The translations under genes and the position numbers were made by a program. Under the pieces are notes generated by a model. It saw nothing but the letters and a program-made list of their open reading frames with translations, did not search any database and was not told the origin of the DNA. From Benincasa hispida (taxonomy: Eukaryota; Streptophyta; Magnoliopsida; Cucurbitales; Cucurbitaceae): 64,000 nt of DNA. The stretch is taken from the NCBI RefSeq assembly GCF_009727055.1, contig NC_052353.1, positions 45,870,935 through 45,934,934 on the forward strand. The letters run 5' to 3'. How positions within the stretch are numbered: the first letter of the stretch is position 1; every line of letters begins with the position of its first letter. Below are positions 1-64,000 of the stretch, in pieces.

Positions 1-758
1 CTAATGAACAATAAGTCATAGTCCAACTATGACCAAATCCCTCTCGGGCCAAGAGAGGGTGTGGCGCCACATTGTTCAAGCCCCAGAATCAGCCCTTAAG
101 AGAGGAATTTATCTATTTACCCAGACGTTAGGGAAAGAGTGAATAAGTTGTCTTCCCAACTCCCTAATCAGACGAATCTCCAAGATGGTAGGCTTATTGA
201 GTCAACGATTCGGCCACTCTTATCCATACAAATCAAAAGACTACCTTTATGGATAGAAGTTCACAACTCACTCAGGATTTAGATCATGTCACCTATGGTC
301 ATCCTGGTGAAATGTAAGTCTCTATTATAAATGGTGTAGGTGTTATACAATAAAATAGGTCATTTCGTCATTCGTTCTTATACAAACTCCTTTGTATATA
401 AAACTCCCGCTCACATGTCTCTACACGGATGATTAGGATCAAATCATTTGTAGCTCTTTACAACAATTGTAACATCTACAAAGCGGATTGTATTCGTAGT
501 GTCACCAGGATAAGGTACCCAACCTTATCCATCTACTACAGACCATTTAGATTATCACTTAACCATGATCCACCTGTACGTCTCTATATACATGTTTAAG
601 CTATAGAAGATAACCTTGGATGCTAGTTTATTGGTTTTGTGAGTTAATGCTACTAAATGTCAAATAAAATATCTCATATTTTATTAAATAAATAAAATGT
701 TTGTACATTACAATTACAAACTACAAGACCCACAAGTTTTAGAGCATCAAACTCGATA
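1..758 (-). repeat. Copia 3' LTR (LTR-A family), cut by window edge
   Basis: This is the 5' part (in element orientation) of a minus-strand long terminal repeat. It matches the interior of the other minus-strand LTR-A copies in this window (13983-15365, 60893-62537), sharing the stretch with target words such as CCACTCTTATCCATAC and the block ending in a reverse-complemented TGTTGGG-type terminus, here degraded to ACTCGATA. It is followed directly by ATCTCTCACTC, the complement of a degraded polypurine tract, so it is the 3' LTR of the minus-strand element whose pol remnant lies at 759-8051. The left end lies outside the window. No coding frame is supported within it. Confidence 0.75.
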
Positions 759-1772
759 ATCTCTCACTCTTCCTAAAGCTAGTCGGGTGTACAATATAAA
801 AGTCATACTAATATAAAAGTACACATTAAACAATAGACTAGGACATAAAAACACGTCGAGTATAAAATCTCTCACTTGCCCTAGACTTAATGTGGCCTGT
901 CTCGCAGACCCATACTCTGCAAGTGACCCTCAAAGACCTTAGCCATGAGGACCTTTGTAAATGGATCAACAACGTTGTGTTCCTAAGTTATCTGCGTGAC
1001 GATCACGTCCCTTCTATGTACAATCTCTCAGATGAGATGATACTTCTGCTCTATGTGCTTCCCGCACTCATGACTCCTAGACTCTCGGGAATTAGCCACA
1101 ACACCACTATTATCACAATAAAGGGTGATGGGTTTTGATATGTCTGGAACCACTTCCAGATCAGTTAGGAATTTCCTGAGCCACACAGCTTCCTTAGCAA
1201 CTTCACGAGCTGCTACGTACAGCCTTCATAGTGAATTCAGCAATGTACCCCTGCTTTGACATGGGTTTTGACATGTCTGGAACCACTTCCAGATCAGTCA
1301 GGAATTTCCTGATCCATACAGCTTCCTTAGCAACTTCACGAGCTGCTACGTACAGCCTCCATAGTGAATTCAGCAATGTGCCCCTGTTTAATGCTCCTCT
1401 AGACTACTACTCCTACGTTAAGAGTGAACATTGATCCTGATGTGGATTTCCTAGAATCCTTATCAGTCTCAAAATCAGAGTCCGTGCATCCTGTAAGGAT
1501 CAGATCTTTAGAACCATACACAAGCATGTAGTATCTCGTTTTCCATAGATACTTGAGGATGTTATTAACGGTAGTCTAGTGATAAAATCCTGGGTTAGAC
1601 TGATAATAACAATCTCATTTCCTCAACTTCTTGAGGTGTCTTAGGACACTGTTCCTTAGACGATAGCTAGGGTTGTTGTTAAACCCATATAACTAACAAG
1701 TGGGTTCGCAACCCTTCCACTACGTTGAGGCTCCCTCAACAGTTGAGGTGGATTTGACCTACTAGATGATCA
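759..1772 (-). pseudogene. Copia Pol remnant: polypurine tract, RNase H, part of linker
   Basis: Read on the minus strand this is the C-terminal end of a Ty1/copia polyprotein. The RNase H segment around 1140-1440 keeps the words YVAA, KEAVW and KFLTDLEVVP typical of copia RNase H, but the STMEAEY motif is broken by a 2-base loss just before YVAA. A 133-bp segment of RNase H is duplicated in tandem (1128-1260 and 1261-1393). The RT portion is almost wholly missing; beyond about 1620 come short RNase H/RT remnants and then the linker between integrase and RT, with the PRRSGRV-type sequence. It is a dead copy. It continues at 3872 after an inserted LTR. Confidence 0.8.
1128..1393 (-). repeat. 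133-bp tandem duplication within RNase H remnant
   Basis: Two adjacent copies of 133 bp, 1128-1260 and 1261-1393, differ at only a few positions. Each covers the RNase H region from the word complementary to ATGGGTTTTGA to the word complementary to AGCAATGT. Other copia copies in the window carry this sequence once, so the duplication arose in this dead copy. Confidence 0.85.
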
Positions 1773-3871
1773 TGTTGGGGTTGATGCCTTAAAGTCTCGT
1801 GTCCTGTAGTTTGTAAATAGTTTGTACGAACGCTTGTGATGTATAATATATGATATTTTACTTTACTTCTTGATTTTGCTCAGTTGTTTGTTTTATTTGT
1901 TTTACACAAACCAATAAACATAAAATCCCTGGTTATCAGTATGTAACTTAAGCATGTATGTGGTTACATACAAGTGGATCATGTCTTAAGTGATAACCAA
2001 AATGGTCTGTAGTATATGGATATAGAAGGAAAGCCTTATCCTGGTAACACCATGGATGCGACCCGCTTTGTGGAATGGTCACAAGTGTTGTGACTTGTCA
2101 CAGATGGTCTGATCCTTATCATTTGTGCAGGGGACATGCGAGTGGGGGCGTCCAATACAAAGAGTTTGTATAAGACCTGACCACGAAGTGTTAACATCTC
2201 GTTATAAACACCGTTCATGACAGAGACTTCACTTCATTAGGATGACCATAGGTAACATGACCTCAATCCTGAGTGAGTTGGGAACTTCTGCCATTGAGGG
2301 CGGTCCTTTGATTTGTATGGGTGCGAGTAGCTAGGTCGCCGACTCAAACCTATCATTTTGAGGATTCGTCTAATTTGGGAGTTGGGAACTCAGCTACACA
2401 AGATGGAATTCACTCCTTCCCCGAAGTAGGGTCAAGTAGACAGATAGCTCCCTTAAGGGCTGATTCCAAGGCTTGAACGATGTAGCACCACACACATTCT
2501 CTTGGTCTGAGAGGTGTTCGCACATAATTGGACTATGTTGTATTGTTCATTAGAGGAGTCAGTGGTACTTAAAGAGTGAGATGTAACTACAGGGGCAAAA
2601 TGGTAAATTTTCCCAGCTGTACTTACGAGCATCTGTGAAGGGTCATCATACTCATGATTGGTTATATCCGATGGACACAGAAATATATCTGTGGTAAGAA
2701 GAGTTCAACTATTGATCTTTAGTGGAATGCCTGACAATTAACGAATGGTTGATCTCGTGGCTAAAGAGTTTAGTTAGCTATTCATGTATCGTTGGAGCTT
2801 CGAGCCATAGGTCCATAAGATCCCCTAGGTAGCTAGGATAAAGTCGAGAATCAGTTTTTGGGTCAGTTTGAAATGTTCAAATTGACAAGAGGGAGTTCGA
2901 TTATATATGATATAATTGAACTGGTTAATTATATATAATGTGATTGACTAAATATATGAGATACATTATTTTGGAGAAAATTAGATATAAATATGATTTA
3001 CATCAAGTAGAGGAGAAATTACTATAGTAGATATATGATATCAAACTATAGGTTAAGAATATAATATGATTATATTCATTTATTAATTAATTGGTTGGTT
3101 TATGTGATAATTGACCAGAAATTTCTCCTGAATCGTGCGTTAGTGGGATGATTAATTTCAGTTATTGTAACTGAAGAATAAAATGATAATTGGTTTCTTT
3201 TTGCAAAGAGTTCGAAAAACTCGCACAAGGTGTGGAAACATCACGATCGCTTAGCTGAGAGTCTATATGATATCGCTTATCGCCAAATGATCGAACACCT
3301 TGCGTACTACGATTACACACGTTCTCTAAACGATCGCTTAGCATGCCGAGTTTTTCTAAACGATCGTTTACTCTTTACTAAACGATCGCTTAGTAAAACC
3401 TACACGATCGTGTACCTTTTCCTAAACGATAAGCTTCCGGCTATACGATAGCTATCTCCCACTTGCTTGTCCTTTTACACGATTCGTCCTTTCCTCCTTC
3501 CTCTACCAATTCCATCAAAGTCCACTCTTTGGATTCTCACTCCGAGAATACCAAGGGCTTCAAGTGGTGGTGTCATCCTCAGGTTTTGCTTGTTCATGTG
3601 CTGTCGTTTGTGTAGACGATCGTGCTGCTAGGTGACTATTTGCTGGGCGGTAAAGACCGTAGAAGGTTGCTTCCGCTGGATTGGGTTCGAAGTGAAGACA
3701 GTCTTCAACTGGTACGTTTACTCAATCTGTTGTTATTTAATTGTTAAAGCATAACCACAATTAGTGTTAAATTGCATACCTGTTTGTTACAATGTGTGTG
3801 TGTGGTAATTTGGTCACAATGAAATAGGAAAGATCCGAACGCGCTCATGCTCTTGTTAAAGAGTTACTTCA
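1773..3871 (+). mobile_element. Solo LTR, copia LTR-A family, inserted in minus-strand pol
   Basis: A 2.1-kb LTR starts TGTTGGGGTTGATGCC and ends AGAGTTACTTCA, and no internal region is attached. It interrupts the minus-strand pol linker, which resumes at 3872. Flanking 5-mers are GATCA (1768-1772) and GATCC (3872-3876), a 4/5 match consistent with a target duplication. It carries the CGATCG array (about 3230-3450) in the same relative place as other LTR-A copies. Inference: it is the product of recombination between two LTRs of a formerly complete element. Confidence 0.85.
3230..3450 (+). repeat. CGATCG array inside LTR-A
   Basis: Degenerate short repeats built around the palindrome CGATCG, often in the context AAACGATCGCTTAG, are spaced roughly 15-25 bp apart. 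They sit about 420-640 bp before the LTR 3' end. Equivalent arrays occur in every full-length LTR-A copy here. Confidence 0.8.
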
Positions 3872-4178
3872 GATCCAACTTCAACAACTTTTATTAGGTA
3901 TTGGGCTCTTCAACAACTCTTGTTGAAGGTTCAATTGTTTCATTGTAAAGTTCACCTAACACAATCTTACTGCGGGGTTTATGTTCATTTATGTGGTATC
4001 TTCTATAAAGGTAGCATTTGTCGACACAAACACCTTATCCTTAGGATCGTAGAAGTAACCACCTCTCGTTCCATTAGGGTAACCTACAAATAGGCACAAT
4101 TTTGAACAAGGTTTCAATTTCTTAGGATTTTCCTCAAGCACGTATGCTGGGCAACCTCAGATCCTGGAATGTCATAAA
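3872..4178 (-). pseudogene. Copia Pol remnant: linker and integrase C-terminus
   Basis: This is a continuation of the minus-strand element after the LTR at 1773-3871. On the minus strand it encodes degraded versions of the integrase C-terminal region found at 13374-13700, including the LFVGYPKGTRGGYFYD-like and NATFLEEDH-like segments. Frames are broken. The element is interrupted again at 4179 by a second plus-strand LTR. Confidence 0.75.
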
Positions 4179-5226
4179 TGTTGGGGTTGATGCCCTAAAT
4201 CTTGTAGGGTTCTATAGTTTGTAAATGTTTTGAACAAACTATTTTTTATTTAATAAAATATATGATATTTTATTCCATAAATGTTGCATTAACCACAAGC
4301 TCATAAACTAACATCCAATGTTATCTTGTAGCTTAAACATATATGTAGAGACACACGTGTGGATCATGTTTAAGTGATAACATAAGTGATAACATCCAAA
4401 GTTGGGTACCTTATCCTGGTAACACTACGAGTATGGCCTGCTTTATACGTGTTGTATGTAAACCCCGAACTCTAGGTTCCTAGATAAGCAAGTTTAGCCA
4501 AAGGAATGTTATAATATATATATATTTTTTTCTTTTCTTATTTTTTTTATTAAAGTAATTCCTGGTTATTCATAGGAATTATGATGGAAGGGAAGGAAAA
4601 ACTAAGTGGGGGTAAAGTGGCGGTTAATCCTTGAACTTGGGAGGCGGTGGGAAGTGTTTTGGAAGAAGAACTTCAAAAGCTTGGTTTCGGCAGCAGACAT
4701 GAAGATTTTAGTGAATTCAGTGCCATTTGAAAACTGAGAGAATCTAGGTTGTGAAATTGTCTTGCCGGAGGAAGATTTCAGGAGGAGAAGAACAAGGAGT
4801 GAAGAAAATAAAGAGAAGGCAAAACCTCATATTTAAGCAGGGCTGAGGTGAAGATTGAAAGTTCCAAGCCAAACTATAAGGAATTCTGGGTTGAAATTTT
4901 AAGGTAAGGAAGTTAACTCAATTCTAAATAAGTTGTAGAAGGAAGTTTCTTGAAAAGAGCTCTAGATTATGAGTTATGAAATTTTGAATTTATAACAGGG
5001 AATTGGTACATAAGCAGATAGCTGCTTGTGATGAACAAGCAAGCAGTTCATCGTAGAGAATTATAGCGAGATTTGGGCATGAGTATCTCGCTTATAAAGA
5101 AAATCTCGCTGATTTTGTGAGGAGGATCTCGCTCTAGGGGGAAATCTCACTAAGAATTTGGCTGAGTATCGCTGGTAAGGTGAGTATCGCTAAGATGAAA
5201 ATTTGACAAGAAAAGCTTGATCTCGC

Positions 5227-5370
5227 TCTAGAGGATCTCGCTGGTATCGCTCTAGAGGATCTCGCTGGTATCGCTCTAGAGGATCTCGCTGGTATCGCTC
5301 TAGAGGATCTCGCTGGAATCGCTCTAGAGGATCTCGCTAGCATCGCTCTAGAGGATCTCGCTGACCTCGC
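5227..5370. repeat. 24-bp minisatellite, six units
   Basis: Six head-to-tail 24-bp units, each starting TCTAGAGGATCTCGCTGG, run without gaps. Later units vary at the last six or so positions. The TCTAGA word recurs every 24 bp. Less regular GATCTCGCT words extend the array on both sides (about 5040-5400). Because 24 is a multiple of three, the array gives a spurious open frame with an 8-residue repeat on the minus strand. Confidence 0.95.
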
Positions 5371-5863
5371 TCAGGGGGATCTCACTAGTAAAGAATGTCT
5401 GTGTTGATGGAAGTTCCTTTAATAAATGAATTATTTGAGGTATTTTACTAGGAATTCTAAGTAGTTTAATCAGAAATTATATCTTTTCAGGTCAAGAAGA
5501 ACTAGGGGAAGCGTATAAACCATTAAGAGCCTGACGAACAGTGAGTGACTAAGTAAACTTAAGGTTTCCAATACTCATGCATATATGATCAAGTAAAGCA
5601 CAGTGACATTAATGATGAAATTATACTTCCTCAAGCAACAAATGGTTGGAGAATAACTTAATGCATGTTTCCTGGCTTGTATGTGTGTAACACAGGCCAA
5701 GGTATGTCGTGTAACCATTATAAAAGCTATGTTTCTGGTTTTGATATATGCTTCCTAAAGGAAGGCTATGGGAAAATGAGTTCTTGTGTAAATGAGTGCC
5801 AATGGAACAGTTCTTGTGTAAATACTAGGCAATGGAACTTAATTTGATGTTACAAAATACACA

Positions 5864-6055
5864 TTTGGTACTGAAAGACATTTGAGAAGGTATTTAACCA
5901 ATTTGGTACCGAAGGACATTTGAGAAGGTACCTGGCCAATTTGATACCAAAGGACATTTGAGAAGGTATCTGGCCAATTTGATACCGAAGGACGTTTGAA
6001 AAGGTATCTTAGTAGCTCGATATTGAAGGACAAATTTGAAAAGGTATCTGAGCAG
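5864..6055. repeat. 38-bp tandem repeat, about five units
   Basis: Units start at 5864, 5902, 5940, 5978 and 6016. The core is GGACATTTGAGAAGGTA, and later units diverge. The related LTR at 16709-19811 has a similar array (CTTCTCCGTGTACTTCAGTA) in the matching region, with a longer unit of about 56 bp. Confidence 0.9.
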
Positions 6056-7962
6056 AAGTACCTAAGTTATGATGGTACTTAGTATGGCCACGTGCACGTA
6101 GGCAGTTATGAATGAGAGACCGAAGTATGGGTCTCTTAGCCGGTAATAAACATTTGGGGGCTTGAGCGTTTAGGCTCGTTCTAAACTAGGGAATAATAAT
6201 GTTTAATGATGTCTGAGAATGGTTTAAAGCTACATTTAGAGACAATTGCTTGAGTTTACTCGTTTATGTATTTACATGTTTATAGTAATGCTATGCTTAT
6301 TGCTTTACAATTCTATAGTCACTCACTGGGTTTTTAGCTCACCAAGTTCCTGTGTTTTCCCTTTTCAGGTAGCGGACAGATTCCTCGGGGTTGATCTTGC
6401 TGCTGCTTGCCACTAAAAGACTCGGCTTATTTAGAAAATTTAGGTTATTGATTTGTCTATGTACACATGTTTTGAGAGGGACTAGGACTTTATTAGAGTT
6501 GTTTGGGCCATCTGTGAACGTTTCATCTCTTAGATGTTATATCATGGTTGCATGCATGTGTTATATGATATTTGTAGAACCTTAAGGAGGCATATCTTAT
6601 TCATACATTATTAATGTTTAACCAGTTGGCATTTAGATTAGAGGGCTAAGGCGGTGGGTATTGGCAGCAAGGCTAGTAACTACCGCAGTCATATCCCCTT
6701 CTAGTTTTGAAAGGGTAATCTGGGAGAGGGTGTGACATTGTAATTATTGTAAAGTGCTACAAGTGATATGATCCTGATCATTCATATATAGACATGTGAG
6801 CGAGGATATTCTATACAAAGGAGTTTGTACAAGACCGGAGCACGAAATGTTTAGTCTCATTATATAACGTCGTTCATAATAGAGATTTTCATTTCACCAG
6901 GATAATCATAGGTAACATGACCTGAGTCCTGAGTGAATTGTGAACTCCTGCCTATGAGGACAGTCCTTTGATTTGTATGGGTGAGAGTGGCTAGATCACT
7001 GGCTAAAAAAGCCTACCACTTTGGGGATTCGTCTGATTGAGGAGTGGGGAACATAGCTACACAAAAAAAAAAAATCATTCCTTCCCCGAGGTCGGGGTAA
7101 GTAGATAAATTACTCTTTTAAAGACTGATTATGGGGCTTGAACAATGTGGCTTCACACCCTCTCCTCACCAGAGAGGGGTTTCGTCATAGCAAGATTATG
7201 ATCTATTATTCATTAGAGGGATCAGTGGTACTTAAGGAGTTATATGTAACTATAGAGACAAAACAGTAATTTTGGCTCAGCTATACTTACGAGCAATTTG
7301 TGAAGGGTCGTCGTATTGTTGATTATATCCAATGGACACAGAAATATATCTGTAGTACGAAGAGTGCAACTATCGGTCTTTAGTGGAGTGCCCGACAGTT
7401 AACAAATGGTGAATAATTTAATTAAAGAGTTTGATTATTCATGTATCGTTTGAGCTTCAAGCTACAGGTCTATGAGGTCCCCTTTGTAGCTCAATATGAT
7501 TAAAAGAGAATAAGTTTTTTTTTATTAATTTGAATTGTTCAAATTAATTGAGGGATTTAATTATATATGATATAATTAAGTTATTTTAATTATATGTGTA
7601 AGACAGAAACATTGTGGGAGAGTTGTTGTTCTTAGAGATCAATCACAATTCTTCATCCTTCTCTCTACTCTCTTTTTTCCTTCAATCCAAAATAGTCAGA
7701 GCTCGCCACTCCTGGGTTCTCTACCTGAGAATACCAAGATCGCCTTCGTGGTAGTGTTCGTTTCTTGATGGGGGGATACTTGAAGAAGGTCTCCAAAGGT
7801 AAGGGGTTCTGAAACCTTAAGTTTCTTTTTAATTAAGCATGCTATAATTTATGTAAATGCATAAGTTGTTCTTTCTTTTCTGTAAAAATTACATTCTATG
7901 AGAAATGGAAATTGAGACGATCCTGCTTCTGCTCAAGGTTCCCTTCAATTTGGGTTCCTTCA

Positions 7963-8051
7963 GTTTATTACCTTTACGACCATTCCATAATTCCAATGGT
8001 GTTCTAGTAACACTTTTGGACGGAACACGGTTCAAAATGTAAGCTGCAATC
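7963..8051 (-). pseudogene. Copia integrase fragment
   Basis: About 90 bp on the minus strand encode a degraded version of the integrase segment VPSKSVTRTPLELWNGRKG. It is the last visible piece of the minus-strand element that begins at the left edge; the rest is lost at the junction with the LTR at 8052. Confidence 0.65.
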
Positions 8052-8456
8052 TAAAGAAACTCTTATACAAGAGTACCTCTGAGTGGAAGCGGATCTTTCC
8101 AAAAGCATTGTGACAGAATTACCACATTTACATTAAAACAAACAGATGGTAACGGAGAAAACGGCGGCCAATTATCCCATAACTATCCAATTAATAATAA
8201 TAAATATAATCATATTATATTCATTAACCTATAGTTTAATATCATATATCAACCATAGTGTTTTCTCCTCTACTAGATATAAATCATATTTATATCCAAT
8301 TTTCTCCAATTAATGTATCTCGTACATAAAGTCAATCATATCATATATAATTAACCAGTTCAATCATATCATATATAATCAAACTCCCTCTTGTCAATTT
8401 GAACATTTCAAACTGACCCAAAATCTGATTCTCAACTTGAATCTAAGCTACAAGGG

Positions 8457-10576
8457 TTGGGGTTTGTGCCCTAAAGTCTCGTGTCCTATAGCTTGTAAAC
8501 AACTTTGTACGAACACTTGTGATGTATGATACAAATGATATTTATTTCACTACTTGACTTTGCACATTTAGATGTTTTTTATTTTACCACAAACCAATAA
8601 ACTTAATATCCCTGGTTTTCTTTATGTAACTTAAGCATGTATGTAGTGACATATAAGTGGATCATGTCTTAAGTGACAACAAAAATAGTCTGTAGTATAT
8701 GGATATAGGAGGGAAACCATATCCTGGTAACACTATAGACGCGGCCCACTTTGTGGAATTGTTATAAATGTTGTGACTTGTCACAGATGGTCTAATCTTG
8801 ATTATTTGTGTAGTGGACATACGAGTGGGGGTGTTCTATACAAAGAGTTTGTATAAGACTTGACCTTGAAGTGTTAATGTCTTGTCATATAACTCCATTC
8901 ATGACTGAGACTTCACTTCACTAAGATGACCATAGGTAACATGACCTTAATCCTGAGTGAGTTGGGAACTCCTGCCATTGAGGGCGGTCCTTTGATTTGC
9001 ATGGGTGCGAGTGGCCAGAATGCCAACTCAAACCTAACATTTTTGGGATTCTTCTCATTTGGGAGGTGGGAACTCAGCTTCACAAGATGGAGTTCACTCT
9101 TTCCCCAAAATAGGGGTAAGTAGATAGATTGCTCTCTTAAAGGTTGATCTCGGGACTTGAACGATGTGGCGCCATGCACCTTCTCATGGCCCGAGAGGTG
9201 TTCACACATAGTAGGACTATGTTGTATTGTTCATTAGAGGGATCAGTAGTACTTAAGAAGGAAGATGTAATTACAGGGGCAAAACGGTAAATTGGCCTAC
9301 TGTAATTACGAACATCTTTGAGGGATCATCGTACTGATGATTGGTTATATCCAATGGACATAGAAATATATCTATGGAAAGAAGAGTTCAACTTTCAGTC
9401 TTTAATGGAATGCCTGGCAGTTAACGGATGGTGGATATCGTGACTAAAGAGTTTAGTTAGCTATTCACATACCGTTGGAGCTTCGAGCCATAGGTCCATA
9501 AGGCCTCCTTGGTAGCTTGGATACAAGTTGAGAATCAGTTTTTAGGCAGTTTGAAATGTTCAAATTGACAAGAGGGAGTTCGATTATATATGATATAATT
9601 GAACGAGTTAATTAAATATGATATAAATAACTTTATGTATGAGATACATTAATTTGGAGGAAATTGAATATAAATATAATTTATATCTAGTAGAAGAAAA
9701 TATTATAATTAATATATGATATTAATTTATATGTTATCAAAATGATAAGATCACATTCATTGAACAGTTATAAAGGAAATGGGACGGCGTCTCTTCTATT
9801 CAAAATAACGGATGAGTGCATTATATATAGCTGACGATGTGTTGAAAACAAAGGCGCGGACATTGTGAAAAAGATAATGTCATCGTTTAGAAAATCAATG
9901 CCCATATGATAGTGACTGCATGATCGCTTACATATACGATATTGCTAAGCGATCGCTTACCGATTACACCGTTGTGTGCTATTATCTAAACAATCGTTTA
10001 CCTTTTTCCTAAGTGAATGTTTAGCTCCCAGTATTTACTAAACCATCGTATAGACAATCACTTAGTTTTTCCTATGCGATCGTTTGGACGATCGCTCACC
10101 CTTTTCCTTCATGATCGTTTATACGATTGCTTACCTTTTCCTGCACGATCATTTAGACGATCTCTTACTTTTTCCTACATGATCGTATACTTCACCTAAA
10201 CGATCAAGCATCTTGTCTATGTGATAGATGACCTCATCTCCCACTTTCTTGATCGTTGTGTACAGTCTCTCTTCCTTCTTGCCTCTACCAAATCCGAACA
10301 AAGCTCACACTTTGGATTCTCACTCCAAAAATATTGAGGGCTCTGAGTGATGTTGTCTTCTCCATTTCCTTCTGCTCTGGTGGTGATTGTTCAAGGTAAA
10401 CAGTTGGGTTTTAGGCTCGCTGTGAAGGAGAACTCCTCATCTGGTATGATCTCTTGATCTCTTTAGTATTATGAATGCATATTAGTATGTTTTGAATATA
10501 TATGCGGTAATTTTGTCACAATTAATTGGAAAGATCCGCTTCCGCTCGTAGGTACTCTTGAATAAGAGTTCCTTCA
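8457..10576 (+). mobile_element. Solo LTR-A nested in an inverted LTR-A, TSD aaggg
   Basis: The LTR runs from TTGGGGTTTGTGCC (the first two bases TG are lost) to AGAGTTCCTTCA. The flanking 5-mer AAGGG is present on both sides (8452-8456 and 10577-10581). Removing the insert restores the normal LTR text ACAAGGGGACCTTATGGACC of the minus-strand copy, which confirms the boundaries. The CGATCG array is at about 9890-10210. Confidence 0.9.
9890..10210 (+). repeat. CGATCG array inside LTR-A
   Basis: About a dozen degenerate units contain CGATCG or one-base variants such as TGATCG and CGATTG, with a TTTA tail. They lie 370-690 bp before the LTR end. Many variants are explained by CpG loss. Confidence 0.8.
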
Positions 10577-11567
10577 AAGGGGACCTTATGGACCTATGGC
10601 TTGAAGCTCCAACGGTACGTGAATAGCTAACTAAACTCTTTAGCCACAAGATCCACTATCCGTTAACTGCCAGGCATTCCACTAAAGTCTGAAAGCTGAA
10701 CTTTTCTTACCACAGATATATTTTCGTATCCATTGGATATAACCAATTAACAGTACAATAACCCTTCATAGATGCTCGTAAGTACACCTAGACCAATTTA
10801 CCATTTTTCCCCTGTAGTTACATCTAACTCCTTAAGTACCGTTGATCCCTTTAATGAACAATACAACATAGTCCCACTATGTGTGAACACTTCTCAGCCA
10901 TGAGAAAGTGTGCGCTTTAGGGAAGAAGTGAATTCCATCTTCTGTAGCCGAGTTCCCAACTCCCAAATCAGACGAATCCCAAAAGTGGTAGGTTTGAGTC
11001 AGTGACATGGCCATTCGCACCCATGCAAATCAAAGGACCGCCTTCAATGGCAGGAGTTCCCAACTCACTCAGGATTGAGGTCATGTTACCTATTGTTATC
11101 CTAGTGAAGTGAAGTCTCTTTCATGAACGACATTATATAATGAGACGTTAACACTTCGTGGTTAGGTCTTATACAAACTCTTTGTATAAGACGCCCCCTT
11201 TCACATGTTTCCACACGAATGATCAGGATCAGACCATCTGTAGCAAGTCACAACACTTGTAACTATTCCACAAAGCGGGCCGCATCCATAGCGTTATCAA
11301 GATAAGGTTTCCCTCCTATATCCATATACTACAGACCATTTGGTTATCACTTAAGACATGATCCACTTGTATGTCACCACATACATGCTTAAGTTACATA
11401 ATGACAATCAGGGATTTTAGTTTATTGGTTTGTGGCAAAGCAAATAAAACATCTAATGTGCAAAGTCAAGTAGTGAAGAAAATATCATATATTATACATC
11501 ACAAGCGTTTGTACAAAATGTGTTTACAAACTACAGGACACGAGACTTTAGGACATCATCCTCAACA

Positions 11568-13982
11568 ATCTCCCACTTGTCCTAAAGTGAGTGGGGTGTA
11601 CAAAAACTAGTACAAAACAATAAACTAGGGCACTAAGGTCCAGTACAATAAAATCTCCCATTGCCCTAGTTCAGTCGCGGCGTCCTGTAAACCCATGCTT
11701 TGCAGGTGACTCTCAACACTGTAGCTGTGAGAGCCTTTGTATTGGGTCAACAAGGTTGTGTTCGAAGCGATCTTTATGATGATCACGTCCCCTCGATGAC
11801 ACTATCTCGCGGATCAGGTGATACTTCGCTCTTATTTGTTGCCACGCTGTGACTTCTGGCTCTTGGAGTTCACCACAGCACCACTATTGTCACAATAGAG
11901 GGTGATGGGTCTAGACATATCTAGAACAACTTCCAACTCTGTCAGGAACTTTCTGAGTTAGACGACTTCCTTAGCAGCTTCGCAAGCCGTTACGTACTCA
12001 GCCTCCATCGTGGAGTCAGCGATGCACCTGTGTTAAATGCTTCGCCGCACTACAACTACGTTAAGAGTAAAAATTGACCCTGAAGTAGACCTGCAAGAGT
12101 TCTTATCAGTCTGAAAGTCAAAATTCGTGTATCCAATAAGGATCAAATCCTTAGATCCATACACGAGCATGTAGTCCCTCGTTCTCCGAAGATACTTGAG
12201 GATATTCTTAACTACGGTCTAGTGACCCTGGCCTGGGTTAGATTGATACCTACTGACTATTCCCACAGGATAGCAGATGTCTGACCTAGTACAGAGTATC
12301 GCATACAACAAACTACCAACGACAGATGTATATGGGACCCGTCTCATCTCCTCAACTTCTTGAGGCGTCTTAAGACATATGTCCTTAGACAAAATGACTC
12401 CATGCCTGAACGACAATAGGCCCCTTTTGGAGTCCTGCATCGAGTACTTGAGCAACATTTTGTTAATGTACGATGCCTGAGACAGTGCTAGCACTTTGTT
12501 CTTCTGATCCCGAAAGATTTGTATACCCAGAACAAACTAAGCCTCTCCCAAATATTTCATTTGGAATTGGGTCGCTAGCCAATTCTTAATTGCAGTCAGT
12601 AGACTTACATCATTCCCAATGAGTAGGATATCGTCTATATACAACACTAAGAAAACTACTGAACCGTTGACGATCTTCTTGTAGACACAAGGTTCATCAA
12701 CGTTTTGGTGAAAGCCATATGATTTGATCATAGTATCAAGCCAAATGTTTCAAGATCGAGACGCCTGTTTCAGACCATAAATGGACCGATTCAGTTTGCA
12801 AACTTTTTACTTTTGAACTTGGGCAATAAATCCCTCGGGCTGCACCATGTAAATGGTCTCTTCAAGATTGCCATCCAGAAAGGTCGTCTTGATGTCCATT
12901 TGCCAGATCTCATAATTATAATAAGCGGCAATGGACAGGAGGATGCGGATCAACTTTAACATGGCAACATGTGAGAAAGTCTCCTCATAGTTGACTCCCT
13001 CTACTTGGGTATAATCCTTTGCCACAAGTCAAGCCTGGAAGGTTTGCACCTTTCTATCCGCACCCCGTTTCCTCTTGTATATCCATTTACAACCTATAGG
13101 TCTTACCCTATCAGGCTGATCTACAAGATCCTATACTGAGTTAAAGTACATCGACTCCATCTCGAGATCTATGGCTTTGATCCATTCATCCCGGTCAACA
13201 TCCTCCATGATAAGACAACAGATCCTCAACGTCGTCATCTGCTACCATAACTAGGATTTTCGTGAAACCCAGATAGCGAATGGGTGGGTTCGCAACCCTC
13301 CCATTGCGTCAAGGTTCCCTCAACTCTTGGCGTGGAACTGGCCTACTAGATGAACTATCATCAACAACTTTTGCTAATGAAGAGGCCTTTCAACAACTCT
13401 TGTTGAAGTTTCAGTAGTTTCATTGGAAAGCTCATGTAACACGACTTTACTATGTGGATTGTGCTCCCTAATATGATCCTCTTCCAGGAAAGTAGCATTC
13501 ATTGAAATAAACACCCTATTTTCTGATAGATCATAAAAGTAACCCCCTCGTGTACCTTTAGGGTAGCCTACAAAGAGGCATAACCTCAACCATGGTTTTA
13601 ACTTTTTGGGATTTGCCTCAAGCACATGTGTTGGGCAAGCCCATATGTGGAAGTGACATAAACTAGCTTTACGCTCGTTCCAGAACTTCAAAGGTGTTCT
13701 TGTAACATTCTTGGAAGGAACACAGTTGAGTATGTATATCGCAACCTCCACTGCAAAACCCCAAAACGAGTCTGGTAAGGAAGTATAACTCATCATAAAA
13801 CGAACCATGTCCAACAAGGTTCTATTTCTCCTCTCCCTTTCAGCATTCTGCTGAGGTGTACCCGGTGCTGAGAGTTGGAAAATGATTCCATGTTCTATCA
13901 AATAATCTTGGAACCCCAAATCCAAAAACTCTCCACCTCGATCTAATCAAAGTGTTTTAATCCGTCTATCCAATGCATTTTC
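11568..13982 (-). pseudogene. Copia Pol: RNase H, RT and part of integrase
   Basis: This is the largest minus-strand copia polyprotein remnant, read right to left. The integrase C-terminal half (13982-13374) has the words RGGEFLD, GTPQQN, ERRNRTLLDMV and the GY-PKGTRGGYFYD region. The linker follows, then RT (13190-12219) with WQMDIKTTFLDGNLEE and an intact YIDD catalytic box (in FLVLYIDDILLIGN, about 12640). RNase H (12240-11650) still shows IADSTMEAEYV. A polypurine-tract complement is at 11568-11579. Stops and frameshifts occur throughout, for example an Arg-to-stop change in the integrase word TLRLDRGG. The upstream integrase half, protease and gag are lost at 13983. It is a dead copy closely related to the plus-strand fragment at 25054-26185. 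Confidence 0.88.
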
Positions 13983-15365
13983 TGAAGGAACTCTTAAACA
14001 AGAGTATCCATGAGTGGAAGCGGATCTTTCCGATTTCATTGTGACAAAATTACCACACATACATTCTATCATACAAATATGCATTGTATGACTAATTACT
14101 GGCATGCTTTAACAAATAAAATACAAAAGGTCAAGAGACTTACCAGTTGAAGACTTTCTTCAATCGAACTCGGTCTAGCGGAAGCGAACTACTCACGCTT
14201 CTTATCGTCAAGAAAGTAGTCGCCTAACAACACCACAGTCGTATACATGATTAACAGTGCACGAAAAAATAGCAACCAGGGACGACACCACCACTCAAAG
14301 CCCTCAGTATTCTCGGAGTGAGAATCCAAAGGGTGGACTTTGATGGAATTGGTAGAGGAGAGGAGGAAAAGCAATCGTGTAGAACGAACAAGCAAGTGGG
14401 AGAAAGGGATGACTATTGTATAGTTGGGTGCTTGTCGTTTAGGTCAGGGTACACGATTATCTCGTAAACACTAAGAGATCGCCTATCAAAAGGTAAGCGA
14501 TCGTTTAGTTCTGCTCGGCATGCTAAACGATCATGTAGTAAACGTAAGCGATCATTTAGAAATCGTGGGCGATCGTTTAGTGCGCATGTGTGCGATCGTT
14601 TAAGAAGATGGGCACTATCGCATAGACTCTCAACGCTAAGTGATCGTTTACTTTCACACTGTGAGCGAATTTTCGGATATCTCTTGTCACTATTGCAAAA
14701 TTAAAAAAAAAAATCATTTTATTCTTCAGTTACAAGAAATGAATTCGAACTTCCCACTTTCGCACGAATCCGGAGAAATACTCGGCCAATTATCTCATAA
14801 CTGCCAAATTAAATAATGAATATAATCATATTATATTCTTAACCTATAGTTTAATATCATATATCAACTATAGTGTTTTCTTCTTTACTTGATATAAATC
14901 ATATTTATATCCAATTTCCTCCAAAATAATGTATCTCATACATTTAGTCAATTATATCATAACCAACCGTTCAATTACTGGTTGAACTCCCTCTTATCAA
15001 TTTGAACATTTCAAACTGACCCAAAGATTGATTTTCAACTTTATCCAAACTACCAAGGGGACCTTATGGACCTATGGCTCGAAGCTGCAACGGTACGTGA
15101 ATAGTTGACTAAACTCTTTAGCCACGAGATCCACCATCCGTTAACTGCATTCCACTAAAGACCGGCAGCTGAACTCTTCTTACCACATATATATTTCTGT
15201 GTCCATTGGATATAACAAATCATGAATACGATGACCCTTCATAGATGCTCGTAAGTACAACTGGGCCAATTTACTTTTTTGCCCGTGTAGTTACATCTCA
15301 CTCCTTAAGTATCACTGATTCCTTTAATGAACAATACAACATAATTCAACAATGTGTGAACACCT
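13983..15365 (-). mobile_element. Truncated minus-strand LTR-A inserted in integrase sequence
   Basis: It starts TGAAGGAACTCTTAAAC exactly where the minus-strand integrase frame breaks. It includes the CGATCG array (about 14440-14650) and the standard LTR-A interior, then ends about 15365 in the middle of the LTR without reaching the CAACA terminus. The right end is a rearranged junction rather than a normal LTR boundary. Confidence 0.75.
14440..14650 (-). repeat. CGATCG array inside LTR-A
   Basis: This is the same array as at 9890-10210, inverted: units GCGATCGTTTAG spaced about 20 bp, with one-base variants. Confidence 0.8.
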
Positions 15366-15378
15366 TCGTGTTCTCTTT

Positions 15379-15591
15379 TGGACACAGAAATATATCTGTG
15401 GTAGAAGTTGAAAACGCATTGGATAGACGGATTAAAACACTTCGATTGGATCGAGGTGGAGAGTTTTTGGACTCGTCATTCCAGGACTATTTAATAGAAT
15501 ATGGAATCTTTTCTCAACTCTCAGCGTCGGGTACACCTCAGCAGAATGATGTAGCGGAGAGAATTTTTAGACTCGGCATTCCAGGACTATT
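15379..15591 (+). pseudogene. Inverted integrase fragment at a rearranged junction
   Basis: Positions 15379-15402 copy an LTR-A interior segment (ACACAGAAATATATCTGTGG) in the orientation opposite to the LTR just left of it. Plus-strand integrase coding follows with VENALDRRIKTLRLDRGGEF, SAGTPQQN-like and VAE words, the same segment found on the minus strand at 13850-13982. A 35-bp piece (15459-15492) is repeated near 15557-15591 before the text switches to copia leader. It looks like a template-switch or foldback product. Confidence 0.7.
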
Positions 15592-16006
15592 TATGCATTG
15601 GATGCATGTTATAATTAAATAAATCTTGTATGTGCATATAGTATGCCATTTAGATTTAAAATCCCACCATAGGAAGCATGCAACACGCATTGAAAGTATG
15701 TTAAAATTTGTTATAATATATAATATGCATGTTAGGGTTTCTTGTATTTAATATAAATGTTATATTAGATATTGAATGTTTATATGTTGTGGATGTTTAG
15801 TATGTCTAAAGTTTTATAAACTGTTATAAACTTGGGTAGACATTTAAAATCCATAACGAAGAACAGCTGCATGCTTACGTAGGTTATCTACTTATTTTAA
15901 TTAGTTAAAATAGGTTGTTAAACTTCTAAAACTAGGGTTACAAACTCAACCGGTATATAATCCTGTCGAAGGTTGGGGGTATTTAAGTTGGCGGTCTACG
16001 GAACAC
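15592..16006 (+). mobile_element. Copia untranslated leader, first part
   Basis: This is noncoding and closely similar to 46240-46640, including the shared block ATGCCATTTAGATTTAAAAT followed by CCCACCATAGGAAGCATG. It is the 5' leader of a plus-strand copia element; the 5' LTR and primer-binding site are missing on the left. It is interrupted at 16007 and resumes at 20809. Confidence 0.75.
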
Positions 16007-17499
16007 TGATGCGTTATTTTATGAGGTGGAATTATGGATGAAATGCGGTGATGGAAATGCGTTGAGCAACAAGCTTTCTCAGTGGAATCCAAGTATAAAT
16101 TCCACTGAGTTTCCTGGCAAGTCCAGGGTCGAACTCAGGGACTTGGGAAAACGGTATGCGGTGGTAATTTCTTAGAAGACTTTGCAGTAACTAAAAAAAT
16201 CAAATAGTTGTTTGGATTGTTGTTTGCGGTAATAAAAATAAACAAATGCGGTAGAGTTACAAAAAGAGTTGATAATACAGAAGATGCGATGAGTATGCGG
16301 TGAATGGGTTGAGAAGGGTTTCGGCTAACACTTCCTAGGATGCGTTCATGTTATGCGACCATGCAACACACATACAATAGCAAACCATCTCTCGATGCGA
16401 ATGCTACGGCTTCTAATACTAGAACGCATGCGATATGCGATGAGTCTATAGAACCTACACATAAGCCTTTATTCTTATCCATGCGCTGACAAAATGACAC
16501 ATACACAAATAAGGTGACCACATAATATCATAACCTATCTCTAGGGTGCATGCGATGCAGGTTGACAAACATAACTTATCTCTAAGTCCCTATTTCTTAT
16601 TTATGAAGATCTAATCTTGCTCTCTCGAGTCTGGATTCTAACCTAGCTCTCTCAAGTCTTAGGGTCTTTCTTTAGACTCTCTCTCGAGTAGCTCTAAAGG
16701 GGTGTTGGTGTCATACCCCGCCCCAGATTACCCTCTTAATCTGGATGGAGTGGTGACTACAGCAGTTACCAACCCTTTTGCTGGCACCTACTGCCTATCT
16801 AACCTGTTAAATTTCGCTCAAACCTTGAATACATACATATCATCAATATACGAACATATTAACTCAGAATTTAACACATTTACATTACAGGGTTTCGCAG
16901 CATTGTTCATACATGAATACTACAACTTAGTGAGCCCCAACTAGAATACTAGTCACTAGACAGACACATGTGTACTAACTAATACAGGTCTTCAATTAAG
17001 CTTCCTACAACCTGACTCTTTAAGTGGCAGAGCAGCAGCAGTGAACTCTTTTGGGAACTGATCGCTACCTGAAAGGAAAACATTTGAAAACATGAGCTAG
17101 AAGCCCAATGAGTGACTAACATTTAAAGCATTACGTTCATACATAAATTTCGTATTAAAACTGGAAGCTTTCACTATAAACATAAACTTAGCAACTATTA
17201 TTCATGTTATCATCAACATCACATAGCATTTTTCTTACTTTGTTAGACTATGCCTTAGTCTATTTGTCTAGAGTGGCCCTTTTTGATCACTCCTTATCAT
17301 TCTTTACGACATTTCTACTTAACTAGGAAGGAACCCTTTTTGTTCACTTTCTACAATCATAATTTGCATCCTTAGTTGAGAGAGAACCTTTACTCAATCC
17401 CTCAACATCAATTCATAGCTAAAGTGGAGTGATCTCAACACTACCAATAACAACTTTTCGTTTATTCATGTAATTCTAGTTTAAGTACCATCATACCTT

Positions 17500-17810
17500 G
17501 GGTACTACTGTTCAGATATCTTCTCTGTGTACTTCAGTATCGAGCTACTCGGATACCTTCTCCGTGTACTTTAGTATCGAACTATTTCGAGCTGATCGGA
17601 TACCTTCTCCGTGTACTTCAGTATCGAGCTATTCCATTTCTAATACAAAGCTTCAGTACCTTCTCCATGTACTTCAGTACTGAGCTATTCACATTCTAAG
17701 ACCAAGCTTCAGTACCTTCTCCGTGTACTTTAGTACTGAGCTACACAATTTCTAAGACTGAGCTTCAGTACCTTCTCCGTGTACTTCGTACTCGAGCTAC
17801 TCAACATATC
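17500..17810. repeat. Tandem repeat with core CTTCTCCGTGTACTT
   Basis: Five or so units of about 56-62 bp share ACCTTCTCCGTGTACTTCAG and a GAGCTA box. It corresponds in position to the 38-bp array at 5864-6055 of the related LTR. Confidence 0.8.
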
Positions 17811-18129
17811 ATTGCATATTCTTGTCTCTTAACAACTTAGTTGCCCAAAAGGCATTCTATATTAACGCATCCTCATGGTCATTGAAAAGCATAGCATAAG
17901 TAAGCATTAATGTGAGATGCATTGTTTGGTAATCATTTGAAGAATAGTTGTCATAAATAGCTTTCAGTAAACATGCATTGCCAAACATCATAAGCCTTAG
18001 CAATTTATAAAACATTTAAAAAAGCATTTAGAGTCACTCACAGTCTTTGGCAATTTTCTTCATGTATATGCTTACTGTGCATTGAATACTTAGTCCAAAT
18101 TCTCCAGGCCTTAACTTGACTAGGCAGCA

Positions 18130-18400
18130 ACTTTATTACCATGCGTCCATGCCTTGCGTCCATGCATTGCGTTAGGGCGTTCAAGCCTCCTAAGCGTCTA
18201 AGCCTTCAGCTCACCGCCCATTGCCCATCGCATATGCAACCTTTTCGCCCATCGTTCAGCTCATGCGCCTATCTTGTGGCACATCGATTCATGCCCATGC
18301 ATTTGTCCGATTGCGCCCATCATTTGGCTTAATGCGCCCCGTCTTGTGGCACATCGACCATGCCCCATGCGTTCGTCCGGTTGCGGCTAATAAACTCCAA
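18130..18400. repeat. Degenerate GCGTCCATGC / GCCCATCG repeats
   Basis: Short imperfect direct repeats include GCGTCCATGC and a longer pair around CTTGTGGCACATCGA (about 18270 and 18343). They give spurious open frames on the plus strand. Confidence 0.6.
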
Positions 18401-19269
18401 CGCAACCTTGGCGTTTATGGCTTCAATATGCGCTTGCGCACTGGTCTAATACTTCTCAGCGCATCCTTGTGCCAATTCAACCTCTAACACATGGGCTCAT
18501 CATCATCGTCAAGCCCTTAAAGCTGCTTGCTTGTTCAACCCAAGCAGCTGCCTGCTTGCTCAAGATTCCAGATTTAACTTACAATTTTAATAACTAATTT
18601 TTCAAGCATTTTCTCAAGCAATTTCCTTCTACAAACATTCTCTAAATTTCCTTAGCAAGCTTAACTTAAAATTTCAGCTCAGAATTCCTTGTGATTATGC
18701 TGGAATCCTCAAATTATCAAGACTGGCTCAACTTACTCGAGAATTCGACCTCCAGCCGGATTCTTCATACTCCAGCTCGATTCTGCTAGAATCTCCCTCC
18801 GGCATATCGACTTTAATAACTAGACATACTCAGGGTTTGAATGGCTTTGGAATTACTTCATTTGCTCAAGCGAATTTCTCCAAACCTCTGCTTGAAGTCG
18901 AGCTTCTTTTTTAAACTAACAGTTGTATGCTCTCCTTTTAACATCAAACTTCCACCTCATCCTTAGAGGATAATGTCAAACCTGAGTATGACAGCTGGCT
19001 TAGCTGATCAATCACCAAGATCCCTCTTGGCTATCAACGCAAGGGTTAGCTCCCAAGCCAACGCTTGCAACTACATGGCCACATACCTCATTCTCAACAC
19101 ATCGCCCAATCTGGCTAATGCATAGCTCACTTAGAGCCTTTTGCGTCCCTCCTTTAAATGCATACTTCTAAGCCAACGCATGTCCTAGCCCACGCATAGC
19201 TTTCTTATCATATCAACCATGCATTAAGCCTTCCTTGTTTCATAGCATAACTTTAACGTGCATCACATA

Positions 19270-19420
19270 CTCCATCGTCTAGCTCGTCGTCTAGTACTGC
19301 CGCCGCATAGCACCAACGTATAGGCCGCATAGCACCAATGCATAGCATGGCCGCATAGCGCCATCGCATAGTGTTGCTTCACTGTATGCCATCGAATCCA
19401 TCATGTCCATCGTCACATGC
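19270..19420. repeat. Degenerate GCCGCATAGC repeats
   Basis: GCCGCATAGCACCAACG and relatives recur about four times between 19300 and 19375, with looser copies further on (19440-19520). Confidence 0.65.
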
Positions 19421-20808
19421 CTCTCTCGTCGCCTGCCTCCATCGCCGCATCCTACCAACACATTCCTTCGGCCGCATACCTTATCAACGCACCATAGCTT
19501 TCACTCATGTGTTCGCCCTTAGCACAAATGCATAGCTTATCCCTGCCTTCAACACTTAGCCTCTACAGGCCTTGGTTGCTTCACACGCAACCTCATGCGT
19601 CCACACATCTCCATCAACGTATGCCTACACTTTGCTTCCATACTTAGCCAAATTTTTACTTGTTATATTATCTAAAACTTTACCCAACTAAGTATTTCTA
19701 ACACTTAGAATTTTCTTCCTCCATCTTCCTACTTTCTTGACCTCATTTCATAATTTTACTTAACACGCTTGTTACTCATTTTTGTAGGAAAAATGAAGTA
19801 CGGGGTTGACAGTTGGGCACAACATAAAACAAGATAATCACATGCAATGAAGATCCTATGTCATGTTAGCTTAGTTCTTCTCAACCCATTCGATAAGTTT
19901 AGCTACTCATGCATGCTTTCAAGAGAGTGAACAGATGTAGAATAAGAACTTTCATTGTATAAATATAGAGTTGAAATACAGAATAACAATGCAATAAGAG
20001 AGTAAAGAGCCTGGTAGCAATCTCTTGCTTCCCAGGCTTTTACACTGTCTTTTCTACTCTGTTCAAAAGATAGTCTCACTCTCGCGAGGGTCGGCCCGCT
20101 CTCTGCTTTCCATGCCTCCGAGTCCTCTCTCGAGTTTCCCTGAGCGATCTTCCGACGTCTCTTCCCTTTTCTCGCTCCGCCTTCTAAATAAAAAGGAAAA
20201 CTATGGAAAGACTATTCTAAGGGAAATTCTCTAAGTATCCAAACTTGCTGAACCAGCTGCACCTCTTTTCTAAAGGATGCCTTCGTTATTTATAGAGCTT
20301 CTGGGTGAAAGGCGGCTTCTCTCTTATGATTGCACAGATGGGATGGCTTTAATTCTCTGACTGATGCGCCGAATATTTGTTACCAAAAAGCTGAGTGTAC
20401 TTGTTATCGTTAGCGACTTATCAACTTAATTCGGATTTGACCGTCATCAGCTTTCTGTCCCATCGTGATTAATTATGCTTTTCACTCAGATGCGCTCACC
20501 AAGTTGCGCCGGCTCTATGTGGCAATCCTTCTTGAGTAGATGTTTGCGAGCACAGATCACCGCAAATCCTTGCGGTAATGCTGCGCTTGACCATTGATTT
20601 CTTGTGATCGTGCTTTTCGCCTTGCGTCAACGCATATTCTGCATAAAAATACAAAAGTTAACTGTTTCTATGTGATGGACGCATGCAACCGCAATGTTAT
20701 GAACTTAATGCTTTTTGGACGTAATCTAACATATTTTATCAACGCAAACCTTCATTGTTTAATAACTTAGCATTGTAATAACGTGCATTTCTGCCCGTTA
20801 TCAAACAC

Positions 20809-21815
20809 CTCCTACCTAGGGATTATGGCCAAATAATTGAGCATTGGTAACCAGTTTTATGAGTATTCGTGAGTGATGTGAGGTAATAAAAGCGTTTATC
20901 ACCTAGACATTGTAGGTTTAAGTCCATTTATAGGAGTTATACTTGGATAAACCACATAGACTTAGGGTTATTTTTATTTAGCCAGAAAAGAACCTAAGTA
21001 TGTAGTTACCCAAATATTAGAACACTTTAGTGGTAGTGAATAACTTCTATATGATAGAGTTATTAGAAAAATTCAGTGGGAGATTAATAACCTACTCGGT
21101 ATGTTATTCTTAGTTCTCGCGTCCCTAAGAGTTCATAGTCTAGATTTAAGTGGTACTTCGTGTCATCTTGGAAGTGACCTCCCTTCGGAAAGTATTTTTT
21201 AGCTTAAATTTAGATTGGGGTGAATAAAGGGAAGTTGTTCGATCAGAGATCAAGGGTATGATTTCAATTGCCACATCTTCATATAGTTCACATCATGAGA
21301 TTCATATGACGCTTCATGTCACCCTGGAAGTGACCTCCCTTCGGAAAGTGTTTTGTATGAGTCAATACCAAGGTGAACAGAGGAAGTAGTTCATAATAAG
21401 TGAGTGAAGGAAATATGTCAACATATCCTGTGGTCTCCTCCATTAGTTTGGACCGTGAGATTCCTATGTTGTGCCTGCTGGTTAGCTTTAAGTGGCCTTT
21501 TTCTAGTCTTTTAACAACGGCTATCCTTTCGGAGGGTTGTAACATAGGATTCGGAACAACTCAAGCTCCAAACATGGATAGGATTTCTTTGGTCATTAGT
21601 GGTCTCTAACGTCCGAAAATGGCGGGTCTACACTTACAGAATTATTGATTGTTAATAATGTCTGACCAAAAGCGGTACCTAAATGACTATCGAAATATGA
21701 GTTATTCTGGAGGTAGGATTTAGTCAAAAATGTCTTGATGTAGTATCGTTGCAAAAGAATAATCTTGGGTACATTATTAAAATTGTTAAAACTTGATTAG
21801 ATATTTAATTTCATA
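20809..21815 (+). mobile_element. Copia untranslated leader, second part, with stem-loop domains
   Basis: This resumes the leader after the nested LTRs and matches 46640-47760. It contains three predicted stem-loop domains with closing stems 21139-21150/21203-21214, 21299-21306/21356-21363 and 21462-21470/21541-21549. Domains 1 and 2 each enclose an inner hairpin of the form GTCA(C/T)...GTGAC and the word CTCCCTTCGGAAAG. It runs up to the gag start. Confidence 0.75.
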
Positions 21816-22650
21816 ATGACAAGTTCAATAATAGAAGTGTTGGTGTCAGATAAATTTATTGGGGATAATTATGTGAATTAGAAATCAAATTTGAACACGA
21901 TACTTGTGATAGACAATTTGCAGTTTGTCTTAACTGAGGACTGTCCTCCCATTCCTAGCTCTAACACAAACCGAAATATACGGGATGTATATGACAGATG
22001 GGTCAAGGCTAATGATATAGCCTGTGCTTATATTCTCGCCAACTTATCTGATGTGTGGACAAAAGAAGCATAAGGATATGAGTACTGCCAAAGAGATTAT
22101 GGAATCTCTGCGAGGGATGTCATTAAGCCCGTTTTCAACAGTTGCATCAAAGTGGGGACCAATGTTTGTGAACATGTCCTGGACATGATGGTCCACTTTC
22201 ATATGGCAAAACTAAACGGTGTTGTCATGGACGAGAGAAGTCAAGTTGGTTTTATTCTAGAATCTCTTTTGAAGAGTTTTCTGCAATTTTGAATGCATTA
22301 ATGAATAAAATTTGACTACTCTACTCAATGAGCTACATGCTTACCAAACAATATTGAGAACAAAGGGTCTGATGCCAGAAGTAAATGTTACTTCTGCCAA
22401 GAAATAAGGAATGTCCTCCAAGCCTGAAGTTGCTTCCTCTTCAAAGAATAAAAGTATTATTGTGAAGAAAGGCAAAGGAAAAGGGAAGAAGAAGCCTACT
22501 AGATTGAAAGGCAAGGATAGCGCTGCAAAGGGAAATGTTTCCATTGCAACGATGAAGGACACTGGAGGAGACACTGCCCTCAATATCTTGTCGAGAACAA
22601 AGCAGAGAAAAGGTAACTTGACCCTGGGACTATTTGCTCAGCTCACCTAG
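21816..22650 (+). pseudogene. Copia Gag remnant
   Basis: ATG at 21816 opens a frame beginning MTSSIIEVLVSDKF, the usual start of this copia Gag. Codon 22 is a TAG (21879) where family members have Trp. Downstream, NLNTILVIDNLQFVLTEDCP and YDRWVKANDIACAYILANLSD are recognisable Gag (UBN2-like) sequence before more frameshifts and a deletion. A complete zinc knuckle of the CX2CX4HX4C form is still encoded at 22536-22577, but in a frame shifted from the flanking coding sequence. Known role of intact homologues: a nucleocapsid-like shell protein binding the element's RNA. This copy cannot make it. Confidence 0.85.
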
Positions 22651-23245
22651 TGGGAGAAGTTGTTACTTGTTTTTAATTGTTAAAACTTGTATAGAATAAA
22701 TTGTATATATTTTTGGGATAAATGAAATGTTCATTTTAAAAAACAATGTTTGTTCTTGCAACCTCTGTTGAGAATCAAATTGTTAAAATCCATTTATAGA
22801 TATTCAGATATCTAAATGGCTAGATCAAAATATAGAAAGTTTAAATATTTCTAGATCTGACTGTTAACAAAGAGTTGTTGAGATAGGCCAGATGCATCTT
22901 GCTCAAAGAGTTGAGAGTACCTCAATGTAGTGGGAGGAAAGTGTGCTTCCTGGCCATTTTTTAGGTTAAGATGCAATCCCCTTATAGTCTTATCAAAAGC
23001 CTATTGTATACCTAAAAATGTTTACAATAATTCTCTCGGCTAAAGTGTTTGAGAATTACCTAGTAGGACTAGGAATACCAGATAACTTAGGGCAAGTGGG
23101 AGAAATATCGAGTATAGAGATACCGAATGGTAAAAGATGGGTATGAGATGCCCTAGTTTATTGTATTTCTCTATAAAACTCATAAACTCAGTCTTATATA
23201 TCGGATGTATAAGTTATCATTGGAGTTTTAGTCCAAGTGGGAGTT
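22651..23245 (+). pseudogene. Pol deletion remnant with RNase H tail and polypurine tract
   Basis: Between gag and the 3' LTR only about 600 bp remain. Around 23030-23100 the RNase H C-terminal words LSAKVFENYLV and the terminal GQVGE are recognisable, followed by GGGCAAGTGGGAGAAAT and, just before the LTR, CAAGTGGGAGTT (polypurine tract). Protease, integrase, RT and most of RNase H are absent, so this is a large-deletion derivative. Confidence 0.75.
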
Positions 23246-25040
23246 TGTTGGGTTTTATGTCCTAAAACTCGTGGTATGTAAACAATGAAGCTTATTCTGA
23301 AAATTCAATAAAGGTGTTATTGAATAGATCTATTGCTTGAATAGAAATCCAATAAACCTAAAAGTCTCTTGACTCTTGGATGAGTACTTGAACTCTATGT
23401 GGAGACATAAAGGTGGATCAGGTTCGAGTAAATAGTCAAAATGATCTATAGTACATGGATAAGGTTGGGTACCTTATTCTGGTAACACTATTGGATACGG
23501 CCTGCTCTGTAGTTGTTACATGGAGTTGTAAAGTGCTACAAACGAAGTGATCCTAATTCGTTCATATTGAACATGAGGAGTGGGGATGTCCTTGTGGTAA
23601 AGAGTTTGTACAAGATTGGACCACGAAATGAGTACTCTTACTTTATAACACTATTTACTGTTTAAGACTGACTATTTCAAAGCGATGACCTAGGTAACTT
23701 GACCTTAATCCTGAGCTAACTATGAACTTCTGTTTATCTGGGATTGCCCTTAGATTTGCATAAGTGAGAGTTGGCTCAACAGCGCCAACTCAATATGACT
23801 GCCATTTCAGGGGTGAGACTAGATGGATAGTCGAGGACATAAGGTGAAGAGGGAATTCACTCTTACCCGCTTTAGGGATAGTAGAGCGATTGTTCCCTTA
23901 AGTGCTGATTCTAGGGCTTGAACAAGGGATCCTGCCCTCTCATTTGGCATGAGAGGGACTCAGTTTTGTGATTGGATCACAAAACAATTGTTCATCAAGG
24001 GATCGGTGGGGACTTAAAAAATAAGAGGTAATTTCAGGGGTAAAACAGAGATTTGACCCAGCCGTTATTACGAACAACCTGTGAAGGGTTAACTTGCTAA
24101 TCATGGTTATATCGAGTGGACATAATATATTTATAGTGAGGGGAGTTCAACTATGGGCTTTAGTGGAGTGACCCATTAGTTAACGAATGAGGGTTAGATC
24201 GGTCTAATGAGTTTAGCCGATTAATCTCGAATCGTTGGAGCCCATGATCTGTAGGTCCATGATGTCCCCCTACTAGCTCGAAAATGGATTAGCTCTAGAA
24301 TAACATGATAAGTTAATTTGAAACGTTCAAATTAGAATCAAACGGAATTGCAGAAAATATATTTAAATATGATTTAAATATATGAAGATGAATTTGTGTA
24401 AAAATTAATTTAATATTGGATATTAAATTAATTATAATTATTTAAATTGTTTGAATAATTATTTATTAATTTTATTAGAAAATTAATTTAAAAAAATTAA
24501 TAAATTTTGATTTTAGAAAAAAAATATGATTTTAAATCAAAATGGATTTTTGAAACTTGAAAAATTACACAAAATTGAAAATGAGTTTTTCGTCTTCAAC
24601 TAGCTTACAAGGAACCCACCTTCTCCTTTGGTTTACTTCAAGCATGAGTTGCATCTCATGCAGCACATCTCTTTGCATGATAGTCTGCAATATATTGAAG
24701 AGATTGGAGTGAAGAAAGGGGTGAAGAACTGACTGGATTTTTGCTGAAAAATTCGGATGAAGAAGGTGTTCTTCAATGAGTTGGTTCAGTGAGTTTTCTC
24801 CATATTCCCTTTGATTCCAGCTTATTTTGAGTCCCACGACTCAATCTAGAGCACCAAGAGGATAGAAGAGAAGATCTTGTGGTGGTTTACACAAGGATTT
24901 AGAGGATTTTGTAGTTGAAAATGGAGATTTCGTTGGTTCGGCCAAGGTATGTTCATGAAACCCATTATACTCTGTTTTTAGCATGTTTCTTTTCAACCAA
25001 AATTAATGAATTAGAATGCTTATGGATCCTGATTTCATCA
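23246..25040 (+). repeat. Copia 3' LTR (LTR-B family)
   Basis: It starts TGTTGGGTTTTATGTCC and runs about 1.8 kb. It is closely similar to the paired LTRs at 40991-42850 and 51326-53205 but more diverged. It ends near ATTTCATCA where the family normally ends CATTCCTACA. It belongs to the deleted element whose gag lies at 21816. The open frames inside it on both strands are not genes. Confidence 0.8.
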
Positions 25041-25053
25041 TGCCTCATGATGG

Positions 25054-26185
25054 TGTTGATCCAACAGTAAAGTCGTGCTGCGTGAGCTTTCCAATGAAAC
25101 TACAAAAACTTCAACAAGAGTTTTTGAAGAGTCTGCTACATCAGCAAGAGTTATTGATGGAAGTTCATCTAGTAGGTTGGTTCCATTTCAAGAGTTGAGG
25201 GAACCTCGACACAGTGGGAGGGTTACGAACTCACCCGTTCACTATCTAGGTTTTACTAAAATTCTTGCTATGATAGTAGATGGCGATGTTGAGGATCCGT
25301 TGTCTTATCAGAAGGCAATGGAGAATGTTGACCGGGATGAATGGGTCAAGGCCATGGATCTCGAGATGGAGCCAATGTACTTCAACTCAGAATGGGATCT
25401 TGTAGATCAGCCTGATGGGGTAAGACCTATAGGTTATAAATGGATCTACAAGCGCAAACGGGGTGCTGATGGAAAGGTGCAAATCTTCAAGGCTCAACTT
25501 GTGGCAAAGGGTTATACCCAGGTAGAGAGAGTCGACTATGAGGAGACTTTCTCACCTGTTGCCATGTTAAAGTCTATCTGCCCTCCTGTCCATTGTAGCT
25601 TATTATAATTATGAGATCTGGAAAATGGACGTCAAGACGGCCTTTCTGAATGACAATCTTGAGGAGACCATTTACATGGTGCAACCCGAGGGATTTATAG
25701 TCCAAGGTCAAGAGAAAAAGGTTTGCAAGCTGAATCGGTCTATTTATGGGCTGAAACAGGTGTCTAGATCTTGGAACATGCGGTTTGATACTGCGATCAA
25801 GTCGTATGGCTTTGACTAGAACGTTGATGAACCTTGTGTCTACAAGAAGATCATCAACGCTTCAGTAGTCTTCTTAGTGTTGTATGTAGACAATATACTA
25901 CTCATTGGGAATGATGTAGGTCTACTGACTGCAGTTAAGAACTGACTAGCGACCCAATTCCAAATGAAAGATTTGGGAGAGACTCAGTTTGTTCTGGGTA
26001 TACAGATCTTTTGGGATCATAAGAACAAAGTGTCAGCACTGTCTCAGGCATCGTACATTGACAAGATGTTGCTCAAGTGCTCGATGCAGGACTCCAAGAG
26101 GGACCTACTGTCGTTTAGGCATGGAGTCACTTAGTCTAAAGACGTGTCCTAAGCCACCTCCAAGAAGGGCCTACTGCTGTTCAGG
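25054..26185 (+). pseudogene. Copia RT fragment
   Basis: This is a plus-strand polyprotein piece. The linker begins SKVVLRELSNETT, then comes REPRHSGRV, and RT runs from EDPLSYQKAMENVDRDEW through KWIYKRKRGADGK, LVAKGYTQ and a KTAFLNDNLEE segment after a frameshift at about 25570. The catalytic box reads YVDN (25883-25894) instead of YVDD, and in-frame stops occur at 25817 and 25943. It stops abruptly at 26185 against minus-strand gag sequence. No LTR is attached on either side. It is a near relative of the minus-strand copy at 12219-13430. Confidence 0.87.
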
Positions 26186-26189
26186 CATT

Positions 26190-27843
26190 AGATTGAAGAA
26201 TCTTTTGGCTCTTCAATGGATGTCCGTTTGAATTCTCAATAATTCTTCTCATCATTATGGACCCTAGATGATCCAATCTGTCATGCCAAATAGCAAATAT
26301 ATCTGGATTCATGAACTTTAGTTTCATTGTTGCATATGTTTCAATTACTCGTATATGAGTATAATATAATCCAGAAGATAGAGCAGACAACTTTTCCAAT
26401 ATACATTTTTAATTTGAGGCAGTAGAGATAATATATAAATGTTCCACATAATTTTTACTATTTGTCTCAATATGATAACCGTTGCAATATATATCTTTAA
26501 AACTTAGAAGATTTCTCTTTGATTGGTTAGAGAACAATGTATTGTCAATGGTAAATTTTGTTCCTCTAGGAAAAATAATATTTATTTTTCAAATCCTTAA
26601 ATTAAATTTGTAGAACCTGATATTGTATTGACTTTTGCTTTCAGTATTGTCAATTTGAAAAATATTTATAAGTATTGTGTGCGTAATTACACTGTCTGCC
26701 AGAGATATATCTTGTTTGCTCATTTTTGAATCACCTCACATGTGAAATGATCTATGTTTCTTCATTAAAAGAAAATAATTACAATAAGAAAAACAACACT
26801 TGGAATATACAAATAAGTCCACCACATTCAAATTTTTCATATGGGATAAGTCAAATATGTCATTATCCTGGTATGCAAAATTTGCTTCCACATTTTTCCA
26901 TTTTTCTTTCAAGGAGGTTTGATAGAGATTAACTAAGTGTTTTGACGTACGACAAATAGTGACCAATGTCCAGTCATTCCGCATCATGAGCATTTATTTT
27001 CAACACTTTTTGACTTATCTTGTGGAATTTTTCCTTTGTGATCATCAGTGTGGTTCTTTTGAAATTTGAATAATTAGAGCGACCACCATGAAAATAATAA
27101 TAAGTTCTTCCTCTACCACGGTCATGACCTCGACCACGATAATGACCACGACCTCAACTACGATTGTTAATATTCACAACATTCACTTTAGAGAATTGTG
27201 TTGTTCCAGTTGACTGAGATTCGTAGTTCTTCATTAATAGCTCGTTGTGTTGTTTTGTCACAAGAAGACATGAAATTAGTTTAGAATATAGTTTAAAACC
27301 TTTCTCTTGATAATGTTATTGTAGGAACATATTCGAGACATGAAATGTAGAAAATGTATTCTTTAACATATCAACATCAATAATTTTTCTTCCACATAAC
27401 AATAATTTTGAATTGATTTTAAATAATGTGGAATTGTAATCACTTATTGATTTAAATTCTTGTAGCCTCAAATGCATCCATTCGTAACGAGCTTTAAGAA
27501 AAATAACTTTTTTTTATGATCATATATTTCTTTGAAATTTTTCCACAAGATACGAGGATCTTTTATTATAAAATACTCCATTTTCAATCCTTTTTGGAGA
27601 TGATGACGAAGGAAAATCATAGTTTTTGTTTTGTCCTAACTGAATGGCGTATTTCCTTCTTTAACTATTTCCCCGAGATCCATAAGCATACAAGTAGATT
27701 TCGACATTGAGCACCCATGACAAATAATTATTGTCATTAATGTCAAGGGCTACGAATCCTAATTTCTTAAGATTTTTCATGGCAACATTACCTTTAGGAC
27801 CTACCTTCAACGAGGGAAGAGACAGGAGCTCGTGTTGATAACG
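26190..27843 (-). pseudogene. Copia Gag and protease-proximal remnant of a second lineage
   Basis: On the minus strand, from right to left: gag N-terminal region (27840-27200, frames broken), an Arg/Gly-rich stretch with GRG repeats (about 27175-27100), the TCRTSKHLVNLYQ segment after the zinc knuckle (26993-26736), and the gag-pre-integrase word WHDRLDHLGSIMMRRIIENSNGH (26290-26215, given here in part as WHDRLDH). The primer-binding-site-like sequence CGTTATCAACACGAG is present in complement at 27829-27843. It is a different copia lineage from the rest of the window (short LTR, different primer site). Integrase onward is missing. Confidence 0.8.
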
Positions 27844-28209
27844 TGTTATGAAGTTGAGAAGTACAGCGAGAACATAGATATGAAGAAAAATATAATATGA
27901 TAATATAATAATAAAATAAAATAACGAAAATTATGAAAATAGGATAATATGGAAATTCAAAATGGGATTTTGGAATTTATCACCAATGTCGATATTTTTT
28001 CAAGATCTACTAAATGTCATTATTTATAGGCAAAATGACAAGTAGGATGTGGTCTTACATAGACAACAAGCATGAATAACTACAAGATACATGAACAACA
28101 TGAAGAATGACATGATTTTTAGGACACTAAGCCGCCATCTATATTATAATATTTATAATAGCGCTAACTTTGTTTATATTTTAACTCTTTTTACTATCTT
28201 TCTAACATT
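27844..28209 (-). repeat. Short copia 5' LTR
   Basis: Read on the plus strand it starts TGTTATGAAGTTG and ends CTTTCTAACA, giving the inverted termini TGTTA/TAACA. It abuts the primer-binding-site complement of the gag remnant at 26190-27843. Length is 366 bp, much shorter than the other LTRs here. Confidence 0.7.
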
Positions 28210-29216
28210 TTTTTCTCAACATTTTCGCATGATATCTTGTTTTTTTTTTTTTTTTCTTTCCCCTTCCTAAACTTTCCCTTTCACAAATTTATTTTGTGAA
28301 TGTTCTCATTTTTGTCCCTCTCTAAAGTTTTTGTCCCTTTAATTTTTTTTTATGGTTGTATTAGCAAAATATCCGTAAACCTTTGGATGAATTTCAATTA
28401 TATTATTAGACTTTTGAAAAGTTTTATTTTAACTTTACACTTTAATATTATTCCACTGGAATAAAAGATGAAGTTTGATGTTGTACCTTATTGAAGAAAG
28501 TGGAAGTTGCACATACATTTACAAAATTAATTTTTGCCCATAATTTTTCAAAGTTAAACTTTTATTTTGAAAACTATTTAGATGTTCTGGACTGCACCTA
28601 TCTATGTAGAGTTGTCCAATAAAAATATGACATATGTTAGTTTTTGGTTTTTAAAAAAATGATTTTTATTTTAAAATTGCCTTTGTGTGTTAAAAATTAC
28701 ATGCACTTGTTCTTTTATTATTAGCTTGATTGACTTCATGTCCAAGAAAATTTAAACAAAATGTTGATTTCATAATATTTAATTGAGTTTAAAACTATAA
28801 TTTTTTTAAAAAAACTTTAAAAGTCAAAAGTATATATATGTTTGCTCTACCAACCATTACATAACGCGTGGCACATGCAGTCCATTTCCAACATTCCGTT
28901 TCTCAGAGTTGTCTGCTTGTGAAACTACACCATTACCCTTCCACAGTCCTCAACCCAAACCCCTCCTACGAGGCTAAACCCGTCATTGCACCCAAATTTC
29001 CGAACTTGTCCCGCATTTATGCCTATCCATCGCAACCGTAATGTACTTGAAAAGATTCCAACCACGTGGTAAGCACACGCCCTATCCCCATCAAAATTTA
29101 GATTTTTTTTAATAAATAATGTGATTTAAATAATTACTTACAAAATAGAATTAAAAAGAAACTATTCCAAAAAAAAAATAGAATTGCTAAATCATGAACG
29201 AGATACAAGAGTTTGG

Positions 29217-29299
29217 TAAATAATGTACCATGTCCATGATTTAGGATAAATCGTGTATCATGTCCACGATTTAAGGGTAAATCGTGTACCGGTACACGA
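29217..29299. repeat. About 30-bp tandem repeat with a 16-bp palindrome
   Basis: Three units begin TAAAT at 29217, 29247 and 29278 and share the words GTACCATGTCCA and GATTTA. The third unit ends in the perfect palindrome CGTGTACCGGTACACG (29283-29298). Confidence 0.75.
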
Positions 29300-29914
29300 A
29301 TTATCTTACATGGAAAATAGATTTGATAATTGGATGCAACTAATAGCACATGATACCCTATGCACTAAGAAAATCGTGTAAATAGTCTAAAATTTATGTG
29401 CATATTTCTATTTGATTTTGAGATTTTTTTTTTGTTGATAATTCAAAAATAGATTTTTATTCCACATTTTAATTTCACGTTTAATTTATTAAAAATATTA
29501 TATTTTCTAATGTTAAATAAAAATATCACAATAAGGATATAGTAAATTCGTTTAGAAATGGAATCAAAATTTTAACTAAATATGAATTTAACTCAGTAAA
29601 TATCTAAATTAATTACCCTTAAATGAATTTAGTCAATTAGAAAGGAAACAAAATAACCTAATAAAAGGGAGAATAGTACTAAAAAAGAAGGATAAATAAT
29701 TTGGAAAAAAAATAATTTCAATTGAATTTTAAAGTCTAGATTTGAAAATTTTCCACAAATTAGTTTTTTTTAAAAAAAAAAATAATTACCTTAAATGAAT
29801 TTAGTGCAATTCTCTCCTTAATTTCCTCAATTAATAACAATAATACATCTCATAGGAAAAATGTCAAATTATTTACAGAAATAGCAAAAAAAAAAATACT
29901 GGTAGATATTGATA

Positions 29915-29957
29915 GACTTCTATCAGCGTCTATCCAGGATAGAAACTGATAGAAGTC
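29915..29957. repeat. 21-bp inverted repeat with almost no loop
   Basis: GACTTCTATCAGCGTCTATCC (29915-29935) faces its complement (29937-29957) with 19 of 21 positions matching and one base between the arms. Confidence 0.85.
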
Positions 29958-30522
29958 TAAAACGATTAAATTTTGTCATTTTAAATAATAGTTTCCCTTT
30001 TTTTATTTTCGAAAATTTCTCTAAAAAAAATCTATTAACTAAGAAAACTCGTATACGAGTTTACGATTTAAGGGGTACACGTTTTACCTTTACTAGTGAC
30101 ATGTGGATGCTGATTTGGAGGATTGAAACTCGTGTTCAACTACCATATTTTTTTGCATAGTTTGTGTTTCTATCTTATATCTGAAATTTCTTTTTATATT
30201 TACGTTATTTGTTAAAATAATTTTTGAATTATTCTAAATATGTTATTTTCTTTCAAAAACTGCATTATTCAAGAATTTGACCCTCAATATTTATTTAGAA
30301 AAATAAAAATTTTGGTCCGTTTTTTGAAAATGACCGTTGTAAATATAGAAATATTTGTAGATATAGTATAATGTAAGATATTTTTCAAATATAATTCAGA
30401 TCAAGTTCTTAGATTTAACCAGTGATAAACTATATCAAAATTATCCTTTCGAAAATTACTTGATGAACACTATTTTTTTTTCCCAATATCTTTATTATGT
30501 TATCTATCAATATTATATTAAA

Positions 30523-30564
30523 AGGGGCTAAGAGGGGAGAATTTTTCACATCCCTCTTGCCCCT
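30523..30564. repeat. Imperfect hairpin
   Basis: AGGGGCTAAGAGGG (30523-30536) pairs with CCCTCTTGCCCCT (30552-30564) apart from one bulged T; the loop is 15 nt. A terminator role is not implied. Confidence 0.6.
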
Positions 30565-32740
30565 ACTTTTTTTTTAATTAATATCCATTTTACCCTCACA
30601 TCCACACCTAGTAAGAATGTGCCTTGCACTCACACTTCATGGCAAAATCCTAATCATATAATGAGATATCTTTCATCCTTTAATTTTACGTTCATTTTTA
30701 ACCTAAATTTTTTGAAATTTTAGATATTTTCATATTGCAATCTTTGGAGAAAAAACTACCTCCTTATAAAAAATCATTCACGAATCAAATCATTTTCAAC
30801 AAAATATACATTCGTGCAAATCTATAAAGGGGGCTATATCTCTTCCAATAATCAAGGTAATCACCAATTTTTGCACTTGTTTGCTTTTAGGAATTTTGAT
30901 ATATTTGGTGCAATACCACATATGTTCATGATGGTTGCTTTCAAATTTGCTCTATTTGTGCCTCTATGGTAAGGAGACTTCAATTATGGATGTATCCAAA
31001 ATATAGATGTTGAGATTGAGATTGTTTATTATTTTTTTCTCCCTTTTGCTACTTTGATCGGTAAAGAGGTGAGGATTGAGAGATTGGAGGAACCCATGGC
31101 GGGAAGATATGATAATGCAATGCACATTGGAAAGGTAGAATATTAAGAACCTTTCATACAATTTCTCTATATTTGCTGTAAATTCTCTCTTCCCTGTTTC
31201 TTACTTTTTGGCAACATGAAAATATATATTTTTTTAATATAATGATATGGACAAGATGATTAAGGAAAAATTGACATATAGTGGGAGAAGTTAGAAAATA
31301 TTTAAGGAGAGATTATTAATATTAATTTAATCTTATTTCTTTGTTTTTCAAAATCTCATTCAATAATCTAAATTTTCTCTTACTTGTTACTAAAAGAATA
31401 AATTTATGACTTTAACTAATACAATATATGTTACTGAACTCTTTTTCCATTTTCTTTAATTAATAAAATAAAATAAGTTTATGATTATTCTCTAATATAA
31501 GGTAGATTTTCTTCTATTTTAATTATACATTTTTAACCATTTTGTGGATTAGAGATTAGAAGATAAAAATAGTTTTTATAAATATAAATAAATAAATAAT
31601 CGACAAATTTGTTCCTTTAAACAAGAATGTTCATTTAAAAAATTATGTAAAAAGTTGCCTTCTTTGGCTTTCCCCTCTTAAAGTGAAAAACATAAAAGAA
31701 TTATCTTATTAAATAATAATTAAGATATGTTATCATGTCACTTTTATATTAATTTTATTTCAAAAATTTTATTAGCATCATATTTTAATTTTATATATTT
31801 TATTTTTTATAGTTCTAAATTTTATACCAATTATTTAAATTTTAAATTCAATTATAAGTATTTTCAAAAAAAAATATTTTCCTTTAAAAATCGTGTCATA
31901 AATTTTAACTATATTAAAAATGTCTCATACCCATTGTAAAATAACTTGAAACAAAAAGATATATATCTTTTAACACTATTTTAAAATTAATTCATGTCAT
32001 GTTAAATATTTAACAATTAAAGTTGAGTCAAAATTTTATGTTAAATAATAATTAAATCGCAATTTAAAATTTAATATATAAATTTATGTCAAAAAAAAAA
32101 ATAATTCGCGTGTATCACATGGTCTCCCAACCAGTTTTGTTACTAAAAGGTCGTTTTCAAAAGATATTTTTATTTATAAAATTTGACTGGAAAATTATAT
32201 ATTTTTTAAAAAGAGTAAAAATTATTGCAAGCAATCATAAATTTCAAAGGTAGAAAACTAAGAATTTATCAAACATAGTCTAATTTATTGATGAATTTTT
32301 ACTTTAAAGTTTTAATTTAATCAAAATAAAACCCTATATTTACCCATGCATTGTACGTTTCACCCGATGTTGAACTTTGTATAAATTCACAAATTAATTT
32401 ACACTTTCTTAATATGTTGTTGACATTCCAAAACCGTAGGGGTAACGTAAAAATTGATATTTTTCTCAAATTTATTTAGAAAGAAATTGGTTTGTCTCCC
32501 GATCCGATTATTTGAAACGGCGCGGAAGATAAAGACAAATAATCGTCGACAAAAAAGTGTACCGGAAGAAGCTGTACAGTCCCCCCCGCCACCTACACCT
32601 GTCGGTTACCTCCTCCTTGTAAGGCCCCAATCACCATCATCATTCCCTCCCCTCTGTTTCCTTTTGTCTTCTTCTTCCTCACCATTACCCAAAAAACCAT
32701 TACGCCATTCTGTTAAATTTGCAGACTGCATCTCAATTCT

Positions 32741-32751
32741 CTATATATATA
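32741..32751 (+). promoter_or_regulatory. TATA box of the bHLH gene
   Basis: CTATATATATA lies about 60-70 bp before the ATG at 32810, so transcription would start near 32775 and give a 5' leader of about 35 nt. The upstream 32580-32700 segment is rich in C and CT runs, a pyrimidine patch common in plant core promoters. Confidence 0.65.
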
Positions 32752-32809
32752 CACACATTACACACAACACAATCCCTTGTTCTCTTCTTCTCTCGTTTCA
32801 CCTTTGGTT

Positions 32810-33775
32810 ATGGAGAGCTCTGCCGGCGACGATGCTTCCTCCACTGTTTGGGATGATACTTGCTTCAACGCCATGTTTTCCGGCGTCAGTCTCCAGTCAT
32901 TTCTCGCCGGTGGTAGTCAGAGTCACACATTTTTGCCGTCTCTGTTCGGAGGAGGATACACTGCCGATGCTCTTGCTTTCCCTGACGGTACTACGTCGTT
33001 CTATCCTCAACCGAGCTCTAACTTCGTTGCTGAATGTACCGCTTCTTCCGATGGCTATTTCCTCAAGTTGCCTAAATCCGAGCCGATGAATGTGTATGGA
33101 AACACAGAGACTGAAGAAACTGCGTTCGGTCTTCATGATTCGATGTCGTTTCCTCACTTGCCGGATCTCCGTTCGTTGGAGCAATGTTCGTCGTCGTTTA
33201 ACAAGCGTGCTCGAGTCGATTATTCTATGTTGAATCCGTCGCAGATGGTGGAGCCGATGGTGCGAGGGTGTGAGGGTTTCCAGAAATTTTTTATGCCGTA
33301 TCAGTACAAACCTTCGTCGGATTTAATAACAACTTCTGCTACTGTGTCTCCCACTGTTCAAATCCCTCGCAGCGCATTGGCTCGACAGCGTCGTCAGAAA
33401 TTGAGCGACAAGACGCGTTGCTTGCAGAAACTACTTCCGTGGGACAAAAAGATGGATATCGCTACAATGCTTGAAGAAGCGTGCAAATACGTCAAGTTCC
33501 TTCAAGCGCAACTCGTCGCACTTCAATCCATGCCCTGTGAATCGGCCATTTCTACTTATTCGAGTAATCATTACATTACCGGTGTGTTTGGTGGATTGGA
33601 GAGGCTGAATCGAAACCAACTGTTGCAAGTTTTGGTTAACTCGCCGGTGGCTCAGACAATGCTTTGTTCGCAGAGTTGTTGCGTTTTCTCGGCGGAGCAG
33701 TTGGGGCTTATCCAGAAGATAGCAGAGAAAAGAGTTCTACTGCAGCAAATGTCGACATTCCGTCCCAAACCCTAG
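32810..33775 (+). CDS. bHLH117-like transcription factor
   Basis: A single-exon frame of 321 codons. The ATG at 32810 is the first in-frame ATG after the TATA box; the frame extends 11 codons upstream without an ATG. The helix-loop-helix lies at residues 188-235: basic part R192-R203 (RQRRQKLSDKTR), helix 1 to L209, loop PWDKKM (210-215), helix 2 216-235 ending KFLQAQL. The basic part lacks the His and Glu that contact the E-box in classical bHLH proteins (QRRQKLSDK in place of HxxxERxRR), so binding to CANNTG is doubtful. The N-terminal half is low in structure and Ser-rich; the C-terminal third (about 250-321) is conserved-looking with an NRNQLLQVLVNSPVAQTMLCS segment. The family is nuclear and acts as dimers. 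Assignment to the Arabidopsis bHLH117 group is from memory of the LSDKTRCLQKL..WDKKMD..TMLEEA pattern. Codon use and GC are well above the surrounding DNA. It is convergent with the GeBP-like gene 1.48 kb away. Confidence 0.88.
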   Translation: MESSAGDDASSTVWDDTCFNAMFSGVSLQSFLAGGSQSHTFLPSLFGGGYTADALAFPDGTTSFYPQPSSNFVAECTASSDGYFLKLPKSEPMNVYGNTETEETAFGLHDSMSFPHLPDLRSLEQCSSSFNKRARVDYSMLNPSQMVEPMVRGCEGFQKFFMPYQYKPSSDLITTSATVSPTVQIPRSALARQRRQKLSDKTRCLQKLLPWDKKMDIATMLEEACKYVKFLQAQLVALQSMPCESAISTYSSNHYITGVFGGLERLNRNQLLQVLVNSPVAQTMLCSQSCCVFSAEQLGLIQKIAEKRVLLQQMSTFRPKP

Positions 33776-35255
33776 TTTCCGATGACGTTCCGGCCACCGT
33801 TTGTGGTTCAGACCAACAAAAAGGCAAGGCGGCGCGTCCGGTATCACAAGTTCTCTTTATGTGTTTAGATGTTAGGTTATTACAAAGCATATGTTAGTAT
33901 TAGAATATCCATTCATTTCTCTTCGTTTTTGGTTCATGTAGTCACAATTTAAAATGCTGGGAAATGTTTTTTTGGGTGAAAGTACAATGGAACAGCTACC
34001 TTAGTTTTAGTGATCCAGAAAATTAGGTACACAAATTTCAGTAAAGAATGCAGTTCCTTTTCAGAAGCACCCCATTTTCTGCCTACCATTAATTGCTTTT
34101 CCATTCTGAGTGAGTCCTTGTGCCCAGAATTTTGTTGAAAGTGACATTCAAACTCAGTTTTGTTGCCCAATTAAAATAATAACTTGTAAAGGATAAATTA
34201 TGAAAAATATTTCTTGATCAGCATTTGAAACTTATTTGTCATTTTTCTTTGCACTTTGTCTATTGGAACTCGTTTCAATCATTAATTTGCTGGATATTTC
34301 AAGGCATGGTTATGTTGAAACTGCAGATATATGATAGGAAGCTACAGCATTGGGAACATATCATTGGAAAATAATAATATTTGCATATTTTGTTTAACTG
34401 ATCGTGAAGCTTCATCATATAGTGATTTAACCCATGATCATAACAATTCAGTTTGTAATGAACAATGAACAGTCCTGACCAGTTTGCCCACACTTCGACT
34501 AATCTTACATGATAATCCACTTGATCCTGCAATATTTAGATCCCATGAATACTTTCTTAAATCCTAGATGAAGAGGCAATGTACCCAAAGCAAGATAATG
34601 TAAAAGTAATCATCAATCTCATTATTTTTCTATGAATTGGAGATAAAATGAGGTCTATGCTATTGGTGGATTCTAAAAACAGGGTTTGAGGTAAATTGCA
34701 TATGTAAAAAAGATAAACAGTAAGCAAGCAAATATATGTATTACTACACAAACATAGATGGGATCTGATAAGTTCAAAGTTCTTAATTTTCTCCAAACCA
34801 TTTGGAATGCATATCAGCAAAAACTTCAAATCTTTCTCCTGAGATTGTGAAATTAAATAATGAAATTATTAACCTAAGACAAATATCTCAAATATAATAT
34901 GAATACACTCTATGTAGTTAAAGGGTGTTGGCTACTTTAATTTTCCATTCTAATGCTGCCAATGAGCCAAATACTTGGAATGGTCAGAATAAACCAGACA
35001 GAAAAGCTGAAGAAACAAAGAGTATTGTGTAACAACACTAAAAAGGAATATCATCTATTATATATTATAATTCAGAAAAATACAGAAAGCAACTATTTCT
35101 AGCTACCCCCTTTTAAGAGTGTACAAGTTTCTTTGCATATTGTGGACAAGTACACTCCAAAATGCTCATAATTAAAAGAATTTCAGACCCAAAAAGAGAG
35201 GAAAGAAAAAGGAAAAAAAAACTTCCCCAAGAAACTATTAGTTACCTTGATTAGT
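33776..35255. other. Intergenic region between convergent genes
   Basis: It contains the 3' untranslated regions of both convergent genes. The first 95 bp (33776-33870) remain GC-rich and coding-like in the bHLH frame (see findings). The rest is AT-rich; short open frames on the minus strand (34299-34532, 34557-34829) have no recognisable similarity and poor composition, and I do not call them. Confidence 0.6.
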
Positions 35256-36461
35256 TTAGGTAGCTTTCTTTGCCTTCCCCATTGAATCCAATATTAGTTT
35301 ACATTGTTCCCTAACTAAATCAATCTTCTTCACATACAATTCCAGTTCACTTTCTCCCAACTTCCTCCATTTATCATCCAATTCCTTTGCTTTTTCACTC
35401 CCAATTGATGGCATTCTTTCTCTAACAAGACGCATTAACCCTTCTGAACAGAACTTATCATTCTCCACCATGAAAGAAGCTTTCAGCCATGGATATTCAG
35501 ATAGAAACTCCTCTGGCAAAATCTTACTCTCAACATTATTATTGTTTACAATCTCTTTCTTCCCTGCTTCCACATCCACTCTCGGCGAGCTTATAGACAC
35601 TGAATTGCTAGCTTTCACACTCTGCTTCCTTGGCTTCTTCTTTGCTTCATTGCCCCAAATTTTCTTCGCAAGTACAAAGGATTTGTGCTCATGTTGTTTC
35701 AAAAATACAGGGTCATCCCCATTCCTACCTTTCTCCAAGTTGGTCTTATACTTCTGTTTCAGCCTTCTCACTTTATCAATCAATTGATTCTTTGACACAT
35801 CAACACTTAGATTTTCCTTTATGAAATCAAGAAATAGGCTCATATCAGTATAAGGGTCGGACCCCTTTGCTAATCGAAAATCAATCATGCCCTGTAATAT
35901 GGAAATCTCATCATCTACACTCCAAAGCCTGTTCATGCCAGAGCCAGAGACCTTTTTCCCTTCTTCAATATCTTCGCCATTCATTAGTCTCTTGATCTTC
36001 TTCTTATTCGACTCATTCCCTTGAAAGTAATTTTCAATCGGACGCTTTGAACCTGAACTAACAGGCTTCACAGTGGCACAATCTATGCTCGATTTGTGAG
36101 AACCCTTCTTAGGTTTAGAAGATTCACAAGCCAATTTTCGAAGAATCGGTTTGATAGTGAAAGCAGAAGCACTTGGGGATGATTGGGTTTTTTCAGAATC
36201 GGAATCCGAGACAAACCCAGAATTCTTTTCAAGAGAATTTTCACATTTGGAGATAATAGGAGAACGGATTTCTTGTTCATGCTCTCGTTCTTCGTGTTCT
36301 TCTTCTTCATCTTCTTGGGCGTGTTCTTCGTTTTCATCCTCAGAGTTTTGCATTAGATTATCGATTTCTGGATCTTCATGAGTCTCGTAATCGGATTCTT
36401 CTTCAGCATCTGAAAAGGCATGAGCGGACGGTAGATCATCGACGAGCCGCTTCGGTGCCAT
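35256..36461 (-). CDS. GeBP / Storekeeper-like DNA-binding protein
   Basis: A single-exon frame of 401 codons, ATG at 36461, TAA at 35258-35256. The N-terminus is very acidic (E/D-rich at residues about 20-64), followed by a Ser/Lys-rich linker with likely nuclear localisation signals (KRPIENYF region and NKKKIKR at 152-158). The GeBP-type DNA-binding domain (DUF573) is at about 177-270: NRLWSVDDEISILQGMIDF, then SLFLDFIKENL, KNQLIDKVRRLKQKYKTN and HKSFVLAKKIWG. The C-terminal part (about 315-395) is helical, with a leucine-spaced LDDKWRKLGESELELYVKKI stretch fitting the dimerising region of the family. Known biology: GeBP and Storekeeper-like proteins are plant nuclear DNA-binding proteins linked to trichome gene and cytokinin/sugar responses. 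The exact orthologue cannot be assigned from sequence alone. Length, domain order and lack of introns agree with the family. Antisense open frames over it are shadows. Confidence 0.93.
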   Translation of the reverse strand: MAPKRLVDDLPSAHAFSDAEEESDYETHEDPEIDNLMQNSEDENEEHAQEDEEEEHEEREHEQEIRSPIISKCENSLEKNSGFVSDSDSEKTQSSPSASAFTIKPILRKLACESSKPKKGSHKSSIDCATVKPVSSGSKRPIENYFQGNESNKKKIKRLMNGEDIEEGKKVSGSGMNRLWSVDDEISILQGMIDFRLAKGSDPYTDMSLFLDFIKENLSVDVSKNQLIDKVRRLKQKYKTNLEKGRNGDDPVFLKQHEHKSFVLAKKIWGNEAKKKPRKQSVKASNSVSISSPRVDVEAGKKEIVNNNNVESKILPEEFLSEYPWLKASFMVENDKFCSEGLMRLVRERMPSIGSEKAKELDDKWRKLGESELELYVKKIDLVREQCKLILDSMGKAKKAT

Positions 36462-36528
36462 GGGAATCGAATGGAAGAAAAAGAAAAGTTAGGTTTTGGT
36501 TTTTGGGAAGAGCCAGCCAGAGAAATTT

Positions 36529-36633
36529 CATTTATAGTATTTTGGAGTAGGGTTTTTGACCCATTTGCGGTATTCTGACGTGGCAGCGTCTGGTTGGAAC
36601 GTCTTTAATTCATAAAAGGAAAGGACACGTGGC
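36529..36633 (-). promoter_or_regulatory. GeBP-like gene promoter: TATA box, telo-box, two ACGTGGC sites
   Basis: On the minus strand, CTATAAATG (36537-36529) is a TATA box about 70 bp before the ATG. AAACCCTA (36555-36548), a telo-box, lies just upstream of it. TGCCACGTCA (36585-36576) and GCCACGTG (36633-36626) are ABRE/G-box-like sites about 115 and 165 bp before the ATG. Telo-boxes are common in genes of growing tissue, and G-boxes are bound by bZIP and bHLH factors; use here is inference. Confidence 0.6.
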
Positions 36634-36719
36634 AGACAAAGATATAACGTTGATATTCGCACGTGAATTAATAAAATCATTTCTTATATCACTAAAATAA
36701 ACATTTAAATGCAAATAGA

Positions 36720-36792
36720 GGGGATGTAGTTCGGATGGTAGAACACTTGCTCAGCATGTGAGAGGTACGGGGATTGATACTCTGCATCTTCA
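36720..36792 (+). tRNA. tRNA-Ala(AGC)-like sequence, probably a pseudogene
   Basis: The 73 nt fold as a cloverleaf: acceptor GGGGATG/CATCTTC with discriminator A, D-stem GTTC/GAAC, anticodon stem CTTGC/GTGAG around loop TCAGCAT (anticodon AGC), T-stem CGGGG/CTCTG. It matches plant tRNA-Ala closely, but with many C-to-T and G-to-A changes leaving several G-U pairs. Position 33 is C instead of the near-universal U, and the B-box is degraded (GGATTGATACT). The D-stem keeps pairing through a change on both sides relative to the usual GCTC/GAGC. No poly-T terminator follows at once, though TTTTTT-rich sequence begins 10 bp downstream. Decay suggests a pseudogene, but function is not excluded. Confidence 0.6.
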
Positions 36793-36901
36793 ATACCGTC
36801 ATTTTTTATTTTTATTTTTTTATATTTTAAAAATAAAACTATATAGAAAATTTTGTAATTTTATAATAAAAGTAATACTATAATACAAATTTTACTACAA
36901 T

Positions 36902-36983
36902 ATGGTAGAGTGCTTGCTTAGAGGCAAGAGATACGTTGTTATTTTCAGAATGTGAGAGGTAAAGGAATTGATATACACCTCCA
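36902..36983 (+). pseudogene. Second tRNA-Ala-like fragment, disrupted
   Basis: ATGGTAGAGTGCTTGCTTAG (36902-36921) matches the D-loop to anticodon region of tRNA-Ala. GCAAGAGATACG follows. After an unrelated stretch of about 15 bp, TGTGAGAGGTAAAGGAATTG and ACACCTCCA resume the anticodon-stem to 3' end. The acceptor 5' strand is missing. It is a broken relative of the sequence at 36720. Confidence 0.6.
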
Positions 36984-37080
36984 GTAAGCAGGCATGTGAA
37001 ATTTTAGTTAAAACTTTTTTGAAATATATCGTGATAATATGTTGTAATAAATAAATACTAAATAGTAAACAAAAGTCAAA

Positions 37081-37452
37081 TTGTAAAAATAGTACGATGG
37101 TGGTAGCAATTTAACCAATAAACTTTCAATGGTAGGAATTAAACCTTCAAACTTTCATTAAATTGAAAATCAAACCCTCAATCTAAAAATTAAATTCATT
37201 TTCCTCGATCTCTCCCCACCTTACACCTCTCCCAATAGCCAACAAAATTGATGATAGAAATTCTTAGTGAAAGCATCGATTTCAGTCCATCGAAACTTTG
37301 TAGTACAAAAACCAGCTTCAATTTCAGTTTTCTGACTAGCGGTATAATTTTTACAATTTTAAAAGTTTGAGAGTTTAATTCTTGCCATTGAAAGTTTAGG
37401 GGTGAAATTACTACCACCATCATACCTGAGGAGTGGTTTTTACAATTTTTCC
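37081..37452. mobile_element. Foldback (MITE-like) repeat
   Basis: The left arm (about 37081-37166, with GATGGTGGTAGCAATTT and AAACTTTCAATGG) and the right arm (about 37360-37452, with its complement CCATTGAAAGTTT and AAATTACTACCACCATC) form imperfect inverted repeats of about 85-90 bp around a centre of about 190 bp. No transposase frame and no clear target duplication were identified. This arm sequence is of a type common in plant genomes as hairpin-forming nonautonomous elements (from memory). Confidence 0.7.
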
Positions 37453-38697
37453 TTTTAATATCTATAAATTCTTTTAAAAACATATGAGAATGACTAAAAT
37501 TACTTTTATCATTTTCAAAATAACTCTTAAACATATTTTTAATCATTCAAAACTAAATTTGATAATTTGATAATTGTTAAAAATATAAAATTAAATAATA
37601 AATTAAATTTGAGTTATTCAAAGCGTGTTCTAAAATTATTTTGGACATGACAAAAAGTAATTTTAAAAAAAATTCAAAATCACTCCCAAATATGCATATG
37701 ATCATTTTAATGGTAAAATCTGTATTATGATAGTACTTGTCTGTTCACTCTACTAATTACCTTTGACAGATTGACAAATATAGAGAATACATAAACGAAA
37801 AATTCATATCTTTAATAGGGTTAATAAGAATGTTATATCGAATCGTGATCAAAAAACGTATATTATGGGCAAAGTTCACTTGAGGCTCAGGGGACACTCC
37901 CAAACTAGCCCACACAAGACTTTCAAAAGGCCCACACAACCATATTTGGAAAGAGGAAAAGAAGCACCTCGACACCATGGTTGTCGAGCCGAGTACCTAA
38001 AAGGAAAATACTTGGGCAACCAACTCGACAAAATAGGCATACGACTCTAATGCCATTACCATGCAAACCTCATTCTAAATTCAAGAATCTAATTCTTTTT
38101 TTAAATTAATAGTACACAAACTTACTTCGGGCTCCTCTTATCATCACTCAATTATTTTCACTGACTTAATTATCAAAGTGTGTGGCTTAAATGAGCATCA
38201 CCTTAGTGCAAACTTTCTTCTCTACCAGTCAACTCGACATGAGACTACTCACCCTTATCCTACTATGCAAGTCAAATTCTTACACCAACAATATACTTAA
38301 CATTCTAGACATAAAGCTTATTGGTTAATAGTTACATATTTGCACATTTTGAAATATTTGAGTTTAAATTGTACTGTTGAACTAAATAAACACGAGAAAC
38401 TTTTCAAGTTTAAAATCACTTGGTAAATACAATAAACAATTTCAAAATCTAAAATGCTAATATAGTCCCATTTGATAAATAGATGTTTGTTTTCTTTCAA
38501 TTCTCTTACTATGATTTTTACATTTTTTAAATAAACATTTGAATTCTTAATTAAATTTAAAAAACAAAACCAAAATTTAAAAACTATATTCTTTAGTTTC
38601 CAAAAATTGGTTTTTTCTAGTATAATAATTTGAGGTGGAATTCGAACTCTAACATCTTGTTCGAAAGTACATTATGTTAGTTGAGTTATGGTTAACT

Positions 38698-39349
38698 GTT
38701 GGGAATATATACGAGAGATAAATAAATGTGGAATAAACTAAATTATATCTCAAACTCCCACTTCACATGTTCGAGCCAAATAAGTAATCGATCAAAAAAT
38801 AATAAATAATAAAATGAAGGGAAAAAGGAGAACAACACCGGAAAATATACTGATTCACCCTACACTCGGGATTACGTCCAATCTTTTACAACTACAAGTT
38901 CTACTATGATGGAGATTCCAAAAAACCCTCGAACTCGTTCACCAAACTCTCTTCCAATAGTCCAACACAAACTATTTAATTTCCAGTACCACAACTCGGA
39001 TAACTTAGAATTAAACAATAAGAGAAATCCTCAATGACTTACTGTCACTCTAAAATACTGAAGAAAAAAATTACTCCAATGCTCTTGGTTTGCTTCTCAC
39101 AACCCATTTCAATTTTTCCTTCTAAATTTGGTTATTTTCTAAATGAATTCCATTGCCCTTTGATTTCCCTCTTTCCAAAATGCCTTCAAAATTAACCAAT
39201 TAAAATGGTTGCTTACAATGGTCAATCAGAAAGGAAATGGGCTTGAAATGATTGTCGGCCAACAACTTTACCAAAAAAAATTTAATTAAATCCAAGGGTT
39301 AATTTCTTCTTAAAGGAGTTTTATCTCCACAAAAGAACAAATCCCAACA
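38698..39349 (-). repeat. LTR of a minus-strand copia remnant
   Basis: A 652-bp repeat starts TGTTGGGAATATATACG and ends AAATCCCAACA, so its termini are perfect inverted repeats of TGTTGGGA. It is followed by ATCTCCCACTTG, the complement of a polypurine tract, which makes it a 3' LTR of a minus-strand element. It is a third copia LTR family in the window. Confidence 0.8.
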
Positions 39350-40552
39350 ATCTCCCACTTGAAGAAAAAAACGACGATCTTGCCTCTCATTATAACAAAA
39401 CTTTATAATCTTGGTAAACTCTAAGACTTTACTCCCACTACAACTATTATCTATGATATTCTTGGCACACTTCAAAGCTCAACAAAAAAGGAAAAAAATA
39501 TGTAAAATCAACAAAGTAACAAAACAGGAACAATAAGAAAATAACTGTAGTTCATCTGTGCTTACTTTGAGGTATGAACAAGCTACTAGAACTGTCCCCT
39601 AGACATAAAGAACAACCACATACTCCCACTTCAGCTAAGTGGTACCAACCGACATCTTCTCCAATCTTGAACACTTGTTCTTGAAGAAAACATATTCTGT
39701 AAGTGGTTTGACTTCTTCCTTCAAGCATACTGCCAAGTTGGAGACTTTGTCTTTAACCTTAGCAACTGCTTTGATCTTCCAATATGATGCCCTTACACTC
39801 CTTGGCGACTTCATTAATTCATTCGATTGTCTGACAATTAGGGGTTCATGATAGCCATCAATTTTCTCTATCAAACTTTCCAATTATTTTTTAATCGATG
39901 GATCTTAATCTGATTTATCAAAATTGGCTACCTTTGCTGTTGGCGCAACTACACCTCTGCATCTGCCATTTGTAGCATCCACCGTTTCGTTGATCTTTTG
40001 GCAACATCAAATCAACATTTGTACGATGTAGAATATTTGTGGCTAATTGCCACTACCTAGGATCCTAATATGAGGTTATATTGACGACTACCGAACTCAC
40101 AATTGTAACCCTCATCATCTAATTTTCCAATAGAGATGAGATTTATCTTCATTCTAGGCACAAACTTGACATTGTGTAGTACTAACTTTTCTCCACACTC
40201 TGTGTTCAGATTAATATCTCCAATTCCAAATATCTTGGAAACTCTACCATTCTCCATCTTCATTAGACCATGATGTCCTGATGTGAAAGATGTAAATAGA
40301 CTTCTATATGAAGCCATGTGTACTTAAGTTGCACTATCAATCGTCCATTCCAATGAATGGCTACTACTTTCTGTGTTACTCTTAATACAGACATAGACGT
40401 CATCTATTTCTTTATCAATTTTAACTATATTTACTGCTGCTTTCTTTTAAGATTCTCTTCTAATTTCCTACACTGACTTTTGAAGTGGCCCTTTTTGTGA
40501 CAGTAAAAACATTCTATCTTCTTATTCCAATTTTTTCACTTTTTATTATTGT
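39350..40552 (-). pseudogene. Copia gag-protease remnant, internal pol deleted
   Basis: On the minus strand the zinc knuckle CFYCHKKGHFKSQC lies at about 40513-40460. Next comes a protease-start region WTIDSAT with a stop codon and loss of the Gly of the DSGA active site (about 40353-40320), then 40317-40057 with the copia words GRVSKIFGIGDINL and PRMKINLISIGKLDDEGY. The frame at 39883-39635 is unrecognised. Integrase, RT and RNase H are missing, so the copy is a deletion derivative. The 5' half of gag is cut off at 40553 by insertion of the outer plus-strand element. Confidence 0.8.
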
Positions 40553-40990
40553 TGTTGGGTTGATGCCCGAAATCTCGTGATTTCATAGTTTGTAAATTAT
40601 CTATTTAATAAAATAAAGTGTTATTTTATTTTACATTTAGTTTGTATTAACCCAAATCCAATAAACTAAGATCATAGGTTATTTAATGTAACTTCAACAT
40701 GTATGTGGTGACATATAAGTGGATCATGTTTAAGTAATAACCTGAATGGTCTGTAGTAGATGGATAAGGCTGGGAACCTTGGATTGGTGACACTACGGAT
40801 ACGACCTACTTTGTAATTGTTACAATTATTGTAAAATGTTACAAATAATCTGATCCTGATCGTTCATGTAGAAACATGAGAGTGGGAGTATCTTTACAAA
40901 GAGTTTGTATAAGAGTAGACCATGAAATGATTAGTCTCTCTTTATAACATCGTTACCTGAATGAGTTGTGAACACCTGGCTATAAGGGCA

Positions 40991-42850
40991 TGCTAGGTTT
41001 TATGTCCTAAAACTCGCAGTTTGTAAAATGATAAACATTTTCTATAATCAATAAACTTATTATTGATTTTATAAATTGTATGAAAGTCTAAATCCAATAA
41101 ACTAAGACTCATGACTATTACATGAGTACTTGAACTTTATGTGAAGACATAAGAGTGGATCAAATTCAAGTAAATAGTTAAAATGATCTATAGTACATGA
41201 ATAAGTTTGGGTACCTTATTCTGGTAACACTATTGGATGCGGCCTACTCTGTAGTTGTTACAAAGAGTTGTAAAGTGCTACATACGATGTGATCCTAATT
41301 CGTACATGTTATGGCATGAGGAGTGGGGGCATCCTGTGCAATGAGTTTGCATAAGATCGGACCAAGAAATAAGTCACTCTTACTTTATAACGTTGTTTAC
41401 TGTATAAGACTGACTATTTCATCTAGATGACCTAGATAACTCGATCTTAATCCTGAGCTAACTATGAACTCATGTTTATTCGGGATTATCCTTAGATTTG
41501 CATAGGTGAGGGTTAGCTCAACAACGTCAGCTCAATAAACCTCTCATTTCAGGGGTAAGACCTAATAGATAGCTGGGGACATATGATGCAAGACGGAGTT
41601 CACACCTACCTGATTTAAGGATAGGAGAAAGGTTTTTCTCTCAAGTACTGAATTCAGGTCTTGAACAAGGGGCCCACCCTCTCACTAGGCTGAGAGAGTT
41701 TGGTTTAGTAATTGGATCACAAATCAGTTGTTCATTAGATGATTAGTGGGAACTTGAGGAACAAGACGTAATCTCAGGGGTAAAACAGATATTTGACCCA
41801 GCTGTTATTACAAACAACCTGTGAAGGGTCGACTTGCTGATTATGGTTAAATCATATGGATATAATATATCTACAGTGAGGGGAGTGCAACTATGGGCTT
41901 TAGTGGAGTGACCCATTAGTTAACGAATGGGGGTTAATTTGGTCTAATGAGTTTAGCCAATTAATCTCGGATCGTTGGAGCCCATGATCTGTAGGTCCGC
42001 AAGGTCCCCCTACTAGCTCGTAATTGGACTAGCTCTAGAATAGCGTGATAAGTTAATTTGAAACGTTCAAATTAGAATTAAGGGAATTAGTAATTATATG
42101 AGATATAATTATGTGTTTAATTTGAGAATTAAACGGAATAGGAGAATTTATATTTAAATATGATTTAAATATATAAAGATGGATGTGTGTAAAAATTAAT
42201 TTAATATTTGATATTAAATTAATTGAGTTTTATTTAAAAATTAATTTTATAAAATTAAATTTTTTAGTTTAAAAATCAAAATGGATTTTAAAAAATCAAG
42301 TTTTGATTTTGAGATAAAGTTGGAAAATTGGAAAAAAATAATATATAAATGGAAAAACAAGTTTTTCCATTATCCATCTTCTTCATGCTCACACATTTTC
42401 CATTTCCTCTTCTTCATTAACTTCAAGCATGAGCTACAACTCATGCAGCTCTCTTCCTTGCATGATGATCTACAATATATTGAAGACATTGGAGTGAATT
42501 TGAGGCATGCAGTCAAGAGAGAGTTTTAGAGAAAATTCGTGCTAAAGAATGTGTTCTTCAACAAGATTGTTGCTGTGAGCAATTCTCCATAATCCCTTGA
42601 TTCAAGCTTCTTTTGAGTCCCACAACTCAATCTAGAGCACCAAGAGAATAGTGGGGAATATCTTGAGGTGGTCTGCAACAAGATTCAAAGAAGATTGCAA
42701 CAGGAGAACGAGCTTTGAAGAAGTTCTACAAAAGTATGTCATGAAACTCACTTGTTTCTGCAAACGCATGCTTTATATTTTGTCAAAATTAATGAATTAG
42801 AGTACTTAAATGATCCTTGTTGCTTCCGTTGTTGCTGATACATTCCTACA
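40991..42850 (+). repeat. 5' LTR of the inner copia element (LTR-B)
   Basis: A 1860-bp LTR starts TGCTAGGTTTTATGTCC (a mutated TGTTGGG terminus) and ends ATACATTCCTACA. It pairs with the 3' LTR at 51326-53205; the two are highly similar by eye with scattered substitutions. The open frames within (for example 42281-42529) are not genes. Confidence 0.92.
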
Positions 42851-42851
42851 A

Positions 42852-42864
42852 TTGGTATCAGAGC
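42852..42864 (+). promoter_or_regulatory. Primer-binding site of the inner copia element
   Basis: TTGGTATCAGAGC directly follows the LTR after one base. It is the standard plant copia primer site, complementary to the 3' end of initiator tRNA-Met. Confidence 0.92.
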
Positions 42865-43185
42865 ATTATATAAGCATTCAATTTGGTTTCATTTTTGTGT
42901 GGTGGGTGTTTTGTATGAGTTATATGAAACTGATGCACTGATATGGTTTTCTGAGATTTTACATTTTAATTCTCTTTAGTTTATCACTTAAATTTGTAAT
43001 TGGCTCTTGTTTGATGAGATTTTATGTGTTAGCAAGAGTCTGTAATTTATTTGGAGTCATTAGAGTTGAAATTAAGATGTAATTGAAGAAACAAGTGAAG
43101 AAAGTCGAGCTGCTATTCCAGTTTTTTAGCTTCTGCTCAAAATCGTTGTTAAGGTTCAGTTGCTAAGTGATCGTCGAGTTCCAGG

Positions 43186-43830
43186 CATTACGTGATGTAA
43201 AGAAAAACTAGACGATCTTATAGCAATGAGTGTTGGTCGTTGTGATGATGGACACTAAGTAATTGTGTACCTACAGGAGCTAGACGATGCGTTGATATGC
43301 TATGCAATAACACTACGCGATCGTTTAGTTTTTCTTGTGTGGGATCTAAACAATGCATTGGAGGTGCTATACGATGGCACTACACGATCGTGTAGCTGCG
43401 GTGCACACTAAGCGATGTGATGAAGTGCTATGCGATAGTGCTAAGTGATCATTTAGCTGCGACACTAAGCGATGCGTTCAAGTTCTATGCGATGGAACTA
43501 AAAGATCGTGTAGCTACGACGCTGAACGATGCGATGATGTTCTATGTGATAGGGCTAAGTGATCGTTTAGCTACAGCGGACACTAAACGATGACATGAAG
43601 TGCTAGGTCATGGTGTTAAGCGATCGTTTAGTTCTACCTGAGAGCTAAACGATTGCTCTATACGATAGACAGATGACACTAAGCAATCGTGTACCTCTGA
43701 CCAATGCAAGGCGATGGTGTTAGACCTGTCTCTTATACACATCTAGATGTGTATAAGAGACAGCTTCTCAACACTAGGCGATAGTGTTAGACGATTGTCT
43801 TCAGCGCTACACGATCGACCTTAGCAAAAC
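43186..43830 (+). repeat. CGATCG array in the copia leader
   Basis: Roughly twenty degenerate units of 25-40 bp alternate words such as ACACTAAGCGATG and GATCGTGTAGCTACG, with CGATCG or one-base variants. It lies in the internal leader, not in the LTR, unlike the LTR-A arrays. It is interrupted by the adapter sequence at 43726. Confidence 0.75.
43726..43763. other. Nextera/Tn5 mosaic-end junction: library adapter artefact
   Basis: CTGTCTCTTATACACATCT (43726-43744) is followed at once by its exact complement AGATGTGTATAAGAGACAG (43745-43763). Each half is the 19-bp Tn5 mosaic end used in Nextera libraries, and this head-to-head pair is the junction adapter left by circularised mate-pair libraries. 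It has no counterpart in the related leaders. The sequences on the two sides may therefore not be adjacent in the real genome. Confidence 0.97.
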
Positions 43831-43952
43831 TTTGAGATTGGATCGAGAGCAGCCGGTTTGATTAGTTTTCTCGAGGTCCAATCCGGTTCAGCAAAAATGG
43901 TTTTTGGCTGGTCCGATTCAGAATTTGTTGGTCCGGTTCAGACTCACCCAGT

Positions 43953-46093
43953 TGAAGGAAATCGGAAATGAGATTTCCATGAACATCGGAAGAAACATAA
44001 TTCCAAATCACAATCATGAATGAACAATGCATTTACAATCGACTTCAAACAAGCGGTTATACAATTCTTACAGAAATTACAGCATGAAAAAACTCAAATG
44101 AACAGAGAGCAAACTCTACACACATTTGAAGAAGCGTCTCCATGCTCTGTTGCGCATGACCGCTCGAACAACAGCAACCTTGAATGCTCGATCTACACGA
44201 TCGCAACACCGCACGAACACTTTGCATTCGTCTTCAACGATCGCCTTGGTCACGAACTCCTCAGCAACACGAATGGCCTCCACAGCACCACGAATGGCCT
44301 CTAGAAAACCTTGACGGTGTCGAGTTGAGTCTGACACCACCAACAAGGCTACCTTGGTATTCTCGGTGTGAGAATCCAGAAGGTGGGCTCTGTTCGAACT
44401 TGGAATGAGGCAGACAAAGGAGAAAACACCGATCGTGTACACGACTGGGTAAGTGGGAGATGGCGGAGACCTATCGTATAGGTCGATGCCCAATCGTTTA
44501 GATAAAGCTAAGCGATCGTCTAGCAAAAGCTATGTGATCGTTTAGCTCGGTTTGTCGCCTACAGACTCTACACAATCGTTTACTTAGGGCAAGCGATCGT
44601 CTAGCAAAACTATGCGATCGTTTAGTAAATACTGCACGATCATTTAGCTCGCCACTGTACGATCGTTTAGCTCGCTCAGCCGTCGTTTAGTAAATCCATA
44701 TTTACTTGACGACTACCATGAGATTCTTTTGCACGAGAGAGAAAACTCAAAAAACTTTTTCATTCGTTTTGTAAATCCTTCTTTTCAAAATAGGAAAACC
44801 ACTTTCCTTTTAAACTCACGGTTACCATGAATTCAATAACCATCCACTCACTTGGTTATTAAAGAAAAATAATTAATATTATTATAAATATAAATGATAA
44901 CTAAATTATCATACTATATTTATAACCTATAGTTTTAATATTTCATCTCATGAAACATATAAACCATAGTTCTTTTTCTATTCCATGGTACTTAATGTAA
45001 ATCTCATTTACATCAATCCTCCACTAGATGTATCTCATACATCATACTGATTATATCATATATAATTGAATTACCTCTTGTCAATTTGAACATTTCAAAT
45101 CAACACCAAGAACTGATCCTCAACTGAACCTATTGAGCTACCAAGGGGACCTTATGAACCTGTAGCTCGAAGCTCCAACGGTACGTGAATAACTGACTAA
45201 ACTTTTAGTCACGGGATCCACCATCCGTTAACTATCAGGCACTTCACTAAAGATCGACAGTTGAACTCTCCTTACCACAGATATATTATGTGTCCATCTT
45301 AACCAATCAGCAGTGCGACAACCCTTCACAGATCACTCGTAAGTATAGTTGGGCCAATAACTGTTATGCCCCTATAGCTACATCTGTCTCCTTAAGTACC
45401 ACTGATCCCTCTAATGAACATAAATCATAGTCCTACTATGACTGAGTCTTCTCTTCCAAAGAGAAGTTGTGGCCACTATGTTCAAGTCCCGAAATCAGCC
45501 CTTAAGGGAGCAATCTCTCTATTTATCCCTGCTTCAAGAAAGAAGTGAATTCCATCTTGTGGATTGAGTTCCCAGCTCCCAGATCAAACAAGTCCCTAAA
45601 AAGGTAGGCATGTTGAGTTGGCAATTTGGCCACTCTCACCCATACTAATCAAAGGTCTGCCCTCAAAGGTAGGGGTTCCCAAAACACTCAAGATTGAGGT
45701 CGTGTCACCTATGGTCGTTTAGGTGAGATATAAGTCTCTAGTACCAACGGCGTTATATACAGAGTCTAGTCATCTCGTGGTCCAGATCTTATACAAACTC
45801 TTTGTATAGGACAACCTCGTTCGCACGTCTCTACATGAATGGTCAGGATCTACCATCTGTAGTAGTTTACAACACTTATAAACCTTTACAAAGCGGGTCG
45901 TATCCGTAGTGTCACAAGGATCAGGTATCCCACCTTAATCCTTATACAATATACCTATTTAGGTTATCATTTAAGGCATGATCCACTTGTATATCACATA
46001 TACATGCTTAAGTTCATATAAGATAACCAATGAGCTTTGTTTATTGGATATGAGTAAATGCTAGAATTAAAAAATGTGTATCTTTACAAAACA
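43953..46093 (-). mobile_element. Solo LTR nested in the inner copia leader, TSD ccagt
   Basis: Read on the plus strand it starts TGAAGGAAATCGGAAATG and ends TCTTTACAAAACA. The 5-mer CCAGT flanks it exactly (43948-43952 and 46094-46098). It is an LTR-A-type copy in inverse orientation with its CGATCG array at about 44440-44700. The part equivalent to the last 50 bp or so before the terminus is shortened. Overlapping open frames at 44020-44526 on both strands come from this LTR and are not genes. Confidence 0.92.
44440..44700 (-). repeat. CGATCG array inside the solo LTR
   Basis: Units GCGATCGTTTAG/GCGATCGTCTAG with a spacing of about 20 bp; around ten copies. Confidence 0.8.
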
Positions 46094-46959
46094 CCAGTCC
46101 GGTTAAAGATGCTTGGGTTCGGTTTGGAGCGGTTTGAGTGGTTCAAAGACGGTTTTGATGTTGTTTGTAATAGTTAGGCTTCTATTTGCATTTTTATGTC
46201 AAAACTAAAATCATATTAGTCTATGTTTAATTATTTATGCATTTGATGTATGTTATAATTAAATAAATCTTGTATGTGTATATAATATGCCATTTAGATT
46301 TAAAATCCCACCATAGGAAGCATGTTACATGCATTGAAAGTATGTTATAATCTGTTATAATATATAGTATGCATGTTAGGGTTTCTAGTATTTAATGTAA
46401 GTGTTATATTAAATATTGAATGCCTTTATGTATGTTATGGATGTTTAGTATGTCTAAAGTTTTATAAGTTGTTATAAAATTGGGTTAAACATTTAAAATC
46501 CATAAACAATAGTTGCATGTTTACATAGGTTAACCACCTATTTTAATAGTTAAAAACTTGTAAAACCTGAGTTACAAACTCAATCGGTATATAATCCTGT
46601 CTAAGGCTGGGGGTATTTAAGTTGATGGTTTATGGAACATCTCCTACCTGGGGATTATGGCCGAATTATTGAGCGTTGGTGATGGTTTTATGAGCATACG
46701 TGAGCGATGTGAGGTAATAAAATAGTTTATCACCTAGACATCGTAGGTTAAAATCCAATTATAAGTGTTACTTGGATAAACCACATAGACTTAGGGTTGT
46801 TTTATTAGCCGAAAAGAACCTAAGTATAAATCTACCCAATAGAACACTTCAGTGGCAGCTTAATAACTTCTATATGATAGAGTTATTAGAAAACTTTAGT
46901 GGTAGATTAATAACATATACAATACATTATTTTTAGCTCTCACGTCCCTAAGAGTTCAC

Positions 46960-47382
46960 AATCCAGATTTAGGCGGTACTTCATGTCACCCTAGGAGTGA
47001 CCTCCATACGGAAAGTATTTTTTCGCTTCAATCTAGATTTTGGTGAATAAGAGAAAGTTGTTCAAACATAAATCAATTATTCGATATATAGATTTCAACT
47101 GCCACGTCTCCACATAGTTTACACCATGAGATTCATATGACGCTTCGTGTCACCCTGGGAGTGACCTCCATACGGAAAGTGTTTTGTATGAGTCAATAAC
47201 AAAGTAAACAGAGAAAGTAGTTCATAGTAAGTGGGTGAAGGATATGTGTCAATATATCATGCGGTCTCCTCCATTAGTTTGAACCGTGAGATTCCTACGT
47301 TGTGCCTGCTGGTTTGCTTTAGGCAGCCTTTGCTAGTCGTTTAACCGCGGCGATCCCCACGCAGGGTTATAAAGTAGGATTC
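46960..47382 (+). other. Stem-loop domains of the copia leader (inner element)
   Basis: Three domains in series are predicted. Domain 1 is closed by an imperfect stem around 46962/47043 and has inner hairpin GTCAC 46985-46989 / GTGAC 46997-47001. Domain 2 is closed by 47130-47137/47187-47194, with inner hairpin 47149-47153/47161-47165. Domain 3 is closed by TCCTAC near 47293 and GTAGGA near 47374. The order and spacing match the leader at 21139-21549. Confidence 0.6.
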
Positions 47383-47796
47383 GGAACAACCCAGGCTTCA
47401 GTAAAATGAATAGGGTCTTATAGTTCCATTTTGGATATTGTCTTCTATTTCAGAGGCATATTCATACCGTTCTATAAGATCTGAAAATGGTGAATCACAC
47501 TTACAAGAATTACTAAATGTTAGTAAAGATCTTAACCGAAAACGATAACTAAACGACTATAGGAATAAGAGTTATTCCGGAGACAATAGGAATAAGAGTT
47601 ATTCCAGAGATAGTTTTTGGTCAAAATTGGTTGCTTTAGTGAAGGAGTATCTGACTGCCCCTCGATAGCACATATTCTGACTCACTAAAGTATCGTTGCA
47701 AATAAATAATGGATACGGGTACATTATTACTTTTTGCTAAAATTGGATTTTGGATTTAGTTACAATTTTCTAATTAGAATTTGTTTGAATTTTATC

Positions 47797-50700
47797 AACA
47801 TGTCGAATTCTTCTAGAATACTCACTTCCGAATTAAATAACAATAAAATCAAATCAACAAACAAATTAGTAGCGGTTGATTACAGCAAAAGAGTTTTAAT
47901 AGAGGATTGTCCTTTATCTCTCAACTCATCTGAAATTTTGAATTATGTTTCGAACAACAAGTTAAATATAATTTACTTGTTATCGAAGCATGTTTAGTGG
48001 AAAACGATAAAATCTGGATAATTGATTCAGGTGTCGCTAATCATGTTCATACTATCTCACAGGAAACAAGTTCCTGGAGACAATTGACAGAAGGTGACAC
48101 AATCTTTAAGGTAAGGACCGGGGAGATTGTTTCAGTTAAAGCAATGGGAGATATGAAGTTATTTATAGGAGATACGTACATTGATTTGAAAAATGTATAT
48201 TATATTCCTTCTATGAAAAGGAATCTAATATTCATCTCTTGTTTGCTAGAACATAATTATAAAGTTTATTTCGAAAATGATGAAGTGTTTATCAATATAG
48301 AAAGTAAAGAGATTTGCTTTGCGAAATTAGAAAATAATTTGTATATGTTAAAACCAATTGAGATCAAAGCCGTTTTGAACATAGAGATGTTTAAAACTGT
48401 TGGGATTCATAAGAAAAGGAAGATTTCTCCAAATGCCTATCTTTGGCACTTGAGACTAGGTCACATAAATCTCAATAGGATTGAGAGATTGGTTAAGAAT
48501 GGTCATCTAAATAAGTTGGAAGACAGTTCATTACCACCATGTGAGTCGAGGGTAAAGTGACAAAAAGTTCTTTTTCTGGAAAAGGTCTTAGAGCCAAAGA
48601 ACCCCTAGAGTTGATTCACTCAAACCTTTCTGGGCCTCTAAATGTTAGAGCGAGATGAGGGTATGAATATTTCTTCAGTTTTATAGATGATTATTCGAGG
48701 TGTGGGCATGTTTACCTAATGCACCAAAAGTCTGAATCTTTTGAAAAGTTCAAAAAGTATAAGGCTGAGGTTGAAAACCAATTAGGTAAAAAGATTAAAA
48801 CACTTCGATCGGATCGAGGTGGTGAGTATATGGACATGAAATTCTAGAACATGGAATTCAGTCTCAACTCACAGCCCCTGACACACCTCAGCAAAACGGT
48901 GTGATAGAAAGGAGAAACAGAACCTTGTTGGACATGGTTCGTTCCATGATGAGTTACGCTCAGTTACCCAATTCTTTTTGGGGACACGCACTTGGAACTG
49001 CAGTGTATATTTTGAACATTGTTCCCTCAAAAAGTGTTTCTGAAATGCCTTATGAGCTCTAGAGAGGACGTAAAGGAAATTTACGTCACTTCTCAGGATT
49101 TGGAGTTGTCTAACACATGCGTTAGTGCAAAATCCTAAAAAACTGGAACACCGTTCAAAAGTATGCCTATTTGTAAGCTACACAAAAGAAACAAAAGGTG
49201 GTTTCTTTTATGATCCTCAAGAAGACAAAGTATTTGTACCGATAAATGCAACCTTCCTAGATGAAGACCATGTGAAGAATTATCAAACTCGTAGTAAGCT
49301 AGTAATAGATGAAATATCCAGAGAAACGACAAATGTATCAACAAGAGTTCTTGATAGAGCAGGTCCTTTGACAAGAGTAGATGATAGAACAGGTCCATCA
49401 ACAAGAGTTGTTGATGAAACTGGGACTTCACATCCTTCTTAAGAGTTGAGAATGCCTCGTTGTAGTGGGAGGGTNCAAGAGTTGTTGATGAAACTGGGAC
49501 TTCACATCCTTCTTAAGAGTTGAGAATGCCTCGTTGTAGTGGGAGGGTTGTGCAACAGCCTAACCGGTACATGGACTTGACTGAAACTCAAGTCATCATA
49601 TCAGATGATGGTTTAGAGGATTCATTATCTTTTAACCAAGCAATGAATGATGTAGATAAAGACCAATGGATTAAAGCCATGGATCTTGAAATGGAATTTA
49701 TGTATTTCAATTCTGTCTGGGATCTTGTAGATCAACCTGAAGGGGTAAAACCCATTGATTGCAAATAAATCTATAAGAGAAAACGAGACTAAGTTGGTAA
49801 GGTACAGACCTACAAAGCTAGACTTGTGGCAAAAGGATTTACCTAAAGAGAGGGGGTAGATTATGAAGAAACCTTATCTCCAGTTGCCATGATAAAGTCA
49901 ATTAGAATACTTTTGTCCATAGCCACATTTTATGATTATGAAATATGGCAAATAGATGTAAGACAAATTTTCTGAATGGCTATCTTGAAGAGAGTATCTA
50001 TATGTCTCAACCAGAAGGGTTTATACAACAAGATCAAGAGCAAAAAGTTTGCAAACTTAATCGATCCATTTATAGATTGAAACAAGCTTCTAGATCCTGG
50101 AATATGAGATTTGACACTACGATCAAATCTTATGGCTTTGAACAAAATGTTGACGAACCCTGTGTATACAAGAAAATCGTTAACAAAACTATCGCTTTTC
50201 TAGTGTTGTATGTTGATGATATTCTACTCATTGGGAATGGGGTAGAATATCTAGCTGACATTAAGAGATGGCTGGCTTCAAAATTCCAAATGAAAGATTT
50301 GGGAGAAACACAGTATGTTCTTGGGATCCAAATAGTTCGGAATCGTAAGAACAAAACATTAGCATTATCTCAAGCATCTTATATAGACGAGATGTTGTCT
50401 AGGTATAAAATGCAAAATTCCAAGAAAGGATTTTTACCTTTCAGACATGGAATTCACCTGTTTAAGGAATAAAGTCTTAAGACATCTTAAGAGGTTGAGG
50501 AGATGAATCGAATTCCATATGCATCAACAGTAGAGAGTTTAATGTATGCGATGTTGTGTACTCGTCCTGATATATGCTATGTCGTAGGAATAGTCAACAG
50601 ATTTCAGTCCAATCCTGAATATGATCATTGGACTGTTGTTAAGAACTTTCTTAAGTATCTTCGGAAAACGAGAGATTATATGCTTGTGTATGGTGCTAAG

Positions 50701-51158
50701 GATATGATCCTTACTGGATACACTGATTCTGACTTTCAGACCGATATTGATTCGAGGAAATAACCTTTGGGGTCAGTATTCACTCTGAATGGAGGAGAAA
50801 TTGTGTGGAGAAGCATCAAGCATAGTTGTATTGCTGACTCCACAATGAAAGCTAAATATGTAGCTACAAGTGAAATAACAAAAGAAGCAGTATGGCTCAG
50901 AAAGTTCCTGACAGATCTGGAAGTAGTTCCAAATATACACCTGCCTGTCACTCTCTATTGTGACAATATTGGAGCAGTTGCAAATTCAAAGAAATCACGA
51001 AGCCATAAAAGAGGAAAGCATATCGAGCGAAAGTACCATCTCATCAGGGAGATTGTACATAGAGGAGACGTAATCATCACCCAAATTGCTTCACAAGACA
51101 ACTTAGTTGATCCATTTATAAAAGCCCTCTCGGCTAAAGATTCGAGGGTCACCTAGTA
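47797..51158 (+). pseudogene. Gag-deleted copia polyprotein of the inner element
   Basis: A short degraded Gag N-terminus (about 47800-47995, with VLIEDCPLSLNSSE) is joined to protease; the middle of Gag and its zinc knuckle are missing. Protease keeps the active-site word IIDSGV (about 48015) and runs into gag-pre-integrase HLRLGHINLNRIERLV (to 48558). Integrase (48560-49120) has stops and carries Asn where the first catalytic Asp belongs (HSNLSGP instead of HSDLCGP); the words TLRSDRGGEY and ERRNRTLLDM remain. RT (49520-50472) is broken by stops and a short deletion at KTNFLNG, yet keeps YVDD (about 50209). RNase H (50503-51156) has TDSDFQ and YCDN, but its STMEAEY motif reads STMKAKY, losing the catalytic Glu. 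It cannot encode functional enzymes. Codon frames are more intact than in the neighbouring elements, which fits a more recent insertion. Confidence 0.9.
49402..49548. other. Assembly gap: N with 73-bp duplicated flanks
   Basis: A single N at 49475 separates two identical 73-bp copies (49402-49474 and 49476-49548). The related copies in the window carry this linker segment once. It is most simply an unresolved contig overlap, not a biological repeat. Confidence 0.95.
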
Positions 51159-51187
51159 GGAATAGGTCTACGAGTTTTGTATTACTA

Positions 51188-51325
51188 GGACAAGTGGGAG
51201 AATTTATGGGTATTGTAATGCCCTAGTTTATTGTATTTTTACATTTTATTCTCTCCATGTAAATTCAATATTGTATATATTTGTATATATTGATCCACTG
51301 GAGTTTTTAGTCCAATTGGGAGTAT
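51188..51325 (+). promoter_or_regulatory. Polypurine tracts before the 3' LTR
   Basis: GGACAAGTGGGAGAAT (51188-51203) and, directly before the LTR, CCAATTGGGAGTAT (51312-51325) are purine-rich tracts. The one adjoining the LTR is in the position used to prime plus-strand synthesis. Confidence 0.7.
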
Positions 51326-53205
51326 TGTTGGGTTTATATCCTAAAACTCGCAGTTTGTAAAATGATAAACATTTTCTATAATCAATAAACTTATTATTGA
51401 TTTTATAAATTGTATGAAAGTCTAAATCTAATAAACTAAGACCCATGACTATTATATGAGTACTTGAACTTTATGTGGAGACATAAGAGTGGATTAGATT
51501 CGAGTAAATAGTCAAAATGATCTATAGTACATGAATAAGGTTGGGTACCTTATTCTGGTGACACATTGGATGCGGCTTACTCTGTAGTTATTACAAAGAG
51601 TTGTAAAGTGCTACATACGATGTGATCCTAATTCGTACATGTTATGACATGAGGAGTGGGGGCGTCCTATGCAATGAGTTTGCATAAGATTAGACCAAGA
51701 AATATGTCACTCTTACTTTATAACGCTGTTTACTGTATAAGACTGACTATTTCATCTAGATGACCTAGGTAACTCGATCTTAATCTTGAGCTAACTATGA
51801 ACTCCTGTTTATGTGGGATTATCCTTAGATTTGCATAGGTGAGGGTTGGCTCAATAGCGCAGGCTCAATAAGCCTCCCATTTCAGGGGTAAGACCTAATA
51901 GATAGCTGGGGACATAGGGTGCAAGACGAAGTTCGTGCCTACCCGATTTAGGGATAGGAGAAAAGTTGTTCTCTCAAGTACTGAATCCAGGTCTTGAAAA
52001 GGGGCCCCACCCTCTCACTGGGCTGAGAGAGTTTGGTTTAGTGATTCGATCACAAACCAGTTGTTCGTAGAGGGTCAGTGGGAACTTGAGGAATAAGACA
52101 TAATCTCGGAGGTAAAACAAATATTTGACCCAACCATTATTACGAACAACCTGTGAAGGGTTGAGTTGTTGATTATGGTTAAATCATGTGGACATAATAT
52201 ATCTACATTGAGGGGAGTGCAACTATGGGCTTTAGTGGAGTGACCCATTAGTTAACGAATGGGGGTTAATTTGGTCTAATGAGTTTAGCCAATTAATCTC
52301 GGATCGTTGGAACCCATGATCTGTAGGTCCGCGAGGTCCCCTTACTAGCTCGTAATTGGACTAGCTCTAGAATAGCATGATAAGNTAGCTCTAGAATAGC
52401 ATGATAAGTTAATTTGAAACGTTCAAATTAGAATTAAGGGAATTAGTAATTATATGAGATATAATTACGTGTTTAATTTGAGAATTAAAGGGAATAAGAG
52501 AATTTATATTTAAATATGATTTAAATATATAAAGATGGATGTGTGTAAAAATTAATTGAATATTTGATATTAAATTAATTAAGTTTTATTTAAACATTAA
52601 TTTTATAAAATTAAAATTTTCAGTTTTAAAATCAAAATGGATTTTAAAAAATCAAGTTTTGATTTTGAGATAAAATTGAAAAATTTAAAAAATATATATA
52701 CAAATGGAAAAACAAGTTTTTCCATTATTCATCTTCTTCATGCTCACACATTTTCCATTTCCTCTTCTTCGTTAACTCCAAGCATGAGCTACAACTCATG
52801 CAGCTCTCTTCCTTGCATGATGATCTGCAATATATTGAAGAGATTGGAGTGAGTTTGAGGCATGCAATCAAGAGAGAATTTTAGAGAAAATTCGTGCTGA
52901 AGAATGTGTTCTTCAACAAGATTGCTGTTGTGAGCAATTCTCCACAATCCCTTGATTCAAGCTTCTTTTGAGTCCCACAACTCAATCTAGAGTACCAAGA
53001 GAATAGTGGAGAAAATCTTGAGGTGGTCTGCAACAAGATTCGGAGAAGATTGCAGTTGGAGAACGAGCTTTGAAGAAGTTTTACAAAGGTATATCATGAA
53101 ACTCACTTGTTTTTGCAAAAGCATGCTTTATATTTTGCCAAAATTAATGAATTAGAGTGCTTAAATGATTCTTGTTGCTTCCGCTGTTGTAGATACATTC
53201 CTACA
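51326..53205 (+). repeat. 3' LTR of the inner copia element (LTR-B)
   Basis: An LTR of about 1.88 kb starts TGTTGGGTTTATATCC and ends ATACATTCCTACA, pairing with 40991-42850. It contains an assembly gap with a 23-bp duplicated flank (52362-52408), which accounts for most of the length difference between the two LTRs. Confidence 0.93.
52362..52408. other. Assembly gap: N with 23-bp duplicated flanks
   Basis: The N at 52385 lies between two identical copies of a 23-bp sequence (52362-52384 and 52386-52408) that occurs once in the partner 5' LTR (near 42033). Confidence 0.95.
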
Positions 53206-54070
53206 GGGCGGTCCTTTGATCTGTATGAGTGAGAGTAGCCAGATTCACGGACTCAATATGCCTACCATGTTAGGGATTCATCCGAGTAGGGATCTGGGAA
53301 CACAACTATACAAGATGAAATTAACTCATTCTTGTGATTCGAGTAAGTAGATAAATTGCTCCATTAAGAACTAATTCCAGATCTTGAACAATGAGATGCC
53401 TCACCCTTTCACTAGCCAAAGAGAGGTATAGTTTATAGTTAGACTATAACTAATTGTCCATTAAAGGGATTAGTGGTACTTAAGAAGTTAGATGTAATTA
53501 CAGAGGTAAAATGGTAATTTTAACCCAACTGTAGTTATGAACAATTTGTGAAGCGTCAACTTACTATTGATTGGTTATATCTAATGGACACATAAATATA
53601 TTTATAGTGCGAAAAGTGCAGCTATATAGGTCTTTAGTGGAATTACCAACAATTAATGAATGTTGATTAATTTAATTAAAGAGTTTAATTAATTAATCTC
53701 GTATCATTGGAGCTTTTAATCTGTAGGTCCATAAGGTCTCCTTGCTAGCTCAATAAAGGTTAAATGAGAATTAATTAATTTTTGATTAATTTGAATTGTT
53801 CAAATTAATTAAAGGGATTTAATTGTATGAGATGCAATTAATATAAAATACATGGATAGATTATAATATAAAGTTTAATGAGGGAGATAAACATTTGAAT
53901 ATAATTCAAATATTAATTATATGAATGAGATTCATATAAAAATGTTAGATTAAAATTAATATAAATATGATTCATATTAAAACTATAGGTTATATGAGTT
54001 TATATTATACATGATATAATATAAACTATAGGTTATCAATCGCTACCGCATCAAGAATTTAACTCCTTCA

Positions 54071-54085
54071 ATTAGTATCAGAGCC
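54071..54085 (+). promoter_or_regulatory. Primer-binding site of the outer copia element
   Basis: ATTAGTATCAGAGCC follows the LTR end at 54070. It matches the plant copia primer site ATTGGTATCAGAGC with one substitution (G to A). Confidence 0.85.
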
Positions 54086-54609
54086 AAATTGTGTCTCTGA
54101 ATTTTTCTTGGAAATTTAAATTAGAAAAATGATGGGTTTTGCATTGCATTGTGATTGTGGTTTGCAAATTGAATGTTTTAAAAAATTTGGCACTTAGATT
54201 TACTGCTTTAAATCATTTAAAGTTGTAAGGGCCTGTTGTTTTAGGCATTAAATTCTTACTATCGAGTCTGTAAGTCTGTGTCGTTCGTGGTGAAGAGTTT
54301 GCCATGAAGGAGACTTGGATTCGAAGTTTTTTGGACCAAGAACGGGTTGGTTTTGAAGCAGAATTTGCATTCTGTGCTAGAGCATAATGGCAGAGCGTTG
54401 TCCTTTACGCTATAACACATAAAGGCCAACGTTGCAACTCTTCAGCCGAGCATTGCTACGCTGGAATTTCTTCAGACTAGCATCGCAACGCTCCAACCAA
54501 ACGTAATAACACTAAAACAATTTACAAAACAGCATTGCTATACTTTTGCCATGCATTGCAACGCTTCGAGATATTCACATGTGCACGCCAACAGTTTGGA
54601 TGTTGTGCA

Positions 54610-56676
54610 TGAAGGAAATCTAATCATAGATGTCCAGTGAGCAGAAGCGGATCGTTCCAAATTCCATTGAGAATGAACACAAACAATTACAATCTACACA
54701 AACATATTATGCATAAACAGTAAATTACAAGCATGCTTCTGAAAAGAATGAACAGGGGATAGAGTATGCATACCTTTGAAGAACCTTTCTTTAAGTATTC
54801 CTCAATCAATCTCCAACACGTCCAAAGAAGCACTCGATCGCAACGAACAGAACAGCTACAACATGAACTGATGAAACCTCGATCACTATCGAGTCCAAAT
54901 TGATCCTCGAACCTCGAGCAGAACTAGAACACCACCACAAGTGTTACCTTGGTATTCTCGGTATGAGAATCCAGAAGTCGTAGGCTTTGTGTGACTTTGG
55001 CTAGAGGAATGAAGAAGGTAGACGATCGAGTAAGTGGGAGAAGAATGAAGTCTATCGTATAGAAGAAATACTCGATCGTCTAGTAAACGGAAGCCTATCG
55101 TATAGACTTTACTACTCGATCGTGTCGTAACGAGTCACTATCGGATAGTAAACTTGGAATTCCTAATCGTTTAGGCTATGAGACACTATCATTTAATAAA
55201 GCACTTTTATATAATAGTTTCCATTTCGTGAAACGATACAATAAAATGAATCAACCACCGATTTTGGAAAACGATTTTCCTTTTATCTCATAGTTACCAT
55301 AACCTGCAATAACCTCCCACTCAATCGGTTATTAAAGAAAAGAATTATTTATCATATAATTAATATATTATAAATAAATATGATAACCAACTTATCATAT
55401 TATATTTATAACCTATAGTTTTAATATTTCATCATATGAAACATATAAACCATAGTGTTTTTTCTATGTTATGATATTTAATATAAATCATATTTATATT
55501 AATTCCTCCAATAATGTATCTAATACATCATATCAATTATATCATATATAATTGAATTAATTGAATTATATCATATATAATTAAACTTTCTCTTGTTAAT
55601 TTGAACACTTCAAACTAACCCAAAATTTGATTCTCAACTTGAACCCAATGAGCTACCAAGGGGACCTTATGAACCTGTAACTTGAAGCTCTAACGGTACA
55701 TGAATAACTGACTAAACTCTTTAATCACGAGATTCACCATCCATTAACTGTTGGTCACTCCACTAAAGACTGACAATTACACTCTTCGCACTACAGATAT
55801 ATTTCTGTGTCCATTGGATATAACCAGTCAACAATGCAATGACCCTTCACAAATCGCTCGTAAGTACAGCTGGGCCAATTTATCGTTTTGCCCCTATAGT
55901 TACATCTAATTCCTTAAGTTCCACTGATTCCTCTAATGAATAATAAGTCATAGTCCTACTATGACTGAGTCCTCTCTTCCAAAGAGAGGGTGTGGCCACT
56001 ATGTTCAAGACTCAGAATCAGCCTTTAAGGGAGCAATTTATCTACTTACCCCTGCTTCGGGGAAGGAGTGAATTTCATCTTGTGTAGCTGACTTTCCAGC
56101 TCCCCAATCAGACGAATTCCTAAAATGGTAGGCTTGTTGAGTTGGCAATCTAGTCACTCTCACCCATACAAATCAAAGAACCACCCTCATGAGCAGGAGT
56201 TCCCAACTCACTTAGGATTAAGGTCATGTCACCTATGGCCATCATAGTGAGAATTAAGTCTCAATTATCAACGGCGTTATATAAAGAAACTAATCATCTC
56301 ATGGTCCGGTCTTATACAAACTCTTTGTATAGGATACCCCCGCTTGTATTTCTCCACATGAATGGTCAGGATCAGACCATTTGTAGCACTTTATAACACT
56401 TGTAGCATCTACAAAGCGGGTTGTATCTGTAGTGTCATCAGGATAAGGTATCCCTCCCCTATCTTTATACTACAGACCATTTAGGTTATTACATAAGTCA
56501 TGATCCACTTATATGTCTCACATACATACTTAAGTTACATAAAATAACCACGGATCTTAGTTTATTAGATTGAGTAAATGCTTATAAAATAACACTTATT
56601 TTATTAATAACAATATGTTTACAAAGTGTTTACAATCTACGAGACTACCAAGAGAATTAGAACACCAATCCCAACA
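54610..56676 (-). mobile_element. Solo LTR nested in the outer leader
   Basis: Read on the plus strand it starts TGAAGGAAATCTAATC and ends ACCAATCCCAACA. Flanks are GTGCA (54605-54609) and GTGCG (56677-56681), a 4/5 match explained by one CG-to-CA change. It is the closest relative of the solo LTR at 43953-46093. Its CGATCG array (about 55020-55190) is short. Confidence 0.87.
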
Positions 56677-57774
56677 GTGCGTTCAAGGCAGTTTCGAAGC
56701 TTGGAGCTATTTCTTTTACTTGTAATTTTTTTTTTAGTTTTCTTTATTTTTAATATATCAATTTAGTTAAATCTTAAGAGTGCCACTTTTTTGTCTAATT
56801 TTGCTATTTAATTAATTTTATATATGATATATGACTAATTTTTATATATTGCATAATGTATGCCATATAGCTTAAAATCTCACTATAGGATAAACATTTT
56901 ATTATGTATCATATTTAATATAATCGTTATATTATATAGTTTCATGATATAATAAGCATGCTCATGCATCATATTGAGTATAAATGTTATATTATATGAT
57001 TGTATATATATCTAACATGTCCATGCATCGTACTATAGTATAAAAGTTATATTATTTGGTTTGCATGATGGATATGTTATATTTGCATAGTTTATAATAT
57101 AAATATTATATTATATAATGAAAATAGAATAGTATTGAGCATGACATTCATTAGTAAATTAAGTGTTATATTTGACTAATGTCATTAGATGCATGATTAT
57201 AGGTCTTAATTATTTTAATAATTCATAAGTGTTATAAGTTTGATGATTAGAATTAAGATCTATAATCAAAAGTTACAAGCAAATATAGGTTTAAATTAAT
57301 TTTAAATGGTTTAAAATTGATTTCACCCAGACCTATGTTAAAGTATTTCTAATATGATTAGAAATAGGTTGATCTTTTATTTTATTTCTAATAGGATTAC
57401 ATTAGAAATAATAAAAGATTAAATTTATAAAATAATTATCTATAAGGGACTTTTGTCTAAGGCTGGGATATTTAAGTTGATAGAAACAGAACACCCTTAC
57501 CTGGGAACTGACTTGGAAGGTGAATTAGACAAGTATTTTATAAGTATGCAATAAATGATTTAGTTTATGAAAGTGTTTAACAAACAAAATCATATATTAT
57601 TAAACTATCCAATACAATAACTATATTGGGCCAATTTAACAATACCCTTAGATAAATTATTGGTCGGATATATCTAAGTAAAGAATCATAAGTTTAAAAC
57701 ACTTAGTGAGGGAAAAATGATGTATATGATAAGTCAATTTCCTTTCACATTCTTCCTAAAAGTTCACACCATGA

Positions 57775-57997
57775 GATCTATGCTCAGCCTCGTGGCACTG
57801 TTTGCTTGTGTCTTCCTAAGGAAGGGTTTGCATAGATCAATATCTAGGTGAATGGAGAAAGTGTTTATAGTAAGTGAGAGAGGGACGTGTGTCAACACAT
57901 CCCACGATCTCCTTCATTAGTTTGCAGTAAGGTTTCATGCTTAGCTTCGTAGCACCATTTGCTTATGTCCTCTCTTAAGGAAGGTATTTGCATGAAA
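57775..57997 (+). other. Stem-loop domains of the copia leader (outer element)
   Basis: Domain A is closed by the perfect 9-bp stem GATCTATGC (57775-57783) / GCATAGATC (57830-57838). Domain B is closed by the perfect 8-bp stem TTTCATGC (57933-57940) / GCATGAAA (57990-57997). Each encloses a (C/T)TCGT(G/A)GCAC box and an AAGGAAGG box. The stem sequences differ from those in the other leaders but still pair. Confidence 0.65.
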
Positions 57998-58397
57998 TTT
58001 TTACTCAAATTTGAGTAATGGATAGGATTGCTTTAGTTTTTGCCCCAATTGGTTTTTCCTACTGTTGGCTCATTGGGGCGAAACTCTAGAGTACAAAATG
58101 AAGGGTTACATTTACAAAAAATTGTTAAGCAAGTTAATGATTTATTGATCGAACAATAATTACTAATCATTATAGGAATAAAAGTTATTCTAGTGTAATG
58201 ATTGGTCAAGAATGTCTTAATTTAGTGAAAGGGTGACTGTCCACCCTATGGTGGCTTTTATCCTAACTCACGGAAGTATCATTATAAAATAGATGTCATA
58301 TAGTGTACATTAGAATTTTGCTAAGTTTGATTGGTTTTTTATGGGTAATGCATATAACTAATATAAATAATTTTCATGGTTTCAACAAACTTAAAAT

Positions 58398-60392
58398 ATG
58401 ACTAGTGCTACAATCAACTTTTTAAGTGCTAATAAGTTAACTCGTGAGAACTCATGAGTTGGAAAAACATAATCAATATTGTGCTAATCATCGGTGACCT
58501 AAGGTTTGTGCTACTTGAGAAGTGTCCTCAGGCCCCAACTCAAATGTAGCTCGAAATATTTGGATGCATATGAGAGATGGGTAAAGGCAAATGAGAAGGC
58601 ACGAACGTACATTCTTGCCAGCTTGTCTGAAGTTTTGGTAAAGAAGCATGAATCCATGGCCACTGCATGCGAGATTATGGATTCACTGCAAGAGATGTTT
58701 GGACAATTGTCCTTAAAGTTCAAACATGATGCTTTGAAGTTCATCTTTAATGCCTATATGAAAGAAGGGACATCTGTTAAAGAACACATTCTCAACATGA
58801 TGGTCCATTTTAATGTGGCTGAAATGAATGGGGCTATCATCGATGAGGTCGGTCTAGTTAGCTTTATTTTGGAGACTCTACCTGGGAGTTTTCTTTAGTT
58901 TTGTAGTAATGTTGTTATGAACAAGCTAGGCTACAACCTGATCACCCTCCTCAATGAACTACAGACTCACCAATCCTTGATGAAAGTTAAGGACCAGAAG
59001 GGAGAGGCAAATGTTGTCACTTCCTCTGAGAAGTTCTACAGAGGTCCGACCTCTAGAACAAAGTCTGTCTTCTTCATCTAGTATTAAAAAGAAGAAGAAA
59101 GAAGGTTAAGGAAATAAAGCTAACCCTGTTACGGCTTAGAGGGGCATGAAGGTCAAGGTTGCCAAAGGAAAATGTTTCCACTACAACCAGGAAGGACACT
59201 GGAAACAAAATTTTTCCAAGTATTTGGCAGAGAAAAAGAAGGCCAAACAAGGTAAATATGATTTAATAGTTCTAGAAACCTTTTAGTGGAGGATGATGAT
59301 TCAGTTTGGATAATTGATTCAGGGGCCACTAATAATATTTGTTCTTGTTTTCAGGGAATTAGTTCCTAGAGTAGCTCAGGACTAGTGAGATGATGACGTG
59401 GGTCAGAACTGGGCAAGTCGTCTCAGGAGTAGCAGTGGGAGGTGTTAGATTACTTTTACATAAATCTTTTTTTGTTATTGAACAATATCTGTGTAGTCCT
59501 AGTTTAAAAAGAAACTTGTTTTCTATAAAATGTTTGCTTGAACAACATTATTCTCCTTCTTTCAATCTAGACAATGTATTTATTTATAAGAATGATGTTC
59601 AAATTAGTTTTGCAAACTTAGAAAGTAATTTGTATGTGCTAAGGTCATTAGCAACTAAGGCGCTTCTAAATACTGAAATGTTCAGAACTGCAACAACTCA
59701 AAATAAAAGACAAACGATTTCTCCTAAAGAAAATGCCCAACTTTGACACCTAAGATTAGGTCACATAAATCTCAATAAGATTGAAAGGTTGGTTAAGAGT
59801 GGATTTCTAAGTGATTTAGAAGAAGACTCTTTACCGGTATGTGAGTCATGACTTAAAGGAAAAATGACAAAAAGACATTTTACTGAAAAACGTCATAAAG
59901 CCAAAGAATCCTTGGAACTTGTACATTCAGACCTATGTGGTCCTATGAATGTTAAGGCAAGAAGAGAGTTTGAATATTTCATCTCTTTTATGGATGATTA
60001 TTCAAGATATGAGTATATTTACCTAATGCAATATAAGTTTGAAGCTCTTGAAAACCATTAAAACACTTCGATCAGATCGAGATGGAGAATATAGATTTAG
60101 GATTCCAGGATTATATGATAGAACATGGAATCACATCCCAACTCTTGGCACTTGGTACACCTCAGAGAATGGCGTATCAGAAAGAAGAAATAGAACTTTG
60201 TTGGACATGGTTCAATTTTTTATGATTCATGCTCATTTACCTAATTCATTTTGGGGTTATGTAGTGATGACTGCAGTTTATATTTTGAACTCTATTCCGT
60301 CCAAAAGTGTTTCTAAAACACTGTTGGAATTATGGAATAGTCGTATAGGTAGTTTAGGTCACTTTAGAATTTAAAGTTGCCCAACATATGTA
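58398..60392 (+). pseudogene. Outer copia Gag-Pol remnant
   Basis: A degraded Gag start (MTSATINFL) is followed, after stops, by a long Gag stretch (58506-58898) with YERWVKANEKARTYILASLSE, EIMDSLQEMFGQ and EHILNMMVHFN words. The zinc knuckle at about 59166-59213 has lost its second and third Cys (CFHY...GH...NFS). Protease keeps IIDSGAT (about 59312) before a stop. Gag-pre-integrase words (RLGHINLNKIERLV) come at about 59755-59795. Integrase has HSDLCGP intact (59925) and TLRSDRDGEY (60067), with a deletion of about 40 codons' worth of sequence between the two catalytic Asp regions, and ends after SERRNRTLLDM and NSIPSKSVSKT at 60392. RT and RNase H are absent to the right. It is dead and older than the inner element. 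Confidence 0.87.
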
Positions 60393-60892
60393 GCCCGATC
60401 CTCTAGACGATCACTTAACAAGCGATTAAGTAAACGATTTACTCCACGTTCGTGTAGTCAGGAACTAAGCGATGAAGCTTGCTGAGCTACACAATCGTCT
60501 AGTGCACGTGCGTTAACCTACTCCCGAGTATCCGATACTCAACGATCGTCTATCCCACAATTTACACGAACAACGCTTGGTTGTCTTCATCCTCGAAGAA
60601 CAACAACCCTTGCCTACGAAGCTTCTTCATCGAACGACTAAACTCAAACAACTTTGAAATTACATACTCGATAGTAGTTAATATGCCCAAAACACAAGGG
60701 CCCTTACAACTAACTTCAAATGTAAAAGAATTTAAACAATCCAGAGGCTTCATCCTAGAAACTCCATTAATCCCACATCCACAAACTATTTAACGCTTAA
60801 ACAGAGAGCAGACATGCTTTACCCACCAAGAAAGAAAATGAATTCTTTGCATCAATGAATTTGGAATATCAGAACCTGGCTTTGATACCAAT
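60393..60892 (-). mobile_element. Minus-strand leader fragment with CGATCG words
   Basis: This stretch ends at 60879-60891 with TTTGATACCAAT, the complement of a primer-binding site, next to a minus-strand LTR. It is therefore leader of a minus-strand element joined abruptly to the outer integrase at 60393. Several GATCGTCTAG/CGATCACTTA words occur at 60400-60560. The open frames across it (60562-60793) are unrecognised and probably not genes. Confidence 0.6.
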
Positions 60893-62537
60893 TGAAGGAA
60901 CTTTTATACAAAGAGTACCTCTGAGCGGAAGCGAGATTGTTCCAAAAACATTATGGTAGAATTAACGCATTTACAATCACACAGAATAAAGAATTAACGC
61001 ATTTATAATCACACAGAATAAATATGCAATATTCAATAAATTACTGACATGCTCTAAAAATAAATAACAAGAGTACAAGAAACATACCAGTTGAAGAACC
61101 CTTCTTCGTCTTAGAACTCGTTCTCTTCAAGGACTGCTCCTCTCGCTCTCACTGAGAATGTCCACTCCAGTCGTTCACCAAATCACGATCGTCTACCCAC
61201 GAACAGCCTCCACACGAACACAACAACAGGGAGGACACCACCACTTAGAACCCTCGATATTCTCGATGTGAGAATCCAAGAGGTGTAGGCTCTGTTGGAT
61301 TTGGCAGAGGGAAAGAGGAGGAGAAAATCGTATACCACGACCAAACAAGTGGGAAAAGGCTGATGTTTATTGTATACACGATGCTTGATCGTTTAGGAAG
61401 CAGTACACGATCGTTTAGTAAATAGCCGCGATCGTATAGACGATCATTTATAAACGCTCGGGCGCACGATCGTTTAGGAAAAAGCTAGATGATCGTTTAG
61501 CAAATCCTATGCGATCGTTTAGTAAGTTGCGCGCTTGTATACAATCGTGTAGAAACATTGAGCTATCGTGTAGGCTCTCAGTTCGCTATGCGATAGGCTG
61601 TATACACCACAACGTGAGCGAATGACCGACCTTTTGCAAAATGAAAACGATTTTCATTTTATTCTTCAGTTACAAAAACTGAATGAAATCTCCCACTATC
61701 ACACGGTTACGGAGAAAATGCCGGCACAATTATCCTATAATTGTCAAATTAAAAATAATAAATATAATCATATTATATTCATTAACCTATGGTTTAATAT
61801 CACATCATATGAACTACATTAACCATAGTCCTTCTCTCCTCCACTAGATATAAATCATATTTATATCATTTTCCTCCAAATAATATATCTCATACATAAT
61901 GTCAATCATATCATATATAATTAACCAGTTCAATCATATCATATATAATCGAACCCCCTCTTGTCAATTTGAACACTTCAAACTGACCTAAAACCTGATT
62001 CTCAACTTGAATCTATTGAGCTACCAAGGGGACCTTATGAACCTATGGCTCGAAGCTTCAACGGTACGTGAATAGCTGACTAAACTCTTTAGCCACGAGA
62101 TCCACCATCCGTTAACTGTCAGGCATTCCACTAAAGATAGACAGCTGCACTCTTCTCATCACAAATATATTTATGTGATCATTGGATATAACCAATCAAC
62201 AGTACATAACCCTTCACAGATGCTCGTAAGTATAGCTGGGCCAATTTACCATTTTGTCCCTGTAGTTACATCTAATTACTTAAGTACCACTGATCCCTCT
62301 AATGAACAATACAACATAGTCATACTATGTGTGGTACCTCTCGGGCCATGAGAAGAAGTGTGGCACTACATCGTTTAAGCCCCAGGATCAACCCTTAAGG
62401 GAGAAATCTATCTATTTACCTCTGCTTCAGGGAAGGAGTGAATTCCATCTTGTGTAGATGAGTTCCTAACTCCCAAATCAAACGAATCCCCAAAGTGGTA
62501 GGTTTGAGTCGGCCATCTAGCCACTCGCACCCATGTA
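60893..62537 (-). repeat. 5' LTR (LTR-A) of a minus-strand element, truncated
   Basis: On the plus strand it starts TGAAGGAACTTTTATAC directly after the primer-site complement. It carries a CGATCG array at about 61380-61560, and follows the LTR-A text until about 62537, where it breaks off inside the CCACTCGCACCCAT region. The LTR terminus is missing. Confidence 0.82.
61380..61560 (-). repeat. CGATCG array inside LTR-A
   Basis: About nine units with GATCGTTTAG, spaced 15-25 bp; CGATCG is intact in several. Confidence 0.8.
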
Positions 62538-63372
62538 ATTAGAGTACTTATTGATTATGATTGCTTCCGTTGCATGTTTATACATTCCATCAGTTGGTAT
62601 CAAATCATGATTTAAGAACTCAATTAACGTTAATTTGAGTTTGATGGGTGAATTTCTATGATTACATGTTTGGGGACTGGCATGGTACTTTAATCAGCTT
62701 TGGCATTAGATTTCTCTTTGATTCCTAAGTTAAATTTGTAATTGACTCTTGATTGATGAACTTATATGTGTGCTCTAGAGTCTATAACTTAATTGGAGTC
62801 AACAGAGTCGAAATTAGGTTATAATTTGAAGATTGAAGTAAGCAAGCACAACAGCAGAATTCTGGAGAAGATGCTTCTGCTAGGCAGCATTGCAATGTTG
62901 CTCATATGCAGCCCAAGGCGCCGCAACACTGGGATGAGCATTGCAACACTGCTCATCCAAGCCCAGCAACGTGCACGTTCGTAATCTGGTACGCGTAGGA
63001 GGTCCAGTTCGATCGATTTTCAACTATTTCGGTTCGGTTCAACCATCCTTGGACCAGTTCAACATCTTTTGAAGGTCTGGAGGTTCGGTTCGGGCGATTC
63101 GGGTCCAGTTCAGGTCAATTCGTGCGGTTCATAATGGTTTTGAAGGTTTTTTTTTTTTTTTTTTACTTTTTTTTGTAATAATTTAGTTATTATTGCTTGC
63201 TTAGGATGCCAAAGTTGAACAATATCAATGTTGTTTAATTATTTATGCATGTGATGTATGTTATATTTAAATGAAAACATGTTTATGCATATTGTATGCC
63301 ATGTAGATTTAAAATCCCACCATAGGAAGCATGTTACATGCATTGGATTTATGTTATAAATTGTTATAATTG
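62538..63372 (+). mobile_element. Copia LTR end, primer site and leader fragment
   Basis: Positions 62538-62592 match the last 55 bp of LTR-B (ATTAGAGTACTT ... ACATTCCATCA). GTTGGTATCAAATC (62593) is a degraded primer-binding site. The following leader has GCATTGCAACACTGCTCATC repeats (62885-62960), a T-run (63139-63160) and the conserved ATGCCATGTAGATTTAAAAT block (63296). It breaks off near 63372 at another inverted junction. Confidence 0.7.
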
Positions 63373-63546
63373 TAATTTAAAGAAAGTTTTAAATAGAGGC
63401 AATGAAACCCGAAAACATTCATCAATTCCATCCACACAAGCATTTAACAATTAAACACAAATGCAGAAAATCCATCAAGACTGTAAAAGAAGTTCAAAAC
63501 AGAATTGAAATTTGGAATATCAGAACAACCTAGCTCTGATACCAAT
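63373..63546 (-). mobile_element. Minus-strand copia leader fragment and primer-site complement
   Basis: A short stretch ends GCTCTGATACCAAT (63533-63546), the complement of an intact copia primer-binding site, directly before a minus-strand LTR. Similar text precedes the LTR at 60893. Confidence 0.65.
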
Positions 63547-64000
63547 TGAAGGAAATCGGACATGAGGATTTCCATGAGCAGTGGAAGGATCTTTCCAAAT
63601 TTCAATCGTATATGAACATTACAATTACAATCACAAACGAAAACATACGGTTATGCATAAAATAGAAATTACAGCATGCTTCTCTAAAGATCAAGGGAAG
63701 AATCAACAAACTTTGTAGACTCATCTTCAAGTTCCTTGATCACGAACCCCGATCATAGCAACACAACAACACAAGAACGTTCGTTCAACACGACCGCTAC
63801 ACTACACGATCATAGCAAACTCGAACTAAGCGATCATCAAGGTCACGAACACCCCGAACACCGCGAACGGCCTCCACAGAACCTTGACTGTGTTGAGTTG
63901 AGTATGACACCACCAAGAAGATTACCTCGGTATTCTCGGTGTGAATATCCAAAGGGTGGGCTCTGTGTGGACTTGGTTAGAGGCAGAAAACTGGAGGAAG
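63547..64000 (-). repeat. 5' LTR of a minus-strand element, cut by window edge
   Basis: It begins TGAAGGAAATCGGACATG and follows the solo LTR at 43953 closely (CACCACCAAGAAG... and TATTCTCGGTGTGA). It continues beyond the window. Confidence 0.8.

Follow-up and report, generated by a model that had tools for sequence, protein, structure and literature searches.

Gene content and host element of the locus

The window, meaning here the whole 64,000-nucleotide stretch of DNA that was analysed (G000:C5:45870935-45934934), belongs to an assembly, G000, of 912,946,352 bp in 1,791 contigs, presumably the wax gourd (Benincasa hispida) B227 draft. A family scan covered seven of the eight stop-to-stop frames of at least 150 aa, and only those at 35256-36488 and 32717-33775 matched non-retrotransposon families: the former, on the minus strand, is a GeBP/STOREKEEPER-like gene, whose protein shares 91% identity with a protein of Citrullus colocynthis and 88% with one of Cucumis melo, and the latter, on the plus strand, is an open reading frame with a helix-loop-helix domain. 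The tRNA and Rfam scans gave no matches. A tandem array of about six copies of the 24-bp unit TCGCTCTAGAGGATCTCGCTGGTA (96% matches) occupies positions 5218-5390.

The 38-bp palindrome with which this report is concerned, an adapter on the evidence given below, sits within the leader of a Copia-type LTR retrotransposon with the following parts:

40996-42850, plus strand: 5′ LTR of the Copia-type host element, its ends taken from blastn and its sequence 92% like 51330-53205
42853-42864, plus strand: primer-binding-site-like motif TGGTATCAGAGC, by motif match
42865-43952, plus strand: leader region, broken by the adapter, with a tandem array at 43405-43631 (unit about 57 bp), by repeat and paralogue comparison
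43953-46093, minus strand: nested solo-LTR-like insertion of 2,141 bp, TG...CA, with CCAGT on each side, by paralogue comparison
46094-47500, plus strand: resumed leader, collinear with the paralogues (16 of 20 past 47.2 kb), by paralogue comparison
51330-53205, plus strand: 3′ LTR of the host Copia-type element, by blastn against the 5′ LTR

Copia pol domains were detected to the right of the adapter, at 47934-48557 and 49942-50469. Short-unit arrays around CGATCGTTTAGC were present at 43276-43653, 10034-10186, 14284-14602, 44326-44670 and 61252-61525, in the leader and LTR-like stretches of several copies. When the flanks of the adapter were compared with the tandem unit, the last 100 bp of the left flank gave a clear signal (0 of 500 shuffles as good), and the signal on the right was weak (first 60 bp, 15 of 500 shuffles as good; first 100 bp, 34 of 500). 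A likeness between 43948-44417 and 63542-63990 was considered as leader collinearity and rejected, the stretch belonging to the solo LTR nested in the host element; a minus-strand primer-site motif with adjoining LTR-like sequence lies at 63533-63544, and the collinearity argument from 63542-63990 was dropped because of this motif and the nested solo LTR.

Sequence and identity of the palindrome

43726-43763, no strand: 38-bp mate-pair junction adapter (head-to-head mosaic ends), almost certainly, on the evidence of the palindrome, its copy number and the identical string in the available part of a published protocol (PMC7357533)
43726-43744, plus strand: first mosaic end, 19/19 identity
43745-43763, minus strand: second mosaic end, 19/19 identity

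Direct computation showed that 43726-43763 is a perfect palindrome with an arm of 19 and no extension past it, and each of its halves matched the Tn5 mosaic end at 19/19 positions, as the first-pass annotation of this DNA had described. These were the only two mosaic-end matches with up to three mismatches in the 64-kb window (mean 0.01 expected by chance), in agreement with the earlier statement that no related leader in the window contains the palindrome. On direct reading, the CTG/CAG ends point outward to the genomic DNA and the AGATGT ends abut centrally with 0 bases between them, so that the 38 bp consist of a 19-bp mosaic end and its own reverse complement; this orientation is that of a mate-pair junction, which the head-to-head pair had been proposed to represent.

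The mosaic end is derived from the ends of IS50/Tn5, and the pair in the window differs from those ends in its absent transposase gene, its absent target duplication and its synthetic end sequence. The letters of the Nextera Long Mate Pair junction adapter we take to be those of the mosaic end, with no sequence difference from 43726-43763. The circularised adapter also has the same length and arrangement (19 + 19): as described in the available part of the NextClip paper, each fragment end receives a 19-bp adaptor and the two are joined on circularisation, giving a pair, 38 bases long, of a forward copy and a reverse-complement copy (PMC3928519). A 4-kb mate-pair protocol, in the part of its text available, prints a string identical to all 38 bases under the name 'biotin labeled ring adapter' (PMC7357533); there it is joined to sonicated DNA by ligase, whereas the Nextera type uses transposase. 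Attachment by transposase and attachment by ligase are indistinguishable from the assembly sequence.

According to the available part of the B227 paper (PMC6856369), ALLPATHS-LG assembled the draft from Illumina paired-end reads, mate pairs of 2 and 8 kb served for scaffolding and PBJelly for gap filling, yielding 2,197 scaffolds of which 397 were anchored to 12 linkage groups. The kit used for the wax gourd library is unnamed there, and we can only infer a Nextera-type kit for B227, since the words Nextera and adapter are absent from the main text in its available part (PMC6856369).

Copies in this and other assemblies

The exact 38-mer was found 9,991 times in G000, or about once per 91 kb, and the reversed control 0 times; such scattering of many copies through one assembly is what is expected of a mate-pair adapter. 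Searches with the 19-mer, allowing up to two mismatches, gave 11,214 forward and 11,208 reverse matches in G000, compared with 7 and 12 for the control. Elsewhere, contigs of prokaryote genomes contained the exact 38-mer in at least 120 stretches; the 80 matches listed came from 17 organisms and were clustered in a few unrelated assemblies, many to each, and this occurrence of many copies within few unrelated sequencing projects points to a laboratory reagent as the origin. Viral contigs held it in seven stretches, plasmid records in 5 of 72,556, and E. coli complete-genome records in 0 of 20,395. The plasmid records are from Klebsiella, Serratia, Cronobacter and Escherichia, with no feature under the best match of each in a gene table that is incomplete, and their copies likely represent the same artefact.

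The palindrome is thus an artefact of assembly and not biology, and we regard it as nearly certain that a mate-pair junction adapter here escaped trimming and became part of the assembled sequence. The first-pass annotation, which had named it a mate-pair adapter left in the assembly, receives very strong support here from the 9,991 exact copies, the empty reversed control and the lack of a target duplication (see below). Among the papers listed in literature searches on adapters, mate pairs and misassembly, none describes such adapters in the wax gourd genome in its title or abstract opening.

Continuity of the flanks in paralogous elements

Paralogues of the locus were sought with the left flank (43326-43725) as query; 40 of 1,880 candidates were scored, giving 39 other places in G000 at 81-87% identity, and 20 of these 39 were taken as the sample (C5:19848645 was skipped and the next place taken). 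All 20 were free of adapter and of N, and in all 20 the right flank continues the left flank in the same order and on the same strand. None of the 20 holds the 38-mer, as expected if the sequence is a mate-pair adapter absent from homologous sites. In each paralogue the right flank begins 29 bp before the end of the left flank, this overlap having been extrapolated by up to five bases where the match stopped short of the flank edge and confirmed column by column. In the window the stretch therefore occurs in two versions:

43697-43725, plus strand: 29-bp stretch, left version, single in each of the 20 paralogues
43764-43792, plus strand: 29-bp stretch, right version, 22/29 identical to the left version

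The 22/29 identity between the two versions is about that seen among paralogues (mean 0.81, 190 pairs). Further to the right, all 20 paralogues pass from about 43953 to 46094 directly or through no more than a few tens of intervening bases, so that the solo-LTR-like piece at 43953-46093 is missing at its point in every one of them and is private to the window copy among those compared. Once this nested solo LTR is allowed for, 16 of the 20 match, some with gaps, past 47.2 kb; in the remaining four (L145, L150, L152 and L155) matching ends between 46.3 and 46.7 kb.

Because the flanks are contiguous, on the same strand and collinear in the paralogues, order and orientation around the adapter are, as judged by this comparison, native. 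The suggestion made earlier, that the DNA on either side may come from sites kilobases apart, finds no support at this site, given the contiguity in 20/20 paralogues, the 29-bp overlap and the collinearity past 47.2 kb in 16/20. In its fullest form this suggestion amounts to a plain mate-pair chimera, with the flanks being the two ends of a fragment, 2-8 kb apart, and the whole locus mis-joined. A read through a junction does hold just such two fragment ends, according to the available part of the NextClip paper (PMC3928519), mate-pair libraries of 2 and 8 kb went into B227 according to that of the genome paper (PMC6856369), and the left tip exactly matches another locus (see below). Against this, the flanks meet at one point on the same strand, with the 29-bp overlap, in all 20 paralogues and run on collinearly in 16 of them, and fragment ends placed at random would seldom coincide on one 29-bp stretch of the leader. 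We consider a plain chimera improbable, and joining over a long range was rejected as the flanks are contiguous in the paralogues.

A probable foreign tip to the left of the adapter

43672-43725, plus strand: left tip, which probably stems from a read of a different copy of the element, 54/54 identical to about G000:C1:21119906-21119959 (minus strand)

The 29-bp overlap, together with the difference between its two versions, indicates that at least one tip probably comes from another copy. The last 39 bases to the left of the adapter match G000:C1:21119906-21119944 exactly, and the identity extends over 54 bp; leftward of 43672 the C1 match is interrupted by a 20-base gap and then continues at lower identity (379/494 over the full alignment, including the tip). 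The C1 copy at 21119906 is without adapter and continues with its own sequence. For comparison, the longest exact run between paralogues was 47 and the median 23 (190 pairs, about 400 bp), and once its last 60 bases are left off, the left flank has no exact run longer than 23 in common with the C1 copy. The 54-bp match is the best in the genome and was selected as such, and the left flank also shares exact runs of 47 and 40 with L136 and L138 respectively, both among the 20 paralogues, which lie elsewhere in the flank and have no adapter there. About 54 bp to the left of the adapter were probably grafted from another copy of the element, for which the evidence is good, though not final, and the join looks like a fine-scale chimera in which order and orientation remain intact.

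Sister sites and the proposed origin

The comparison was extended to 40 sister regions, a non-random set lying entirely in the first 5.9 Mb of C1, of which 38 hold the 47 full junctions; L194 and L195 had been chosen for half sites and contain no full junction. Direct repeats of at least 90% identity immediately across the adapter were found at 13 of the 47 sites, three of these in one four-adapter tandem cluster with 167-bp spacing, and may reflect an anatomy like that of the join in the window, where the overlap is only 22/29 identical. The other 34 sites had no immediate direct repeat of at least 90%. Of the 154 junctions compared from other genomes, 17 had exact repeats of at least 17 bp immediately across the adapter; some of the 154 are perhaps counted twice, as stretches of one contig can overlap.

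The cluster, L170 (G000:C1:2861251-2861789), has its four adapters at exactly 167-bp spacing, and the 129-bp stretches between them match one another end to end; this is perhaps the product of a loop made by the assembler or of repeated copying of a small circle.

We propose that, when the library was prepared, circles were formed from long fragments bearing 19-bp adapters, giving reads of the form genome-adapter-adapter-genome, and that untrimmed junction reads of this kind would then have entered contig building or gap filling. Inside the tandem array of a high-copy leader, which short reads cannot span, both sides may have been extended into the adapter, and the palindrome, being common to both, would have served as a false overlap by which the gap was closed. 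In this detail, from circularisation through untrimmed reads to joining, the scheme is the one that we favour on balance, with the false-overlap step and the program being parts that we infer. It seems somewhat probable, to a like degree, that the roughly ten thousand adapters of B227 mark false overlaps by which short tips from other repeat copies were grafted. If this is true, an adapter flags a small local error, in the form of tens of duplicated or foreign bases, beyond the 38 extra bases themselves, and our results suggest that such errors can be found for each adapter by paralogue comparison or by a search for overlap between the flanks. In a crop draft, 9,991 adapters could disrupt gene models and variant calls, as well as repeat libraries and the design of primers.

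Transposon insertion and native palindrome as alternatives

Insertion by Tn5 creates a 9-bp target duplication, and the mosaic end is a synthetic hybrid that differs from the natural outer end by 3 bases and from the inner one by 4. As the mosaic end works as a functional transposase end, the pair could in principle be a real insertion into the plant genome, namely a minimal element bounded by two mosaic ends and either derived from Tn5 or akin to IS50. The 9-bp flanks of the adapter in the window differ (GTGTTAGAC on the left and CTTCTCAAC on the right) and form no duplication, none of the 47 full adapters in the C1 sister regions has a 9-bp duplication, and among the 151 junctions of prokaryote and viral contigs that could be used, just 1 has it. 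The abutting ends at 43726-43763 leave no bases between them for cargo or a transposase, and the synthetic end sequence, like the clustering of the 38-mer in unrelated draft assemblies and its absence from the E. coli complete genomes, also argues against an insertion, the five plasmid records notwithstanding. A real Tn5 insertion was rejected on the lack of the 9-bp duplication and is in our judgement very improbable, well below the plain chimera.

In the leader of the retrotransposon the tandem array does abound, on direct reading, in short palindromes such as CGATCG. That the 38-mer is likewise a palindrome native to this array was rejected as it is missing from all 20 paralogues, and with the two 19/19 identities to a synthetic sequence and the assembly-wide copies this reading has next to no probability.

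Single-N junctions in the window

Two further positions in the host element have the look of contig joins:

49475, no strand: single N between the two copies of an exact 73-bp direct repeat, which looks like an unmerged contig overlap
52385, no strand: single N between the two copies of an exact 23-bp direct repeat, which looks like an unmerged contig overlap

A single N in the sister region L190 has no flanking direct repeat. At 49475 and 52385 the contig ends seem to overlap and to have stayed unmerged, so doubling the sequence; the N at 49475 falls between two open reading frame fragments of the coding part of the host element.
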